A stretch of DNA of 64,000 nucleotides from Aliiglaciecola sp. LCG003. GTDB taxonomy: Bacteria; Pseudomonadota; Gammaproteobacteria; Enterobacterales; Alteromonadaceae. The notes beneath the pieces are model-generated. The model did no database searches. It was not told where the DNA came from and was given only the letters and a program-made list of their open reading frames with translations. The stretch covers positions 620,001-684,000 of the forward strand of contig NZ_CP128185.1 in NCBI RefSeq assembly GCF_030316135.1. The letters run 5' to 3'. This document shows positions 1 through 64,000 of the stretch, piece after piece (position 1 is the stretch's first letter; every line of letters starts with the position of its first letter). Position numbers and translations under genes: made by a program.

Positions 1-1110
1 CTAAACATTGACGGTGAAGGACAAATAAATTCTAAACAGGATTATGTCACCGGGACTTTCGCTATTGATGGTGGACGTGGATTTGATGATTTCGCCATCG
101 CGGATATGAAAATTCGTGGCAGAGGAAATTCCACCTGGTTCATCCATCCGAAAAAGCCTTATCAAATGAAACTTGAGGATAAAGCATCTGTATTAGGGAT
201 GCCGGATAAAAAGAAATGGTTATTTCTGGCCGAATATTCTGATAAAACCATGCTCAGAAATACTATAGCATTTGAAATGGGCTATTTAAGTGTTTTGGAT
301 TGGACCCCTAGAAGTCAGTTTGCCGAAGTTTTTATTAACAACCAATACAATGGCACTTACAACATTACTGAAAAACTCGAAGAGGGTAGTAACCGAGTTG
401 ATCTAGGCGATGATGGATTCTTGCTGGAAATTGATCAACTCGACCGCCAAGGTCCTGATGATGTTTATTTCTATACTGAACGTTTTTTAGTGGTAGTCAA
501 AGAGCCTGAGATAAGCCCGGATGATGCCGAGTATGAATATATATCATCCCTTATTAATCAATTTGAAACTAACTTATTCAGCTCGGATTTTGCTGATCCG
601 ATTTTCGGCTATGCAAAATACATCGATGTAGACACCTTTGTCGATTGGTACTTGATCAGTGAAATTACCAAGAACGTCGACTCGCAGTGGTATTCGAGTA
701 TTTACTTTAATGTAAAGCCGGGTCAGAAAATTAATATGGGACCCTTATGGGATTTCGATTTATCCTTCGGTAATGTCGACTATGCTGACTCACAGTACAC
801 CGAAGGATTTTGGGTAAAGGATAATCCTTGGTTCGCGCGGTTATTTCAAGACCCAGTGTTTGTAAACAAAGTGAAGGCTCGCTTCGATTATTTTAAAAAT
901 AACCAAAACCTTATCTTGGATAAAATTGACAGTTACGCACAACAATTACAGTGGTCGCAGCAGGAGAATGATGACAAATGGCAAACCTTGGGGGTTTATG
1001 TTTGGCCAAACTCAGTTGTGCATAGCACTTATCAACAGGAAGTTGACCATCTGAAAAGCTGGTATAGCGCTAGGATGAGCTGGCTCGAAGAGGCCTTAGA
1101 CGGGCTTTAG
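1..1110 (+). CDS. CotH kinase family protein, 5'-truncated by window edge
   Basis: The reading frame is open from base 1, so the gene starts outside the window and about 369 C-terminal codons are present. The segment KIRGRGNSTW near codon 40 is the RGNSTW signature of CotH-like proteins. The stretch GPLWDFDLSFGN near codon 240 fits the acidic metal/ATP-binding part of the CotH kinase fold. CotH in Bacillus phosphorylates spore-coat protein; proteobacterial relatives are often exported and may act on extracellular proteins, but the substrate here is unknown. The missing N-terminus prevents a check for a signal peptide. The gene converges on the small membrane protein that follows. Family assignment is good, function is inferred. 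Confidence 0.85.
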   Translation, partial: LNIDGEGQINSKQDYVTGTFAIDGGRGFDDFAIADMKIRGRGNSTWFIHPKKPYQMKLEDKASVLGMPDKKKWLFLAEYSDKTMLRNTIAFEMGYLSVLDWTPRSQFAEVFINNQYNGTYNITEKLEEGSNRVDLGDDGFLLEIDQLDRQGPDDVYFYTERFLVVVKEPEISPDDAEYEYISSLINQFETNLFSSDFADPIFGYAKYIDVDTFVDWYLISEITKNVDSQWYSSIYFNVKPGQKINMGPLWDFDLSFGNVDYADSQYTEGFWVKDNPWFARLFQDPVFVNKVKARFDYFKNNQNLILDKIDSYAQQLQWSQQENDDKWQTLGVYVWPNSVVHSTYQQEVDHLKSWYSARMSWLEEALDGL

Positions 1111-1130
1111 CTATATTAACTCCGACTCAT

Positions 1131-1559
1131 TTATTCTGCAGTCATGCCTGGCTGACGCAACGTTAATCTATGAGCAAGCCAGGCTGTCGGTAGGTATGCT
1201 GCGACAAGATCTAAACAACTAAACCAAAGGGGAGCGGGCAACATATATACACTTGCGATCCCACCGAGTAAAAACAAAAAACCAACAGTGTAGGCTGGTC
1301 CAGACGTTCTGCTAGGTGTCAGCAGTGCCGCAACCAATGCGCCAACGAATGTGCCCATACTGTGAGCGAGAAATGGAAAGATAAAATGCTTGGGCTCAAA
1401 CAAGTGAATCGAGGCTTGGAGCCCTTCGGTAGTGGTAATATCTGCTCCTGCAGGTGCCGGAATAATGCTACCACTAACCATTATGAGTGACATGTTTACT
1501 ATGCTGCCAATCACTAAACCGGCGATTGTTGCTAACACTAGGCGAATAACCCTTGGCAT
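1131..1559 (-). CDS. small multi-pass membrane protein, unknown function
   Basis: I do not recognise a named family. From the ATG at 1559 the product has 142 residues and four hydrophobic segments: about residues 5-28, 57-82, 88-107 and 110-128. The frame also opens with a TTG seven codons upstream (1580), but the ATG is the better start because it lies directly before the first membrane helix. The gene ends about 20 bp from the convergent CotH gene and is separated from the next minus-strand gene by roughly 90 bp, so it is probably transcribed alone. It is a real-looking integral membrane protein with no visible catalytic motif. Confidence 0.6.
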   Translation of the reverse strand: MPRVIRLVLATIAGLVIGSIVNMSLIMVSGSIIPAPAGADITTTEGLQASIHLFEPKHFIFPFLAHSMGTFVGALVAALLTPSRTSGPAYTVGFLFLLGGIASVYMLPAPLWFSCLDLVAAYLPTAWLAHRLTLRQPGMTAE

Positions 1560-1647
1560 ATATTTCTGCTTATCTGACAACTAATAATTTATATTACATA
1601 TGCCATTTCATTTTTCAAAGTTTATCTTTATCGCAGCATCCTATTTT

Positions 1648-2199
1648 TTAAATAGGCTGGCATTGTCTTAGAGGCTCAGTTTTATCAAAGAAGATCGATA
1701 TTTCGGCTATTGTGATACCGAATTTTTGCATGTATGAGCGATTCATCATCCGATTCTCATCCATTTTATACATCCAGTCGTCTACCACCAAATCGTATTC
1801 AGTGTCGCCTACTGGTACACGCAAAGTATATTTCCAATTAAATGCTGCGCCATTGGACTGTCCAGAGGCCTGACCGATAACATCATCGGCGCTGCCAATT
1901 ACCTTGCCATTGTCTAACATCTCAAGTGACCATATTCGGATTTGCTGTTCACCGTCATTGTAGTAAAAGGTCTCATGCAACTGGCCCTTGTTGCCCTGCC
2001 ACGTCCCTATGATATCCACACAGAAACGGCGGCTAAGTTTGGTGGAGTAATCTTGCACTATGCCCCAGGCTGTTACGTTGCCATTGAAATATGTGCTTAG
2101 CTCGAAGTTAGGTTTGGTATCATTGTATTCCTCAAGTGAGGTACTGCAACTGACTAGAAATACACTACTTATAATCACTATCAACGCATTTTTAATCAT
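1648..2199 (-). CDS. DUF3833 family lipoprotein
   Basis: The 183-residue product begins with a lipoprotein signal (hydrophobic core, then VSCS with the lipidated Cys about residue 17). The rest matches the DUF3833 pattern: a lipocalin-like beta-rich domain with a W-G-x-x-Q-D segment and a central R-F segment. It is the last gene of the six-gene operon, and its ATG overlaps the stop of the chalcone-isomerase-like gene by 4 bp, indicating translational coupling. DUF3833 genes repeatedly sit with Cfa-like methyltransferase, DUF1365 and FAD-oxidoreductase genes, so a role in envelope lipid modification or transport is plausible. The biochemical role is unknown. Confidence 0.85.
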   Translation of the reverse strand: MIKNALIVIISSVFLVSCSTSLEEYNDTKPNFELSTYFNGNVTAWGIVQDYSTKLSRRFCVDIIGTWQGNKGQLHETFYYNDGEQQIRIWSLEMLDNGKVIGSADDVIGQASGQSNGAAFNWKYTLRVPVGDTEYDLVVDDWMYKMDENRMMNRSYMQKFGITIAEISIFFDKTEPLRQCQPI

Positions 2200-2723
2200 T
2201 TGCTGGCTCCAATTAGTTGCTTTCTCAAGTCAGGGTAACTGGATTTTTCATCCAGCCAGATACGCAAAAAGTTAGGTCCGAAACTACTATCTGCAATACT
2301 ACCAATAGGCTTGTTATCAAAATAAAAGTGGCTTTGACCTACTTCGTTGACTACCAATAACAGCTCATTGTTTTTGCGAATATCTGGCCAAATTGGTTTG
2401 AGTTTACTAATCCAGCTGTCAATATCATCCTGACTGACACCCAACTTTTGCCATTCTTGCTCGGTTCTATCGACCAAATCTATGGCTTTTATATTACGCA
2501 AATAATGAATCTTTAAAGCTTGTGGAAACTCGTTTGGCTGGTAATCACCGGTTTGGGTGTAAAGTTCAGAGCGATAAATATCTAGAAAGAAAATTTCCAG
2601 TTTTGCTTCACCAACTTTTTTGTAGCCTTCGATAGGATTCGACATAGACATACCACTCGTTGCTAGCAACAAGCTTAGGACAATGAATTTTAGATAGGGG
2701 CTAGTTAAGCGTGGCATCATCAT
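2196..2723 (-). CDS. chalcone isomerase-like exported protein
   Basis: The protein has 175 residues with a signal peptide of about 28 residues ending near SGMSMSNP. The mature part has the features of the bacterial chalcone-isomerase-like family: GYKKVGEAKLEIFFLDIYRS at its N-terminal strand, a central IKAIDLVDRTEQEW helix, and the terminal FGPNFLRIWLDE segment. Bacterial members generally lack chalcone isomerase activity and are thought to bind fatty acids or other hydrophobic ligands; that is family knowledge, not shown here. Start choice is ambiguous by one or two codons because three ATGs lie in tandem. The gene is 4 bp from the methyltransferase gene upstream and overlaps the DUF3833 gene downstream. 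Confidence 0.8.
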   Translation of the reverse strand: MMMPRLTSPYLKFIVLSLLLATSGMSMSNPIEGYKKVGEAKLEIFFLDIYRSELYTQTGDYQPNEFPQALKIHYLRNIKAIDLVDRTEQEWQKLGVSQDDIDSWISKLKPIWPDIRKNNELLLVVNEVGQSHFYFDNKPIGSIADSSFGPNFLRIWLDEKSSYPDLRKQLIGASK

Positions 2724-2727
2724 GACA

Positions 2728-3981
2728 TTATCGCGTTAGAGCGGCAGAGTAAGCAGGTTTACTCAGCACAAGTTGCACGGTGCTGATAGTGCGCTCCAAA
2801 AAGCCCCCTTCACAGTAACTGAAATAGTAACGCCACATTTTCATGAACCGTTCATCATAGCCTTCTGTGGCTAACACCTCTTTGTTTTCTAATAACTGTT
2901 GATGCCAATCCTGCAGTGTCTTCGCATAATCTAAACCAATATCATGTAGGTCTCGGATCATCATATCGGTATGGCTTTTAAGATGCTGATTGATTAATAA
3001 ATGGGAGGGGAGGTAGCCTCCTGGGAAAATGTGTTTTTGAATGAAGTCGACATTTTTACTGTAGCTCTCAAGTCGCTGATCATTAATGGTAATGGCTTGG
3101 AGCAACATAACGCCATGATTTTTCAGTAAGCTTGAGCACTTTTTGAAGAATGTAGGCAGGTATTCTTTGCCAACCGCCTCAATCATTTCAATCGAAACTA
3201 GTTTGTCGTATTGGCCTTCTAGTAAGCGATAGTCCTCTTTGAGTAAAGTGATTTTGTTTTGTAAGCCTTCTCTTGCAATCCACTGACTGGCATAGGCGTG
3301 CTGTTCATCAGATATGGTGGTGGTGGTGACGCGGCAGCCATAATGCTTGGCGGCATAAATTGCCAAGCCTCCCCATCCAGTGCCTATTTCAAGTAGATGG
3401 TCACTTTCGTTTAATTGTAACTTCTCGCAGATTACTCTGAGCTTATAATCTTGGGCTTCAGCAAGGCTAGCATCTGCTGCGGGATAAATTGCCGATGAAT
3501 ACATCATGCTGTTATCTAAAAAACGCGTGTAGAGTTTGTTACCCAAATCATAATGAGCCGAAATATTTTTCTTGGCACCCGTTTGGGAATTTTTGTTAGC
3601 TAAGTGACGAATTTTTCGTATTGGCAGTGCCAGCCATTCCATTTTGGATTCCCACGCATCGAGCATGTCAAGATTACGGGCAAAAATACGAATGACGTTG
3701 GTTAGATTGGGCGTGGTCCAACTTCCATCAGTATAGGTTTCACCAGAGGCGACGCTGCCACCAAAAAGTAATTTTTTATAGGTAGACATATCATGGATAT
3801 CAATCTCGGCGTGCAGATCACTGTCACGCTCACCAAATGCATCAACGAAAACACCGTTTTCTTTTATCACTAACTGACCTTGGGGTAAGCTGGCAAAGAT
3901 CCTTAGCATGATGCTACGACATAATTTATTCGACCACGACAGGGAACGAGGTGCGTTCAGGGTCTGTTCTCCGTTTACCAT
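2728..3981 (-). CDS. cyclopropane-fatty-acyl-phospholipid synthase-like SAM methyltransferase
   Basis: This 417-residue cytoplasmic protein belongs to the Cfa family, which methylates double bonds of membrane phospholipid acyl chains using S-adenosylmethionine. The SAM-binding motif LLEIGTGWGGLAIYAAKHYG is at about residues 196-215. Upstream are the family helices SAHYDLGNKLYTRFLD and SAIYP, and the C-terminal part contains FIQKHIFPGGYLPS, typical for Cfa. It lies between DUF1365 (2 bp gap) and the chalcone-isomerase-like gene (4 bp gap). In Rhodobacter sphaeroides related methyltransferases belong to the singlet-oxygen regulon and some take part in furan fatty acid synthesis. Whether the product here is a cyclopropane, a methyl branch or a furan precursor cannot be told from sequence. 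Confidence 0.92.
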   Translation of the reverse strand: MVNGEQTLNAPRSLSWSNKLCRSIMLRIFASLPQGQLVIKENGVFVDAFGERDSDLHAEIDIHDMSTYKKLLFGGSVASGETYTDGSWTTPNLTNVIRIFARNLDMLDAWESKMEWLALPIRKIRHLANKNSQTGAKKNISAHYDLGNKLYTRFLDNSMMYSSAIYPAADASLAEAQDYKLRVICEKLQLNESDHLLEIGTGWGGLAIYAAKHYGCRVTTTTISDEQHAYASQWIAREGLQNKITLLKEDYRLLEGQYDKLVSIEMIEAVGKEYLPTFFKKCSSLLKNHGVMLLQAITINDQRLESYSKNVDFIQKHIFPGGYLPSHLLINQHLKSHTDMMIRDLHDIGLDYAKTLQDWHQQLLENKEVLATEGYDERFMKMWRYYFSYCEGGFLERTISTVQLVLSKPAYSAALTR

Positions 3982-3983
3982 AA

Positions 3984-4712
3984 CTACTTTTTACCTTGTG
4001 CTGGATGGGAATAAATCGGCATGCGCTTGATAAATAACTTGAGGGCTTGCCAATATATTCCGACTACAGTTTTAATTGCCATACTTGGAATCCTTAACAC
4101 TACGCGTCTGAGGCTAGAAGAGTTCAATTCGCCGCGCGTTAAATTCAGTTGAGCGACAAAATGCTTAGTTTGCTGATGACACGCCAGACTTACTGTTAAG
4201 CTGTGTAACGGCTGTGAAATGTTCCATTTATATTGCATATCCAAAGGATTGAAGGGTGATACATGGAATTCTTTTTGGCTATCATGCTGGCTATCTAAAT
4301 CAACTAGGTAACAGTGGCGTTCATTCCATGGCGTGTTACTAACTTCGGCAAGCAGATGACTATAGCTACCACCTGGGTTGCGCAAATAATAGAAATTCAC
4401 TGGACTAAAATACAAGCCTAGTGTTCGCAGGGGGCTGAGCAGGAATACCTTGCCAGTTAAAGGTTGCCCTGCAAGTTCAGACATTTTATCAATCACACAT
4501 TCTGTCAATGGCAGGGATGGGTCGCCTAAAAAGTCCGATCGCCTAAATTGTATAGGGGCAAACTTGCTTGTTGAAAAGCCACGGACTTTTTGTTCGATAT
4601 TGTCAACATCGTCAAGCTCTAACCAAAACATGTTTACCTGATAGCTGAATTTGTGCGACTTGGGCACGAATCGGGCATGCTTTACTTCACCACTATAAAT
4701 TGCGCTGTCCAT
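3984..4712 (-). CDS. DUF1365 domain-containing protein
   Basis: The 242-residue product starts with the family opening AIYSGEVKHARFVPKSHKF and contains the diagnostic segments YYLRNPGG, EVSNTPWNERHCYL and FHVSPFNPLDMQYKW. No biochemical activity is established for DUF1365. The family is almost always encoded between an FAD-dependent oxidoreductase and a Cfa-like methyltransferase, exactly as here. The stop codon of the oxidoreductase and the start codon of this gene share one base, which indicates translational coupling. A role in the same lipid modification pathway is the best inference. Confidence 0.92.
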   Translation of the reverse strand: MDSAIYSGEVKHARFVPKSHKFSYQVNMFWLELDDVDNIEQKVRGFSTSKFAPIQFRRSDFLGDPSLPLTECVIDKMSELAGQPLTGKVFLLSPLRTLGLYFSPVNFYYLRNPGGSYSHLLAEVSNTPWNERHCYLVDLDSQHDSQKEFHVSPFNPLDMQYKWNISQPLHSLTVSLACHQQTKHFVAQLNLTRGELNSSSLRRVVLRIPSMAIKTVVGIYWQALKLFIKRMPIYSHPAQGKK

Positions 4713-5974
4713 TACAGCGATGTTCCAAATTCTGCACAGACATCAAGTGCACTGCGTACACCGTCTTCATGGAAACCGTTGTACCAGTAGGCACCACAAA
4801 AATGCAGGCCCTGTTGCCCGGATATCTCGTTGCGCCGGGCTTGCGCATTGATAGTGGTTTGATTAAATTGCGGGTGGGCATAATTATAGCGGCCCAGTAT
4901 TTTATCGGCTGCAATATCTTTGGAGTTGTTCAGGGTCACACAAAATGTTGTTGATGACTCAATGCATTGCAATATGTTCATATTATAACTAAGCACTGCA
5001 GGGGCCTGATGCTCTTGTGCGTCGCCTTTCAAAAGGTAATTCCAACTGGCCCAAGCCAATTTACGTTTGGGTAACACACTTGTGTCTGTGTGCAACACCA
5101 CCTCATTAGGCAAGTAGTTGATACTGCCCAAAATGTCTTGTTGTGTTTGGCTCGGTTCGGATAGCATAGCCAGTGCTTGGTCACTGTGACAGGCAAAAAT
5201 CACTTCATCGAATTGATGTTCCACGTTGTTCACCATAACAGCATAGCCACTTTGGCTGGCGACCACCCTTTGCACCGGACTATTAAGTTTAATCGCGCTT
5301 TCAAAGCCTTTGGTAAGCGGCGCGATGTAGCTACGTGAGCCACCGATAATACTGTACCACTGTGGCCTGTCGGTAATATTTAACAGGCCATGGTTGTTGA
5401 AAAATCGTAGGAAAAATTGAAATGGGAAGGCTTTGATATCCTCCAAGCTAGTGGACCAAATTGCAGCGCACATAGGCAGAATATAGTTGTATGCAAAGTC
5501 ATCGCTAAGCTTTTGCTGCTGAATGAATTCAAACAAGCTTAAATCACCGTAGTCGAGGTTCTTACGGGCGTTTTCCTTACACACTTTATTGAATCGCAGA
5601 ATATCTCTTACAATCCGCCAGAACTTGGGCCGCAATATGTTTCGGCGTTGAGCAAATAAACTATTTAGAGTATTGCCATTGTATTCCAAATTTTGTGCAA
5701 TATTCTTAACGCTAAAACTCATCTCAGTTGGCTGGGACTTGACCCCTATTTTGTCCATTAATTTAATGAAGTTCGGATAAGTCCAATCATTGAATACGAT
5801 GAATCCTGTATCGATTGCATAGTGCTTTCCATCAACCTCTACATTTTTGGTAGCTGTATGCCCGCCTATATAATCATTGGCTTCAAAAACTGTTATATCA
5901 TGTTGTTGATGTAACAAGTGAGCGCAGGTTAACCCTGAAATACCCGAGCCAATAATTGCAATTTTTTTACCCAT
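4712..5974 (-). CDS. FAD-dependent amine-oxidase-type oxidoreductase (COG2907-like)
   Basis: The 420-residue protein opens with a Rossmann FAD-binding motif, AIIGSGISGLTCAHLL (about residues 5-20), followed by the acidic end of the second strand, FEANDYIGGHT. The C-terminal segment GLHFCGAYWYNGFHEDGVRS is the second FAD-binding region of the amine-oxidase/phytoene-desaturase superfamily. This subfamily pairs with DUF1365 and Cfa-like proteins and occurs in the ChrR-controlled singlet oxygen regulons of several proteobacteria. A desaturation or oxidation of phospholipid acyl chains is likely. It is gene 2 of the operon, 26 bp after the SDR gene. Confidence 0.9.
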   Translation of the reverse strand: MGKKIAIIGSGISGLTCAHLLHQQHDITVFEANDYIGGHTATKNVEVDGKHYAIDTGFIVFNDWTYPNFIKLMDKIGVKSQPTEMSFSVKNIAQNLEYNGNTLNSLFAQRRNILRPKFWRIVRDILRFNKVCKENARKNLDYGDLSLFEFIQQQKLSDDFAYNYILPMCAAIWSTSLEDIKAFPFQFFLRFFNNHGLLNITDRPQWYSIIGGSRSYIAPLTKGFESAIKLNSPVQRVVASQSGYAVMVNNVEHQFDEVIFACHSDQALAMLSEPSQTQQDILGSINYLPNEVVLHTDTSVLPKRKLAWASWNYLLKGDAQEHQAPAVLSYNMNILQCIESSTTFCVTLNNSKDIAADKILGRYNYAHPQFNQTTINAQARRNEISGQQGLHFCGAYWYNGFHEDGVRSALDVCAEFGTSL

Positions 5975-6000
5975 TTAAATGGATTCCTTAATTATTTTTA

Positions 6001-6717
6001 TTAGGATTGGCGCATCTTTTTGCAGATGGCAACTTGCCAGCTAGTGGGCAATAGATTGAGGGTGCGCAATATCAGACTAAATCCCCAGGGGAAGTAAATA
6101 TTGCTTCGGCGCTTTTCGATGCCTTTTAAAAATGCGCGTGCCGCCTGTTTTGAGCTGATTTTCATTGGCATTTCGAAGTCGTTTTTATCAGTTAATGGCG
6201 TTTCAATAAATCCAGGAGAAACGCTTTGCAATAAGATCTGCTTGTCTGCAAGGTCAACTTCGAGGCTTTTACAAAAGTAGTGCAGCGCTGCTTTACTTGC
6301 TCCGTAGGCCTGACTGCGGGTAAAAGGAAGAAGCCGAGCAAGACTGTCTACCATAACCACTTGATTACCCGCTTTTAAGGTCGGCAAAACCGATTCCACG
6401 CAATTTACAATACCAAAAAAATTGGCGCTAAATACCCGTTCAAACATGGCTGCTTCGAACTGATTTACATCTACGTACTCGCATACCCCCGCGTTGAACA
6501 CATAAATATCTGCCTGCACGCTTGCCAAGGCCTGCTTGGTTTGTTGTGCATCACTGACATCAAAGGCTAAGCTTTGAACGTTTGAATGGCTACTCAGCTG
6601 TGCTAGTTTTTGCTGGTTGCGGCCGCAGGCAATAACCTGGTACCCATTTTCAGCTGCCGTCTTGGCCAAGCTCTCACCAATGCCTGATGTTGCCCCTGTT
6701 ATCAATATTGTTTTCAT
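6001..6717 (-). CDS. short-chain dehydrogenase/reductase (SDR)
   Basis: The product has 238 residues, the usual size for a classical SDR. The N-terminal nucleotide-binding motif TGATSGIG is at residues 7-14, the structural NAG motif lies in YVFNAGVCEY, the catalytic Ser is in VMVDSLARL and the active-site YxxxK is YGASK about residue 139. It probably acts as an NAD(P)-dependent oxidoreductase on a lipid or related small molecule. It is the first gene of the minus-strand operon that runs down to the DUF3833 gene, and a candidate ECF-type promoter lies 41-70 bp upstream of its ATG. The substrate is unknown. Confidence 0.9.
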   Translation of the reverse strand: MKTILITGATSGIGESLAKTAAENGYQVIACGRNQQKLAQLSSHSNVQSLAFDVSDAQQTKQALASVQADIYVFNAGVCEYVDVNQFEAAMFERVFSANFFGIVNCVESVLPTLKAGNQVVMVDSLARLLPFTRSQAYGASKAALHYFCKSLEVDLADKQILLQSVSPGFIETPLTDKNDFEMPMKISSKQAARAFLKGIEKRRSNIYFPWGFSLILRTLNLLPTSWQVAICKKMRQS

Positions 6718-6757
6718 ACCACGATTAACCGATATACCTAGTCATGCTTAATTGATA

Positions 6758-6787
6758 TAAATACCGAAGAACTGCCGTTTGAGATCA
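6758..6787 (-). promoter_or_regulatory. candidate RpoE/ChrR (ECF11)-type promoter
   Basis: Read on the minus strand, TGATCT (6787-6782) is followed after exactly 18 bp by TATTTA (6763-6758). This is close to the TGATC-N18-TA-rich arrangement described for promoters of the singlet-oxygen sigma factor RpoE of Rhodobacter and its relatives. The site lies about 40 bp upstream of the ATG of the first gene of an operon whose gene families are typical targets of that sigma factor. The match is by eye; no sigma or anti-sigma gene is in the window. Confidence 0.5.
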
Positions 6788-6892
6788 TATAGCTAATCAA
6801 ATGAGTTTTATCTCTGGGTCCGACTATCGCTGGATAAAGGGCGGACTAAAAAAGTAAATTTAGTCACACAAAGCAAGTTTTGGTCAATATGG

Positions 6893-6920
6893 CATTTTCA
6901 CCTGACTGTTAGTGAAAATG
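6893..6920. repeat. perfect 9-bp inverted repeat in intergenic region
   Basis: CATTTTCAC (6893-6901) and GTGAAAATG (6912-6920) form a perfect 9-bp inverted repeat with a 10-base spacer. It lies between the Dps terminator and the promoter of the SDR operon, about 105 bp upstream of the putative -35 box. It could be an operator or a hairpin; it has no U-tract on either strand. Confidence 0.45.
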
Positions 6921-6959
6921 TGAGACCTCCAGATGCTTTAACTATAGTTCACAAGCCAC

Positions 6960-6987
6960 AAAAAAGCCGGTATTCATACACCGGCTT
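6960..6987 (-). terminator. rho-independent terminator downstream of dps
   Basis: The 8-bp stem AAGCCGGT/ACCGGCTT (6964-6971 with 6980-6987) encloses an 8-base loop and, on the minus strand, runs into six T residues (6965-6960). It is about 65 bp after the dps stop codon and separates dps from the SDR operon. Confidence 0.85.
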
Positions 6988-7052
6988 ATCTATGGTTAAA
7001 GTCTGCACAAACGCTTTGTGAAACTTAGCGATTTAATGCCTCAGCAATGGCT

Positions 7053-7520
7053 TTAGCTTACAGTGGCACGTAACATCCACGCGGTTTTTTCATGGACCCG
7101 CATACGGTCTGACACTAGTGCTGCTGAAGATTCATCATCTGCATCTTGAGCTAATTTAAGCACTTTACGACAAGTTTTGACAACTTGCTCATGACCGTTG
7201 GTCAACAACGTCACCATTTCACTTGCTTCTGGAACGCCGTCGACTTCATTGATAGAGCTCAGCTCAGCGAAGGCTTTATAAGTACCAGGTGCGGCTACAC
7301 CTAAGGTTCGGATCCGTTCTGCAATATCATCAACGGCAATAGCTAATTCGGTATAATGCTCTTCAAACATTAAATGTAGTTCGCGGAATTGTTTGCCAGT
7401 CACATTCCAGTGAAAGTTGTGGGTTTGAAGATACAAAGTATAGCTATCAGCAAGTAGGCTCTTTAAGCCCTGAGCTATTGCTTCACGATCTGTCTTATCA
7501 ATACCAATATCAATTTTCAT
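7053..7520 (-). CDS. dps: Dps-family ferritin-like DNA protection protein
   Basis: The 155-residue protein has the Dps signature [13 protein letters not shown] and the ferroxidase set His37, Asp64 and Glu68, with the spacing seen in Dps (27 and 4 residues). Dps forms dodecamers that oxidise Fe(II) with hydrogen peroxide, store ferric iron and protect DNA. The N-terminus is short, without the lysine-rich tail of E. coli Dps, so DNA binding may be weak or absent. A good ribosome-binding site (AAGGAGA) precedes the ATG, and a strong terminator follows. The gene is monocistronic. Confidence 0.95.
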
Positions 7521-7616
7521 CTGTTTCTCCTTGTTGAATGATTAGGTTAAGCTTACTGCACTCGAGAGAGTAGAATCCAATATGCCTTTTCGATTGGGAG
7601 TATCACATTTATTGAT

Positions 7617-8594
7617 TCACAATATATTACGCATTTCCAACCATGTGCTAATTTGTTGATCTATATCAGCTGGGTAGGGCACTCCATCCTCAACACCGGC
7701 ATAAAGTAAACACATATCAGCGCGCTTCACAAAGACGCTATGATATTTGCTTATCCAAAATGATAGGTGTTTTCTTAGTGCATCTGCCGCGGGAAAAGTT
7801 TCAGTCACCATAGGATTAGATTGAATTATTTTGAGCATTGCCTGATTACTCTTGAGCAACTCTCCTTCGGTGATGCCGCGAATCTGAGCAAACACGAAAC
7901 GTTCCTGGTCATTCAATGCTGGGTAGTATTTAGCAAAAAACTTTTCGTATTGTAATTCCCGCTGAACCCCTAAACGACGGGTGATCATCTCGACTAACTC
8001 ATTACGTCGTTTAACCTGAGCACTAAAGGCGTTATAGGAAATCCCCTGCTGTATATGTAATGCCAAAATATCTCGTTCTAGGTTGAGTTGGCGAGTCCAA
8101 TAATTTGTCGCCAGCGCCAACAATAATAAAAGCAAGGCAATTGCCATCATCATCAAGGCGGCGGAGGAACGAATCGAGCGTTTTGTCGAATGAAAGTAGA
8201 CTTTACCGGTTTTGCTTGAATCCTCGGTGGGAATGCTGATTGAGGTGGTGTTGTTGAGCTTGGCTGGTGGACGTTGTAGAGTTGAATCTGCATCCCAAAC
8301 TAATCTATAGCCCTTACGAGGCAGAGTCTGCAAACACTTGTTATTGCCGCCAGCCAGCATAAAGGCCTTGCGCAATCGGGAAATAGCATTATTTAACACA
8401 TCATCGCTGATGATCTGATTGGGCCAAACTTGCTGCAGGATCTGCTCTCTGCTGACCACTTCACCGTTGGCCGCATACAGCGTAAGTAATACGTCCATGG
8501 ATTTTGGCTCAACATGAGCTTCCGCTAGCGAGCCTTGTATACGTCCAAGAGACGGTTCAACAATACAGTTGGCAATTTGTAGTGAATTTGACAT
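7617..8594 (-). CDS. ToxR/CadC-like membrane-anchored winged-helix regulator
   Basis: The N-terminal part carries an OmpR/PhoB-type winged helix: EPKSMDVLLTLYAANGEVVSR, then ILQQVWPNQIISDDVLNNAI, ending in TLPRKGYRLV. A single hydrophobic segment of about 22 residues follows near residue 150, then a C-terminal domain of about 150 residues without a recognised family. This layout is that of ToxR/CadC one-component regulators that bind DNA in the cytoplasm and sense in the periplasm. I chose the ATG at 8594 over the upstream TTG at 8621. It is divergent from the cohesin-like gene 270 bp away and may control it; that is inference only. Confidence 0.85.
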   Translation of the reverse strand: MSNSLQIANCIVEPSLGRIQGSLAEAHVEPKSMDVLLTLYAANGEVVSREQILQQVWPNQIISDDVLNNAISRLRKAFMLAGGNNKCLQTLPRKGYRLVWDADSTLQRPPAKLNNTTSISIPTEDSSKTGKVYFHSTKRSIRSSAALMMMAIALLLLLLALATNYWTRQLNLERDILALHIQQGISYNAFSAQVKRRNELVEMITRRLGVQRELQYEKFFAKYYPALNDQERFVFAQIRGITEGELLKSNQAMLKIIQSNPMVTETFPAADALRKHLSFWISKYHSVFVKRADMCLLYAGVEDGVPYPADIDQQISTWLEMRNIL

Positions 8595-8865
8595 GTCTCT
8601 ATCAGCTAAATTTTTAATCAAATTATTGTGCTAACCATCTAGTAAAGGCAAAGTAATAAAATTGTCCGCTGTGCCAAGTTATCTGCTATGCAGGCGTAAT
8701 TAACCCTATACACCTCACTCTGCCTAACTATCCCTCTTTAACAATAGTCTACTGATAGGTTTTCCATAGGTTTTTGTTAGAACATTGTTTCTAATTACTG
8801 ATATTTCTGAGATGCACGGTATCGGCAATGCATATTGCTTAAAACTCATCTAAAAGGAAATAGAT

Positions 8866-9483
8866 ATGACAACAATAACGCGGTTTTCTCAGCAGATTCT
8901 ACAACTTAGTAGGCTATGTTTATGTAGTCTGTTTTTTTCGTCAATAGGGGCTAATGCCGCTTTGGTTCAACTTGAAAGTAACCTTTCACCTATTTCTGTC
9001 GGACAAGACTTTTGGCTTACTTTGAATGTCCAAGACCGGGATAGCAGCATCATCAGCGCGTTAGATTTGAGACTGTTTTTTGATAGCCAACTGGCTCGTT
9101 TAAATACCGTAGAGTTCGGGCAATTTCTTGGCGGGGCGAGTGATAGCTTGCAAGACAGTTCTATTGAGTTAAATCAAGTGTCAGTAACAGAGCTTTCTTT
9201 GCTTGGAAACGACACGTTAGCACTGCTGCAAGATATACAAAATCCGTCAATGGATTTATCCCTTATGCGTTTTAATTTTACTGCAATTGAACAAGGTCAG
9301 TTCAGCATATCTAAAGATTATATCGATTTATTCGATGGAAATTTTATCCCTCAAGACACAGAAATGCTTGCCTTGTCACTGTCAATTTTACCCAATAGCC
9401 AACACGTAACGGCGCCACACTACATGGGCTTGTTTATTAGCCTAATTGTCATAGGATTAACGGCGCGGAGGAGTCAGGTATGA
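8866..9483 (+). CDS. cohesin-domain-like exported protein with C-terminal membrane anchor
   Basis: The 205-residue product has a signal peptide (cleavage near GANA-A, residue 31) and a beta-rich domain with the cohesin/PEP-CTERM-associated pattern: SVGQDFWLTLNVQD, ALDLRLFFDSQLARLNTVEFG, then DLSLMRFNFTAIEQG. The C-terminus, HYMGLFISLIVIGLTARRSQV, is a hydrophobic helix followed by two Arg, like a PEP-CTERM anchor but without a Pro-Glu-Pro motif. The ribosome-binding site AAGGAAA precedes the start. The stop overlaps the start of the next gene by 4 bp, which encodes a dockerin-like repeat, so the two proteins may interact. Domain call is by motif reading. Confidence 0.75.
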   Translation: MTTITRFSQQILQLSRLCLCSLFFSSIGANAALVQLESNLSPISVGQDFWLTLNVQDRDSSIISALDLRLFFDSQLARLNTVEFGQFLGGASDSLQDSSIELNQVSVTELSLLGNDTLALLQDIQNPSMDLSLMRFNFTAIEQGQFSISKDYIDLFDGNFIPQDTEMLALSLSILPNSQHVTAPHYMGLFISLIVIGLTARRSQV

Positions 9484-12400
9484 AGACCTTACAATTCAGA
9501 AAAAGTATCATATTTGCCTGTACGGCAGGGCTACTATTTTTTGCCGTGCTAAGTCATGCACAGGTCTGTGATGTGGATAGTGACAATGATGTCGACCGGT
9601 TTGATATTGGACATATTTTTCAAGCAAGAAATCAAAATGCGATTTTCGATAATGATCCACGAGATGAAAATGCTGACGGCCGCATTACCTTGGGTGATGC
9701 AAGAGCCTGTGTACTTCACTGTACAGCAGGTCGCTGTGCACCTATCGAGGATCCCAATCCCTTAGCTCGCGCGACCTTAATTATAGTAGATACCTTTGGT
9801 ACTCCCATCCCCTTTGCTGTAATCGAGCGGCTTAGTGACGGCGAGCAAGCCACAACCGATAATAGTGGTGTTGGCGAGCTTGCAGCCTTTGCCGCCAATA
9901 GTCAGTCGGTGGTGTCTGTAAGGGCTAATGGTTATGCCAAGGGCGTGGCGCGTTTAGATATCGGGCCAGCACAATCTAGTGTTTCTCAACGTATCGTGCT
10001 GCGTCGGCGTGAACTAGCAAAACAGGCTCCGGTAGACGCAGAGGTTTGGTTGGTTGGTATGGATGGCACCAGTGTCATGCTCCCAGCCAATGGTTTTGTT
10101 GATCAGCAGGGCAATCGAGTCACCGGTAATATTGGAGTATTCATGACGCCAGTTGATGTATCAGTGGATGAGTTAGGCAATGGCTTTCCGGGTCTTTATG
10201 CTGGTATACCCGAAAATGAATCCAGCGAATTTCCACTGGTAAGTTTCGGGGTAGTTGAATTTTTCTTTGCCCAAAATGGTCAGGAGCTGCAACTTGCACA
10301 GGGTGAGTCAGCCGGTATTGTGATGCCATTGTATCTGGATATATATCCCGACGGCAGCAGCGTGCAAGTGGGGGATGAGATCCCATTGTGGTACTTGAAC
10401 GAAGAAACTGCAGTATGGGAGCAGCAAGGGATTGGCAGGGTCGTGTTGTCGCCTCACTCTACAACAGGGCTTGCGTTACAGGCTGAAGTTCAGCACTTTA
10501 GCTGGTGGAACATTGACTTATTTGGCGGTGGAGATAGCGATAACCCTAATCTTCCTAAAAACTTCAAGGCTGATGTTACGGTTGTGACGCCACAAAGTTA
10601 TGCGGGATTTACCACTTATGCGTTGCTGCGCGCCAGCAGCAGTGCAGTGCGCTCTATATCGTCTCGTACCGTTTCGTTAAATACCCCTAAAACTTTATTT
10701 GTATTCGAGGGACAAACTTGTTTTAGCGCCAGAGCCTTTGTTGTCCTCGATGGTCTGAGTGAATTCATTGGTGAATCTGAGCGCGTGTGTGGATCCTTTG
10801 TTAGTGAGCAAGATAATCACCAGCAAATTGATCTGCTAATTGACACTGATTTACCTTTTCGTGGGGCTATAGTGGCACCGTTATGCAGTGTGGTCGAGCA
10901 GCCGTTCGGCCCGGCAATCGTCAAGGGGATCAGAGGGAGTGCGCCTTTTACCTATCATCAATCATCGGGATTCCCAAGCGGGCTAGCTGTGGACTCCAGA
11001 ACCGGTATAATTTCTGGTACTCCAACAGATGTAGGCATCTTTAACCTAGTCACAATCATCGAAGAGCACAATGGTGACAATCATGTTCTACCGGCATATT
11101 CGGTTGAGATTGCAGACTTATTGACTATTAGCATCGACTTTCCAGATGACTTACAGCTAGGTGATTTCATTGAAACTGAACCTCCGGTCGTGAGCGGCGG
11201 CTGCTCTCCTTATCGTTATAAATTAGCGGAAGGTGATTTACCGGATGGCTTGATGGTTGATAGTCGTACAGGTGTTATTTCAGGTATTCCAACCTCTGCA
11301 GGAACAAGCACATTCACATTGGAGGTTTTTGATGGCTCGGGAAGTCGCGCGCAAACTGAGTCGCAAGAGGTGATATTTGGTCAACCTATACTAGTATCAG
11401 CTCAAATTGCCACACTAACCCCCGGTCAATCTTGGTCATACAATGTTTCTGATATGGTGTTAAACCAAGGCGGTGATGTCATCAGCTACAGCGTAACAAA
11501 TTTGCCAAGCTGGCTGGAATACAATGACATCTTGGGTGTATTGACAGGAACTCCGCTAATTGAAGGACAATATCAATTTGATATTACCGGCAGTAATGAA
11601 GCAGGCCAATCTACTGTTACTGTGACCCTCACGGTGTTAATGAACTTACTACCGCCAGCTAATATTAGCGCAGTTGCGTTAGGTGATGCCTTGCAATTGG
11701 CCTGGCAAGAGGTTGAAGGGATTAATGAGTATCAAGTAACGGTGAGTGATCTGGCAGACAATATCCTTGAGCAATTTATAGTGAGCGGCGGGCAGGCTTG
11801 GTTAACGGGCTTACCCTTGAATACTGAGTTTAGTATTACCCTTGCCAGTGTTTTGAACGGTGAGTTCTCGGAGCCAAGTGCAGCGATTATTTCCCCCCAG
11901 TTGAGCGGTGTACAGACTATCTTACTGCAAACCGGTTTCGGTGAACGGCTATTTCAGCCTGATGATATGCAATTTGATCATGCGAACCAAGATCTGCTGC
12001 TGATTGGCAATAGAGTCGTCCGTATCCCATTGGAGAATCCTGCACAGTGGACGATAGTGAGCTCTCAAGGTCAGTCGCTTAAAGGTGTATCTAGTGCCTA
12101 TGTGAATGCAGATATGGGGTACGTGTTTAGCAGCCAATTCTCTGCTTCAGCTCCTTTCAGTGTTAGCTGGCTGCTATCGATGCAAGACCCTGTGCAGGTT
12201 GTGGGACAACTGCCATTATTGCCAGGGGAAAGAGCGCTAAGACCGAGTATTGTGCAAGGCAACGTATTTGATAATTTAATCGCCTTAAATGTAAAGCAAG
12301 ATAATACCTTGTGGTGGAGAGTCATGTCACAAAATTTCGATGGCAGCTCACAAATTAAATTGAATAGTAATCAGGTAGATTGGCCGCTTGTTGCGCCGGG

Positions 12401-12974
12401 GTTAACTATTCGAAATGATATTTTATATGCTGTTGAACCTGCTCTAGTTAAAGCAACAAATCAATTGGCGGTACCGATCCAAGCTGGACAAAATTTGCAG
12501 ACTGGTAGTGCTTTAGTCCTTGTTGATGAGTTACAAAATGCACCCGCTGCGTTACCCAGCATGTTTCCGTTGCAGAACTGTTTTAGTGACTTCGATGATG
12601 GACCTGATAACTATTTGGCGGCAGAAATTAGCGAAGTAGCGGATAGTTCGTCCAACAATTTGCTGATATTTGCCCAAAATTCGGATGATGGGTTGGGCGG
12701 CTTGGTTAGACTTGATACAGCGTCTGGTGATTGTCAGATGCTGCTTGGCCAAAGCGTGACAGAAGGTCAAATAGGGGATGCTGGTGTATTTCGCTTAAAT
12801 GAGCGGAGTCAGGTAGAACTTAAACAGGTCAACAGTAATGATGTATTAGTCTTGATTAGGAACGATTTTGATAGTTTCCCAATCATCGATTATAAACTTT
12901 ACGTTTTCTCCCTCTTAGAAGGAAATCTTACCCAGTTGATGAATATACAATACGACCTAGGTAATTTTGATTAA
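9480..12974 (+). CDS. large exported protein with dockerin-like repeats and putative Ig (He_PIG) domains
   Basis: This 1164-residue protein has a signal peptide ending near SHAQ (residue 28). It is followed by two dockerin/EF-hand-like calcium loops, DVDSDNDVDRFDI and DENADGRITLGDA (about residues 31-75), with Cys residues around them. A carboxypeptidase-regulatory-like beta domain follows (about 97-170). Three putative-Ig modules are marked by GLAVDSRTGIISGTPTDVG, GLMVDSRTGVISGIPTSAG and YNDILGVLTGTP (about 490-725). A fibronectin-III-like segment (about 725-800) leads to a C-terminal region that could be a beta-propeller. No catalytic motif is visible, so this looks like an adhesion or matrix protein. 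It overlaps the cohesin-like gene by 4 bp. Confidence 0.85.
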   Translation: MKTLQFRKSIIFACTAGLLFFAVLSHAQVCDVDSDNDVDRFDIGHIFQARNQNAIFDNDPRDENADGRITLGDARACVLHCTAGRCAPIEDPNPLARATLIIVDTFGTPIPFAVIERLSDGEQATTDNSGVGELAAFAANSQSVVSVRANGYAKGVARLDIGPAQSSVSQRIVLRRRELAKQAPVDAEVWLVGMDGTSVMLPANGFVDQQGNRVTGNIGVFMTPVDVSVDELGNGFPGLYAGIPENESSEFPLVSFGVVEFFFAQNGQELQLAQGESAGIVMPLYLDIYPDGSSVQVGDEIPLWYLNEETAVWEQQGIGRVVLSPHSTTGLALQAEVQHFSWWNIDLFGGGDSDNPNLPKNFKADVTVVTPQSYAGFTTYALLRASSSAVRSISSRTVSLNTPKTLFVFEGQTCFSARAFVVLDGLSEFIGESERVCGSFVSEQDNHQQIDLLIDTDLPFRGAIVAPLCSVVEQPFGPAIVKGIRGSAPFTYHQSSGFPSGLAVDSRTGIISGTPTDVGIFNLVTIIEEHNGDNHVLPAYSVEIADLLTISIDFPDDLQLGDFIETEPPVVSGGCSPYRYKLAEGDLPDGLMVDSRTGVISGIPTSAGTSTFTLEVFDGSGSRAQTESQEVIFGQPILVSAQIATLTPGQSWSYNVSDMVLNQGGDVISYSVTNLPSWLEYNDILGVLTGTPLIEGQYQFDITGSNEAGQSTVTVTLTVLMNLLPPANISAVALGDALQLAWQEVEGINEYQVTVSDLADNILEQFIVSGGQAWLTGLPLNTEFSITLASVLNGEFSEPSAAIISPQLSGVQTILLQTGFGERLFQPDDMQFDHANQDLLLIGNRVVRIPLENPAQWTIVSSQGQSLKGVSSAYVNADMGYVFSSQFSASAPFSVSWLLSMQDPVQVVGQLPLLPGERALRPSIVQGNVFDNLIALNVKQDNTLWWRVMSQNFDGSSQIKLNSNQVDWPLVAPGLTIRNDILYAVEPALVKATNQLAVPIQAGQNLQTGSALVLVDELQNAPAALPSMFPLQNCFSDFDDGPDNYLAAEISEVADSSSNNLLIFAQNSDDGLGGLVRLDTASGDCQMLLGQSVTEGQIGDAGVFRLNERSQVELKQVNSNDVLVLIRNDFDSFPIIDYKLYVFSLLEGNLTQLMNIQYDLGNFD

Positions 12975-13001
12975 TTTTAATCTTTTCTGCTACTAGAACC
13001 T

Positions 13002-13037
13002 AGCCAATTCAACTGTCCATTGCAGCTTGAATTGGCT
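13002..13037 (+). terminator. 11-bp inverted repeat, possible terminator of the dockerin gene
   Basis: AGCCAATTCAA (13002-13012) pairs perfectly with TTGAATTGGCT (13027-13037) across a 14-base loop, 27 bp after the stop of the large dockerin-bearing gene. The T-tract that follows is weak (GGGGTTTTC), so termination efficiency is uncertain. Confidence 0.5.
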
Positions 13038-13137
13038 CTGGGGTTTTCATCTTCCTCCCTTTAATTTTTATCCACTAATCCTATATTTGCTGTGCACTAC
13101 CATCATTTTCGTGATGCCTGTCTATGAACCTGAGTCA

Positions 13138-13167
13138 GGGAGTAGCGATGAGGGGAGTAGCGATGGG
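13138..13167 (+). repeat. 15-bp tandem duplication flanking the IS left end
   Basis: GGGAGTAGCGATGAG (13138-13152) is followed immediately by GGGAGTAGCGATGGG (13153-13167), differing at one base. The pair sits 7 bp outside the left inverted repeat of the IS110-family element. It may be part of the target or a byproduct of insertion. Confidence 0.6.
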
Positions 13168-13174
13168 TGATGAG

Positions 13175-13187
13175 ATGGACGCTCCCC
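13175..13187 (+). repeat. IS left inverted repeat
   Basis: ATGGACGCTCCCC is the perfect inverse of 14673-14685. Another related half-site (GGGAACGTCC) lies just before the transposase ATG. Confidence 0.75.
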
Positions 13188-13253
13188 AATACGGCGTCAA
13201 TGCGCCAAAATAGTAGTTCTTAAACAAGACTATTTACATAGGGAACGTCCAAT

Positions 13254-14279
13254 ATGAAGCTTAAAACAATTACCATCGATTTGGCAAAGACTGTATTTCA
13301 AGTGTGCGGAGTAAATGAACATATTAAACCGCAATTTAATAAGAAATTAAAACGGACTGAGCTACTTGATTTTATGCGCCAACAACCACCTACGTTGGTG
13401 GTGATGGAAGCCTGTTATTCATCGCATTACTGGGGGCGTGAAATTGCTAAATTAGGTCATGATACCAAGCTTATACCAGCCCAACATGTCACGCCTTTTG
13501 TGCGAGGCAACAAGAATGACCATAACGATGCTTTTGCCATAGCAGAAGCCAGCCAGCGCTCACATATCCGCTTTGTCCCCGTAAAATCTGAGCAACAGCA
13601 AGAAATTAATTGCTTGCATCGAATTCGAGAGCGCTTAATTAGAAACAAAACGGCCCTGAGTAACCAGATACGCGGGTTGTTAAGTGAATTTGGGGTAATA
13701 TTTCCTTGTGGCCACGTGGCCTTGTGTGCAGGATTAGCCCAAGTAATTGATAGCGAACAACGCAGTAACCAGTTGAGAACCATGATGCGCGCGTTAAAGG
13801 CAGAATATGAAGACACACGCTCTCGCATCAAGGCCATTGAGCAGCAATTGCATCACTTTGTTAATAACAGTGAAAGTGGCAAAATATTGCTCAGCATCCC
13901 AGGGATTGGTTTCATTAATGCCTCAGCGTTTTTAGCCGCCATTGATAAAGGCCAGGCGTTTAATAATCCCAAAGAATTTGCCGTGTGGTTAGGGCTGACG
14001 CCTAAACAACACGCCTCAGGCAATATCAGTAAGATGGGCGGCATTACCAAACGCGGAGACCGTTATTTACGTAAACAACTGGTACATGGTGCGCGGTCTG
14101 TCGTGAGTCGTGCCGCGCAAAGAACTGATCCGTTATCACTGTGGGCCACTAAACTTCGCGTTACCAAGCCGTTTAATAAAGTGGCAGTCGCCGTCGCCCA
14201 TCGTTTAGCACGTTTAATCTGGATATTGCTCACACGTCAGGAGCACTATCGCGTTACGTCCTCACAAGTGAGCGCATAA
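13254..14279 (+). CDS. IS110-family DEDD transposase
   Basis: The intact 341-residue protein has the RuvC-like DEDD catalytic set: Asp in TIDLAKTVFQV, Glu in VVMEACYSSHYW, and two Asp in KNDHNDAFAIAEAS. The C-terminal Tnp20-type domain carries SIPGIGFINASAFLAAI and TKRGDRYLRKQLVHGARSVV, the region that supplies the catalytic Ser in this family. These enzymes insert DNA by a recombinase-like reaction guided by a structured RNA encoded in the element (bridge RNA or seekRNA). There is no frameshift, so the element could be active. The start ATG follows GGGA at a normal distance. Confidence 0.95.
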   Translation: MKLKTITIDLAKTVFQVCGVNEHIKPQFNKKLKRTELLDFMRQQPPTLVVMEACYSSHYWGREIAKLGHDTKLIPAQHVTPFVRGNKNDHNDAFAIAEASQRSHIRFVPVKSEQQQEINCLHRIRERLIRNKTALSNQIRGLLSEFGVIFPCGHVALCAGLAQVIDSEQRSNQLRTMMRALKAEYEDTRSRIKAIEQQLHHFVNNSESGKILLSIPGIGFINASAFLAAIDKGQAFNNPKEFAVWLGLTPKQHASGNISKMGGITKRGDRYLRKQLVHGARSVVSRAAQRTDPLSLWATKLRVTKPFNKVAVAVAHRLARLIWILLTRQEHYRVTSSQVSA

Positions 14280-14672
14280 CATGAATCACTTTACGTTATC
14301 CCTGTCGAGCTCAATTCCGTGTAGGACAAAGGCACCAAGCCTGTGTGGGTGTTGTGGAAGGCAAGACACGGGATAACACTTACTTTACCTACCCCGCTTA
14401 GTCATAAAATGATGAAGAAAACGGTCTACCTACCTCATCAAAGCCAGACTTAGACACGGATAACAATCCGACTGGGTGTTTTTAGGCGATAAGGTTCGGA
14501 GTTCATCAGAGGCCAGCGTTGATTAAACCAACGCTAATAAAGAGCCTGAATATATGTCAGAACTAAGCCATTTTAGACTGCCTTCAAGACAACAGACTAG
14601 CGGTAATAGAATAGTAAAAACGTAATTCGTGCAGAAAATCAGCACGAAGGGGCAATTAGTACGTTGACATCA
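14280..14672 (+). ncRNA. candidate bridge RNA/seekRNA region of the IS element
   Basis: The 393 bp between the transposase stop and the right inverted repeat have no credible ORF. In the IS1111 group this region encodes the guide RNA that pairs with element ends and target. Visible hairpins support a structured RNA: CGGAT/ATCCG near 14457-14470, AGCGTTG/CAACGCT (14514-14520 with 14528-14534) and TTCGTGC/GCACGAA (14626-14632 with 14642-14648). The RNA ends and its guide loops cannot be fixed by eye. Confidence 0.45.
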
Positions 14673-14685
14673 GGGGAGCGTCCAT
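14673..14685 (+). repeat. IS right inverted repeat
   Basis: GGGGAGCGTCCAT is the inverse of the left repeat at 13175-13187 and recurs, in opposite orientation, inside the solitary end at 33937-33985. Confidence 0.75.
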
Positions 14686-14690
14686 ATATG

Positions 14691-14734
14691 TCTATGTAAA
14701 GGGAATTGAGGTGGGTGTCCATGTAAAGAAATTG
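14691..14734 (+). repeat. short direct repeat at the IS right flank
   Basis: TCTATGTAAAGGGAATTG (14691-14708) is repeated imperfectly as TCCATGTAAAGAAATTG (14718-14734), with TGGGTGTC between them. A TGGGTGTC motif also occurs, on the other strand, in the repeats at 33990-34054 near the second IS end. The remaining sequence from 14735 to 14977, up to the PEP-CTERM gene, holds nothing else that I can identify. Confidence 0.5.
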
Positions 14735-14977
14735 ATAATTTATTTAATCGTTATGCTGGCGTGATACTTTCGTGATATTTGCTACTTATTCTAAGCATGG
14801 CTTGCGGTTATTTCTTGTTAGTTATTAAGTATCTGTTATCAGGGAGCGTTAAGTGGGTTAACGAAGATAACGATTACTATCCAATAATATTGGTTTGACA
14901 GACTAGAGATTTAAGCCACTCATTGTGCCTTTGCTAGTTGAAAGGCATGTTGGTTTGAATGCTGGAAGATCATAAAC

Positions 14978-15799
14978 ATGAAGATATTTAATACAGGAAT
15001 GGTAATTATCACCTTGGGGCTTAGTCTGTCTCAATTGGTGAACGCAACAACGATTGAAGTAAAGGTTAATAACCTGTTTGATCCCGGAGGCTTGGCTATT
15101 ACGCCAGTTTGGTTGGGCTTCCACGATGGCACCTTTGATACCTTTGATCTCAACATTAGCGCATCTATGTCTTTGCAAAATTTAGCTGAGAACGGTGATA
15201 CATCGGGGATTGAGAGTGACTTTGCTGGCTCTCAATCTAGCGGTGTCCAACACGTTTTGACCTCTGGAATGATGCCTCCCATTTTTCAACCCGGACAATC
15301 TGCAACCAGTGGACTAATTGAGGTCGACGCTGCAACAAGTGGATATTTCAGCTTTTTGTCAATGTTGATCCCAACTAATGACGGCTTTATCGGTAACCAA
15401 GATCCCTTAGCATATTCGTTGTTTAATGACATGGGGGATTTTGTCGGGTTAGACATACTGGTTCTCGGTTCATCTGTTTGGGATGCCGGGACAGAACAAA
15501 ATCGCGGCTTTGGTGCTCCTTTTCTAGTCGGGGCTGACCAAGAAAGTAGGCAGGACGAGGGAGCCGTAGTTACCTTCCACAATGGATTGCAGGTATTGCC
15601 GGGTGGCCTGGCTATTATTGGTGGCATGACACCAACAGGTTACACCATTGATGCATTAGCGGCAGATTTTACTGCCAATGGTTTTGAAGTGGCTCGGATA
15701 ACTGTTTCACAAGTGGCTGAACCTGAAACCTTGGGATTCTTCGCGCTTGGGTTATTAGGCTTAGCGATGCGAGCGAAGCGCAGGAATAAGCCAGAATAG
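14978..15799 (+). CDS. spondin-domain protein with PEP-CTERM sorting signal
   Basis: The 273-residue product has a signal peptide (cleaved about residue 23, LVNA-TT), then a Spondin_N-type domain recognised by EVKVNNLFDPGGLAITPVWL near the start, the HDGTFDTFD segment and the acidic stretch DAGTEQNRGFG. The C-terminus is a classical PEP-CTERM tail: AEPETLGFFALGLLGLAM followed by RAKRR. Such proteins are exported and processed by an exosortase, usually in exopolysaccharide-producing bacteria. No exosortase is in the window. It stands alone between the IS element and a strong bidirectional terminator. Confidence 0.88.
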   Translation: MKIFNTGMVIITLGLSLSQLVNATTIEVKVNNLFDPGGLAITPVWLGFHDGTFDTFDLNISASMSLQNLAENGDTSGIESDFAGSQSSGVQHVLTSGMMPPIFQPGQSATSGLIEVDAATSGYFSFLSMLIPTNDGFIGNQDPLAYSLFNDMGDFVGLDILVLGSSVWDAGTEQNRGFGAPFLVGADQESRQDEGAVVTFHNGLQVLPGGLAIIGGMTPTGYTIDALAADFTANGFEVARITVSQVAEPETLGFFALGLLGLAMRAKRRNKPE

Positions 15800-15814
15800 A
15801 CTCCGCTTGAACAA

Positions 15815-15850
15815 AAGAAGTTGTGCAAATGTGCATAACTTCTTTTCTTC
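15815..15850 (+). terminator. bidirectional rho-independent terminator
   Basis: AAGAAGTT (15815-15822) and TGCA pair with TGCA and AACTTCTT (15837-15844) around a 4-base loop, with one unpaired base on each side. T residues follow on the plus strand and A residues precede it, so the hairpin can serve both the PEP-CTERM gene and the convergent PqiA-like gene. Confidence 0.8.
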
Positions 15851-15885
15851 CCTAGCAAACAAACTGTTTGGGTACTCGATAGGCG

Positions 15886-16485
15886 TTAATCAATTTGAGT
15901 TTGGTTGGCCGATGTGTTGTTTTTAATTGCTGAAAACGCTAAATGGGTTCCTAGTAACGAGACCAAACAGTAAGCAGTAAAGTAATAGAATCCCTGCCCA
16001 GCATTAGACAAAGTCTGGGTACTCACATCTAACGCCAATTTAAAGCCAAACAGACTAAACTCATTAGAATTAGTGGTTTCGGCGTGATTGGTAGACAAAA
16101 TAGCCAGAAAAACTGCAATCACAAAGACATCGGCCATAGACCATTTACCAATACTGGCCACAATGTTAAATAGAACTCTTTCTAATCTACTGCCGGGTTG
16201 AAAGTAAGCAATGCTCACCAAGGTAGTTTTTAATAGCGGAATGACCACCGAAAACACAAATATGAGTAGTGCTACCAATAGTCGCTGGTCGTGCCAAAGC
16301 TCGTCTATGGTTGCCATGATTGATAGCTCTTTATCGACGAGGGAAGAACTGATAGACGCGCCGCTTAAGGTGGCGGCCATTTCCATATTTAATGAAAACA
16401 TCGGCAGTATTATACCTGGGATAAATAGCCCCAAAGCAATAATATTTAAGCCAAATCCAATATGCCTTCTGATCATCTTTAGCAA
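15886..16485 (-). CDS. PqiA-like (paraquat-inducible protein A) membrane protein, single domain
   Basis: The 199-residue protein has four predicted membrane helices (about 10-32, 66-92, 110-132 and 168-190). It contains the PqiA-type segments LFIPGIILPMFSL, VFSVVIPLLKT and IGKWSMADVFVIAVFLAIL. PqiA and its relatives work with MCE-domain PqiB in lipid transport between membranes. This protein is about half the length of E. coli PqiA and lacks the cysteine-rich zinc ribbon, and no pqiB gene is adjacent. It is probably monocistronic, ending at the bidirectional terminator. Confidence 0.85.
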   Translation of the reverse strand: MLKMIRRHIGFGLNIIALGLFIPGIILPMFSLNMEMAATLSGASISSSLVDKELSIMATIDELWHDQRLLVALLIFVFSVVIPLLKTTLVSIAYFQPGSRLERVLFNIVASIGKWSMADVFVIAVFLAILSTNHAETTNSNEFSLFGFKLALDVSTQTLSNAGQGFYYFTAYCLVSLLGTHLAFSAIKNNTSANQTQID

Positions 16486-16640
16486 CCCTCTGCATTGTAG
16501 CTACATCGTTAATCGGTATCTGCCCAGCCTGAAGTAGCGTCAGAAACTGGCTGGCTATCCTATAGCAACTTATGTCAGGCTTAAACCACTGAATAGTAAA
16601 TGGGTGTGTCGACAGCAAATTAAAGCCTAGCGTTAAACAT

Positions 16641-16666
16641 AAAAAAGGCGCCTTAGCCGGCGCCTT
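16641..16666 (-). terminator. rho-independent terminator of the M3 peptidase gene
   Basis: AAGGCGCC (16645-16652) and GGCGCCTT (16659-16666) form an 8-bp GC-rich stem with a 6-base loop; on the minus strand it is followed by six T residues. It lies about 45 bp after the peptidase stop. Confidence 0.9.
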
Positions 16667-16712
16667 CAAAATCATTAGAATAACTAACTTCAATAACTAG
16701 GTTAGTTAGTAC

Positions 16713-18887
16713 CTACTTTACAGGAAATCCTCTGTCTCGCATAAGAGCTTCAACTTTAGCATCACGACCTCTGAATAGGCGGTACGCTTCAGCTGGGTCC
16801 ATGGCATTACGGATAGAGAACAAATATTTAACCAATCTGTCGCTCACTTCGTCGTCATAGAAACCGCCTGGTGCTTCAGCGAATGCTTCGGCAGCATCTG
16901 AAGTTAAAACTTCTGCCCACATGTAACCGTAGTAACTAGACGCATAACCTTCGCTGCTGAAGATATGACCAAACTGAGTACTGCGATGGCGCATGACCAT
17001 TTCCGCAGGCATACCTAATTTAGCTAATTGTTCTTTCTCAAATTGCTGAGGCTCAATTTTGGCAGGATCCGTGGTGTGGTAAAGCAGATCCATCATCGCT
17101 GAAGCCAGATACTCAGTGGTTTTGAAGCCTTCATTAAAGGTTGATGCTTTGTTAATTTTAGCCACCAATTCTTTTGGAATAGGCTCGCCAGTTTTGTAGT
17201 GCACTAAGTAGTTATTGATCACTTCATCGGTAGTTAACCAGCGCTCTAGCAATTGGGATTGAAATTCAGTGTAATCACGTACGCCAGAATGAGAGGTAGG
17301 ATAAGCCACAGTTGCTGACAAGAAATGCAATGCATGGCCAAATTCATGGAAGTAAGTTTCAGCATCATCCCAAGAAATCAATGTAGGTTCGCCATCGGCG
17401 CCTTTTACGAAGTTCGAGTTGTTGGAGGATAAAACCGTTTTCTTACCATCAAAGGTCGTGTGGTTACGATAGGTAGTTGCCCAAGCACCAGAGCGTTTTC
17501 CTTTGCGGGCAAAGGGGTCTAAATACCATAGCCCAATATGCTCACCACTGGTGAGGTCTGTTACTTCCCACACTTTCACCTCTTCATGAAAGACTGGTAC
17601 TTTACCTTCTTCAATAGCAGTAAACTTGAAGTTGAATAAACGCCCGGCAACATAAAACATGGCTTCGCGTAGTTTATCTAGTTGCAAGTATTGCTTAACT
17701 TCGTCCGAGTCGAGGTCGTACTTTTGTTTACGCACTTTTTCTGCGTAGTAGCGATAATCCCATGGCATGATTTTGATATCAGCACCCTCAGCATCAGCTA
17801 CCGCTTGCATGTCTTTAACTTCTTCTTCTACGCGGGCAATGGCGGCAGGCCACACTTTTTGCATCAACTCCATGGCATTCTCTGGGTTTTTAGCCATGCG
17901 ATCTTCTAAACGCCATTGAGAGTAGTTGTCATAACCTAACAATTTAATCCGTTCATGACGTAAAGAAAGAATTTGTTTGATCAAATCATTATTATCAAAT
18001 TCATCACCATTATTGCCACGGCTGTAGTAGGTTTCCCATACTTTTTGACGTAGATCACGTTGTTCAGAATAGGTTAAGAAAGGGTCCATAGACGAGCGGG
18101 AGTTAGTGATTGCATATTTACCCTCTTCGCCACGCTCTTTAGCGGCAGAAGCAGCAGCATTAACAAAGGATTCAGGTAAACCAGTGAGTTGTTCTTTGGA
18201 TATATAGAGAACATAGTTTTCTTCATCGGCCAACACATTGTTGGCAAACTTGGTTTGTAGACTGGCAACTTCTTGATTGATGTCAGCGTAACGTTGTTTC
18301 GCTTCACCTTGTAAAGTCGCGCCATTACGGGCGAAACCATTGTAGGTCAACCAAGTTATACGCTGTTGTTCTTGCGTTAAAGTATTGTACTCTTCACTTT
18401 CGTAAACAGCTTTTACGCGGGCGAAAAGTTTTTCATTTTGGCTGATTTTAGAGCTAAAAGCCGAAATTTTAGGGACCATTTCGCCTTGAATTTCGCGGAA
18501 TTCAGGGCTGTTTTTATTCGCACTCCAAATACCCCAGTAGCTGAATACACGACCTAAATCGTCACCGGCTTTTTCTAATTCAACAATGGTATTCTCAAAA
18601 GTAGGCGCCGCAGGGTTGTTAATTATGGCCTCTACTTCAGCCAAATTAAGCTCCATACCTTTTTCTAGAGCGGGCTTTAAATCTGCCAAGTCCATTTTGT
18701 CAAATGCGGGAACACCACCGTAAGGGCCGCTATATTCAGCTAGTAGTGGATTATCATTGGTAACTTGGCTTTGTGCTGCAGTTTTGGCGGCAGAAAGGTT
18801 ATTTTCTTGGGCTTGCTCATTGTTAGAGCAGCCACTTAATGTTGCAATCAGCATGGCGCTGGTCAGGGTCAGGGCAAATTTTTTCAT
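16713..18887 (-). CDS. M3-family zinc metallopeptidase lipoprotein (peptidyl-dipeptidase Dcp-like)
   Basis: The 724-residue protein starts with a lipoprotein signal (ATLSGCS, Cys at about residue 20). The M3 zinc-binding motif HEFGH is at residues 514-518, preceded by DDAETYF and followed by the family segment FQSQLLERW. The C-terminal SYYGYMWAEVLTSDAAEAF is also typical of Dcp/oligopeptidase A. Dcp removes C-terminal dipeptides from oligopeptides. The lipid anchor places this enzyme in the periplasm, unlike cytoplasmic E. coli Dcp, so it likely processes imported or envelope-derived peptides. It is monocistronic with its own terminator. Confidence 0.93.
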   Translation of the reverse strand: MKKFALTLTSAMLIATLSGCSNNEQAQENNLSAAKTAAQSQVTNDNPLLAEYSGPYGGVPAFDKMDLADLKPALEKGMELNLAEVEAIINNPAAPTFENTIVELEKAGDDLGRVFSYWGIWSANKNSPEFREIQGEMVPKISAFSSKISQNEKLFARVKAVYESEEYNTLTQEQQRITWLTYNGFARNGATLQGEAKQRYADINQEVASLQTKFANNVLADEENYVLYISKEQLTGLPESFVNAAASAAKERGEEGKYAITNSRSSMDPFLTYSEQRDLRQKVWETYYSRGNNGDEFDNNDLIKQILSLRHERIKLLGYDNYSQWRLEDRMAKNPENAMELMQKVWPAAIARVEEEVKDMQAVADAEGADIKIMPWDYRYYAEKVRKQKYDLDSDEVKQYLQLDKLREAMFYVAGRLFNFKFTAIEEGKVPVFHEEVKVWEVTDLTSGEHIGLWYLDPFARKGKRSGAWATTYRNHTTFDGKKTVLSSNNSNFVKGADGEPTLISWDDAETYFHEFGHALHFLSATVAYPTSHSGVRDYTEFQSQLLERWLTTDEVINNYLVHYKTGEPIPKELVAKINKASTFNEGFKTTEYLASAMMDLLYHTTDPAKIEPQQFEKEQLAKLGMPAEMVMRHRSTQFGHIFSSEGYASSYYGYMWAEVLTSDAAEAFAEAPGGFYDDEVSDRLVKYLFSIRNAMDPAEAYRLFRGRDAKVEALMRDRGFPVK

Positions 18888-19417
18888 TTATTCATCCGGT
18901 ATATTTGTTCTGTCATTATTATAATTTTATAAGCCATCATTGGCCCACAACCCATCAATACTAATGCTTGCATCGGAAACTACAAGTCGATTCATCGAAG
19001 CATACGGTCAATGGCCGTTTCATTAAGTGTACAGTCGACATAGTAAAACCTGCCAATGTTATAAGCATAGGTTTGCTAATTTACAGATAAACCTACCCAA
19101 ACTATCTGGCAATTTTGTACCTATAGTTGCATTTTGTTTTCTTGATATATGCTTTAAGTCGGGTGATTTTCATTTGAAATTTTCAATTCAACGGCAATAC
19201 ACTGGGAAATAATCGCTGATTGATAAATTAATCCTTTTAAAAAACGTCCAGTGTTTTTCAGTGTCGTGTTCATAACCTGTTGAAACCCAACGACGGTTAT
19301 TCTAATAGTGAATTTTTTAGGTATTTTTTAATATACCTATTATGTACCAGCGTACTTATAGGTTGCTCTGGTTTGCATATAATTTAACCAAGTTGAATTT
19401 GCAGGTGAGATAACGTC
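18888..19417 (+). promoter_or_regulatory. 530-bp AT-rich intergenic region with a candidate promoter
   Basis: No credible gene is present; a 61-codon plus-strand frame at 19027 lacks a ribosome-binding site and any recognisable feature. A consensus -10 box, TATAAT, is at 19378-19383, about 35 bp before the next ATG, without a clear -35. AGGTAT/ATACCT (about 19319-19338) is a short inverted repeat in the same area. Confidence 0.4.
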
Positions 19418-19987
19418 ATGGTCAAGTATTTGTGTTTGCTTATGACATTTTTTATGAGCGTTAGTGAGGCTCAAGAAAGTTACCTCACTGCTGGAGTTAA
19501 TTGGCTCAAATCTAGTCTACCTGAAGCAACAAAACTCGAATTCAATAAGTCTCGAATCAAGTTTAACGGTTGCAAGCACCGCGAATATAAACTGTCATTA
19601 ACCCAACCGGTCACTGAAAATTTCGCCATAGAAGGTGGCTTAACTTATGCAAAGGGGCAGCTAAATTGGGGCGTCAGTAATCAAAAAATTAGTTTGAAGC
19701 GCTATTCTTTGGTTCCGCGTTATCGTTTAAATTATAATATGAGTATTGCGGCTGGACTAGTCTTACAATCTGCTCCTGAATTCAAAACATCGCAGGGTCT
19801 TGAGCTAGCATTACCCACCAGCAAAATTTTTGTGCTCAGCACTCGTTTTAACGATTCTAAAGATAAATATCAGATAGAAATCGAACTAAGCAGCCATCGC
19901 TGGGATAACAACGCAGACACCACTAATGGGCTCAACAGTGGGGTAGTGAATAATAAGATGAATATCAGTTATTCGGCATTCTTTTGA
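19418..19987 (+). CDS. putative outer-membrane beta-barrel-like protein
   Basis: The 189-residue product has a signal peptide cleaved near SEAQ (residue 19). The rest alternates polar and hydrophobic residues in short strands (for example KLSLTQPVTENFAIEGGLTY) and ends in aromatic residues, ISYSAFF, as expected of an outer-membrane barrel beta-signal. It is short for a full barrel, though eight strands would fit. A good Shine-Dalgarno (AGGTGAG) and a consensus -10 box lie upstream. I do not recognise a named family. Confidence 0.55.
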   Translation: MVKYLCLLMTFFMSVSEAQESYLTAGVNWLKSSLPEATKLEFNKSRIKFNGCKHREYKLSLTQPVTENFAIEGGLTYAKGQLNWGVSNQKISLKRYSLVPRYRLNYNMSIAAGLVLQSAPEFKTSQGLELALPTSKIFVLSTRFNDSKDKYQIEIELSSHRWDNNADTTNGLNSGVVNNKMNISYSAFF

Positions 19988-20009
19988 GACTATTGTGGCG
20001 GGTAAAATC

Positions 20010-20612
20010 TCAGACCGCGCCACCGCTAATTGCATCAGAGAGTAAATGACGAGTATCACATAAACGGATAATAGTACGTTTATCCTGCTTATCAATTTCA
20101 GTTACACAGGTATTTTCAAAACTAGCTTGCTGCAGGCTTTGCTCAGTTAGTTTAAGTATCTCACTAACAATACATCGCAACACCAGCCCGTGGGTCATAA
20201 CCAACAAACTGCCTGATGTATTGTCGGCCAAGTCAATTACCTGCTGCCAAGCTAGTGTGACTCTTCGTGCGAATTGTGCATGATTTTCACCATTGATGGG
20301 TTGGTATTCGGGGGCAAAGAAATCATCACCAATGTCATCGTAAGATCTTCCTCGTAACTCACCAAAACTGCGTTCTTGCAGCAGTTCACTCAAAACAAGT
20401 TCACAACCTAATGCTTGCTGCAAAGGCGCTGCCGTTTGCTGAGTTCGGATATGGTCACTACATAAAATTTTGCTAATCGGCAGGGTCGAATAGTGACTAG
20501 CTAACTGCTGGGCTTGCGACATTCCCACTGCAGAAAGAGGTGTATCAGGAGTTTGTACAATTCGATTGCGATTGCCATTAGTTTCCCCATGACGCACTAA
20601 ATATATAGCCAT
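20010..20612 (-). CDS. histidine phosphatase family protein (phosphoglycerate-mutase-like)
   Basis: The 200-residue protein begins with AIYLVRHGETNG, the phospho-histidine RHG motif at residues 7-9. The second-domain acid/His motif is SGSLLVMTHGLVLRC, and ELLQERSFGELRG matches the conserved loop after the substrate helix. Members include cobalamin-pathway CobC, GpmB-like and broad phosphatases; the substrate here cannot be assigned. It is 45 bp downstream of purU on the same strand and may be cotranscribed with it. Confidence 0.9.
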   Translation of the reverse strand: MAIYLVRHGETNGNRNRIVQTPDTPLSAVGMSQAQQLASHYSTLPISKILCSDHIRTQQTAAPLQQALGCELVLSELLQERSFGELRGRSYDDIGDDFFAPEYQPINGENHAQFARRVTLAWQQVIDLADNTSGSLLVMTHGLVLRCIVSEILKLTEQSLQQASFENTCVTEIDKQDKRTIIRLCDTRHLLSDAISGGAV

Positions 20613-20657
20613 AATCGATCCTGTTAATCTAATCGATGTTAAATGTCGTAAAGCCGT

Positions 20658-21512
20658 CTACGCGAAGACCACGGTTTTTTTCTGATGAATAATAACGCGA
20701 TCTTGCAAATGGTAACGAACGCCATTGGCGAGGGCTGTCTTTTCACAGTTTTTGCCTTTTCGGACCATATCTGCCGCAGAGTCGCTATGACTGATACGGA
20801 TCACTTCCTGTTCGATGATCGGCCCTTCATCCAAGTCTTTGGTGACATAGTGACAGGTAGCACCAATCAATTTGACGCCTCTGTCATAGGCCTGTTGGTA
20901 AGGTTTGGCGCCAGCAAAAGAGGGAAGGAAGCTGTGGTGAATATTGATCGCTTTTCCTGCCAGCTTGCTGCACAAATTATCCGGTATTATTTGCATAAAG
21001 CGAGCGAGTACCGTTAGGTCGATTTGATATTCATCCAGCAAAGCTTCTACTTCAGCGAAAGCGCTAGCTTTATCTTGGTTGGAAAAATCTACCCAATGGA
21101 ATGGCACGTTATACCATTGGGCAAATTGTTTCATTTGGGGGTGGTTGGCAATTATGCATGGGATATCACATTCTAACTCACCGGAATGCCAGCGGTGTAA
21201 AATGTCGATCAAACAATGAGATTCATGGCTGGCCAACAATGCTACTCGCTGTTTTTGATGAGAATCAGAAATCTTCCAATTCATTGAGAAGCGGATCGCT
21301 AATTCAGCAAATGCTTGCTTAAATTTATCAAGGCTCAAATTGAGGGTGTCGGCTTTAATTTCATGACGCATGAAGAATCGACCCAACTGACTGTCAGTAT
21401 GATGACTCGCTTCCACAATGGTAGCTTGATGATCGGCTAAAAATTGGCTGACTGCTGCGACTAATCCGACTTGATCCGGACAGTCTATAACCAATCTGAA
21501 TGTTTGTTGCAT
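20658..21512 (-). CDS. purU: formyltetrahydrofolate deformylase
   Basis: The 284-residue enzyme has an N-terminal ACT domain (FRLVIDCPDQVGLVAAVSQFL, residues 5-25) and a C-terminal formyltransferase fold. The catalytic region is INIHHSFLPSFAGAKPY and the HYVTKDLDEGPII segment carries the catalytic Asp. PurU hydrolyses 10-formyl-THF to THF and formate, balancing one-carbon pools and supplying formate for purine synthesis. The size is standard (280 residues in E. coli). It lies upstream of the histidine phosphatase gene on the same strand. Confidence 0.96.
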   Translation of the reverse strand: MQQTFRLVIDCPDQVGLVAAVSQFLADHQATIVEASHHTDSQLGRFFMRHEIKADTLNLSLDKFKQAFAELAIRFSMNWKISDSHQKQRVALLASHESHCLIDILHRWHSGELECDIPCIIANHPQMKQFAQWYNVPFHWVDFSNQDKASAFAEVEALLDEYQIDLTVLARFMQIIPDNLCSKLAGKAINIHHSFLPSFAGAKPYQQAYDRGVKLIGATCHYVTKDLDEGPIIEQEVIRISHSDSAADMVRKGKNCEKTALANGVRYHLQDRVIIHQKKTVVFA

Positions 21513-21625
21513 CTGGACGCATCCCTTATTCGTTCATTTTAAGTGCTGATATTGTGCGTTGTCAGTACAGCATAGGTAAAGCACTTATTAATATTAACTA
21601 TGCCCAATGCCACGAAACTAAAATA

Positions 21626-22162
21626 TCAACGTGGACTCGGTCGACCAAATGGATTCATCGTCCACGTTTGGCGAATGGGATAGTGAACGCCCTGTTTGCC
21701 TGAAACTGACTCGAATAAATGTAACTTATCTACCTTAATTGCAAATTGAGGCTCGATTAACGCTGCTGGCGGGTTATCTTTAGCTTTTCTAATCAAGGTT
21801 ATATGAGGTACATAAGGACGGGTTTGGATAGTGATGCCCGCTTGCTTACTAAAATCGCTTAATTGTTTATTGATAGCTATTGCTGCAGAGTCTGTGTGGG
21901 TAGTTCCTAACCACAATATGCGTGGTTTAGACCAGAAGCCTAAGGTATCGAAAGTTAGGGAAAAAGGGCGGATTTCATAGTTATCGATATTACTGCACAA
22001 GGCATCCATTTGGTGATTGTTAACCTGACCTAGAAATACACTGGTGATATGAAAATTTCTGGCAGGCACGGCCGAGTCATAGTGGGGCAGGGCTTTTTCA
22101 CGCCATGCCTCAATGGCCAATTTAGATTTTGCGCTTAAATCGAAACCTAGAAAATAACGCAT
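21626..22162 (-). CDS. thpR: RNA 2',3'-cyclic phosphodiesterase (2H family)
   Basis: Two HxTx motifs define the 2H phosphoesterase fold: HITSVFLG in the N-terminal half and HITLIRKA in the C-terminal half. The opening RYFLGFDLS also matches ThpR/LigT. These enzymes hydrolyse 2',3'-cyclic phosphates and can join 2'-5' RNA ends in vitro. I start the gene at the ATG at 22162, because the sequence AGGAG lies 6-10 bases before it and would be inside the coding region if the ATG five codons earlier (22177) were used. The product then has 178 residues, the usual size. Confidence 0.9.
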   Translation of the reverse strand: MRYFLGFDLSAKSKLAIEAWREKALPHYDSAVPARNFHITSVFLGQVNNHQMDALCSNIDNYEIRPFSLTFDTLGFWSKPRILWLGTTHTDSAAIAINKQLSDFSKQAGITIQTRPYVPHITLIRKAKDNPPAALIEPQFAIKVDKLHLFESVSGKQGVHYPIRQTWTMNPFGRPSPR

Positions 22163-22353
22163 GAGTTCTCCTACCAAAGGATCAATAGCCGATTATATTA
22201 GTTTTTGACTAAAAATGTATGACTGTATGTCCTACAGTCAACTAGACAATATCTAGGGTAATAGTGAAACTTTAGTTGCCAATAATAGGCTAGCTAGCAA
22301 CACCTAAGTAAAAACGAACTAACTGGGCTTTACCTGTTGATATTTTAATTCCC

Positions 22354-22362
22354 TGCTATACT
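22354..22362 (+). promoter_or_regulatory. candidate extended -10 promoter for the CTQ-oxidase operon
   Basis: TGCTATACT is an extended -10 element (TG-n-TATAAT type) about 120 bp upstream of the lipoprotein ATG. A good -35 is not visible. The rest of the 320-bp gap from 22163 shows no gene. Confidence 0.35.
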
Positions 22363-22450
22363 CCACTTGGTTTGTTTTTTAACCGAAGATAATTCTATAT
22401 CGTTCAGAATTTCCAGCAAGATGGAAACATTTGCAGTCATCAGAGTAGTC

Positions 22451-22479
22451 AAGGAGGTTCTTCATTCATGGAGACTTAG
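22451..22479 (+). promoter_or_regulatory. strong Shine-Dalgarno and three-codon leader ORF
   Basis: AAGGAGGT (22451-22458) precedes an ATG (22468) that encodes only Met-Glu-Thr before TAG (22477-22479). The lipoprotein ATG starts 3 bp later, at 22483. The GGAG inside the mini-ORF can serve as the ribosome-binding site of the real gene. Translation of the mini-ORF could couple to that gene. Confidence 0.4.
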
Positions 22480-22482
22480 ATA

Positions 22483-23907
22483 ATGCTTAAACGATTGATT
22501 TTAGCCACATTTGCTTGTCTTACCGTAGCATGTGGCAGTGATATAAACCCTGCACCAAAGCAAACGGTCATGCTTGCTAGCGAACCGGCCCAAGCCAATG
22601 TGCCTGCCAATGATGATAATTGCGTGGCCGAAGCTAGTTGGTTCCCCCACAGCCAAACGCCTTTCCCCGATGGCAACACATTTAACGGTAAAACCAACTG
22701 TGCATTTCATCGGTGGTCGTGGCAGATGTTTTTGTGGCTAACCCAGCCCGTGGATGGCAAGCCTCGATTTCTCAAAATGCAAAGCCCATATGACATGCTT
22801 GGCATTGAGGATCGTGAAAGTATGTTGCCCCGTTTAACAAAGTCTGCTCATCCTCGTTCTATGGATGAATATTTGCAGGCCGGTACTGAAGGGATCCTGA
22901 TAGACCAAAACGGTAAAGCGGTTTACTACTCACAGTACGTTAATGATGAGTTTGTTAACTTCATCGAAGGCAAGCATCCAGACAACAAAATTAACCTGAC
23001 TATTCCGTTGAATGTGCAACAGTTCCCAGCGGATAAATCATTCCCAGTTAATGCCATTGAATTAAAAGCTTCGTGGAAAATACTTGCGCCTGATGAAGAC
23101 ACCCGAAATCTTTATACTATGGAGTCTTCGGTATTTAAGTTAGCAAATAAAAACGGCAAAATAGTGGTGGATGACAAAAGTTCAATGAAGGTGCTTTTAG
23201 GTCTGGTTGGATTTCATATTGCAGGCGTAGTAAAAGGTCACCCCGAAATGATTTGGGCTACCTTTGAGCATCAAGGTAATGCACCTGATGTGCCAGCAGA
23301 CTATGACTTCAGCAATCCAACCACAGCTGTATCAAAGGATAATTTCACCTTTTATAAAGCCAATACGCCTTATTCTGGATGCAACATAAACCCCGCCAAT
23401 TCACCCGTGTTAAAACTCGATCAGGACAAGCAGACGTTGACACCAGTAACTCAGATGTGTCGTCGTTATGCATTAGGTAATGATGCCAATCAAACCACCA
23501 TGTCGGTACCAACAAACATCAAGGTCGTCACTGATTTGAATAAAAGCGTCGCCAGTCAATTTAAAGATGCAGGCGTGTGGTCAAAATATGCTGAAGTGGG
23601 TGCCATTTGGTTTAAAGGACCCAACAGGTTAAAGCCTGGCATGGCGATAGCGACAGACTTTGAAGGTGATCAGCAATTGTTAATCGGCTCGCTGCGGTTG
23701 TCCAATGCCAGTATTGAGACCTTTACCCAAACACAAAGCACCATGTACAACTGTTTCCGCTGCCACAATACCAGTCAGCGTTTCCCAGATGACACCAAAT
23801 TAGCGCCACTAAAACCGATGAATTTGAATATCAGCCATGCATTCATGAATATCTACTTTTGGTCGCAAACGCTTCAACTTCAGGCTTCAGCAGCCAGCAC
23901 GCACTAG
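22483..23907 (+). CDS. mono-haem c-type cytochrome-like lipoprotein
   Basis: The 474-residue product begins with a lipoprotein signal ending in LTVACGS (Cys at residue 17). A single haem-binding CxxCH motif, CFRCH, is at residues 424-428 near the C-terminus, within YNCFRCHNTSQRFP. The long region before it is rich in Trp and aromatic residues (HRWSWQMFLWLTQP) and has no family I recognise. It is 29 bp upstream of the LodA-like gene, so the two are almost certainly cotranscribed. A periplasmic electron-transfer partner of the quinone oxidase is plausible, although known LodA-type enzymes use oxygen directly. Haem attachment is predicted from the motif only. Confidence 0.8.
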   Translation: MLKRLILATFACLTVACGSDINPAPKQTVMLASEPAQANVPANDDNCVAEASWFPHSQTPFPDGNTFNGKTNCAFHRWSWQMFLWLTQPVDGKPRFLKMQSPYDMLGIEDRESMLPRLTKSAHPRSMDEYLQAGTEGILIDQNGKAVYYSQYVNDEFVNFIEGKHPDNKINLTIPLNVQQFPADKSFPVNAIELKASWKILAPDEDTRNLYTMESSVFKLANKNGKIVVDDKSSMKVLLGLVGFHIAGVVKGHPEMIWATFEHQGNAPDVPADYDFSNPTTAVSKDNFTFYKANTPYSGCNINPANSPVLKLDQDKQTLTPVTQMCRRYALGNDANQTTMSVPTNIKVVTDLNKSVASQFKDAGVWSKYAEVGAIWFKGPNRLKPGMAIATDFEGDQQLLIGSLRLSNASIETFTQTQSTMYNCFRCHNTSQRFPDDTKLAPLKPMNLNISHAFMNIYFWSQTLQLQASAASTH

Positions 23908-23936
23908 ATGTGTTTAAATTTGAAAGGTAAAAAATA

Positions 23937-26003
23937 ATGACAACTTCAATTTTTCGCATTCACCCCACGATTAATTTTTCTCGGGTTGGTACTAGCTCTG
24001 ATTACTACATAGCCCCGGAAACGGCCTCCGGCGAGCTGCTCGATCAAGAGAGTGGCTTATTCGGTGGTTTGCCCATTAAAAGAGATACCGAAGATACACC
24101 GATCACCGACAAGGATTTTCGCGACACTAACGAGAATGTATTACGACAAGCCGCGCGGTTTAAAATATTTGTGTATGATTCTGAGCAGACGACTTACCCC
24201 TCTGAAGACCCTGGCAAAGAGATCCAAATTGGTGACAGTGTTGGCGGTAAAATTATTAAGGATATTGTTTGGACTGTTCATGTCGCCAACAAAAAGAATA
24301 ACAATTACAAGATTACTAGTGTTGTTGACGGCAAGATCACCGAAGAAGGGATTATCGCCTATGAAAATGGTGGCACACCACCGATACGCAATCCCAGTTT
24401 TGGAGCAGATTTAAACGCCAGTGACAGACGCAAGAAATTGGTCATTGATCCCGGTCCTCGAACGATTACATCTTCTACATCAAGCTCAGTCACAGTTAAA
24501 TTTGATAAAGACACGGCCCGAACCTATGCCGATAATAGTGGGCAAATCATGGCAGTGAAAAACTATCCGGTAAGCTTTCCTGCTATGCACTTTGATACCA
24601 ATACCCATCCAGACTTAGGACCTATCGATACATTGGGTGAACTACAGATTGAAAAGAATACTGGCCGACTAGTGGTGACGGGAGGCTATGGAAGAACCTT
24701 TTCATTTAAAGATGCCCAAGGCAAAAGTCCCAGTCTGGTTGATGCAATTGACAATGATGGTTGGTTTGATGATGTTTCAGATGGTCCGGTAAATGCCGTG
24801 ATCTTATTTAATGATGGTAGCTCCGCTGAAGTGGTGGGCGGCTGGGTTGTCTGCACAGACCCAGCCTATGCACCGCAAACCCGTAATGTAGTTTCGACTT
24901 GGGATGATATGTTTTTCGCGTGGGTCGAGCAGCTTAATTTAATTCCACAAATGTTTGATGGCAATTATAAAACCGACTACCAGGCTTCATTTTACAGTGA
25001 TGTTTTACCGGTTTTCCACGGTGCATTTTTGCAACGCTGGAATACCAATTTACCCAATAAGGGAGTGAAGGGTCACAATTGGGTTGCATCGATCAAACCT
25101 TCTGACGATCCCAGTCAGAAAATACCTAACTTTCTGGATCTGATCCGGGACCCGAACGCTCCCGAGGATGACAACGAGCGCACAAAAATGCCGTTGTCAC
25201 TAGGCGATGCAACTAAGAGCTTCTTGTCGGTCACGCCCACCCAGTATTTTTTGATGACCCAATGGTACGCGGGTAAAAGTACCGCTAGTCCGCGGGCGCT
25301 AGGTGAAGGCGAAAATCTCGACAAGGTGGTACTGGAAAACTGTCTAGGGGGACGATATTCACCGGGAATAGACTTAACCTTTATTGTACGAGACGTTAAT
25401 TTGTATAAACAAAACTGGCAAGGTCAAGTAGGGCCGTTCAGGGTCAACCAGCAAGTATTGAATTATGCTTCTGCTGATTCGACACAACCCTTCTTGCAAG
25501 AAGGTTATGTGCCTCTGAGAACTGACGGCGCAGAGCCAGGCGATCTGAGCAAATTTATGTCGCAACCCTGGCACACTGATTACAACAGTTGCGCGGTACA
25601 TACGCCGGATCCCAACCCTTCTGCTAACAACACTCTTTACTGGTCATGGCCGGCGCAGCGTCCCGTTCAGGTTCATCCTGCAGAATTGTGTAGTTACAAT
25701 CAATCTGAGCAAACATGGTCGCTGGGTGGGCAATTGTTCAGTATTCGCGGCGATAAGCAGGGCGATGCTAATTTAACCCACACAAACCTGCCCAAAAATG
25801 AAGGTAAGTACCAGAAATACATCGATTTTATGCCAAACTGGCATAAAACCGGTTTTATCATTCAAGGGGTACAAATTGCTGATAAGTTCGGCGGCAATTA
25901 TGGCAGTGACAAGTTTCTCGAAGTGGCCAGCCTATATAAATCCCAAGGCAATATAGTGCAACCTTGGCCCACAGCCGATGAAACCTTACCGAATAACGGC
26001 TAA
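23937..26003 (+). CDS. LodA/GoxA-family CTQ-dependent amino-acid oxidase
   Basis: The 688-residue protein opens with IFRIHPTINFSRVGTSSDYY and continues with DLNASDRRKKLVIDPGPRTI, both characteristic of LodA-like proteins. LodA (lysine epsilon-oxidase) and GoxA (glycine oxidase) carry a cysteine tryptophylquinone cofactor built from one Cys and one Trp. The likely residues here are Cys469 in LENCLGGRYSPGID and Trp545 in QPWHTDYNSC. No classical signal peptide is present, as in the known members. Activity releases aldehyde or glyoxylate, ammonia and hydrogen peroxide, which is antibacterial. The substrate cannot be told from sequence. The lodB-like gene follows at 8 bp. Confidence 0.88.
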   Translation: MTTSIFRIHPTINFSRVGTSSDYYIAPETASGELLDQESGLFGGLPIKRDTEDTPITDKDFRDTNENVLRQAARFKIFVYDSEQTTYPSEDPGKEIQIGDSVGGKIIKDIVWTVHVANKKNNNYKITSVVDGKITEEGIIAYENGGTPPIRNPSFGADLNASDRRKKLVIDPGPRTITSSTSSSVTVKFDKDTARTYADNSGQIMAVKNYPVSFPAMHFDTNTHPDLGPIDTLGELQIEKNTGRLVVTGGYGRTFSFKDAQGKSPSLVDAIDNDGWFDDVSDGPVNAVILFNDGSSAEVVGGWVVCTDPAYAPQTRNVVSTWDDMFFAWVEQLNLIPQMFDGNYKTDYQASFYSDVLPVFHGAFLQRWNTNLPNKGVKGHNWVASIKPSDDPSQKIPNFLDLIRDPNAPEDDNERTKMPLSLGDATKSFLSVTPTQYFLMTQWYAGKSTASPRALGEGENLDKVVLENCLGGRYSPGIDLTFIVRDVNLYKQNWQGQVGPFRVNQQVLNYASADSTQPFLQEGYVPLRTDGAEPGDLSKFMSQPWHTDYNSCAVHTPDPNPSANNTLYWSWPAQRPVQVHPAELCSYNQSEQTWSLGGQLFSIRGDKQGDANLTHTNLPKNEGKYQKYIDFMPNWHKTGFIIQGVQIADKFGGNYGSDKFLEVASLYKSQGNIVQPWPTADETLPNNG

Positions 26004-26011
26004 TTCCCCAG

Positions 26012-27142
26012 ATGTTGGATGACTCAGATGTGGCGATAATTGGCGCAGGCCCAGCGGCCTGTGCCACTGCGCTATCGCTGCATAAGCTAAATCCAAGCAT
26101 CAAAATTTGTCTATTCGATGCGGCCACAGGTCCGCAATCCAAAGTAGGGGAATCTATCCCACCTGCAGCTGTGCCAATTTTATTTAACCTGCTCGGTGAT
26201 GCTATTTATCCATTTTTAGACCTGCAACAAGCCTGTCCGGGTAATATCTCTATTTGGGGCGACAATAAACCAGGACACAACGATTTTATCTATGATTTAA
26301 ATGGGCAGGGTTATCATCTTAATCGTCAAACACTTGAAAAATTACTCCAGGATAAGGTGCAACAGGCGGGCATGAAACTATTCTACCAGCATCGTCTGTG
26401 TAGTGCCGATACGGATCAACATAGGGTTAATCTTACATTTAATCACAACCATCATACTCGCCATATTAGTAGCCGATTTGCGGTGGATGCCAGCGGCATT
26501 AGCAGAGCGCTAATCCAACAAATTGGTGTGGCTAAAAACGTGTTGGATGAAGTGATATTTATCTGCGCGACTTTTGATGCGCAGAATGTCGCAGGTAAGC
26601 TGCGACATACCCTAATAGAAGCCACCGCGGATGGCTGGTGGTATTGCGCGTTGTTACCTGATAATAAATATATCGTGTCTTTTTGCAGTGATAGACAACA
26701 GTTACAAGCTAAACGGCTCGACCGTCCAGATGTTTGGTTAGCAGAACTGCATAAATCCACCTTGTTGCGCGAACAACTAGTGCCAAGTGATTTAGCACAG
26801 GTAAAATTATTTAAGCGAGCGGCACCTTCGAGCATTTTATCAACAGTGATTGGTCAGTGCTGGATGGCGGTGGGGGATGCTGCCAGCAGCTTTGATCCCA
26901 TTACGTCAGCAGGCATTACTAAGAGTCTACTTAATGGCCAGCAAGCCGCTGATGCTATTCATAGTTGGCTGACAGATGCTAGTCGATTGAGTATGTCGCA
27001 TTATCAGAACGAGGTTTTTAACGACTTCAACCAGTATGTTGGCTTGCGCGATAGTTTATATCGAAGTGAAGTTAGGTTTGACTGCGAGCCATTTTGGTAT
27101 CGACGAAATCATCTTGGCCAATCCACAGCTAATGGATACTAG
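26012..27142 (+). CDS. LodB/GoxB-like flavoprotein for CTQ maturation
   Basis: The 376-residue protein has an N-terminal FAD-binding motif, DVAIIGAGPAACATAL, and the second FAD motif CWMAVGDAASSFDPITSAGI about residues 284-303. This is the fold of tryptophan-halogenase and geranylgeranyl-reductase-type flavoproteins. LodB-type proteins are encoded next to lodA and are needed to form the tryptophylquinone of the partner oxidase. The 8-bp gap from the lodA-like gene supports that role. It lacks the Lys-containing halogenase motif as far as I can see, so halogenase activity is unlikely. Confidence 0.87.
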   Translation: MLDDSDVAIIGAGPAACATALSLHKLNPSIKICLFDAATGPQSKVGESIPPAAVPILFNLLGDAIYPFLDLQQACPGNISIWGDNKPGHNDFIYDLNGQGYHLNRQTLEKLLQDKVQQAGMKLFYQHRLCSADTDQHRVNLTFNHNHHTRHISSRFAVDASGISRALIQQIGVAKNVLDEVIFICATFDAQNVAGKLRHTLIEATADGWWYCALLPDNKYIVSFCSDRQQLQAKRLDRPDVWLAELHKSTLLREQLVPSDLAQVKLFKRAAPSSILSTVIGQCWMAVGDAASSFDPITSAGITKSLLNGQQAADAIHSWLTDASRLSMSHYQNEVFNDFNQYVGLRDSLYRSEVRFDCEPFWYRRNHLGQSTANGY

Positions 27143-27298
27143 CCAGTCAAACCCGAATAACCCCGTTTACTGTGGAGTTAAATTGGTCCCTGCTTAGTCT
27201 GATGACTAACTTGGTCTTACATCCGATTTTAAAAAAATACACATGTGTTGCAGCGCAAAGGTACAATAACCTATTGGATTATTGTTTTGGTTAAATAC

Positions 27299-29761
27299 GT
27301 GTTACCAGTTGAATCTTGTTGGCCAGCGCTGTCGGAGTCAATCTCTGAGCAGGACGTGATTTTAGTCGCTCCACCGGGCGCCGGTAAATCAACCTACTTG
27401 CCCCTTAAGTTATTAGAGTTGTTTGCGTCAACTAATCTGAAAATAGTGATGCTGCAACCTCGTCAAATTGCCGTGCGGGCCATTGCTAACTATTTGGCGC
27501 AACAATTAGGCGAAGACGTTGGACAAACGGTTGGTTATCGCATGCGCGGCGAAGCTAAAACTAGTTCAGCCACTCGATTAGAAATCGTCACTGAAGGTTT
27601 GCTTACCCGCATGTTGCAAAACGACCCTGAGCTACCGGGGATTGGCCTAGTGATTTTTGATGAATTTCACGAGCGCAATGTACATGCCGACTTTTCCTTA
27701 GCGTTATGTTTAGACACTCAAGCGGCATTGAGACCGGATTTAAGATTGCTAGTGATGTCGGCCACTTTAGATGTGGGAGAGATAGGCAATCTGTTACCCG
27801 ATGCTAAATTATTGCAAAGTGAAGGTAAGCGCTTTGATGTTGATGTAATTTATACACCGGCCAAAGCAGGTGTTTTTCTTGCTCAGCATTGCACAGCAAT
27901 TATTATCCAAGCACTGCAACAACACGAGGGTGATATGTTGGTGTTCTTGCCCGGCGCCAGAGAGATTAAATTGGTCGAGCAATTGTGTCAGGTTCAGTTA
28001 CAACAGACTGTCAATATTTTTCCATTGTACGGAAATCTGAATAAACAGCAGCAACAGGCCGCCATACAGCCCTCCCCCGCAGGGCAACGCAAGATAGTAT
28101 TAGCAACCAATATTGCCGAGACGAGTTTGACCATCGATGGGATTAAAATTGTGGTGGACTCTGGTCAGGAAAAGGTCTCCAGCTTTAATCTGCAAAGGGG
28201 AATAAGCAGCTTAACCACTATGCAGATATCAAAGGCATCAGCGACACAACGAGCAGGGCGGGCTGGCCGTCTAGCGGCTGGGCACTGTTATCGGTTATGG
28301 TCTAAAGATGCTCAACAGCGGTTAATCGCACAGCGGCCTCCAGAGATATTACAGATGGATATTTCCTCGCTGTATTTGGAGGCACTAGTTTGGGGGGAGC
28401 CGCTGGCTGATTTACGTTTACTGGATATACCTTCTACTGCGCAGATTCAACATGCGGAAGATTTATTGAAGTCGTTAGGTGCCTTAGATGAACAAGGAAA
28501 GTTAACCGCAGTAGGTCGTGCTTTTAATGGCTTAGGTTGCCATCCACGGCTAGCCTGTATGTTGATCCAAAGTGAAGCATTGGGCGCGGCATCACAATTA
28601 TTAGCCTGTTTGCTGGTGGCGGTTCTGGAAGGCAAACCCATATCTGCATTACGAGATGAATTATGCCTAAGTCAGCACCTCAATTATGTATTATCGCCGC
28701 CGCAACAGCCTATTTATCTCGAAGCCAAGCGTTGGGCGTCTCGTCTAAGGCTGAATTGGTCAGGCGCGCAAATAAAAAAAGCGCTACCAACTTTAGTTGA
28801 TTTACTGTTACTAGGCTTCCCTGATCAAATAGGGCAGTCACGCGGAGCTGGTCGTTTTTTACTGGCCAGTGGCACGGGTGTGATGTTTCATGCCCGACAA
28901 CAGCACAGCAATTTAATGGTCAGCCCATGGCTGATAGTTTGCCAAATGACGTTAGGCCGTGACGCCGATGGCCTTATCCAATTAGCGGAGCCTATCAGCG
29001 AAAGTCAATTGATGGGCCATGCTGATAATTTAATCAAGCATTCAACTCAGCATTATTGGGATGATACGAATCAGCGAGTTGTGAGTCGGGAAGTGAAAAT
29101 GTTGGGGGCTATTCTAGTTTCTGAAACTAGGCTGGCGAAAACCAAGAATGCTGACTACAGCGAAATTATCATCGACACATTGCTGACAAAAGGGTTCGGG
29201 ATCCTCAATTGGTCGACGTCAGTCCAGCAATTATTACTGCGAGTAAATTTGGCCGCTGAGGTATTTGGTTCGAGTTGGCCCGATTTTACACCAGCGGGTT
29301 TACGGGCAGATCTCAGTGAATGGCTTAGTCCTTATTTGGCCGGGGTATCGAGTTTGGAGCAGTTGATCAAATTAGATTGGCATAGCATCCTCAAAAACCA
29401 GTTGGAGTGGAGCCAGCAGCAGTTTTTAGATCAACACTTTCCAACACAGATGCAGGTCGCGACCGGGCAATCATGTAGGTTACATTATAGCAAAAATGGT
29501 CAGGTAGAATTACAAACTAAAATGCAGCAAGTGTATGGGTGGCAGGATTCACCTAGCATCGCCCAAGGGCGTGTAAAAGTGACCTTATCGCTATTGTCAC
29601 CACCAGGCACAGAGCTGCAAAAAACTAGCGATTTGGCTGGTTTCTGGCAAGGAAGCTACAAAGAGGTGCAAAAAGAGATGAAAGGTCGCTACCCAAAGCA
29701 TTTTTGGCCAGATGATCCTGCTAACGCTCGCCCTACCAGCAAAACCAAAAAGTATATGTAA
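27299..29761 (+). CDS. hrpB: ATP-dependent helicase HrpB (DEAH/RHA family)
   Basis: The protein has helicase motif I APPGAGKSTYLPL, motif II DEFHERNVHADF, motif III MSATLD, motif V NIAETSLTIDG and motif VI QRAGRAGR, then the HA2 and HrpB C-terminal regions. Length from the GTG at 27299 is 820 residues, close to E. coli HrpB (about 810). The frame extends 18 codons further upstream to a GTG at 27245, but family proteins begin close to the segment LPVESCWPALSES, so 27299 is preferred. HrpB is a putative RNA helicase of unknown biological role. It follows the lodB-like gene on the same strand by about 155 bp. Confidence 0.93.
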   Translation: MLPVESCWPALSESISEQDVILVAPPGAGKSTYLPLKLLELFASTNLKIVMLQPRQIAVRAIANYLAQQLGEDVGQTVGYRMRGEAKTSSATRLEIVTEGLLTRMLQNDPELPGIGLVIFDEFHERNVHADFSLALCLDTQAALRPDLRLLVMSATLDVGEIGNLLPDAKLLQSEGKRFDVDVIYTPAKAGVFLAQHCTAIIIQALQQHEGDMLVFLPGAREIKLVEQLCQVQLQQTVNIFPLYGNLNKQQQQAAIQPSPAGQRKIVLATNIAETSLTIDGIKIVVDSGQEKVSSFNLQRGISSLTTMQISKASATQRAGRAGRLAAGHCYRLWSKDAQQRLIAQRPPEILQMDISSLYLEALVWGEPLADLRLLDIPSTAQIQHAEDLLKSLGALDEQGKLTAVGRAFNGLGCHPRLACMLIQSEALGAASQLLACLLVAVLEGKPISALRDELCLSQHLNYVLSPPQQPIYLEAKRWASRLRLNWSGAQIKKALPTLVDLLLLGFPDQIGQSRGAGRFLLASGTGVMFHARQQHSNLMVSPWLIVCQMTLGRDADGLIQLAEPISESQLMGHADNLIKHSTQHYWDDTNQRVVSREVKMLGAILVSETRLAKTKNADYSEIIIDTLLTKGFGILNWSTSVQQLLLRVNLAAEVFGSSWPDFTPAGLRADLSEWLSPYLAGVSSLEQLIKLDWHSILKNQLEWSQQQFLDQHFPTQMQVATGQSCRLHYSKNGQVELQTKMQQVYGWQDSPSIAQGRVKVTLSLLSPPGTELQKTSDLAGFWQGSYKEVQKEMKGRYPKHFWPDDPANARPTSKTKKYM

Positions 29762-29800
29762 CCAAGAATCTGTAATTGCCAGCGGGGCATTGTGAGTGTT

Positions 29801-29848
29801 AACGGCATGGGCAGCAATTTTTATCTAGATGCTGCTCACGCCGTTTAT
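29801..29848 (+). terminator. candidate terminator between hrpB and the convergent catalase gene
   Basis: AACGGC and GCAGCA on the left arm (29801-29816) pair with TGCTGC and GCCGTT on the right (29830-29845), interrupted by two single mismatches flanking a TG/CA pair. The T-tract after it is weak (TATTTC). Confidence 0.5.
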
Positions 29849-29855
29849 TTCAGGT

Positions 29856-31358
29856 TTAGTTATCTATAACCGGGGTCTCGTCTGTGATGGGCGCGGCGTT
29901 CACATCACTATCAAGTTTCTCATTGGCTAAGCGCACTCCTTTAGCGTAGTCAGGATGCACTTTCTCAAGCACCGCATACCAACGCTCTTTGACGGCATCT
30001 GAGCAAGGGCCCATGGCGGCAGCATAATTGTTGTATAAACGCTGCTTTTGTTCGTCACTAAACAGATTATACAGTGCGCGAGGTTGGACATAATCAATCG
30101 CTTCCTCAACTTGATCATATCTGGCTGCATCGCCATCTATTTTAAGTGGCGGCTCAGCGACGCTTTCATTGGCGACCGGGCCATTGTGTTGATTCGGTTC
30201 ATAATACGCATCAGGATTGTCAAAATCATTGGTAAAGAATCGCATCGAACCGTCTTTATGGTAATGATTAATCTTGCTATTTTTCGCTGCATTAGCTGGT
30301 AGGGCTTCGTAATGAGTACCTAGTCTATATCTGTGCGCGTCGGCATATGACCAGACTCTGGCCTGCAACATTTTGTCCGGACTAAAGCCGATTCCCGGAA
30401 CTACATTGGATGGACTATAAGCGGCATTCTCAACCATTTGAAAATAGTTTTCTGGATTTTTATTCATCTCCAGCTCACCTACTTCAATCAGTGGGTAATC
30501 ATCGTGAGGCCATACTTTGGTCACATCAAAGGGATTATATTCCTGTTTCCCAGCCTCTTCTTCAGGCATAACTTGGATAAACATAGTCCATTTTGGGTAG
30601 TCGCCATTTTCAATGGCGCTAAATAAATCCTCTTGGTAGGCCTCTCGGGTTTTACCAATCCGATGTTCGGCTTCTTCGTTGGTGTAATGCTCATGGCCTT
30701 GATGGGTTTTAAAATGGAATTTGACCCAAAAGCGTTCGCCATTTTTGTTCCACATACTGAAAGTATGGCTGCCATATCCATTCATATGCATAGGTGTTTT
30801 AGGGATGCCGCGGTCTGACATCAAAATGGTGACCTGGTGGACTGATTCAGGTTGGGCTGCCCAGAAATCAAACATCGCCTCGGGGGAGCGTAAATTGGTT
30901 TTCGGGTGACGTTTTTGAGTACGGATAAAATCAGGAAATTTAAATGCATCGCGGACAAAAAATACCGGCGTATTATTGCCCACTAAATCCCAATTTCCTT
31001 GTTCGGTATAGAACTTTAAACTAAAGCCGCGCACATCACGTTCAATATCTGCCGCACCTGACTCGCCTGCTACCGTCGACCACCGACTCAATACTTCGGT
31101 TTGTTTACCCACTTGTGAGAACAAATCGGCACAGGTGTATTGGCTGATATCGTGAGTTACAGTAAATTTTCCTTGCAGCCCCCACCCTTTAGCGTGCACC
31201 GCTCGCTCAGGAATTCGCTCACGGTTTTGATGGGCTAGTTTTTCAATTAGCTGATAATCTTCTAACAATGCAGGGCCGCGCTTTCCGGCAGTTTTGGTGG
31301 TTTTATTGCTTGGAACCGGTGCTCCGGCGGACGTGGTAAGGGTTGGCTTATTACTCAT
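29856..31358 (-). CDS. monofunctional haem catalase
   Basis: The 500-residue enzyme has the catalytic His55 in [13 protein letters not shown], the conserved Asn in [17 protein letters not shown] and the proximal haem ligand Tyr in [14 protein letters not shown]. The size is that of small-subunit (clade 3) catalases such as KatA. It converts hydrogen peroxide to water and oxygen in the cytoplasm. It converges on hrpB and lies within 3 kb of the peroxide-generating LodA-like gene, which may be coincidence. The divergent gene is mrcB, with 259 bp between the two starts; I see no clear OxyR site there. Confidence 0.97.
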
Positions 31359-31617
31359 TTACTATCTCCATATTGTGATATGAGAATGAAATAAGCATCT
31401 TTGGTGCCATGCTGGTCACAAGCAGTACAGTCCAAGGATGCAACGAATCGTCAGCTATTAAGCCTAGTCATAAAACGTAAAAATTACATCGATATTGCAA
31501 CTTTTTCTGATTTGGTGAGGATATTTTACAGTTTCACATTTGCAAGTCACACATTGATTTGAGGGTCATCTAGCAGACTGTTACAATCCGCAGCACTTTC
31601 ACTCTATTGATTAATCC

Positions 31618-33915
31618 ATGCCAGTTATTCAAAAACTCAATCCGTTCATTTGGTTCAGAAAGTATTTCTGGAAACTACTATTTGTTTCGACGGTCATCTT
31701 CATAGCTTATATGGTGTATCTGGATGCAGTTATTGCACACCAGTTTTCCGGCAACAAATGGCAGGTTCCCGCGCAGATATACGCACGACCATTGACTTTG
31801 TCCCTTAAAGAAGAAATCACCAGTAAAGAGATCATTGAAGAGCTGGAATTACTTGGATATCGTCGCGTCAGTAAAGCGGCCGCCACGGGAGAGTATCAAT
31901 ATGCTAATAATCGGTTTGTGGTATATCGCCGAGCATTCCATTTTGCAGATGGATTTCAGGCGCAAACTGCATTATCAGTAGTGATTAAATCTGGCCGGGT
32001 GGCGCAGATCACTAACCTCAATAGCAACACTTCCGTCAAAAGCTTTAGACTCGAACCTTGGTTGATAACACGACTAGTTAGCGCTGGTCGTGAAGATCGC
32101 ATGCTAGTATCGCTCGGACAAGTTCCTCCGGCACTTCTAGAAGCGTTGATAATTGTAGAAGATAATGATTTCTATCAGCATCATGGCATCGCACCACTGT
32201 CTATTTTGCGGGCATTGTTTGCTAATATTGCGGCGGGCAGAGCGGTACAGGGTGGCAGCACCTTAACTCAACAATTGGTCAAAAATATGTACCTGACCAA
32301 CGAAAAGTCTATTTCTCGCAAAGCTAAAGAAGCCTTGATGTCGATCCTCATAGATGCCCGTTATAGCAAAGATCAAATACTGGAAGCTTACTTGAATGAA
32401 GTCTTTTTGGGCCAAAATGGTGAGAATGGTGTGCATGGTTTTGGTTTAGCCAGCTATTTCTATTTTGATAGGCCCCTGGATGAACTCAATTTACTCGAAA
32501 TCACTACCTTGGTCGGCATGATCAAAGGCCCGTCTTACTACAACCCACGGCGCTATCCAGATAGACTAACCGAACGACGTAATTTGGTGCTAAGACTGAT
32601 GTTTGAAGATGGCAAAATCGATAAGCCAACCTTTGAATCTTTGTTAGACAGACCTGTGCTTGTTGCAAGCGGTGCTAGCTTGCGAAAAAATAAACATCCT
32701 GCCTTTATGGATAAAGTGCAGCGGGAATTGCGCAACGTATTAGCCAATCCTGATATTCGCGATTCTGGGGTTAAAGTGTTTACTTCTTTAGACTCAAATG
32801 CCCAGCGCAAAGCTGAAAAAGTGGTGACTGAGCGCCTACTCAAACTTGAAGGTGCACGCAAAATAAATAAATTGCAGGCAGCAATGGTGATTAGCGATAT
32901 CGACAGCGGAGAAATCCGGGCTATTGTTGGCGATAGGAATACTAATTACAGCGGCTTCAATCGGGCTTTGGATGCCAAACGCTCAATCGGCTCATTAGTT
33001 AAACCGGCTATATACATCTCAGCGTTGGAGCGACCGCAAGAGTATAACCTTGCAACCCCTTTGCTGGATAAACCGATTGAATTACCTGATGATGCGGGAA
33101 GTTTGTGGAAGCCGCAAAATGCAGATAAGAAATTTCGCGGCCAAGTCCCCTTATATACCGCGTTGACTCAATCACTCAATGTTCCTACGGTGACACTAGG
33201 AATGGAGATTGGCATAGATAATATTGCGACCACGCTTGGACGCTTAGGCATTGACGAGCCCATTTCAAGATATCCTGCATTAACTCTCGGCGCTTTGGAT
33301 TTGTCGCCTCTGCAAGTCAATCAGATGTACCAAACCATCGCCAATAATGGCTTGCAAATTAAGCTGCATGCAGTCAATGGGATCCTGTCAGTAGACAACG
33401 AGGTCATTTGGTCTTTTGCTGAGGCTCCAACACGCCAATTCGATGAGAAAGTGACCTATTTGATGAATTATGCCTTACATAAAGTGACCTTGGAAGGCAC
33501 GGCAAAAAGAATCAAACAGCACTTCCCATCGGTCAATATGGCAGGAAAGACCGGCACCACTGACGATTATCGTGATAGTTGGTTTGCCGGGTTCGACAAG
33601 AATATTTTGGCGACCAGTTGGATTGGAAAAGATGATAATCAAAGCACTGGATTAACCGGTGCCAGTGGCGCTTTGAATTTGTTTATTGATTATCAGAAAT
33701 TGCAAGAGCCCAAATCATTGGTTCGACGCTTTCCTAAAGGGCTTGGGATTGCTCATTTTGATTCTGAAACTGGTCACGCCACTCAACCCGGTTGCCAGTC
33801 TAGTATGAGTTTGCCGGCGATTCTGGAGACTCTGCCCAAACGTCCGGAAAAGTGTGGCACCAAAAACCCCAAAGTCGAAGAACGCAAAAGCTTCTGGGAA
33901 AAACTGTTTGGCTAA
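31618..33915 (+). CDS. mrcB: bifunctional penicillin-binding protein 1B
   Basis: The 765-residue protein has one N-terminal membrane helix (about 17-36), a UB2H-like region (about 55-140), the GT51 transglycosylase motifs EDNDFYQHHG and GGSTLTQQLVKN, and a transpeptidase domain. The transpeptidase shows the nucleophile Ser459 in GSLVKP and KTGTT at 644-648. PBP1B polymerises and crosslinks peptidoglycan at the inner membrane with the lipoprotein LpoB. Size and domain order are normal for the Alteromonadales. A solitary IS end lies 21 bp after the stop codon. Confidence 0.96.
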   Translation: MPVIQKLNPFIWFRKYFWKLLFVSTVIFIAYMVYLDAVIAHQFSGNKWQVPAQIYARPLTLSLKEEITSKEIIEELELLGYRRVSKAAATGEYQYANNRFVVYRRAFHFADGFQAQTALSVVIKSGRVAQITNLNSNTSVKSFRLEPWLITRLVSAGREDRMLVSLGQVPPALLEALIIVEDNDFYQHHGIAPLSILRALFANIAAGRAVQGGSTLTQQLVKNMYLTNEKSISRKAKEALMSILIDARYSKDQILEAYLNEVFLGQNGENGVHGFGLASYFYFDRPLDELNLLEITTLVGMIKGPSYYNPRRYPDRLTERRNLVLRLMFEDGKIDKPTFESLLDRPVLVASGASLRKNKHPAFMDKVQRELRNVLANPDIRDSGVKVFTSLDSNAQRKAEKVVTERLLKLEGARKINKLQAAMVISDIDSGEIRAIVGDRNTNYSGFNRALDAKRSIGSLVKPAIYISALERPQEYNLATPLLDKPIELPDDAGSLWKPQNADKKFRGQVPLYTALTQSLNVPTVTLGMEIGIDNIATTLGRLGIDEPISRYPALTLGALDLSPLQVNQMYQTIANNGLQIKLHAVNGILSVDNEVIWSFAEAPTRQFDEKVTYLMNYALHKVTLEGTAKRIKQHFPSVNMAGKTGTTDDYRDSWFAGFDKNILATSWIGKDDNQSTGLTGASGALNLFIDYQKLQEPKSLVRRFPKGLGIAHFDSETGHATQPGCQSSMSLPAILETLPKRPEKCGTKNPKVEERKSFWEKLFG

Positions 33916-33936
33916 CCACATCGAATCCCGTTAATA

Positions 33937-33985
33937 AGACATATATGGACGCTCCCCTGATGTCAAGGTACTACTTGCCACTTCG
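33937..33985 (-). mobile_element. solitary copy of the IS110-family right end
   Basis: These 49 bp match the inverse of 14646-14694, the right end of the intact IS, with three mismatches (33967, 33974, 33980). The copy includes the 13-bp inverted repeat ATGGACGCTCCCC. No transposase and no left end are nearby, so this is a remnant or a mini-element. Confidence 0.8.
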
Positions 33986-34054
33986 CATTAACGCATTAAC
34001 GTGACACCCAGAACGCATTAACGTGACACCCATGTTTTGCACCCATGTTTTGCA
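33984..34054 (+). repeat. nested short tandem repeats next to the solitary IS end
   Basis: GCATTAAC occurs twice in tandem near 33985-34000. A 21-bp unit, AACGCATTAACGTGACACCC plus A, at 33990-34010 is repeated exactly at 34012-34032. CCCATGTTTTGCA at 34029-34041 is repeated exactly at 34042-34054. The arrangement resembles variable micro-repeats found with degenerate IS or REP-like sequences; it is too short and irregular for a CRISPR. Confidence 0.75.
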
Positions 34055-34114
34055 TCGATAACAATGCACCCAGGTCACGAAAATCAATAAGAATTGCTAA
34101 TGGGGTCGATTGCT

Positions 34115-34933
34115 CTAGTAGTCAGGTTCGGTTTGGGATGAGGGTTTGATAGGTTTCTTCACATGTTTATCAATGTAGCTATCTATACCTGGGTTATCGT
34201 TGCATTTAATTGTACTGCCGGCGAAGGATAATATAGTTACCAGTGTTTTGTTGGTAGTAGAGCTGCAGTCGGCTTTTATGGCTAGCTCTTTTTGGAATTT
34301 TTCGTCTTCAGTTTCAAATGGGTCCACGTTAGCCGCCGGTAAATTTGGCGATATCCGTGATTTTCGATATTGCTGGGCTTGCCTTTGAACAAACTCTTGA
34401 TTGGCTTGAGTTGAATAATTTTCTAGATGCTGTTTTGCTAGGTCCATGGAGGTTAATTTCGGACCTTGCATGATCGAGGGTGTATCTTCTGTTGCTAGTT
34501 GATCTGCTTGTGGCATAGATAGCGTTGGGAGTTGCGTTTCGCTGGTCTCTGCCACTTTGTCTAACTCAGTCTCTACCACTTCCTGTTCCGCTGGAGTTGG
34601 CTCAGGAATGTTATCTATGTTGCTCTCTTTGAGCGGGTCTTCAACAATTTCAACTACTTCATCAATTTCAATTGGTAACTCGGGTGTGACCTCTATAGAG
34701 GCTTCACTATCGATGATGAGAGCCTCGGTTAGCTTCGGCGGTGGCGGATAAAAGACCAGTTGGGCTTGTATCGCCTTAATGTCATCAGGCGACTTCGCAA
34801 GCTTGGTTTTGCTGTTTAGCTTGTACACAAGCAGACCGAGAACCAGATGAATAACTAGTGAAACTAATAGTATTGGATACAGCGACGGACGAGTCGTTGC
34901 AGCGATGTCTATCCTAGTTCTGGCAAATTCCAT
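34115..34933 (-). CDS. TonB-like single-pass membrane protein, unknown function
   Basis: From the ATG at 34933 the product has 272 residues. A hydrophobic segment (PILLVSLVIHLVLGLLVYKL, about 18-37) is followed by a long acidic and proline-rich stretch (IEVTPELPIEIDEVVEIVED and more), reminiscent of the periplasmic spanning part of TonB. The C-terminal domain has two Cys about 18 residues apart but no YP motif of TonB. The frame extends 58 codons upstream to 35107, but that part overlaps the NtrC-like sites of glnK and lacks signs of coding, so the shorter start is preferred. No exbB/exbD is adjacent. Confidence 0.65.
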   Translation of the reverse strand: MEFARTRIDIAATTRPSLYPILLVSLVIHLVLGLLVYKLNSKTKLAKSPDDIKAIQAQLVFYPPPPKLTEALIIDSEASIEVTPELPIEIDEVVEIVEDPLKESNIDNIPEPTPAEQEVVETELDKVAETSETQLPTLSMPQADQLATEDTPSIMQGPKLTSMDLAKQHLENYSTQANQEFVQRQAQQYRKSRISPNLPAANVDPFETEDEKFQKELAIKADCSSTTNKTLVTILSFAGSTIKCNDNPGIDSYIDKHVKKPIKPSSQTEPDY

Positions 34934-35060
34934 TCGGCTACTTTCAGTTATTAGTGCTCTGCATAGAGTGCCGAGCCGGTTAATAGTTCCCCAAGGATGC
35001 TCCAATTTAGACGTTACTCGGCGTGCTGATTGACAGGCAGCGCGAGCGATTATTTCGCAG

Positions 35061-35077
35061 TCTACTAAGTTGGTGCA
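35061..35077 (+). promoter_or_regulatory. NtrC-like binding site (weaker)
   Basis: TCTACTAAGTTGGTGCA keeps the right half GGTGCA and central bases of the NtrC consensus TGCACTAAAATGGTGCA. Its centre is 29 bp from the stronger site downstream. Confidence 0.5.
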
Positions 35078-35089
35078 AAAAGCAGTCTG

Positions 35090-35106
35090 CGCACTATATT
35101 GGTGCA
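35090..35106 (+). promoter_or_regulatory. NtrC-like binding site (strong)
   Basis: CGCACTATATTGGTGCA is an almost complete match to the NtrC enhancer dyad GCAC-N7-GTGC. It lies about 97 bp upstream of the predicted sigma-54 start site, a normal enhancer distance. Confidence 0.75.
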
Positions 35107-35169
35107 TTTAATTGTCTAAATATTCCGCCTATTCTAACTAACTGTATGAAAAATAATGAGTTTAATTTA

Positions 35170-35184
35170 TGGCACAAGACTTGT
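35170..35184 (+). promoter_or_regulatory. sigma-54 promoter of glnK-amtB
   Basis: TGGCAC-AAGAC-TTGT fits the -24/-12 consensus TGGCAC-N5-TTGC with one change at the last base. The expected start site is near 35195, 40 bp before the glnK ATG. Together with the NtrC-like sites it makes the operon nitrogen-regulated. Confidence 0.8.
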
Positions 35185-35204
35185 TCTATGAAGGTAACGT
35201 TTGA

Positions 35205-35573
<369 letters not shown>

Positions 35574-35590
35574 TAGTTTAGGAGATCATC

Positions 35591-36883
35591 ATGGAAATCA
35601 CTTTCGAACTAGGGTATGCACTAGATACCTTTTACTTTCTAATTTGTGGCGCATTTGTAATGTGGATGGCTGCAGGTTTTACCATGTTAGAAGCCGGTTT
35701 AGTCCGCGCTAAAAACACCACCGAGATATTAACTAAAAACGTCTCCTTGTACGCAATCGCGTGTATTATGTACATGGTTTGCGGCTATGCAATCATGTAT
35801 GGCGGCGGCTTTTTCCTAGAGGGTATTACAGCAGACGGCGCGACTGGTATCGCTGAGCCTGCTGGCTACGCTCCATCTGCAGATTTTTACTTCCAAGTAG
35901 TGTTTGTTGCTACCGCCATGTCTATCGTTTCAGGCGCCGTTGCTGAACGCATGAAGTTATGGGCATTTTTAGCCTTTACCGTAGTATTAACAGGCTTCAT
36001 CTATCCCATGGAAGGTGCTTGGACATGGGGTAACGGTGTTGCTGGCAGTATGGGTGAGTGTGGTGTGTTTGGCTTGTATTCACTTGGTGGTATAGAAGAA
36101 GGCGCGTGTGCAGGTATTACCTCGTTCAATTGGAGTGATTTTGCTGGCTCAGGTATCGTCCACATGGCAGGCGCAGCCGCTGCTCTAGCTGGTGTATTGG
36201 TGCTTGGGGCTCGTAAAGGCAAATATTCTGCAGATGGTAAAGTAAACGCCATCCCAGGTTCAAACTTGCCATTAGCTACCTTGGGGACATTCATATTATG
36301 GATGGGATGGTTTGGCTTTAATGGTGGTTCAGTATTAGCCACAGCAAGTGTTGAAAGTGCAAACAGTGTTGCCGTGGTTTTCATGAACACCAATGCTGCT
36401 GCAGCCGGTGGTTTAGTCGCAGCCTTAATCCTAGCCCGAGTGTTGTTCGGTAAAGCTGATTTAACCATGGCATTAAATGGTGCCCTGGCAGGTTTAGTGG
36501 CGATTACCGCAGAGCCTTCTACTCCAACACCTCTACAAGCAACCCTGTTTGGTGCTTTAGGTGGCTTGGTAGTAGTAGGGAGTATCATCGCGCTAGACAA
36601 ACTTAAAATAGATGATCCAGTGGGTGCGATTTCAGTTCACGGTGTAGTGGGTTTACTAGGTCTATTGCTAGTTCCTGCTACCAATGATGGTGCTGATATC
36701 GTGGGTCAGTTAGTTGGTGCATTGACTATCTTTGTCTGGGTCTTTGTCACTAGCTTAGTGGTATGGATGGCACTTAAAGCTGTTATCGGTATCCGTGTTA
36801 GCGAAGAAGAAGAGTTTGAAGGTGTTGATTTGAGCGAGTGTGGTTTGGAAGCTTATCCAGATTTCACCGGTGGTCGTTCATGA
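35591..36883 (+). CDS. amtB: ammonium transporter AmtB
   Basis: The 430-residue protein is polytopic, with about eleven membrane segments. It contains the Amt signatures FTMLEAGLVRAKNTTEIL, DFAGSGIVHMAGAAAALAG (with the first pore His) and VHGVVGLLGLLLVPA (with the second pore His region). It conducts ammonium across the inner membrane and is inhibited by GlnK encoded upstream. The N-terminal segment up to about residue 30 replaces the cleaved signal of E. coli AmtB. A terminator follows at 36954. Confidence 0.96.
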   Translation: MEITFELGYALDTFYFLICGAFVMWMAAGFTMLEAGLVRAKNTTEILTKNVSLYAIACIMYMVCGYAIMYGGGFFLEGITADGATGIAEPAGYAPSADFYFQVVFVATAMSIVSGAVAERMKLWAFLAFTVVLTGFIYPMEGAWTWGNGVAGSMGECGVFGLYSLGGIEEGACAGITSFNWSDFAGSGIVHMAGAAAALAGVLVLGARKGKYSADGKVNAIPGSNLPLATLGTFILWMGWFGFNGGSVLATASVESANSVAVVFMNTNAAAAGGLVAALILARVLFGKADLTMALNGALAGLVAITAEPSTPTPLQATLFGALGGLVVVGSIIALDKLKIDDPVGAISVHGVVGLLGLLLVPATNDGADIVGQLVGALTIFVWVFVTSLVVWMALKAVIGIRVSEEEEFEGVDLSECGLEAYPDFTGGRS

Positions 36884-36953
36884 GCCATTTATAGTCAGGG
36901 AGAAGATGGGCGTCGAATAATAATAACAAAGCCCCATCATTCTTACATTTACT

Positions 36954-36975
36954 AAGCCCCTATAAGGGGCTTTTT
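36954..36975 (+). terminator. rho-independent terminator of glnK-amtB
   Basis: AAGCCCC (36954-36960) and GGGGCTT (36966-36972) form a 7-bp stem with a 5-base loop, followed by a run of five T. Confidence 0.9.
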
Positions 36976-37071
36976 GTGTTGCGGCGGGATCAAAATCGGA
37001 GATTTTGCTTTTCTGCTCATGCCCCTAGGCGTATGCTGTATCTATATGATTTCAGTGAGTAAGTTATAAAT

Positions 37072-38760
37072 ATGCCAATCGCCAAAATTATCGCCACTTT
37101 TGCCATCTTCAGTTCTCTTTCTGTCAGCGCCTACGACCGTATTACTGGTGAGACTTTTGCCTCACGATCTGAGGTGATCGCGGCAAATGGTATGGTCGCC
37201 ACGAGTCAACCATTGGCGACTCAAGTGGGGTTGGATGTGCTAAAACAAGGCGGTAATGCCATAGATGCGGCCATCGCCGCCAATGCGATGCTAGGGTTGG
37301 TGGAGCCTACTGGTAATGGTATCGGCGGTGATTTATTTGCTATTGTATGGGACGCTAAAACCCAACAACTTTATGGGTTAAATGCCTCTGGTCGCTCGCC
37401 GAAATCGCTGACCCTTGAATACTTTAAAGAGCAGGGCATGAATAAAATCCCATCCCATGGGCCGCTACCGGTGTCGGTACCGGGAGCAGTAGACGGTTGG
37501 TTTGAACTGCATGGCAAGTTCGGTTCATTACCGATGACGACGTTACTTGCACCGACCATTGACTATGCCAAGAAGGGTTTTCCGGTAACCGAGCTAATAG
37601 CTTGGTACATGCAGCGTAGCGTACCGATTTTGAGCAAATTCGATGGTTTTAAAGAAACGTACATGCCAAATGGTGCTACCCCCCAAAAAGGTCAAATATT
37701 TACCAACCCGCATTTGGCAGTGACTTTGGAAAAAATAGCTACCGGCGGGCGAGACGCCTTTTATAAAGGTGATATTGCCAGAAGTATTGCAGCGTATATG
37801 AAGGAACAAGGCGGATTTTTAAGTTATGAGGATTTAGCCAGTCATACGTCTGATTGGGTCGAACCTGTTTCAACTAACTACCGTGGTTACGATGTGTGGG
37901 AGCTACCACCAAATGGTCAAGGCATTGCCGCTTTACAAATTCTTAATATTCTTGAGCAGTTTGATATTGAAGGTATGGGCTTTGGTTCTGCAGAATATAT
38001 TCATACCTTTGTTGAGGCGAAAAAATTGGCCTTTGAAGATCGCGCCAAATATTATGCCGACCCAGAGTTTAATCAGATACCTGTCGATTGGCTCATTTCC
38101 AAGGAATACGCTCAGCAACGTGTAAAGTTAATGGATGAAAACAATGCGGCGAAGCGCATCGATGCTGGAATTAACCAAGGTGATACTATCTATCTGACTA
38201 CAGCTGACAAAGACGGCAATATGGTCTCACTGATCCAATCCAATTATCGCGGCATGGGCTCAGGAATGACGCCAACAGGCCTGGGATTTATCTTACAAGA
38301 CCGTGGCGAGATGTTCTCGCTGGAAGAAGGCCACTTCAATGTGTTTGCACCGGGTAAACGCCCATTTCATACTATAATACCGGCATTCGTAACCAAAAAT
38401 GCTAAGCCTTGGTTAAGCTTTGGCGTGATGGGCGGTGGCACACAACCGCAGATGCACGCCCAAATCATTGTCAATTTGATTGATTTTGGAATGAACTTAC
38501 AAGAAGCTGGTGATGCACCACGAATATTACACAGTGGCTCAAGTGAACCCACCGGGGAGCGCATGTTAGACGGTGGCTATATAAGTCTTGAAAGCGGTTT
38601 TTCGGCCAAAGTCCGCCGACAATTATTGCACAAAGGTCATGTGCTGACCGATGTGTCAGGCAGTTTTGGCGGTTATCAAGCTATTCTGCATGATGCTAAA
38701 AATGGTGTATATTATGGCGCTTCGGAAAGTCGCAAAGACGGACAAGCAGCCGGTTATTAA
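37072..38760 (+). CDS. gamma-glutamyltransferase family protein
   Basis: The 562-residue protein has a signal peptide (cleaved about residue 20, SVSA-YD). The N-terminal part holds GGNAIDAAIAANAMLGLVEP. The autoprocessing nucleophile is most likely Thr372 in GDTIYLTTADKDGN. SNYRGMGSGMTPTGLGF and FGVMGGGTQPQMHAQ match the small subunit. The enzyme cleaves itself into two subunits and transfers or hydrolyses gamma-glutamyl groups, for example from glutathione, in the periplasm. The Thr context (DTIYL) is that of the wider bacterial family rather than of E. coli Ggt. It is 30 bp upstream of the DyP-like gene. Confidence 0.92.
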   Translation: MPIAKIIATFAIFSSLSVSAYDRITGETFASRSEVIAANGMVATSQPLATQVGLDVLKQGGNAIDAAIAANAMLGLVEPTGNGIGGDLFAIVWDAKTQQLYGLNASGRSPKSLTLEYFKEQGMNKIPSHGPLPVSVPGAVDGWFELHGKFGSLPMTTLLAPTIDYAKKGFPVTELIAWYMQRSVPILSKFDGFKETYMPNGATPQKGQIFTNPHLAVTLEKIATGGRDAFYKGDIARSIAAYMKEQGGFLSYEDLASHTSDWVEPVSTNYRGYDVWELPPNGQGIAALQILNILEQFDIEGMGFGSAEYIHTFVEAKKLAFEDRAKYYADPEFNQIPVDWLISKEYAQQRVKLMDENNAAKRIDAGINQGDTIYLTTADKDGNMVSLIQSNYRGMGSGMTPTGLGFILQDRGEMFSLEEGHFNVFAPGKRPFHTIIPAFVTKNAKPWLSFGVMGGGTQPQMHAQIIVNLIDFGMNLQEAGDAPRILHSGSSEPTGERMLDGGYISLESGFSAKVRRQLLHKGHVLTDVSGSFGGYQAILHDAKNGVYYGASESRKDGQAAGY

Positions 38761-38790
38761 GCCCTTAACTAAGTAGAAATAGAAACCCAT

Positions 38791-39714
38791 ATGGCACAAG
38801 CACAAAAAGGCATCTGCGCAGAAGCAAATCTGCATGCTCAGTATCTCATGTTCAACGTTATCGATGACGACGCTCAGGTGATCCGTGCCAAGCTTGCGCA
38901 TATTCTCAATGTGTTTGAACATTATGATGAAGAGCATTATGAAGCCATGGTGTCAGGGGTTATCGCTATTGGCAGCAGTTATTGGAGTGAGCTGTACCCA
39001 GGCTTATTGCCATTAGAGTTAGCCCCTTTTCCGGATATGCAATGTGAAGATCGCAATGCGCCTGTTACACCCTGTGATATTTTTATCCAAATTCGGGCGG
39101 ACCGAGCCGATGTGTGCTTTGCCATCGGTTGCGAAGTCTGCGAGTTGTTGAAGGGCCACGTAGAATTATTTGAAGAGATTAAAGGCTTCAGATATCTCGA
39201 TGGACGCGATTTGATGGGCTTTGTGCATGCAAATGGAAATCCCAAAGGGATGCGTAAGTTTGATGTGGCAATTGTCGGAGATGAAGACCCGGATTTTCGT
39301 GGCGGCAGTTATGTTCATGTACAGCGTTATCGCAGCAATATTGGCAGTTGGCAGAGGCTACCGCTGAAACAACAAGAAGATATTATGGGGCGCAGTAAAG
39401 AAGATAACGAGCCCTTGTCAGCAGAAGACATTGCACCTTATGCGCATACTAAACGTTCTGCGGCTGAAGATATATGTGGTAAACCAATCGAACTTCTTGA
39501 GCAATCTATGCCTTATGGAGATATGAGTACAAAGGGATTGCTTTTTGTGTCTCTGGCAAACAGTCCCAAACCATTTACTAGCATGTTGACCAGTATGATA
39601 TTTGGCGACCAAAATGGCAATTATGACAAATTACTCGATTATACTTTTGCCGAAACTGGCGCTGCTTTCTTCGCGCCGTCATTAACCTTTATTAAAGCCA
39701 ACAAAGACCTTTAG
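38791..39714 (+). CDS. DyP-type peroxidase-like protein with altered GXXDG motif
   Basis: The 307-residue protein matches the YfeX-type DyP family: FPDMQCEDRNAPVTPCDIFI, then RDLMGFV, GGSYVHVQRY and the C-terminal YDKLLDYTFAETGAAFFAPS. The likely proximal haem ligand is His219 in YAHTKR. The family signature GXXDG (GFVDGTENP in YfeX) reads GFVHANGNP here, so the distal Asp is His146 and the Gly is Ala147. The distal Arg appears kept. That Asp is important for peroxide activation in most DyPs, so activity may be lowered or changed. It has no signal peptide and follows the gamma-glutamyltransferase gene by 30 bp. Confidence 0.87.
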   Translation: MAQAQKGICAEANLHAQYLMFNVIDDDAQVIRAKLAHILNVFEHYDEEHYEAMVSGVIAIGSSYWSELYPGLLPLELAPFPDMQCEDRNAPVTPCDIFIQIRADRADVCFAIGCEVCELLKGHVELFEEIKGFRYLDGRDLMGFVHANGNPKGMRKFDVAIVGDEDPDFRGGSYVHVQRYRSNIGSWQRLPLKQQEDIMGRSKEDNEPLSAEDIAPYAHTKRSAAEDICGKPIELLEQSMPYGDMSTKGLLFVSLANSPKPFTSMLTSMIFGDQNGNYDKLLDYTFAETGAAFFAPSLTFIKANKDL

Positions 39715-39761
39715 TTTACGCTCTGATGATGCTGGCCTTCAAGCAACTAATCTAATGGCGC

Positions 39762-40190
39762 TTAAGCTGAAAATGGCTTTCTGGCCATGCCTGCTCGCAC
39801 TGCGCCATACACTAGCATGCTAAACCCAATAGCTACGGCAAACATGATGGCATGCACACTTTGTTGCTGGGTAAATATACTAGCAACCAGCCACACCACT
39901 GCACTCACACCTGCATATACACTGAGGATAAATTTTGCGTGAGATTGGATATGTGCCGATTTGCTCTTGTAGATAGCTAGAATCAAAATCAATGCAATCA
40001 GCGGAATGATGACAACTTGCTGAAGGGCGAGCATAGAGAGCAAATACGCACCAATTGCGCACCCACGGGCTGCATTGGGGTGTTTTTTTAAGGTTTTTAA
40101 TAGACGTTGCAAGGCAATTGCTCCAGCAGTGGAAATGGTTTTAATAATATTCATGCTGCCATCAACCCTATGCAGGGACAATAAGACCAT
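39762..40190 (-). CDS. small membrane protein, unknown function
   Basis: The 142-residue product has three or four hydrophobic segments (about 45-57, 59-70, 88-108 and 113-132). I do not recognise the family. The start is uncertain: an ATG at 40154 gives MNIIKT and 130 residues, and neither start has a strong ribosome-binding site. The gene begins 4 bp after the cyclase stop, so the two are probably cotranscribed. It converges on the DyP-like gene. Confidence 0.6.
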   Translation of the reverse strand: MVLLSLHRVDGSMNIIKTISTAGAIALQRLLKTLKKHPNAARGCAIGAYLLSMLALQQVVIIPLIALILILAIYKSKSAHIQSHAKFILSVYAGVSAVVWLVASIFTQQQSVHAIMFAVAIGFSMLVYGAVRAGMARKPFSA

Positions 40191-40194
40191 GGTC

Positions 40195-41286
40195 TTACAA
40201 GGCTAGGGCGCCATCCCAATCATCAGGCATTTGATCCATTTTCACTCGGTGGCATTGTTCCATATGGTGAATGATTAAGCCGTCTTTAGGACTGATAACC
40301 AATGCTTGTTGAAAGCAATCAAGTGCCTTATCCCAATCTCTATTGATCCGGGCCCCTATCCCTTGCTCAATTAGATCTGCAGTGGCTAGCTTCTGTTTTA
40401 ATATATCATCAGGTAGGTGGTTGAGGATTTCATAAACTTCCACCGGCGTCTTTCGACCTTTAACTCTAACCCAATCGAGCATGCGATAAGAGAACCTTCC
40501 TTTGGCCTCCGCGGTATCCAGTATTTGCGCACTGGCGATGATATCGGCACCTAGCTTAGGCGCGAGGGCTTCGAGTCGGTAGGCAATGTTAACACTGTCG
40601 CCAATAACGGTGGTGTCCATCCTATCGTCTGAACCCACTGTACCAATAATGACCGGGCCAAAGTGCACACCCACGCCAATATTTACTGGAGGATACCCAC
40701 TGTTGTGACGGTGTTGATTGTAAACGTTCAGGGCATAACGTAAGTCAACCGCAGCGTTCAAGGCGTCGATAGCTTTGTCTTTGTTGGTGCCCTTGGGGTG
40801 GTCAAACAGTGCCATAATGGCATCACCGATAAATTTATCGATAAAGCCACTATTTTGATGGATAGGGTCATTCATCCGCAAAAAATATGAGTTCAAGAAT
40901 TTCATTAATTCTTGCGGTGTCATATTCTCCGACAAGCCAGTAAAGCCCCTGATATCACAAAATAAAATGGCCACTTCATCTTCATCTGCTCGGCCTAACT
41001 CTAAGGTATCAGAGCCATGCTTAGCAAAATGATCGACAAACTGTCGAGGAACAAATTTTTGAAAAGTCTGGGTTAAACGCAAGGCTTCGTCGGCTTTATT
41101 TAAAAAGCGCAAATCAGCTTCATCGGCTCTTTGCGTGCTTTGTACTCGACTTTCCAGATCATCGGTTTGCGGAGTATCAGATTGTTGGGCCTTTAGCCGT
41201 TGATTTAAACGCGCCACAGCAATGACCAGTACCACAATAATGGCCAGTAGAATCAAAGTAATGGGTTGAGTAAATTGTTCCAACAT
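40195..41286 (-). CDS. class III adenylate/guanylate cyclase with N-terminal membrane helix
   Basis: The 363-residue protein starts with a membrane helix (ITLILLAIIVVLVIAVA, about 9-25), then a coiled region and the FVPRQFVDHF segment that commonly precedes cyclase domains. The catalytic domain has the metal-binding Asp in VAILFCDIRGFTGLSE and the second Asp in FIGDAIMALF. GVHFGPVIIGTVGSDDRMDTTVIGD... continues the class III fold. A short TPR-like C-terminus (DWDKALDCFQQALVI) follows. The product is probably cAMP. A hairpin lies in the gap between hemL and this gene. Confidence 0.9.
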   Translation of the reverse strand: MLEQFTQPITLILLAIIVVLVIAVARLNQRLKAQQSDTPQTDDLESRVQSTQRADEADLRFLNKADEALRLTQTFQKFVPRQFVDHFAKHGSDTLELGRADEDEVAILFCDIRGFTGLSENMTPQELMKFLNSYFLRMNDPIHQNSGFIDKFIGDAIMALFDHPKGTNKDKAIDALNAAVDLRYALNVYNQHRHNSGYPPVNIGVGVHFGPVIIGTVGSDDRMDTTVIGDSVNIAYRLEALAPKLGADIIASAQILDTAEAKGRFSYRMLDWVRVKGRKTPVEVYEILNHLPDDILKQKLATADLIEQGIGARINRDWDKALDCFQQALVISPKDGLIIHHMEQCHRVKMDQMPDDWDGALAL

Positions 41287-41304
41287 TCGCTCGCTAGTTA
41301 CATA

Positions 41305-41340
41305 AAGTTGCTAATTGTATTTTATACAGCTTAGCAACTT
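41305..41340. repeat. long intergenic hairpin between hemL and the cyclase gene
   Basis: AAGTTGCTAA (41305-41314) pairs perfectly with TTAGCAACTT (41331-41340). Inside the loop TGTAT and ATACA pair as well. It can act as a hemL terminator or as a leader hairpin of the cyclase mRNA; the U-tract on the minus strand is poor. Confidence 0.55.
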
Positions 41341-41381
41341 ATTGTTTTATTTAAACCTTTAGCCTATTCCTCTATTTAGAA

Positions 41382-42665
41382 TTAGGCAAGCTTGCTCAAT
41401 ACCTTTTCTGCTATAGCAAGGGTTTGCTCAACAATTTGCGGCGTATGCACAGCAGAGACAAAACCGGCTTCATAGGAGGCAGGGGCTAAATATACACCCG
41501 CATCAAGCATGCCATGGTAGAAACGATTAAACATATCAGTGTCACAATTTATCGCTTGTTGATAATTAGTAACCCGTTCGATGTCAGTGAAAAACAAACC
41601 GAACATGCTACCAGCATAATTCACTGTCATCGGGATCCCATGAGCATTAGCAATTTTCTTAATGCCTTCAGCAAGGGTTTTAGCCGTTTCAGCTAACTGC
41701 TCATACAAGCCCGGTTGTTGGATTTGCTCCAGAGCAGCAAGACCGGCAGCCATAGCGACAGGATTGCCTGACAAGGTGCCAGCTTGGTAAATCGGTCCTG
41801 TAGGGGCAATTTGGCGCATAATCTCAGCCTTACCACCAAATGCGCCTACTGGCATGCCGCCGCCAATCACTTTACCTAAGCAAGTCAAATCGGGTTTGAT
41901 ATTATAATGGGCTTGGGCACCGCCCAATGCCACGCGAAAGCCGGTCATCACTTCATCAAAAATCAGGATACTTTTGTACTTATCGCAGATATCCCTTAAA
42001 CCCTGTAAAAAACCATCAATAGGCGGAATGCAATTCATATTTCCTGCTACAGGCTCGACAATAATACAGGCTATTTCGTCACCGTATTGCTCGAATGCTT
42101 TGGCGACACTGTCAATATTATTAAACTCCATGGTCAGAGTGTGCTTGGCAAAATCTTCTGGGATACCAGGCGAGCTAGGTACGCCAAGGGTCAGAGCCCC
42201 GGAGCCCGCTTTGACCAATAAAGCGTCGGCATGACCGTGATAACAGCCTTCGAATTTGAGAATTTTGTCTCTGCCTGTGGCACCACGAGCCAGACGAATA
42301 GCGCTCATGGTGGCTTCAGTTCCAGAATTGACCATCCGCACCATTTCCATCGAGGGGACCAACGAATGAACCATTTCGGCCATGCGCACTTCTGATTCTG
42401 TGGGGGCCCCGAAACTCAATCCATTGTGCGCCGCATCAATCACGGCTTGACGAATTTTAGGATTGTTGTGGCCCAGCACCATAGGTCCCCAAGATAGCAC
42501 GTAATCGATGTATTCTTTACCATCGGCATCATACAGATAAGGGCCGTCGGCCTTAGCGATAAAGGGGGGGGTGCCTCCAACGGCCTTGAATGCTCGCACA
42601 GGAGAATTGACGCCGCCAGGAATGTGTTTTTGGGCTTGTTTAAACAGTTTTTCAGATGTTTGCAT
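41382..42665 (-). CDS. hemL: glutamate-1-semialdehyde 2,1-aminomutase
   Basis: The 427-residue enzyme begins with [20 protein letters not shown] and has the PLP-binding Lys in [34 protein letters not shown] and [19 protein letters not shown] are also diagnostic. It converts glutamate-1-semialdehyde to 5-aminolevulinate, the C5 route to tetrapyrroles. Length is standard. It is 17 bp downstream of pyrB on the same strand, so readthrough is possible although the pathways are unrelated. Confidence 0.97.
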
Positions 42666-42682
42666 AATAATTTAATACTTCT

Positions 42683-43690
42683 TTAGCGTTTTGAACTATA
42701 CCAATGTACGTCTCTATCGTATTTAGAGACCAACTTTTCTACCCCTAATGTCAAAGCAAACAGAGCCATTCTGACTAATACACCATTATCAGTTTGTCTG
42801 AATATGGCTAAATTAGGGTGCATATTGAGATCATTATCCAGCTCGTTAGCGTCGGCTCTCGAGTCTCGGGGCAATGGATGCATGATAACGGTTTTGGATT
42901 GAAAGTGTTTGGTATAGATAGATTGATTTAAACGGAATTTTCCGCGGTATTTGTTGGCTTCTTCTTGGCTATCAAAGCGCTCTTCTTGAATCCGAGTTTG
43001 ATAGCAGATATCTACATCCAAACTACCTTCCAACTGCTCGGTGACATTGACTTGATGCCCAGCTTTATGCAAAACCTCAAGCACGCTATCGGGCATGGCA
43101 AGTTCTTTCGGTGAAATAAGAGTAAATCGTACGTTTTTGAACAAACTCAACAACTTAGACAATGAGTGCACCGTTCTACCGTACTTCAGGTCACCAATCA
43201 TGGCGATATGAATACCATCGATAGTGCCACCATGGTATTGCTGCTCCTTGCTGATGGTGTACAGATCTAGCAGTGCTTGTGTGGGATGCTCATTTGCTCC
43301 ATCACCGCCGTTGATCACCGGAACCCGACTGCCTTCGGCAAACTCGCTCACCGAGCCTGACTGCGGGTGGCGCATAGTAATAATATCAGAGTAGCCACTC
43401 AACACTCTGGCGGTATCAAATAGAGATTCCCCTTTAGCTAAAGCAGAACTACTCATGCCAGTGGTTTCACGGACTTCCCCTCCGAGTAGATTAAAGGCAG
43501 TGCCAAAACTGACTCGCGTGCGGGTACTGGCCTCAAAGAATAAGTTACCTAAAATAGCCCCATCCAACACTTTAGTGCGCTTTTGACGCATGGCGTATGG
43601 GGTCATCTGATCGGCAACATTGAAAATGGTTTGAATGGAATCGCGGTCGAACTGGTTAACCGACAGAATGTGCTGGCCTGTAAAATTCAT
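42683..43690 (-). CDS. pyrB: aspartate carbamoyltransferase
   Basis: The 335-residue protein has the carbamoyl phosphate motif FFEASTRTRVSFG, the GDLKYGRTVHS segment and HPLPRDSRADANEL. It performs the first committed step of pyrimidine synthesis, carbamoyl phosphate plus aspartate to carbamoylaspartate. It is about 25 residues longer than E. coli PyrB, and no pyrI regulatory gene follows; the next gene is hemL at 17 bp. It therefore appears to work without the PyrI-type regulatory subunit at this locus. Confidence 0.95.
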   Translation of the reverse strand: MNFTGQHILSVNQFDRDSIQTIFNVADQMTPYAMRQKRTKVLDGAILGNLFFEASTRTRVSFGTAFNLLGGEVRETTGMSSSALAKGESLFDTARVLSGYSDIITMRHPQSGSVSEFAEGSRVPVINGGDGANEHPTQALLDLYTISKEQQYHGGTIDGIHIAMIGDLKYGRTVHSLSKLLSLFKNVRFTLISPKELAMPDSVLEVLHKAGHQVNVTEQLEGSLDVDICYQTRIQEERFDSQEEANKYRGKFRLNQSIYTKHFQSKTVIMHPLPRDSRADANELDNDLNMHPNLAIFRQTDNGVLVRMALFALTLGVEKLVSKYDRDVHWYSSKR

Positions 43691-43841
43691 CGTACACCCT
43701 TAGTTGTAATAGCAAGGTAAAACAATGCGAATGAAAGTAGTGTAAAGACGATACTCTCAGCCCTTTTTCTGGCACGAGAGTCTAGCAAAAAAAAGCGTAA
43801 GTTGAACGAAAAATCGCTAGCTTTTTGCCAACCTAATAATG

Positions 43842-44300
43842 CTAGCCGCTGTCTTTGGCAAATTCTGCCAGACAGCCTTGTAGTACTATTGGGTTATAGG
43901 ATTTGGCATAGCGGGAAAGGGCTTGGCGTTGACTCATATCCTGGCCTACCTTCAAGGTATCGCCGGTTCCGGTTAGATAACGAATGCCACACATCTCTGC
44001 AAGGGTATTTTGATCGTACCGAGTGGTATCGATTCCGACCAATTTAATCGTTTTATTGGTAAACGCCAGCAGGCGAAAATCTTGCTTTAATACAGCAGCA
44101 TGAGCATCAATCTGAGCTTGCTGTTCAGATAAGGTTGAATATAGGTTTTGAGTGACGCGCGGATCCTCGGTCAGTTCCTGTGATGGCGCAGCTACCTGGC
44201 TTGTTTGCTCGGCAGTGCTAGACTTTCTACCGCAGGCAGTCAGGACCGTAATACCTAAGGCCAGCATCAACAAAGTGGTGTAAGTGCTGTTGCTGTTCAT
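43842..44300 (-). CDS. small lipoprotein, unknown function
   Basis: The 152-residue product has a lipoprotein signal with LTACG (Cys about residue 23). The mature part is helical at first (LSEQQAQIDAHAAVLKQDF) and ends with CGIRYLTGTGD and GCLAEF, giving two further Cys that may pair. I do not recognise the family. Its ATG overlaps the stop of the metalloprotease gene by 4 bp, so it is translationally coupled to it. A link in secretion or quality control of the protease is possible but not shown. Confidence 0.7.
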   Translation of the reverse strand: MNSNSTYTTLLMLALGITVLTACGRKSSTAEQTSQVAAPSQELTEDPRVTQNLYSTLSEQQAQIDAHAAVLKQDFRLLAFTNKTIKLVGIDTTRYDQNTLAEMCGIRYLTGTGDTLKVGQDMSQRQALSRYAKSYNPIVLQGCLAEFAKDSG

Positions 44301-46966
44301 TCTGATTTACCCAGAGGAATTGAGTGTCCAGTACAGCTTAATCGCAGCATGCCTAATAAAGCAAGTAACCAACCTACACTGCCGCCACCACCAGAATTTG
44401 GTTCGGGATCTGGTAAAGGCACAGGTGTCACCGTGGGTTGCTGCACTGTGATGGTAAGGCTGGCAGAATCAGTTAGCAGATCCGGATCCTCGATATCATA
44501 ATGAATCACTTCGGTTCCGAAAAAGCCCCGATCTGGGGTGTAAGTTATGCTGCCATCATTTGGGTTGAAACTGGCGCTGCCTTGACCACCATAGCGTATT
44601 TCAACAATTTTGATGTTGTCACCATCGGGATCAAAGTCATTTGATACTACAGTAAAGGTCTGTGGGCCGGAGTTTTGCTCAACAGATGCTGTTTCATTCA
44701 CGGCAATCGGGGCATCGTTAACTGCTGAAACCTGCGCAATAAAAGCATAAATATTACTATCACTAACACTATCGTTGACTATCACGTTTATGCTCAGGGC
44801 ACCGTTAAAATCCTGTTCAGGCCGAATGATATTGTTTTCAATGGTGTAATTAGCCCCTGGTATAAGGGTAAGGGTGAAATTGGACGGGTAATCTGAATCA
44901 GGGTCATCTACCGTTAAATCTGCGAACCCAATCGTAAACGTGCTGTCCTCGACCACAGTAAAATCAGTCTGGCCAGTAATCAAAGGTGCGACTGCGTTGT
45001 CGCTAGGCATGATGGTAAAGCTGCCAGGGTTCACTGCATAAAATACATTGTCACTGCACTTTATCATTAACCTAGCTACTTCAGTGCTGGTACTTGGCGC
45101 CGACACTTGCTGTTGTCCATCGTTTGGGGTGCCTGAGAGCAATGTTGACTCAAAGGTTCGATTGCCATCTGTATCGAGTAAGATATCCACTGCGGGGCAA
45201 GAAATTGGCGGCACATCAGTTGTTGCCACATTCCACCTAACGGTTTGATTCTCTCCACCTAGCCAGCGGGCTTGGGCAAGGGGCGCAGAAACTGCAAAGT
45301 CGGTGGTTGTGGGCTCAACACTGAGCGAAGCTTGAAGTGTATTTACCCCACCGCGACCGTCTCGGGCGATTAATTCAAAATTTAACTGACGTTGGGTTTG
45401 AGGGTAGGTTTCACCAAAGCTAATGCTATCGTTAAGGACATCAATCAGACGGGGAAAGTATCGACTGGATGATGACCTAGGTGAATAAGAGCGAAAAAGT
45501 GGATTGGCACCATTGTCGACGGCCATTTCCCCCACCGATTCAGTTGCGCCTTCAAAGCCGCCAGGGTCGATCTGATCCCAGCTATAACTCAGAAGGTCAT
45601 TATCCGGATCAGTGACTTCAGCGCTCAGCACGAAAGGGGTATTGGCCGGGATAGTATGCTCAATGGGTTGACTGGCAATCACAGGAATGGAATTGCCATT
45701 GGACAATGTATTGCCGCAACTTCTACGGGCTAAGTTGGTTCTGATTTCTTCAATGGATGCACTGTGGAAATAGCCATCAGCGTCGTTTTGAATATTCTGA
45801 CTGCCGCAAATACCTGCGTAAGACATAATCGTTGAACCGCTACCAGGCTCAACCGCCGAGTTTCTGGAGCGCTGGTCTGAAGTACATGAACTGGAATTGA
45901 CCGCGTTGAAAGTATGTTCAGCAGCTAGTTGATGACCAAATTCATGTATTGCTAGCTGAATATAAAAACTTTCACCAAAAGGTCGACTGCTGCCGGTTTG
46001 GCCACGGGCTTTATAGCCATCTATACAAATACTCTGAATGGTGGCCAGCCCGCCCGAATCAGTGTTAACTAAATGGCCGATATCATAATTGGCGGAGCCG
46101 ATTAAGCTGTCTATGGTTTGTTGATTTTTATCTAAGTCAACACTTGAATCATTTTCAAAAGGGTCGGTGGCTGCATCGGTGAAAATAATACGGTCGTTAT
46201 TGGCTACCAGCTCAAACTGAATAGCCAAATCAGTAAGAAATATCTGATTAATCCGATTGACCAGGGTGACTAGTTCGGCCATTGCCTGGGCCTCACCGCC
46301 ATTTGCCTGAGTATATTCTCCACTGGCGCTGATGGCTAAACGATAAGTAGTAACACTATTACCATTTGCTCTGGCGGCTCGTTGTGATGCTGGTTTAAAT
46401 TGAGTATTAGCAATGGCAGACTCAGGGATACGCATATAATCTTGTTGGTTAATTTTTATCTGCTCGGGTATGACTTCATGTTTGCCAAAGTAACTGATGT
46501 ATTGCTGCGTGTTGGCAATTTTGTCGTAGGTCAGAAACGCCCATTCATTTTGATAAGTAAACATGCCGCTTAGCCCCCTAGGGGACAAATTAAAGCGCCC
46601 GCGATTTTTGGGGTTAGCCACGTCCACCCCTATAAATGAGCGGATATCAGGGTATTTATCTGCCAATGCAGCGGCCATCACCTTGACTTGGCTCAGTCGA
46701 TAGAGTTTTTGTTCACCATCGGGCATAGGGATGGCGAGCTCAAATTGAGCCGTCGTATCCTTCTGAATAGCCTGCAACGCGACTGGATTGATTTTCAGTT
46801 GGTAGCCTTGAGTTACGGACCGGCTAACTTGATTGCCATCTTCAGATTTTGCAGCCTGTGTTATCCATAGGGGCAAATCTTCTTGGTTAGCCGAAATGGC
46901 ATAGGCGCTGTGTAAGGTCATCAAGGCAACTAAAGCGGGAGCCCAAAGCCGTGTAATTAAATTCAT
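44297..46966 (-). CDS. secreted reprolysin-like zinc metalloprotease with GlyGly-CTERM tail
   Basis: From the ATG at 46966 the protein has 889 residues and a signal peptide ending near HSAYA. The frame starts 9 codons earlier at a TTG, which is less likely. The zinc motif HEFGHQLAAEH (His341, Glu342, His345, His351) is followed by IMSYAGICG, the Met-turn of metzincins, so this is a reprolysin-like enzyme. Cadherin-like and tandem Ig-like repeats follow (about 425-840). The C-terminus, SGGGGSVGWLLALLGMLRL, is a GlyGly-CTERM sorting signal for rhombosortase and type II secretion, though the Arg cluster after the helix is weak. It likely degrades extracellular protein. Confidence 0.88.
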   Translation of the reverse strand: MNLITRLWAPALVALMTLHSAYAISANQEDLPLWITQAAKSEDGNQVSRSVTQGYQLKINPVALQAIQKDTTAQFELAIPMPDGEQKLYRLSQVKVMAAALADKYPDIRSFIGVDVANPKNRGRFNLSPRGLSGMFTYQNEWAFLTYDKIANTQQYISYFGKHEVIPEQIKINQQDYMRIPESAIANTQFKPASQRAARANGNSVTTYRLAISASGEYTQANGGEAQAMAELVTLVNRINQIFLTDLAIQFELVANNDRIIFTDAATDPFENDSSVDLDKNQQTIDSLIGSANYDIGHLVNTDSGGLATIQSICIDGYKARGQTGSSRPFGESFYIQLAIHEFGHQLAAEHTFNAVNSSSCTSDQRSRNSAVEPGSGSTIMSYAGICGSQNIQNDADGYFHSASIEEIRTNLARRSCGNTLSNGNSIPVIASQPIEHTIPANTPFVLSAEVTDPDNDLLSYSWDQIDPGGFEGATESVGEMAVDNGANPLFRSYSPRSSSSRYFPRLIDVLNDSISFGETYPQTQRQLNFELIARDGRGGVNTLQASLSVEPTTTDFAVSAPLAQARWLGGENQTVRWNVATTDVPPISCPAVDILLDTDGNRTFESTLLSGTPNDGQQQVSAPSTSTEVARLMIKCSDNVFYAVNPGSFTIMPSDNAVAPLITGQTDFTVVEDSTFTIGFADLTVDDPDSDYPSNFTLTLIPGANYTIENNIIRPEQDFNGALSINVIVNDSVSDSNIYAFIAQVSAVNDAPIAVNETASVEQNSGPQTFTVVSNDFDPDGDNIKIVEIRYGGQGSASFNPNDGSITYTPDRGFFGTEVIHYDIEDPDLLTDSASLTITVQQPTVTPVPLPDPEPNSGGGGSVGWLLALLGMLRLSCTGHSIPLGKSE

Positions 46967-47139
46967 ATACTGTCCAAATAAGCCCCAGGGCAAGGTTATA
47001 ATTACCGTTATAGTGGTAATTTTAGATCATTTAACCTGAAAGCTAACTGAATAAACTCAATGTAATTATTTTCAGGCTCCATTGCTGTGTTATTTCCGCC
47101 AACTTATAGCGGCATACAATACCTGCAGGCCGCTGCCTA

Positions 47140-47811
47140 TCAGGGTAATAGATGTTGTTCAAGAGTATCTGTTTTTATCATGTTTAAGATAAGATCTGTT
47201 GCTCGGGTCACTTCCGCCAGTTGTTGCTCATTTGACATGCTGTAGGGCAAACCCAGTAAACTGCGAAAATGGAAATCGCCTTTGAGTAAGTTGAAAAATG
47301 CGGTGGACCAGTAGTGAGCTTGTTGTTCAGATAATCTCAAGCTTGCATTACTTTGCATAAATTGACTGAGTAATTGCAGGCCATGCTGGGGTCCTGCGGC
47401 ATAAAATAATTCTGCCACGTGAGGGTTGTTGGTCAGCTCACCTATGACAACACGATGCATTGCAATGGCTTGTTCATCTTGTAACAAGCTCATAGTTTGA
47501 TTGCCAAAGCGGATCATAAATTGGCGAGGATCATCATCCGCCGCCGCCATGTATTCTTCGTCCAATTGATACTGTCGACATTTAAAGCCAATGACAGCGA
47601 CAAAAAGCGCATCTTTGTTACTAAAATGCGAATACACCGTTTGTTTTGATACGCCAGCACGGTTGGCGACTAAATCCATTGATGTCGAGGAAAAACCTTG
47701 GCTTAAAAATAGTTCACTTGCAGCAAGTAAGATACTTTCGCGTTTTTCTTCACTTTTTGGGCGACCAGCTTTAGTTCCTACTTTATTGCCATATTTTTTG
47801 GTTTCTGACAT
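47140..47811 (-). CDS. TetR/AcrR-family transcriptional regulator
   Basis: The helix-turn-helix lies in ILLAASELFLSQGFSSTSMDLVANRAGVSKQTVYSHFSNK near residues 27-65, the pattern of TetR/AcrR repressors. The rest is the ligand-binding helical domain. I start at the ATG at 47811 (MSETKKYG), because the frame's first codon at 47820 is TTG. It is divergent from an RND efflux pair, the usual setting of a local pump repressor, and palindromes that fit an operator lie in the gap. Confidence 0.92.
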   Translation of the reverse strand: MSETKKYGNKVGTKAGRPKSEEKRESILLAASELFLSQGFSSTSMDLVANRAGVSKQTVYSHFSNKDALFVAVIGFKCRQYQLDEEYMAAADDDPRQFMIRFGNQTMSLLQDEQAIAMHRVVIGELTNNPHVAELFYAAGPQHGLQLLSQFMQSNASLRLSEQQAHYWSTAFFNLLKGDFHFRSLLGLPYSMSNEQQLAEVTRATDLILNMIKTDTLEQHLLP

Positions 47812-47880
47812 GTACTTCAATACCTTACATACTTAACCTAAGTTCAGGCTAATCATTAATTTGACATCAAACTATTATCA

Positions 47881-47909
47881 TACTGGACGGTCTAGTATTT
47901 ATATACTAG
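47881..47909. promoter_or_regulatory. candidate TetR-family operator in the divergent gap
   Basis: TACTGGACGGTCTAGTA (47881-47897) is a 17-bp near-palindrome with one mismatched pair. It overlaps a second dyad, CTAGTAT/ATACTAG (47892-47898 with 47903-47909). TTGACA at 47861 is a possible -35 element nearby. The location between tetR and the pump genes fits autoregulation and pump repression. Confidence 0.55.
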
Positions 47910-47967
47910 TCTATGCAGGAATTCAATTCAGTGTGACAACAGCACCTAAATTAATCAGGAAATCTTG

Positions 47968-49134
47968 GTGAAAACAACATCATCTAAATCTCTATTAATC
48001 GCAACCGCCATTATTATACCTCTAATTAGCGTTGCTGGGTTAATGATTGCAGCAGGTTCTGGTCAGGTCGCTGCACCGCCAATCACGGCTAAAGTACATA
48101 GAGTTGCAGTGATCAAACTTGCTCCCCAACAGTCCTATCAGCAGCAGCAAATGGCTTACGGTCGGATAGAGTCAGCGAATATAGCTAATCTCGGGTTTGA
48201 GTTGGCCGGCAAGGTCGAACAGTTGCTCGTCGATGAAGGAGACTTTATTCAGGCGGGTCAGCTAATTGCTCGTCTGGATACACAACGTATCGACGCTAGC
48301 ATGAAAGAATTAGATGCTGCGCTGCAAAGGGCCAAATCCGACGCACGTTTAGCCAAACAATCTCAGCAACGAGTGGCCGAATTAGTGGCCAAAAAGCTTG
48401 AATCTTCACAACGGTTGGATGAAGTAAACGAGTCTTATCAAAGGTCCAGTGCACAGGTCGCTGAAACCCAGGCGCGGATCAATACCCTACAAGTAGAGTT
48501 GTCAAAGTCTCAATTGCTAGCATCATTTGATGGCACTGTGGTGTCGCGCCCAGTAGATCCGGGCACTGTCATATCGGCTGGACAACCTGTTTTCCAAGTG
48601 CAGCAGGCAAGTCAGTATGATGCACGTATTGCCTTGTCTAGCGATCGCGCCTTTGCACTGAAAATTGGTCAATCCCATGATTTACTTGTCAATGCTGAGC
48701 AGGTTTCGGGCGTGGTGAAATCCATCGCTTCTACCCGACAATTGAACACACGGACCATAGATGTGATCTTCTCCTTGGGCGATATCCTAGACTCTCGTTT
48801 ACTGCCCGGAGACCTAGTCGGCTTGACCTATAGTAAACAAGTCAGTGAATATGGTGCTTGGGTGCCTAAAGAGGCATTAAGTAGCGGAATACGTGGCCTT
48901 TGGACATTATTTACCGTACCGGGCAAGGGTCAACAAAGTGTAACCTCCCGCTCAGTGGAAGTGCTGTATTCAGGTCAAACACACAGTTTCGTGCGTGGCG
49001 CGCTCAGTGCTGATGATTGGATGGTGGTGAGTGGCGCCCACCGGTTGGTGCCCGGGCAAGTTGTGGAAGCGGTGGAGTCTGCTACCAATGCTCAGGTAAT
49101 GAGCTTAATGGCATCTAATCAAGGGATGCGATAA
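47968..49134 (+). CDS. RND efflux periplasmic adaptor (membrane fusion protein)
   Basis: The 388-residue protein has an N-terminal helix (about 9-30) and the HlyD/AcrA layout: a lipoyl half-motif (NLGFELAGKVEQLLVDEGDFI), a coiled-coil hairpin (about 110-185, rich in Ala, Gln and Lys) and the second lipoyl half (ASFDGTVVSRPVDPGTVI). It links the inner-membrane pump to an outer-membrane channel. The start is the GTG at 47968, preceded by AGGA at 7 bp; a TTG directly before it is less likely. The permease gene starts 2 bp after its stop. No outer-membrane channel gene is adjacent. Confidence 0.93.
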   Translation: MKTTSSKSLLIATAIIIPLISVAGLMIAAGSGQVAAPPITAKVHRVAVIKLAPQQSYQQQQMAYGRIESANIANLGFELAGKVEQLLVDEGDFIQAGQLIARLDTQRIDASMKELDAALQRAKSDARLAKQSQQRVAELVAKKLESSQRLDEVNESYQRSSAQVAETQARINTLQVELSKSQLLASFDGTVVSRPVDPGTVISAGQPVFQVQQASQYDARIALSSDRAFALKIGQSHDLLVNAEQVSGVVKSIASTRQLNTRTIDVIFSLGDILDSRLLPGDLVGLTYSKQVSEYGAWVPKEALSSGIRGLWTLFTVPGKGQQSVTSRSVEVLYSGQTHSFVRGALSADDWMVVSGAHRLVPGQVVEAVESATNAQVMSLMASNQGMR

Positions 49135-49136
49135 TC

Positions 49137-52100
49137 ATGAGCCAAGCACACCACCCTAAGGTACAAAAAGGGCCTTGGTTCAGCGCATTTTTTAGTAACG
49201 GTCACTTGTTAGCCTTAACCATTGTGATTTTTCTGGTAGCAGGGCTATCGGCGATTTCTTCCTTGCCCCGTCTCGAAGATCCTCGGATTGATACTCGCAA
49301 TGTGTTGGTGCTGACCGCTTATCCGGGAGCATCGGCAGAGCGTGTGGAGTCCTTGGTCAGTGACGTAATTGAGGATGAACTACGACAACTTTTTGAAATC
49401 AAGGAAATTAAATCAACCTCGCGAGCCGGAATTTCAGTGATCAGCGTGGAATTGCAGCCTTGGGTCGACAACCAGACCAATGAACAGATTTTCTCTAAAA
49501 TTCGCGATAGTTTGGCAGATGCCAAGCAGCAATTTCCGCAGGGGGCAGGGGAGCCGGAGTTAGACGAAAAACGTGGGGCTACCTCATTTACCTTGTTGGT
49601 CGGTTTGCATTCGCCTGCAGGTTACCACACCCCGATGTCAATTCTTACCCGTATGAGTGAAGAGGTAGCAGACCGTTTACGTAACGTGTCAGGCACTGAG
49701 TTGGTCAGAACTTACGGTGAATTAACCCAAGAAATTAGCGTAGAAGTCGACCCCCATAAACTCTCTAGTGTGGGCTTGAACGTGGCGCAGGTGAGCCAAA
49801 TTATTGCCTCTGCTGATCCTAAGTTGCCTGCTGGTGTGGTTAGAAGTGACACCCAGAATATCCGCATTCAGATTGCCGAAGAATTGGCTAGTTTAGATGT
49901 GATCCGTAATATTCCGTTAAATGTTTCAGCCAATGGTCAGTTTATTCATCTTCAAGACGTTGCAACTGTTTCCCGTGGCTGGCAGCAACCCCTAACTGAA
50001 ATTGCCTTGGTGGACGGTGAGCAAATGGTATTTGTTGCAGCGAGAATGCAGCCAACCGTTCGAGTAGACAAATGGACTGAAAACGCAAAACAAGCGCTCG
50101 CTGAGTTTAATCAGTTGTATCAAGGCTCCGTAGCTGCAGATATCGTATTCGAACAAAACACCTATACCGAATCAAGATTGTTGGACCTCACCCAGAATCT
50201 GTTAATGGGATCTTTGGTGGTGATGGCTGTGGTTTTTCTTTTTATGGGCTTTCGTTCTGCCTGGATTGTAGGTATTTCGCTGCCGCTGAGCGCCGCATTT
50301 ACCATTTTCTCACTGAGCTTTTTTGATGAGCAAATCCATCAAATGTCTATTTTTGGTATTATTATCGCTATAGGTTTACTGATTGATAATGCGATTGTTA
50401 TCACCGATGAAATTCGAGCGAACTTGCTCAACAGTGCGAATTCTAGAATGGACGCCCTAGTCAAAAGTGTCAGACATCTTTTTAACCCATTACTTGCTTC
50501 CACATTAACTACTATTTTAGGCTTTATGCCGATTTTTCTGCTGCCAGGAAATATCGGCGATTTCATTGGTTCTATCGCCATCAGTGTAGTTATGGCCTTA
50601 ATTGGCTCGCTATTCATTTCAATGACGGTGATAGCTGCTCTAGCCGCGCGATATTTACCGCGACCTAGTGCCCTTGACCAAAAACAAAAATGGTATCAAG
50701 GCGGGATTCAGTTTCCCATATTAACCCAGTGGTACAAGGCAGCCATTGCCAAAGGGATTCAACGTCCGCTGTTAATTCTGTTGATTACCGTGAGCTTGCC
50801 CATCGCAGGTTTTGTGTTGGCAGGCCAACTTGGTAATGTATTTTTTCCCAGTGCAGATAGGGACCAATTTGAGATTTATGTGTGGCTACCGGATGGCACT
50901 GCAATCGGCAAAACTAGAGCAGTTGCAGAGCAGGTTGACGAACATATTCGTGCCTCAGATAAGGTTGCGCAGGTGACTTGGCTGGTGGGCGGTTCAGCGC
51001 CTTCCATCTATTACAATCAAGTTATGACGAGAGACAATACTGCTCATTTTGCCCATGCTGTAGTTAAAACGGTATCTGTTCGCGCAGCGGCTGGCTTAAT
51101 TGCACAACTACAAAATGAATTGGACGACTCTTTTCCACAGGCAAAAGTAGTGGTGCGGGCATTTGGCCAAGGACCGCCAATATCAGCGCCTATTGGAGTG
51201 GAGATTTATGGTCCTGATCTTGCGGTAATAGATGAATTAGGTCAGCAAGTGCGTTTAGCTATGTCCCAGCTCCCAGGAATAACCAACAGTATTGCGTCGA
51301 TCACTATGGGTGAGCCTGAACTCATTTTGAACGTCACCCGCACTGTCTCATCCCTTTCCGGATTGTCTCTAAACGATATCGCAAGTCAATTACGGGCATC
51401 CCTGGATGGGCAAATCGGTGGTTCGGTGCTTGAAGGAACCGAAGAAATACCTATTCGCGTAAGGGTTCCAGCATCTTTTCGGAATAATTTAGATAGTCTG
51501 AATGCTATGCCTTTACTCACTCCTGCATTGATCAATCAACAGTCTTGGTTACCCGTTTCGGCATTGGGTGAATTTGAACTGCGTTCCAGTATTGCAGGAA
51601 TAACCCGTAAAAATGGTGAGCGGGTTAATATTGTCGAAGGCTTTCTACTTCCCAACGCCACCGCGGTGGATGTTAGTAATGGCTTAAGTCGAAAACTAAG
51701 TGAGTCGGGTTTCGATTTACCTAAAGGTTACAAAATTAAAATGGCAGGAGACGCCGACGAGCAGCAAGAAGCCTTGGGATTATTAGCCACCTATGCGCCT
51801 GTTCTACTAGTGCTGATGATAACGACTTTGATTTTAACGTTTAGAAGCGTCAAATTAGCGATGCTTATTGCTAGCGTAGCGGTTTTATCAGTAGGTCTGG
51901 GGATGTTTAGCTTGTGGTTGTCAGGCCTGCCAATCGGATTTAATCCCTTGCTTGGCTGTGCCGGATTAATCGGTGTGGCGATCAATGGTTCAATTGTGGT
52001 GATAGCGTCGATTAATGCGAACTCCGAGGCTAGGATGGGGGATCTTGAACAAATTGTACGAGAAACTATGAGTTGTAGTCGGCATATTTTATCGACTACT

Positions 52101-52295
52101 TTCACCACCGTAGGCGGATTTATTCCACTATTGATATTCAGTGAAGGAACATTTTGGCCGCCGTTGGCAGTGGTTCTAGCCGGTGGAGTAGGATTTTCGG
52201 TTATTCTATCATTGGTTTTTACACCCATAGTGGCTGGCAGGTTGGCAATCCATAGAGGTAAACAGGCCATGCACGCTTCACCTGTTATGGGGTAG
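49137..52295 (+). CDS. RND efflux transporter permease
   Basis: The 1052-residue protein has the twelve-helix, two-porter-loop layout of AcrB-type pumps. Helix 4 carries the proton-relay segment GIIIAIGLLIDNAIVITDEI, and the second half has GVAINGSIVVIASI. The N-terminal part includes LTAYPGASAERVESLVSDVIE. The second proton-relay site reads LIGVAINGSI instead of the more usual LVGIVVNNAI. It exports small molecules such as drugs or detergents with the adaptor encoded 2 bp upstream. The substrate is unknown. Confidence 0.94.
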   Translation: MSQAHHPKVQKGPWFSAFFSNGHLLALTIVIFLVAGLSAISSLPRLEDPRIDTRNVLVLTAYPGASAERVESLVSDVIEDELRQLFEIKEIKSTSRAGISVISVELQPWVDNQTNEQIFSKIRDSLADAKQQFPQGAGEPELDEKRGATSFTLLVGLHSPAGYHTPMSILTRMSEEVADRLRNVSGTELVRTYGELTQEISVEVDPHKLSSVGLNVAQVSQIIASADPKLPAGVVRSDTQNIRIQIAEELASLDVIRNIPLNVSANGQFIHLQDVATVSRGWQQPLTEIALVDGEQMVFVAARMQPTVRVDKWTENAKQALAEFNQLYQGSVAADIVFEQNTYTESRLLDLTQNLLMGSLVVMAVVFLFMGFRSAWIVGISLPLSAAFTIFSLSFFDEQIHQMSIFGIIIAIGLLIDNAIVITDEIRANLLNSANSRMDALVKSVRHLFNPLLASTLTTILGFMPIFLLPGNIGDFIGSIAISVVMALIGSLFISMTVIAALAARYLPRPSALDQKQKWYQGGIQFPILTQWYKAAIAKGIQRPLLILLITVSLPIAGFVLAGQLGNVFFPSADRDQFEIYVWLPDGTAIGKTRAVAEQVDEHIRASDKVAQVTWLVGGSAPSIYYNQVMTRDNTAHFAHAVVKTVSVRAAAGLIAQLQNELDDSFPQAKVVVRAFGQGPPISAPIGVEIYGPDLAVIDELGQQVRLAMSQLPGITNSIASITMGEPELILNVTRTVSSLSGLSLNDIASQLRASLDGQIGGSVLEGTEEIPIRVRVPASFRNNLDSLNAMPLLTPALINQQSWLPVSALGEFELRSSIAGITRKNGERVNIVEGFLLPNATAVDVSNGLSRKLSESGFDLPKGYKIKMAGDADEQQEALGLLATYAPVLLVLMITTLILTFRSVKLAMLIASVAVLSVGLGMFSLWLSGLPIGFNPLLGCAGLIGVAINGSIVVIASINANSEARMGDLEQIVRETMSCSRHILSTTFTTVGGFIPLLIFSEGTFWPPLAVVLAGGVGFSVILSLVFTPIVAGRLAIHRGKQAMHASPVMG

Positions 52296-52369
52296 AATGT
52301 AGTAGATTTGAAGCCCAAGTGGGCTAAACTTATTACTCAACCGTAAAATGATTGGAATAAACTAAATCA

Positions 52370-52480
52370 ATGAAGCTAACACGCTGGTTAAAAACCGATT
52401 GTCCATACTGCCAGCGAATGCGAATGATTTTGCTATGGTGCGTGATCATGTTGATAGTGTACTTTTATGTCTGGCAATGA
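52370..52480 (+). CDS. 36-residue CPYC-containing membrane miniprotein
   Basis: A short ORF starts with ATG at 52370 and ends with TGA at 52478-52480. The product has a basic N-terminus with KTDCPYCQRMRM, then a single hydrophobic helix ending in FYVWQ. CPYC is the redox motif of glutaredoxins, but here there is no thioredoxin fold; it could bind metal or form a disulfide. The ORF overlaps the start of the DUF2982 gene by 14 bp, in another frame, which suggests coupling. The ribosome-binding site is weak, so the call is tentative. Confidence 0.5.
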   Translation: MKLTRWLKTDCPYCQRMRMILLWCVIMLIVYFYVWQ

Positions 52481-53180
52481 ACGACAACTTGAAATAGAAA
52501 AGGATACAGCAAGTCAAAGTATCAAAATTAGAGCCGTTGCCAAGCGCAATGGATTGAGTACTTTGATATTCGGTTTGCTCGCTCTAATGCTGTCAATACT
52601 CCTATTGGCCTTGCTACCGAAATCTATTTATTTGCTTGGTATTTTTGCTTTGAGTGCATCAATCGTCACTATGTTGATTGGCTGGTTTAAAATACGAGAG
52701 CCGCAACATAGCCTCGAACTTACCAAAAGCCACATTCACTATCACCACCGCCATGGCAAATGGAGTGTCACTTGGGACAACATCCAACGGATTGACGTAC
52801 CTAAAGTTACTACTGGACTAGACGTTCTTCCATTAGCAATGGTGGGCATTAAATTAAGAGACTACGAACCGCTTCTGCAGGTAATATCACCTCGCTTGGC
52901 CACCAACTTATTATTGGAGCAACGGGCGTTACTGCTGCAAAACAATCAATGTGCCAATGGTGGTTGCTACAACACCGACTTGATAGAAAATGACAGCTAC
53001 AAAACAGCCAACGGCAAAGTCCTCAAAGGAATCCCAGCGATGTTGGCGAATAGAATGAGTAAATTACGAGCAGCACTGGGCTTTGATTTATTTATATCAA
53101 TGGGGGAGCTTGACCGCTCCAGCGAAGAGTTTGTTGAATTACTCCGTCAATGCCAAGCACAGGTCATCAAACAGCAGTAA
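52467..53180 (+). CDS. DUF2982 domain-containing membrane protein
   Basis: The 237-residue protein has two adjacent membrane helices (about 30-48 and 52-70), then a mostly soluble part. HSLELTKSHIHYHHRHGKWSVTWDNIQRIDVP and SMGELDRSSEEFVELLRQC match the DUF2982 family found in Vibrio, Alteromonas and relatives. Function is unknown. It partly overlaps the CPYC miniprotein ORF and converges on the hybrid kinase gene with only 8 bp between the stops. Confidence 0.85.
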   Translation: MSGNERQLEIEKDTASQSIKIRAVAKRNGLSTLIFGLLALMLSILLLALLPKSIYLLGIFALSASIVTMLIGWFKIREPQHSLELTKSHIHYHHRHGKWSVTWDNIQRIDVPKVTTGLDVLPLAMVGIKLRDYEPLLQVISPRLATNLLLEQRALLLQNNQCANGGCYNTDLIENDSYKTANGKVLKGIPAMLANRMSKLRAALGFDLFISMGELDRSSEEFVELLRQCQAQVIKQQ

Positions 53181-53188
53181 TACCAACA

Positions 53189-56100
53189 TTATTGAAAATC
53201 AATGCCCACAGCGATAACACTCTCAGTCTCGTCAAAAAAATCAGCCATACGTTGATCCACTAAATCATAATCTTCAGTTTTAAGAGCGGTTTCTAACTCT
53301 TTGCACAGCGCTAACAAAAGGGGGACGCCAGTGTAGCAGCATGCTCCATGCAATTTATGTATGAGGGCGGCGAGGCTTTCTCTATCGGAATCGTGCCAAC
53401 TAACTCGGATCTCTTCTACCTGCGCAGGTAACTGTTGAATAAAGTCTTGCAACACGTCCTGAGCCGCTTCTGCATTTTGATTTGCTCGCTGCAAGGCTAA
53501 AGACCAATCTATTGATGACAATTCTTGCGCTGAGGGATCCGATAAAGCACACCAACGCTTGATAAGCGTAACCAGATCACATAAATCCAGAGGCTTGGGT
53601 AAATAATCGTCCATACCAGAGGCTAATAAGCGCTCTTGTTCCTCTTTTAGCGCATGGGCGGTCAACGCAATAATAGGCGTACCCAAATTCAACTCCGTTT
53701 TTCGGATTAGACGAGACGCTTGTAGTCCGTCCATATTTGGCATTTGCACATCCATTAAAATTAAATCGTATTCATTTTGCTGACATAGCGACACAGCCTC
53801 TTCGCCGCTGAAGGCCAACGTGAGTTCGAGTCTTGTTGGCTTCAGCCATGTTCTTAGCAGGCGCAGATTCATTTCCATATCGTCCACAGCTAATACTTTT
53901 GCTTTGGGTAAACTCAATAGATCTTGTTGTACCTGATCGTGTTTGGTCTCAATTGGCTGTTCGGTCAAACTAGCAAGCTTACTGAGAGTTAATGGCAATC
54001 GTAAATGTCTAATAGATTCAGAGCGGTGTGAATAAACATCACTTTCGGGGCCTGAATACATGATGACTAAATCTTGCATTTTCAATTTCGCCAAATCGTT
54101 ATACAGCTCATCTTGGTTGGCATCACCATTTTGTGGGAGACAGACAAACACCGAATCAAACTTATGCTTTAAACGATTTAACTCACTAAATTTTTCTACT
54201 TTAGTCACTTCTGCACCAACATTGTTGAGCATTTGAATGGTCGAAAGAGTCGATTTAGGCTCGGTCTGATAAACTAAAACCTGCCTTTTATTCCAGCCGA
54301 TATTGCGAGAGAAGGATTCATTTTTATTCAAAACCGTTGTCATAATGCGGACAATAAAACAGCTACCTTCGCCAGGTTGGCTATCTAGCTGAATTCTACC
54401 ACCCATCAAACGCACCAATTGTTGACAGATAACTAGACCTAGTCCTGTGCCCTGATAGGAGCGACTTATCGCATCATCAATTTGTGAAAACGCATTAAAT
54501 AACTTTTTGCGATCGTGTTTGCTTATGCCTATTCCGGTATCTTCAATTCTAAAGTTGAGCTCAAACAGGTCGTGCTCCAAGGCTTTACCTGTGACGGCTA
54601 AACTGATACTTCCTTTGGGAGTAAATTTTAGCGCGTTGCCTAATAAGTTAGTCAGAATTTGCTTAATACGCTGTGCATCACCTATCAGTTTTTCCGGCAG
54701 TGGTGAAAGCTCAAAATAGAACTCTAGCTGTTTAAGGTGGGCTGATCTGGCCATTACACTGACCAATTCTTCAAGAATGTCATTGGGTAGAAAAGGTAGG
54801 CGGTTAAGCTGCAACTTGCCAGCTTCTATTTTTGAAACATCAAGTACATCATTCACTATACTCAGTAAACTGTCGGCTGCGGAGTTGATGATACGAACGT
54901 GTTCCTGTTTGTCTGGGGGTAAGGGCGTATTAACCAGCTCTTTGCTGAAACCTAAAATAGCATTTAGTGGTGTGCGTATTTCGTGACTCATATTGGCTAA
55001 AAACTGGGACTTGATATTACTAGCACTTATCGCGTCTTTTCGCGCGATATCGAGCCTGACATTCTGCTCTTCGATGAATTCCATGTTGTTGCGTAAATCA
55101 TTGGTGGCTTGTTGGATATCCTGCTCTAACTGATTACGGCTTTTATCTAGAATGGCGATAGAGAAAAGCCCCGCTTCGATAAAAACCCCAACTTGGAAGC
55201 AGTAAGTAGTGAAAGTGTTGCTGGGAAATATACCGGTTAAGCTAAGCATGCCTATCACCGCAGAAAGTGCCAACACGCCCCAGGCTAAGACGAAATATCG
55301 TGCGGGTCTGAATTTATTTAAATAACTCTCCACCCCCGCGGCTAAATAGGAAAGAATAGCAAACATACTGATTAGATAGACTAGGGTATTTTGCGACAAA
55401 ACTGGGAATAGATTGATTAACGAACAGAACCCCATCACTCCAAGTAACAATATATTAATTTTGATAAAGGGAGAAATTTTGGGGGCGGTATGTTTGGCAT
55501 CTAAAAAGGTATAAGTAAAAAGCCCTGATGCAATACCGATAATCACAAAAATGAGGTCCATATGTTGGCTAATCCACAATGTTAATCCATATGGAAGTAA
55601 CATGGTGGCATGGCCGCCCCAGATAAATTGCCACAACAATACGGCACAAATATAGCCAACATAGCCCAGTAAGCTTTTTTCTTTACTCCCAAAGTATAGG
55701 ACTAAATTATACACCGCCAAAATTAATAAACCGCCGTAAAACAGGCCCCATAATAGGTTATCCCAGAAGCTAGACAGGACATACTGAGAAAAGGGTTGGA
55801 TATCTATAGGGGCGATGATTTGAGTGCTGTGGGATTCCAATCGAATGAACAAATCAATAGTGGTGGCGTAGGGTAAATCGACTCTGATAGAGGGAAATCG
55901 GCTGGATTGATTTTGTGATAATTTTCCTTGTTTATCTGCTGCTATCAGGGTTTTACCGTGAAGTAGATAAAAATCGACTTTTTCAATATGGGGGAAGCCG
56001 ATATCGATGACCCATTCCTCAGCATCACTGACATTGCTAAAACTAGTGTGCAGCCAAATTCCTTTGTTTTGAATGCCGTAATTGGGATTGGAAGACGACT

Positions 56101-56323
56101 GCCACTTAAACTCATCGAGTTTCTTTCTAACTTGATCTATGTGCAACTGCTCGTTAGTCTCTTGCAAAATTTGTACTTTTTGGGAAAGCCGGATGATCTC
56201 GTTTTTATTGATTAATTGCAGAGTCGATTGAGCTAAGGCAAATTGACAGAGACTTAACAACACTAAAGTTAAACTCACTAAGTGGATGCTATGCCTTTTA
56301 CTATGGGCTAACGACTTTGTCAT
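53189..56323 (-). CDS. hybrid histidine kinase with 7TMR-DISM sensor, receivers and Hpt domain
   Basis: The 1044-residue protein has a signal peptide (about 1-31), a periplasmic 7TMR-DISMED2-like domain (about 35-170), seven membrane helices (about 185-385), a coiled linker and HisKA with His447 in NMSHEIRTPLNAILGFS. HATPase follows (about 550-660, with the N box and GTGLGL). A degenerate receiver without phosphate-accepting Asp seems to cover 675-785. A true receiver has Asp858 in LILMDVQMPNMDG, and a C-terminal Hpt domain has His989 in HKLHGACCYTG. The order resembles BarA-type phosphorelays. The response regulator is not in the window. The gene is divergent from the next one. Confidence 0.93.
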   Translation of the reverse strand: MTKSLAHSKRHSIHLVSLTLVLLSLCQFALAQSTLQLINKNEIIRLSQKVQILQETNEQLHIDQVRKKLDEFKWQSSSNPNYGIQNKGIWLHTSFSNVSDAEEWVIDIGFPHIEKVDFYLLHGKTLIAADKQGKLSQNQSSRFPSIRVDLPYATTIDLFIRLESHSTQIIAPIDIQPFSQYVLSSFWDNLLWGLFYGGLLILAVYNLVLYFGSKEKSLLGYVGYICAVLLWQFIWGGHATMLLPYGLTLWISQHMDLIFVIIGIASGLFTYTFLDAKHTAPKISPFIKINILLLGVMGFCSLINLFPVLSQNTLVYLISMFAILSYLAAGVESYLNKFRPARYFVLAWGVLALSAVIGMLSLTGIFPSNTFTTYCFQVGVFIEAGLFSIAILDKSRNQLEQDIQQATNDLRNNMEFIEEQNVRLDIARKDAISASNIKSQFLANMSHEIRTPLNAILGFSKELVNTPLPPDKQEHVRIINSAADSLLSIVNDVLDVSKIEAGKLQLNRLPFLPNDILEELVSVMARSAHLKQLEFYFELSPLPEKLIGDAQRIKQILTNLLGNALKFTPKGSISLAVTGKALEHDLFELNFRIEDTGIGISKHDRKKLFNAFSQIDDAISRSYQGTGLGLVICQQLVRLMGGRIQLDSQPGEGSCFIVRIMTTVLNKNESFSRNIGWNKRQVLVYQTEPKSTLSTIQMLNNVGAEVTKVEKFSELNRLKHKFDSVFVCLPQNGDANQDELYNDLAKLKMQDLVIMYSGPESDVYSHRSESIRHLRLPLTLSKLASLTEQPIETKHDQVQQDLLSLPKAKVLAVDDMEMNLRLLRTWLKPTRLELTLAFSGEEAVSLCQQNEYDLILMDVQMPNMDGLQASRLIRKTELNLGTPIIALTAHALKEEQERLLASGMDDYLPKPLDLCDLVTLIKRWCALSDPSAQELSSIDWSLALQRANQNAEAAQDVLQDFIQQLPAQVEEIRVSWHDSDRESLAALIHKLHGACCYTGVPLLLALCKELETALKTEDYDLVDQRMADFFDETESVIAVGIDFQ

Positions 56324-56525
56324 AATATGCAGAGGGTTACGTCAAAAGTTGATGAACAGGACAAGCCATTAAACCCTGAGAAGCCAGTTTTTTCAAACTC
56401 TTATCAGTAATTCAACAGGCAATTGCTGATTGAGGTAAATTGAATTGCCAAAATAGACCAAATAAAAGGTATATTAGTAGCCTCTTGTTAATTGAAATTG
56501 TGCAGCAGCACCAACGGAAACCTGT

Positions 56526-57644
56526 ATGAATAAAATAACTACTTGCCTAACGGGAGCATTAAGTCTCCTACTAAGCTCTGCAGCTTGGGGTTTAGCCCTG
56601 GACAAATTAACCTTACCTGCTGGATTCACAATCGCTGTGTATGCACATGATGTGACTAATGCCCGCCAAATGGCGTTAGGAGATAACGGCGTGGTTTACG
56701 TCGGCAGTCGTGGCGAAGGTAAGGTGCATGCGGTTATCGATGAAGACCGTGATGGCACAGCTGATAAAGTTGTATTAGTGGCCGATGGACTAACTATGCC
56801 CTCGGGAGTAGCGTATCGAAATGGCGATCTGTATGTCTCCGAAGTAAGTAGAATTGTAAAGTTCGCCAATATTGATAAAACCTACGGCAATAAGCCGGCG
56901 CTGGAAGTGGTCATTGATGGTTTACCAAGTGAGATACATCACGGCTGGAAAAACATCGCTTTTGGACCAGACAACTGGCTGTATGTGCCGGTTGGCGCAC
57001 CCTGCAATATTTGTCAAACACTTGGCGGTGAGAAGTTTGATGATCCTGTTTATGCCAGTATATTGAAGTTTAATATCAAAACAGGTGAAAAGCGCTGGGT
57101 GGCCAAAGGCGTTCGTAACAGTGTTGGCTTTGATTGGCATCCTGAGAGCAAAGAATTTTGGTTCAGTGATAATGGTCGCGACATGATGGGCGATGATATA
57201 CCACCCTGCGAAATCAACCGTGTTAGCGAAGATGGGCAACATTTTGGCTATCCGTATTTCCATGGTGGAGATGTCCCTGATCCAGAATTTTCTATTGGCA
57301 AAAACAAGCAAGATTATGTTGCCCCCGCGCTGAAATTAAATGCTCATGTCGCGCCCTTGGGGATTTTGTTTTATCAAGGAAGCCAATACCCTGCGTCTTA
57401 CAAAAATAATTTATTCGTCGCTGAACATGGCTCTTGGAATCGAACTAAAAAATCAGGTTATCGGGTGATGATGGCAAATATAAAAGACAATAAAGTGCAG
57501 TCATATACGCCTTTTATTGAAGGATTTTTAAATCCAGATGATAGTGCGTGGGGACGACCGGTTGCCATGCTTACACTGCCCGATGGTAGTATGTTGATAT
57601 CTGATGATTTCGCAAACGTAATTTATAGGGTAACCTACAAATAA
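56526..57644 (+). CDS. PQQ-dependent sugar dehydrogenase-like periplasmic protein
   Basis: The 372-residue product has a signal peptide (cleaved near SSAAWG, residue 22) and a six-bladed beta-propeller fold of the glucose/sorbosone dehydrogenase family. Typical pieces are ARQMALGDNGVVYVGSRG, HHGWKNIAFGPDNWLYVPVG, VRNSVGFDWHPESKEFWFSDNGRD and NLFVAEHGSWNRTKKSGYRV. A CNIC segment gives two Cys. Members oxidise sugars or sugar acids with pyrroloquinoline quinone; the substrate and cofactor use here are not proven. No pqq synthesis gene is visible nearby. It is 63 bp upstream of parC. Confidence 0.88.
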   Translation: MNKITTCLTGALSLLLSSAAWGLALDKLTLPAGFTIAVYAHDVTNARQMALGDNGVVYVGSRGEGKVHAVIDEDRDGTADKVVLVADGLTMPSGVAYRNGDLYVSEVSRIVKFANIDKTYGNKPALEVVIDGLPSEIHHGWKNIAFGPDNWLYVPVGAPCNICQTLGGEKFDDPVYASILKFNIKTGEKRWVAKGVRNSVGFDWHPESKEFWFSDNGRDMMGDDIPPCEINRVSEDGQHFGYPYFHGGDVPDPEFSIGKNKQDYVAPALKLNAHVAPLGILFYQGSQYPASYKNNLFVAEHGSWNRTKKSGYRVMMANIKDNKVQSYTPFIEGFLNPDDSAWGRPVAMLTLPDGSMLISDDFANVIYRVTYK

Positions 57645-57707
57645 CGAGTCCTTAACAGGTCTCAATTTGATCTCAATAATAACAATAATGAGCTTACAAA
57701 ATTTACT

Positions 57708-60011
57708 ATGAGTGAAGAAATCACCATTAATAAAGACGGTATTGAACAATTAGCGTTAAGCCGTTTCACTGAAGATGCGTATTTGAATTATTCAATGTAC
57801 GTGATTATGGACCGGGCTTTACCTCACATAGGCGATGGCCTTAAACCCGTGCAGCGTCGCATTGTTTATGCAATGTCTGAGTTGGGTTTAAGTGCCACGG
57901 CAAAATACAAAAAATCAGCTCGAACAGTCGGTGATGTGTTAGGTAAATTTCACCCTCATGGCGATTCGGCTTGTTATGAAGCCATGGTATTGATGGCCCA
58001 ACCCTTTTCTTATCGCTACCCGTTGGTTGATGGTCAAGGTAACTGGGGTGCACCGGATGACCCTAAATCCTTTGCGGCAATGCGTTATACCGAATCGAGA
58101 TTGTCTAAATTTAGTGAAGTTTTGCTAAGTGAATTAGGCCAAGGCACCGTTGATTGGCAGCCTAACTTTGATGGTACTATGGATGAACCGCGAGTTTTAC
58201 CGGCTCGATTACCGCACATTTTATTGAATGGTGTGACTGGTATTGCGGTGGGTATGGCAACCGATATTCCGCCACACAACGTCCGTGAACTGGCAAATGC
58301 TTGTGCACTATTGTTGGATAATAGCCGGGCCGAATTAAGTGATATTCTTGAACATGTTCAAGGGCCCGATTACCCCACCGAAGCGGAAATAATAACGCCC
58401 AAGGCGGACATCGTTAAAATTTATGAAACGGGTCGCGGTTCAATCAAGATGCGTGCGGTTTTTCATGAAGAAAACGGTGACATTGTCATTACCGCCCTAC
58501 CGCACCAAGCTTCTGGAGGTAAAGTCTTAGAACAAATTGCAGCCCAGATGCAGGCCAAAAAGCTGCCCATGGTAAGTGATTTACGTGATGAATCGGACCA
58601 TGAAAACCCCACTCGTTTGGTGATTACACCTCGCTCAAATAGAGTGGATATTGAACAGCTGATGCAGCATTTATTTGCTACTACAGATTTAGAAAAAAGC
58701 TATCGCGTCAATATCAATATGATTGGTTTGGACGGTCGACCTAAGGTTAAAGATCTACGTACGATTTTAACCGAGTGGTTGGTGTTCAGAAAAGATACTG
58801 TAGTGCGACGTTTGCAATACCGTTTAGATAAAGTGCTAGCAAGATTACATATCCTAGAAGGGTTATTAGTTGCATTCTTAAATATTGATGAAGTCATTCG
58901 CATCATCCGTTACGAAGAAGAACCGAAGAAAGAATTAATGGCACGCTTTAGCTTGTCAGATAAACAAGCAGAGGCAATTCTAGAACTAAAACTGCGTCAT
59001 TTAGCCAAGCTGGAAGAGTTTAAGATAAAAGGTGAGCAGGAAGATCTGGCAAAAGAGCGCGATGAATTGCAAACCTTACTGGGCTCTGAGCGTCGTCTAA
59101 AGACCTTAATTAAGAAAGAAATTTTATCCGATGCCGAAAAGTATGGCGATGACCGCCGTTCACCCATCGTCGAGCGTGGCGAATCAAAAGCATTAACAGA
59201 AAAAGAATTGGTGCCCTCTGAAGCGGTGACCGTTGTGCTGTCGGATAAAGGCTGGGCGCGATGCGCCAAAGGACATGATGTGGACGTTGAAGGTCTCAGT
59301 TATAAGGCCGGCGATGTTTATTTATCCAGTGCTAAGGGGCGTAGCAATCAGCAAGCCGTTTTCCTCGACTCGTCAGGTCGAACCTTTGCCGCAGATGCAC
59401 ACACTCTGCCATCAGCGAGAAGCCAAGGCGAGCCGCTTACAGGTAAGTTTAATATTGTCAGTGGCGAAACGGTGCAGCATGTGATCATGGGCTCGGACCA
59501 ACAACGCTATCTAGTTGCTTCGGATGCTGGTTATGGGTTTGTAGGCAAATTTGAAGATATGGTGAGTAAGAATAAAGCGGGTAAAGCCTTTTTATCCTTA
59601 CCCACTGGAGCTAAAGTGATTAAACCTCAAACCGTTAATAGTATTGAGACAGATTGGTGTTTAGCTATTTCTAATGAGGGACGCATGTTAATGTTCCCAT
59701 TACGTGATTTACCTAGTTTAGGTAAAGGTAAAGGTAACAAGATCATCAATATCCCATCGGCCAAGGCTAAAACACGGGAAGAGTACGTCAGCATGCTCAG
59801 TGTGGTGCCAGAAGGAGCTCAGGTTAAAATTGTCGCAGGTAAACGGGCTATGACCCTCAGTGCTAGCGATTTGGCCCATTACCAAGGTGAGCGTGGCCGT
59901 CGCGGTAATAAACTTCCAAGAGGCTTGCAACGGGTAGATTCAATTGAAGTGGAACAAGCGAGTCAACAACAGTCTACTGCTGCGTCAGATGATTCTGATA
60001 TAGCAGAATAA
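57708..60011 (+). CDS. parC: DNA topoisomerase IV subunit A
   Basis: The 767-residue protein has the QRDR helix [12 protein letters not shown], with Ser87 and the wild-type sequence, and the catalytic Tyr127 in [10 protein letters not shown]. The rest covers the breakage-reunion tower and a C-terminal domain of beta-pinwheel type, consistent with ParC length (752 in E. coli). ParC pairs with ParE to decatenate daughter chromosomes. parE is not adjacent here. The end is rich in Gln and Ser ([15 protein letters not shown]). A terminator follows at 60030. Confidence 0.97.
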
Positions 60012-60029
60012 CGTCTAATCGAGTGCTAT

Positions 60030-60057
60030 GCTGGGTCCCTTGGCGGCCCAGCTTTTT
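60030..60057 (+). terminator. rho-independent terminator of parC
   Basis: GCTGGG (60030-60035) pairs with CCCAGC (60047-60052), and five T follow. It is 18 bp after the parC stop. Confidence 0.85.
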
Positions 60058-60247
60058 CTGTGCAATCGATGAGGTAATTGACCTTACTGGCAAGCGTCTA
60101 TCTTATGCGCCAAGTCTGATCACATTTAAACTGACTCATCGTACAGTTTTAGCCGCCAACGAGTACAGATTTGCTGTTTAAATTTGATATCAATTCTGAG
60201 CCCTTCTACTCTCTTGTTAAACATTACTGATTTGGAAATGACGTCCG

Positions 60248-62203
60248 ATGACCTCACTCGATCTACATACATCGTTACAACACACCTTTGGTTTTGATGA
60301 ATTCAGAACGGGTCAACAACAGGTCATCGAAAATTTACTCAATGGTCATTCTACCCTAGCTATTTTTCCAACCGGCTCAGGAAAGTCATTGTGCTATCAG
60401 TTTACAGCACTGCATTTACCACATTTGACTCTGGTAATATCCCCCTTGTTGGCCCTAATGAAAGATCAATTAGATTTTTTGCAGCTAAAAGGTATTCCTG
60501 CCGCTCGTATCGATTCGAGTATGAGTTACGAGCAAAATCAGCAGATCATGGGGCAGATTCGACAGGGACAGCTAAAAATATTGATGGTGTCAGTTGAGCG
60601 TTTCAAAAACGAACGCTTTAGACAGTTCATAGAGAGTGTCCCTGTTTCAATGTTAGTGGTAGATGAAGCTCATTGTATTTCAGAATGGGGCCACAACTTC
60701 AGACCAGACTATTTAAAACTTCCTGTCTATCAAAAGGCCTTAAATGCACCTTTGGCGTTACTGCTAACGGCGACTGCAACAAGTGAAGTCAGTCAGGATA
60801 TAGCCAGCAAATTTGCTGTAGGCCCACATAGCATAGTACAAACTGGCTTCTACCGTGCCAATTTACAACTACAGGCTATTGTAGCCACTGCACAACACAA
60901 AGATGCACTTCTAATCGACAATGTTTCTGCGCAATCCGGTGCAGGAATTGTCTATGTGACTTTGCAAAAGCAAGCGGAAGATGTCGCTAGACTGCTACAA
61001 CAACAGGGATTCAATGCAGCGGCGTACCATGCCGGAATGGCTGACGAGAAAAGGCAATTACTGCAACAGCAGTTCATGCAAAATGAAGTTGATATTGTGG
61101 TGGCAACTATTGCATTTGGCATGGGGATAGATAAAAGCAATATTCGTTTTGTGATCCACTACGAGCTACCTAAATCCATAGAAGGTTACAGCCAGGAGAT
61201 TGGCCGAGCTGGAAGAGATGGTCTGCATGCTAACTGTATTACCTTAGCCAGTTTACACAATCTGACTACCTTAGAGAATTTTGTCTATGGTGATGCTCCT
61301 GAGCTCTCGTCAATCCAAACCTTGCTTCAGTTGATTCAACAGCAAAGCGAATCTTCACGCTGGGAAACGCAACTTATTCCCTTGTCTAATACCACTAATA
61401 TTCGTCAACTTCCGTTAAAGACCTTGTTTGTTCAATTAGAATTGATGAAGGTTATAACCCCATTATTTGGCTATTTTTCAGAGTTTCGTTTTCGCTTTAA
61501 AGCCGAGCCTGAAACCATTTTGCAGCTTTTCGAAGGTGAAAGAAGACAGTTTTTAGCGGCAATTTTTCAATCCAGTCCACGTAAGAAAATTTGGGCAACA
61601 TTGGACCAAAAAGGACTCTATGAGGCTTATCCACATGAACGTGGTCGTTTAGTTAAAGCGCTTGATTATTTGCATGAAAAAAATCAGATAGAATTGCACA
61701 GCAAAGGTCACACAGATGTCTATCAAGTCGATGAGCAGGCGCTAGCCGAACCTAATTTAGCAGAACTACTTTTTCAATATTTTAAACAAAAAGAAACTGC
61801 TGAAATTGGAAGGATCGAACAGTTAGTTGATTTTTTTCAATCAAAAACGTGCTTGAGTCAACGTTTGGCAGGTTATTTTGATGACAATAGTTTATCGAAT
61901 CCTTGTGGCCATTGCAGTGTGTGTTTGAGCGGCCCCATAGTTTTGCCCGGCAGAAATAATGATGCGGTTGTGCCAGAACAACAAAGAATCAATCAAATTT
62001 ACGCTCAGCTATCAGCGTTGCTGGAAAAGAAGTTAATGACTCAATTGACCCCAGAATTATTCAGTCGGTTTTTAGCCGGTATGACGAGTCCATATTTAAC
62101 TAAAATAAAGGCCAAATCCGTTGCCGGATTTGGCCTTTATGAAGCTATGCGCTATCGCGATATTTTCCCACTCGCGGTTCTAGCGAGTGAAGCACATATT
62201 TAG
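60248..62203 (+). CDS. RecQ-family ATP-dependent DNA helicase
   Basis: The 651-residue protein has Walker A PTGSGKSLCYQ, motif II VVDEAHCISEWGHNFRPDY, motif III LLLTATATSEV and motif VI QEIGRAGRDG. A zinc-binding CGHCSVC lies near residue 555, with the partner Cys at the SKTCLSQR segment. The C-terminus is not a clear HRDC domain. RecQ helicases unwind 3'-5' in recombination and fork repair. The HNFRPDY and CGHC segments suggest a second RecQ type rather than the E. coli recQ ortholog. The 3' end overlaps the DUF1338 stop by 4 bp and contains a perfect 16-bp hairpin. Confidence 0.9.
   Translation: MTSLDLHTSLQHTFGFDEFRTGQQQVIENLLNGHSTLAIFPTGSGKSLCYQFTALHLPHLTLVISPLLALMKDQLDFLQLKGIPAARIDSSMSYEQNQQIMGQIRQGQLKILMVSVERFKNERFRQFIESVPVSMLVVDEAHCISEWGHNFRPDYLKLPVYQKALNAPLALLLTATATSEVSQDIASKFAVGPHSIVQTGFYRANLQLQAIVATAQHKDALLIDNVSAQSGAGIVYVTLQKQAEDVARLLQQQGFNAAAYHAGMADEKRQLLQQQFMQNEVDIVVATIAFGMGIDKSNIRFVIHYELPKSIEGYSQEIGRAGRDGLHANCITLASLHNLTTLENFVYGDAPELSSIQTLLQLIQQQSESSRWETQLIPLSNTTNIRQLPLKTLFVQLELMKVITPLFGYFSEFRFRFKAEPETILQLFEGERRQFLAAIFQSSPRKKIWATLDQKGLYEAYPHERGRLVKALDYLHEKNQIELHSKGHTDVYQVDEQALAEPNLAELLFQYFKQKETAEIGRIEQLVDFFQSKTCLSQRLAGYFDDNSLSNPCGHCSVCLSGPIVLPGRNNDAVVPEQQRINQIYAQLSALLEKKLMTQLTPELFSRFLAGMTSPYLTKIKAKSVAGFGLYEAMRYRDIFPLAVLASEAHI
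62105..62140 (-). terminator. hairpin inside recQ acting on the converging operon
   Basis: ATAAAGGCCAAATCCG (62105-62120) pairs perfectly with CGGATTTGGCCTTTAT (62125-62140) across the loop TTGC. It lies 60 bp after the DUF1338 stop on the minus strand, and T residues follow in that direction (stem end plus TTTAG). On the plus strand no T-tract follows. It is coding for recQ residues near IKAKSVAGFGLY. Confidence 0.65.
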
Positions 62204-63009
62204 CTTTTCACGTTAGTGCTTTCGAATATTTTATCTGCAGATGCAGCGACAAAACCGCGATACAGGCTACCGTCAGGTAGTGTATAACGCTGGGCAAACT
62301 CATAGAAACAGCTTGGAACTTGCTTTTTGGTATCGCTAAATTGTACTTCTATTTGGTCTGCCATGGTGGATGATTGAGCCAAGTGAACCTCTGGGCCACC
62401 TTTGATCTCGCCGCCAGAGGTGTTTAACACAAATCCGGCTAGTTTAAGTTGAGCATTTACGTCGGCTAATATTTGGAAGTGTTGTAAATGATTAACTGAA
62501 ACGGTGAAGTGGTTTGCTCTGAACCCCCACGCAGCCATCCATGCAGCATACTCAGACGCCTCTAAAAGAGTCTCATAATCTACACTGGAAATTTGCCAGT
62601 GAGTGCCTGAGTATAAGAAGTCGTCCATAGCTGCAGCACTGTCATCAATATTGGCCACCATTTTAGTGATAATCGCCTGTACTTCAGGGCTGAATTGTTC
62701 AACCAGAAGCTCACTGATAAAGACCTTAGGTTTGGTGCTATCCGGATGCTCGAAGTGTTTAGCTTTTAACTTTTTTTGTTCAAAATCATACTGACCTTTT
62801 TCTTCATAACCTAATGCGATGAATTGGGCTGCCAGTTTGTTCATATTGATCTTTTCAATATTAAATGTGCGAAAAGCAACATGGTCGTTGATCACTTCAC
62901 GTTGACCGTCAAATTCTTCCAATAGAGCATGAACTTTCTGAGCTGACGGTGTGATTGAGATATAATCTTGCCAGAGGTTAGCAAACAAGGTGTCTATTTG
63001 TGTATGCAT
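62200..63009 (-). CDS. DUF1338 family protein (HglS/YdcJ-like dioxygenase)
   Basis: From the ATG at 63009 the product has 269 residues and matches DUF1338: INDHVAFRTFNIEKIN carries the first metal His, and the C-terminal part has GGPEVHLAQSSTMADQ. Related HglS is a non-haem iron 2-oxoadipate dioxygenase/decarboxylase that yields 2-hydroxyglutarate; this short form is of unproven activity. The frame extends 18 codons upstream to 63063, but that start lies inside the arms of a hairpin, so 63009 is preferred. The gene follows astD directly, the usual arrangement in related genomes, which ties it to arginine or related amino-acid catabolism. Confidence 0.9.
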   Translation of the reverse strand: MHTQIDTLFANLWQDYISITPSAQKVHALLEEFDGQREVINDHVAFRTFNIEKINMNKLAAQFIALGYEEKGQYDFEQKKLKAKHFEHPDSTKPKVFISELLVEQFSPEVQAIITKMVANIDDSAAAMDDFLYSGTHWQISSVDYETLLEASEYAAWMAAWGFRANHFTVSVNHLQHFQILADVNAQLKLAGFVLNTSGGEIKGGPEVHLAQSSTMADQIEVQFSDTKKQVPSCFYEFAQRYTLPDGSLYRGFVAASADKIFESTNVKS

Positions 63010-63036
63010 ACTACGAATCACTCTTAAATATAGCTC

Positions 63037-63066
63037 GGGATGGTGCAACCTTTTGGACACCATCCC
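63037..63066. repeat. 9-bp perfect hairpin between astD and the DUF1338 gene
   Basis: GGGATGGTG (63037-63045) pairs perfectly with CACCATCCC (63058-63066) with a 12-base loop. No T-tract follows on the minus strand, so it is more likely an mRNA processing or stability element than a terminator. Confidence 0.6.
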
Positions 63067-63073
63067 AGTTGTT

Positions 63074-64000
63074 TTAAAAAACCAAACCTGGGCTTAAAGT
63101 GCCAGGCATGGTGACTTTGTCTAGTTCCACTGATGCTACTGGGAATGCACAGTAGTCAGCAGCATAATATGCGCTAGCTCGGTGGTTACCACTGTCACCG
63201 ATTCCACCGAATGGAGCTGCACTGCTTGCACCTGTAATGGGACGATTCCAATTGACGATACCGGCACGAATTCGTTTGAAGAAATGTTGGTACTCGCTTT
63301 CATTATCGCCCAAAAATCCTGCGCTCAAACCAAAACTAGTATTATTCGCTTGATTGATAGCCTCATCTAAGGTGTCAAATCGGATCACTTTGAGCAAAGG
63401 CCCAAAATGTTCCTCGTCAGGCATAGCGTCGACTATGGCAGTAACCTCCAGGACTCCTGGGGTAACAAAACCAGATTGCTCATCTAGGTGTTGTAACTCA
63501 ACCAGCGCTTTAGCACCTAAATCCAGTAATTGTTGTTGAGCCCGCTTCATGCCTGCAGCAGCTTGTGCTGAGATCATTGCACCCATAAAAGGTTGTTCCG
63601 AAGCGTCGTATTGACCCACGGTGATTTTTTTGGTGACTTCAATCAGCCGAGCAAGGATTGCATCACCCTGAGGTGTGTTCTCAATAAATAAACGACGAGC
63701 ACAGGTACAACGTTGGCCAGAGGTGACGAATGCTGATTGCACTATATCATGCACTGCAGCATCAATATCGCTTACACCTTTAACGATTAGAGGGTTATTA
63801 CCGCCCATTTCCAAGGCCAAGATTTTACCTGGGTGACCAGAGAATTGTTCGTGCAAAATTTTACCAGTGCGAGAGCTACCTGTGAAAAACAAACCATCTA
63901 AGCCAGTGTGACCGGCTAACGCTTTGCCTGTTTCAACTTCACCTTGTACTAGGTTAAGCACGCCACTTGGTAAGCCGGCCTGTTGCCATATTTTAACCAT
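63074..64000 (-). CDS. astD: succinylglutamate semialdehyde dehydrogenase, 5' end outside window
   Basis: The visible 308 codons are the C-terminal two thirds of an aldehyde dehydrogenase of about 490 residues. [13 protein letters not shown] carries the general-base Glu, and [15 protein letters not shown] carries the nucleophilic Cys. [12 protein letters not shown] and [25 protein letters not shown] are characteristic of AstD. It oxidises succinylglutamate semialdehyde to succinylglutamate in the AST arginine degradation pathway. The first ATG in the window, at 64000, is internal, not the start. The DUF1338 gene follows on the same strand. Confidence 0.93.

Follow-up and report, generated by a model that had tools for sequence, protein, structure and literature searches.

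Enzymes of the LodA family, which carry cysteine tryptophylquinone (CTQ), are described in the literature consulted as oxidases that release hydrogen peroxide and are encoded in two-gene operons. In the lod and gox operons of Marinomonas mediterranea (LodA/LodB and GoxA/GoxB), the gene of the CTQ enzyme is followed by that of a flavoprotein maturase, the CTQ residues of LodA being Cys516 and Trp581 (PMC4417212). Some members, the group III of Campillo-Brocal (2015), have a catalase-like domain fused at the N-terminus, so that LodA is tied to a haem-binding fold. CTQ beside c-type haem, together with an FAD-dependent maturase, is found in quinohaemoprotein amine dehydrogenase (QHNDH, qhpABCDEFG), in which, according to the part of PMC7876137 consulted, the CTQ subunit is of 9 kDa and has additional thioether bonds, and another subunit is di-haem.

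The unit considered here comes from Aliiglaciecola sp. LCG003 and lies in a window of 64,000 nucleotides, which is the whole stretch of DNA that was analysed. It shares with the lod and gox operons a CTQ enzyme followed by a flavoprotein and the CTQ cysteine and tryptophan, but here a haem protein gene stands first and the proteins scored fall far under the LodA and GoxA equivalog cut-offs. Compared with QHNDH, it combines a single CxxCH with a LodA-type CTQ protein of 688 residues, instead of a di-haem alpha and a small gamma subunit, and unlike in group III the putative haem carrier is a separate exported c-type protein. This protein recalls cytochrome P460 and cytochrome c'-beta in its beta-rich model, its C-terminal CxxCH, the top Foldseek ranks of two models and a weakly aligned lysine; it differs in being about three times longer and in having no Pfam match and no significant fold or profile match.

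The trio was not found among the listed papers on LodA, GoxA, CTQ and P460, searched by title or opening of the abstract and mostly outside subscription journals. The available sections of PMC4417212, in which 168 lodA-like genes were kept, contain no occurrence of the words cytochrome, upstream or lipoprotein, and the accessible part of a 2025 review on P460 makes no mention of LodA or tryptophylquinone.

Layout and components of the unit

The earlier note had proposed a three-gene unit made of a mono-haem lipoprotein, a LodA-like enzyme and a LodB-like flavoprotein, and all three open reading frames were found between 22483 and 27142, on the same strand and separated by gaps of 29 and 8 bp (Table 1). 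Promoter-like sites numbered 12 against 10.0 in shuffles, and terminator-like sites 8 against 4.9. A PADLOC search gave no match for any of the three proteins.

Table 1. Features of the three-gene unit, in window coordinates
Feature	Position	Strand	Remarks
Gene of the mono-haem protein, first of the unit	22483..23907	+	474 aa; export-type N-terminus; family without a name
Codon of Lys195, haem protein	23065..23067	+	Invariant; weakly aligned with the cross-linking lysine of P460 (Lys78 of McP460)
CxxCH motif for haem c attachment, C424-H428	23752..23766	+	Both cysteines and the histidine invariant in family alignments
Gene of the LodA-like CTQ enzyme	23937..26003	+	688 aa; no recognisable signal peptide
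Codon of Cys552, predicted CTQ cysteine (LodA C516)	25590..25592	+	By alignment
Codon of Trp571, predicted CTQ tryptophan (LodA W581)	25647..25649	+	By alignment
Gene of the LodB-like flavoprotein, putative CTQ maturase	26012..27142	+	376 aa

The LodA-like identity of the middle gene was borne out by both domains of the family, PF17990 (LodA_N, E=1.6e-49, 169.3 bits against a Pfam cut-off of 26.3) and PF18417 (LodA_C, E=3.2e-35, 121.5 bits against 25), and by sequence matches to the solved structures of LodA (3weu, E=1.9e-39) and GoxA (6vmw, E=1.4e-13). The two predicted CTQ residues align with those of LodA and are invariant in all 33 rows of the LodA alignment (A3, which keeps 33 of 38 rows, truncated ones having been dropped), and the alignment of GoxA to the window protein is one residue off at the CTQ tryptophan. 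D548, the counterpart of LodA Asp512 in the alignment, is also invariant (33/33).

The window protein reaches 215.8 bits on the lysine-6-oxidase model NF038172 (equivalog cut-off 600) and 133.5 bits on the glycine oxidase model NF038173 (cut-off 750). Together with four other haem-linked LodA proteins it spans 146-238 and 113-149 bits on these models, respectively, whereas three unlinked LodA proteins score higher (best 339-414 bits), neither cut-off being reached. Of two residues with a role in LodA, Y211 aligns with a variable position, lysine in 13 of 33 rows (K263 in the window protein), and K530 with one that is asparagine in 24 of 33 (N565 in the window protein). The haem-linked enzyme is unlikely to be a lysine oxidase and probably acts on a substrate other than lysine. 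The analogy that the earlier note drew with the antibacterial LodA and GoxA is weak, given 216 bits against 600 and 134 against 750 on the curated models.

As regards export, a conserved HPxI motif is preceded by 6-9 residues in 29 of 33 LodA rows, a twin-arginine-like start was seen in none of the 33, and a hydrophobicity mark was passed by one of 33, against 53 of 56 haem rows, the scanned lengths being different (45 against 60). GoxA itself carries a Tat signal (PMC3948610). The source genome holds a second LodA, whose N-terminus matches catalase weakly (E=9.7e-5), short of the Pfam cut-off.

For the third protein, the maturase model NF038171 is the best of the library (E=1.1e-70, 238.5 bits), although under its equivalog cut-off of 400, so that the protein is LodB-like rather than LodB; the QhpG model gives 147 bits against a cut-off of 240. 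Since the profile match begins at residue 6, an export signal has no room. The hydrophobicity mark, passed by 11 of 24 LodB rows (A4, 24 of 32 rows, long or truncated starts having been dropped), is uninformative for LodB.

The first protein has exactly one CxxCH, as had been noticed, and the statement that it belongs to no recognised family holds for Pfam and NCBIfam: the window protein has no match in either up to E=1, and none of nine divergent members is above any Pfam cut-off. The sole phmmer match, to a ferredoxin subunit (E=0.0093, residues 10-82), was taken as chance. A family exists nonetheless, since a scan of genome contigs gave 512 relatives among 521 pattern matches, tblastn found it in 23 plasmid records, and 8 of the 98 genomes of a relatives sample carry it, the source genome counted. 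Viral contigs gave no match with a single-protein query and two loci with an alignment query.

The residues of CxxCH, K195, H245, P254, W258, T260, Y369 and E412 show no variation in the 19 rows of one alignment (A1) or in the 56 of a larger one (A2); as the contig scan used one peptide pattern over residues 253-261, the invariance there is partly built into A2, not into A1. A2 holds 56 of 83 haem rows, those dropped being mostly Flavobacterium- and Aquimarina-type rows that resemble kept ones, together with the truncated L069. A nearly invariant cysteine pair, C47 and C73, fits an exported protein. The N-terminus of the window protein is of the export type, with a lipobox-like LTVAC and Cys17, by a regular expression for the lipobox. 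The same expression, which misses some likely cases, finds the motif in 17 of 56 A2 rows; among the rows without it, a start resembling a signal peptide or an anchor at the N-terminus is frequent. Thus the term lipoprotein stands for the window copy and fails as a family trait: export is typical of the family, lipidation is not. A lipid anchor as the purpose of the family was consequently rejected, and the anchoring role once suggested is weakened. The first gene would encode an exported c-type protein predicted to bind one haem. PF01578, a family of cytochrome c assembly proteins, has three matches in the source genome.

Recurrence, co-inheritance and probable acquisition

The 80 loci analysed are the best 80 of the 512 relatives. 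They were retrieved by the haem family only, and in 36 of them (L033-L064, L066-L068 and L070) the next gene downstream, in the same orientation, is lodA. In 30 of these cases lodA is followed by a LodB-like gene, and in the other six the contig stops in or just past lodA. At one cyanobacterial locus (L071) lodA is divergent from the haem gene, and in 43 of the 80 fetched stretches it was not found, the stretch of L069 ending inside the haem gene. According to record titles or tree origins, the linked loci belong to Gamma- and Alphaproteobacteria, Bacteroidota, one Verrucomicrobium and unassigned bins, that is, to three named phyla. Plasmid loci of Pseudoalteromonas xiamenensis and Xanthomonas sacchari, with annotated neighbours, show an identical gene order. 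A second haem-family gene is present in three loci (L048, L068 and L070), and beyond the trio no gene cluster occurs in more than four of 41 clustered linked loci, some of which have short flanks.

Since loci fetched with the haem protein are biased, a search was also made from the LodA side. LodA was present in 10 of the 369 genomes of a class sample, and its best non-self match there (G609; 43% identity, 463 bits) is immediately preceded by a haem gene, which holds for none of the weaker matches fetched (at most 192 bits); one LodA genome of this sample (G637) was left out of the neighbourhood count. Among 398 genomes of Pseudomonadota, 12 have LodA and 16 a member of the haem family; three have both, and the pair is adjacent in the source genome only. 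In the class and phylum samples together, one of the 17 other LodA-bearing genomes fetched is linked to a haem gene. Of 32 plasmid records with LodA, only the haem-linked pair exceeds 50% identity (810 and 671 bits), and the next reaches 225 bits, the weaker records having been checked against 20 of the 23 haem-family plasmid records. A general rule by which this haem protein accompanies all LodA proteins was therefore rejected, on the evidence of the Pseudomonadota sample.

A tree of 53 LodA proteins, made by a quick method without bootstrap and leaving out the characterised LodA and GoxA, places 35 of its 36 linked proteins on one side of a branch (SH-aLRT 100) with no unlinked one among them; the LodA of L071 falls among the unlinked. 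Over 23 loci the Mantel correlation of distances was 0.958 for haem and LodA, 0.853 for LodB and LodA and 0.864 for haem and LodB, and none of 999 permutations was as high as observed. The trio is thus co-inherited, and the linked LodA proteins form a clade of their own. The earlier note had set the conservation of the haem protein with lodA-like genes as its test and a search for the gene order in other genomes as a check: such conservation was found in 36 of 80 loci and from the LodA side, and the order recurs far beyond chance in three phyla. Chance neighbourhood was rejected on the strength of those loci, G609, the single LodA clade and r=0.958.

In the source genome the trio is flanked by the genes of a 2'-5' RNA ligase (ThpR) and HrpB, which are direct neighbours in all seven congeneric genomes examined, none of them with trio genes in the 9-kb junction stretches. 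The haem protein is likewise absent from the eight congeneric genomes of the relatives sample, one of which (G005) is only 59% complete and was left out of the junction comparison. Because the junction is intact without the trio in the congeners, the trio most likely arrived as a unit, and it is probably a self-contained, horizontally acquired module; its loss in the congeners, rather than a gain here, is possible. The G+C content of the stretch (0.43-0.48) is similar to its surroundings, and nothing convincing was seen in the way of repeats at the insertion edges. A catalase gene lies nearby, at 29856-31358; it was rejected as a conserved member of the unit, not being recurrent in the 41 clustered linked loci.

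Fold and other contexts of the haem family

The AlphaFold2 model of the window haem protein is beta-rich and of high confidence (pLDDT 86.2, pTM 0.85), and Foldseek against the PDB placed cytochrome c'-beta or P460 chains at ranks 1-4 (E 0.16-0.25, probability 0.15-0.21). A distant member was modelled with lower confidence (pLDDT 71.8), and for this model ranks 1-11 were P460 chains (E 0.044-0.22). Neither model gave a hit at E of 0.001 or below, and TM-scores by target length were about 0.3. The cytochrome P460 family PF16694 has no match to the window protein up to E=1, and against the nine relatives it matches one at E=0.14 and 13 bits. PDB profile searches with the haem protein gave nothing below E=0.29, and in hhalign runs of the haem family against P460 the CxxCH segment alone was aligned (Prob 22.6-24.1). 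A significant sequence link between both families, sought by hhalign and PDB profiles, was thus not found.

Without the haem motif, hhalign placed FPVNAIELKASWK, which contains K195, on the P460 stretch WPDGAILAKIVLK (P 0.025-0.058, Prob 1-2%; reversed-profile controls P 0.39-0.49), while cut runs that keep CxxCH (Prob 44.5-45.5, P about 2e-4) lean on that motif and begin past K195. The P460 lysine aligned with K195 is residue 78 of McP460, as reached via L147 and counted in the printed chain, and Lys78 of McP460 cross-links the haem (PMC6427953; Table 2 of PMC11928373). The P460 alignment (A5, 15 of 19 P460 loci examined) is a mixture, with lysine at the cross-link column in 5 of 15 rows and the rest c'-beta-like. 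The haem protein is possibly an enlarged relative of the cytochrome P460/c'-beta fold class; the evidence is suggestive and falls short of membership.

Relatives without lodA are common, and many have no evident oxidase alongside. One adjoins a ThcOx-type (nitroreductase) enzyme in a cluster with TOMM genes; another, in Azospirillum, precedes an FAD-SLDH small subunit (PF12318, 24.4 bits against a cut-off of 24.2) and a GMC oxidoreductase, a place where a cytochrome subunit is usual. Others stand beside tyrosinase, ferritin-like PF12902 proteins and propeller proteins, and in 20 Flavobacterium-type loci the haem gene comes right after a gene of one sequence cluster, whose tested member is a DUF1842 protein. 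PF12902, tyrosinase and catalase domains also occur in or around LodA genes (PMC4417212, sections 6 and 7). The family often, not always, accompanies oxidative enzymes.

Proposed electron transfer and its alternatives

Electron transfer from the CTQ enzyme to a dedicated haem partner is the reading that we favour over three other functions, albeit tentatively and with less than even confidence. The earlier note had suggested that the haem protein may accept electrons or handle peroxide, and either role would fit the evidence. The LodB-like protein would make the CTQ of the LodA-like enzyme, and the haem protein would take reducing equivalents from the reduced quinone, just as in QHNDH the c-haems receive them from CTQ. 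The linked clade would then act, in part at least, as quinohaem dehydrogenases rather than purely as oxidases that produce H2O2. This reading draws on the recurrence of the trio (36 of 80 loci, with confirmation by the LodA search), on the single LodA branch, on a correlation that is higher between haem protein and LodA than between LodB and LodA (0.958 against 0.853), on the lack of any other gene cluster in more than four of 41 linked loci, on the Azospirillum relative ahead of its FAD-SLDH and GMC genes, on the PF01578 matches, and on the pairing of a CTQ subunit with a di-c-haem subunit in QHNDH (PMC7876137). It is weakened by the use of O2 and release of H2O2 in the LodA-family enzymes studied, by the invariant polar K195, H245, Y369 and E412, which suit an active site better than a simple carrier of electrons, and by the many haem relatives without lodA (43 of 80 stretches). 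Furthermore, the linked LodA has no recognisable export signal, and contact would require an unproven export route. We infer direct electron transfer and, with it, that LodA leaves the cytoplasm to meet the exported haem protein; in QHNDH, a transporter of its own takes the CTQ subunit across the membrane (PMC7876137).

That the haem protein consumes peroxide, using the H2O2 of LodA as a peroxidase or removing it, is a rather unlikely alternative. In its favour stand the fusion of certain LodA proteins with a catalase-like haem domain (PMC4417212, section 7), the weak N-terminal match of the genome's second LodA to catalase (E=9.7e-5), the peroxidase-like activity of a cytochrome c'-beta (PMC11928373) and the catalase gene at 29856-31358. 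This gene is, however, not conserved with the unit, and K195 is invariant, when in the P460 literature consulted the lysine or its cross-link suppresses peroxidase activity, which would count here if both lysines correspond. The peroxide might instead serve an enzyme of the P460 type in its own right, with a Lys195-haem cross-link which the H2O2 of LodA matures, or else feed the same pathway. The weak alignment of K195 with the P460 lysine, the P460 and c'-beta chains at the top of the Foldseek ranks and the peroxide dependence of cross-link formation in P460 (PMC11928373 and the title of a 2023 paper cited there) point in this direction, but the fold matches are poor (E 0.16-0.25 and 0.044-0.22, TM-score about 0.3 by target length), the motif-free alignments reach P 0.025-0.058 and Prob 1-2%, those with the motif begin past K195, and the window protein has no PF16694 match, all of which makes it improbable.

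It is more improbable still that the haem protein finishes CTQ in LodA after an earlier LodB step, much as MauG does for TTQ. The di-haem MauG is a precedent, and the c-haems of QHNDH have been proposed as agents that may carry out the final oxidation (PMC7876137); against this, the required factor described in the sources consulted is LodB or GoxB, 16 of the 17 LodA genomes fetched besides the source have no haem-family gene near LodA, and 15 of those 16 have a LodB-like gene, the LodA of L145 being at a contig end. Besides, an export signal is present in the haem protein but would not fit ahead of the profile match in LodB. Finally, that the three genes are mere neighbours without functional link is hardly credible: many haem relatives lack lodA and most LodA genes lack the haem gene, but the order is kept in three phyla and within one LodA clade, with r=0.958 and no other gene conserved.

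A wider proposal, which we consider unlikely, is that of an undescribed and widespread quinohaem system, in which a CTQ enzyme would travel in one mobile module with a giant cytochrome-P460-like protein whose haem is cross-linked to a lysine, both cofactors being self-made. LodA would supply electrons, cross-link-maturing peroxide or both, and the haem family would be reused as a general redox partner beside GMC/FAD-SLDH, tyrosinase, ThcOx-type nitroreductase and ferritin-like proteins.

The existence, across three phyla, of a whole LodA clade tied to its own haem partner would suggest that such CTQ chemistry is also wired to haem, and a haem family with hundreds of members and no name thereby receives its first function open to test. 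Should the weak fold link be borne out, tryptophylquinone enzymes would moreover be tied to the P460 fold class, which has been reviewed mainly for its hydroxylamine and NO chemistry.

Genes beside members of the haem family

Relatives of the exported single-CxxCH protein encoded by the trio, here called the haem family, also occur beside other oxidative enzymes. In Gloeothece verrucosa, a haem-family gene precedes one for a SagB dehydrogenase of the ThcOx type, and TOMM genes lie close to them. In Azospirillum ramasamyi, a member annotated as 'cytochrome C' is followed by a gene for the small subunit of an FAD-SLDH and one for a GMC oxidoreductase. Directly 5' of the haem gene, 20 Flavobacterium-type loci carry a gene for a protein of 137 to 163 aa, whose DUF1842 (PF08896) assignment was checked in a single locus, L073. 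Ferritin-like genes (PF12902) were found close to haem-family genes as well, a domain also reported close to fungal lodA genes (PMC4417212). Finally, the viral collection IMG/VR includes two contigs, L113 and L114, that encode members with a single CxxCH.

Coordinates of the genes discussed (L-numbers, fetched loci)
Feature	Position	Remark
Haem-family and SagB genes	L028:5992-8862	G. verrucosa
Haem-family, FAD-SLDH and GMC genes	L031:5770-9611	A. ramasamyi
Small-protein gene	L073:6350-6763	19 similar genes in other loci
PF12902 gene	L018:9298-10425	
PF12902 gene	L069:4218-5291	
Second LodA/LodB pair	L014:4255-8300	G000:C1 about 544254-548299
Catalase gene	window 29856-31358	two genes downstream of trio; PF00199, 591 bits

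A second LodA/LodB pair and a catalase gene in Aliiglaciecola sp. LCG003

Besides the trio, the genome harbours another LodA/LodB pair, and no haem-family gene lies in the 12-kb stretch around it. Its LodA (981 aa) is extended at the N-terminus, the extension giving a weak catalase match below the cut-off (22.1 versus 25 bits).

Stretches surrounding the HrpB gene, which flanks the trio, contained no catalase match in 7 congeneric genomes, so the catalase gene constitutes a second local difference, alongside the trio.
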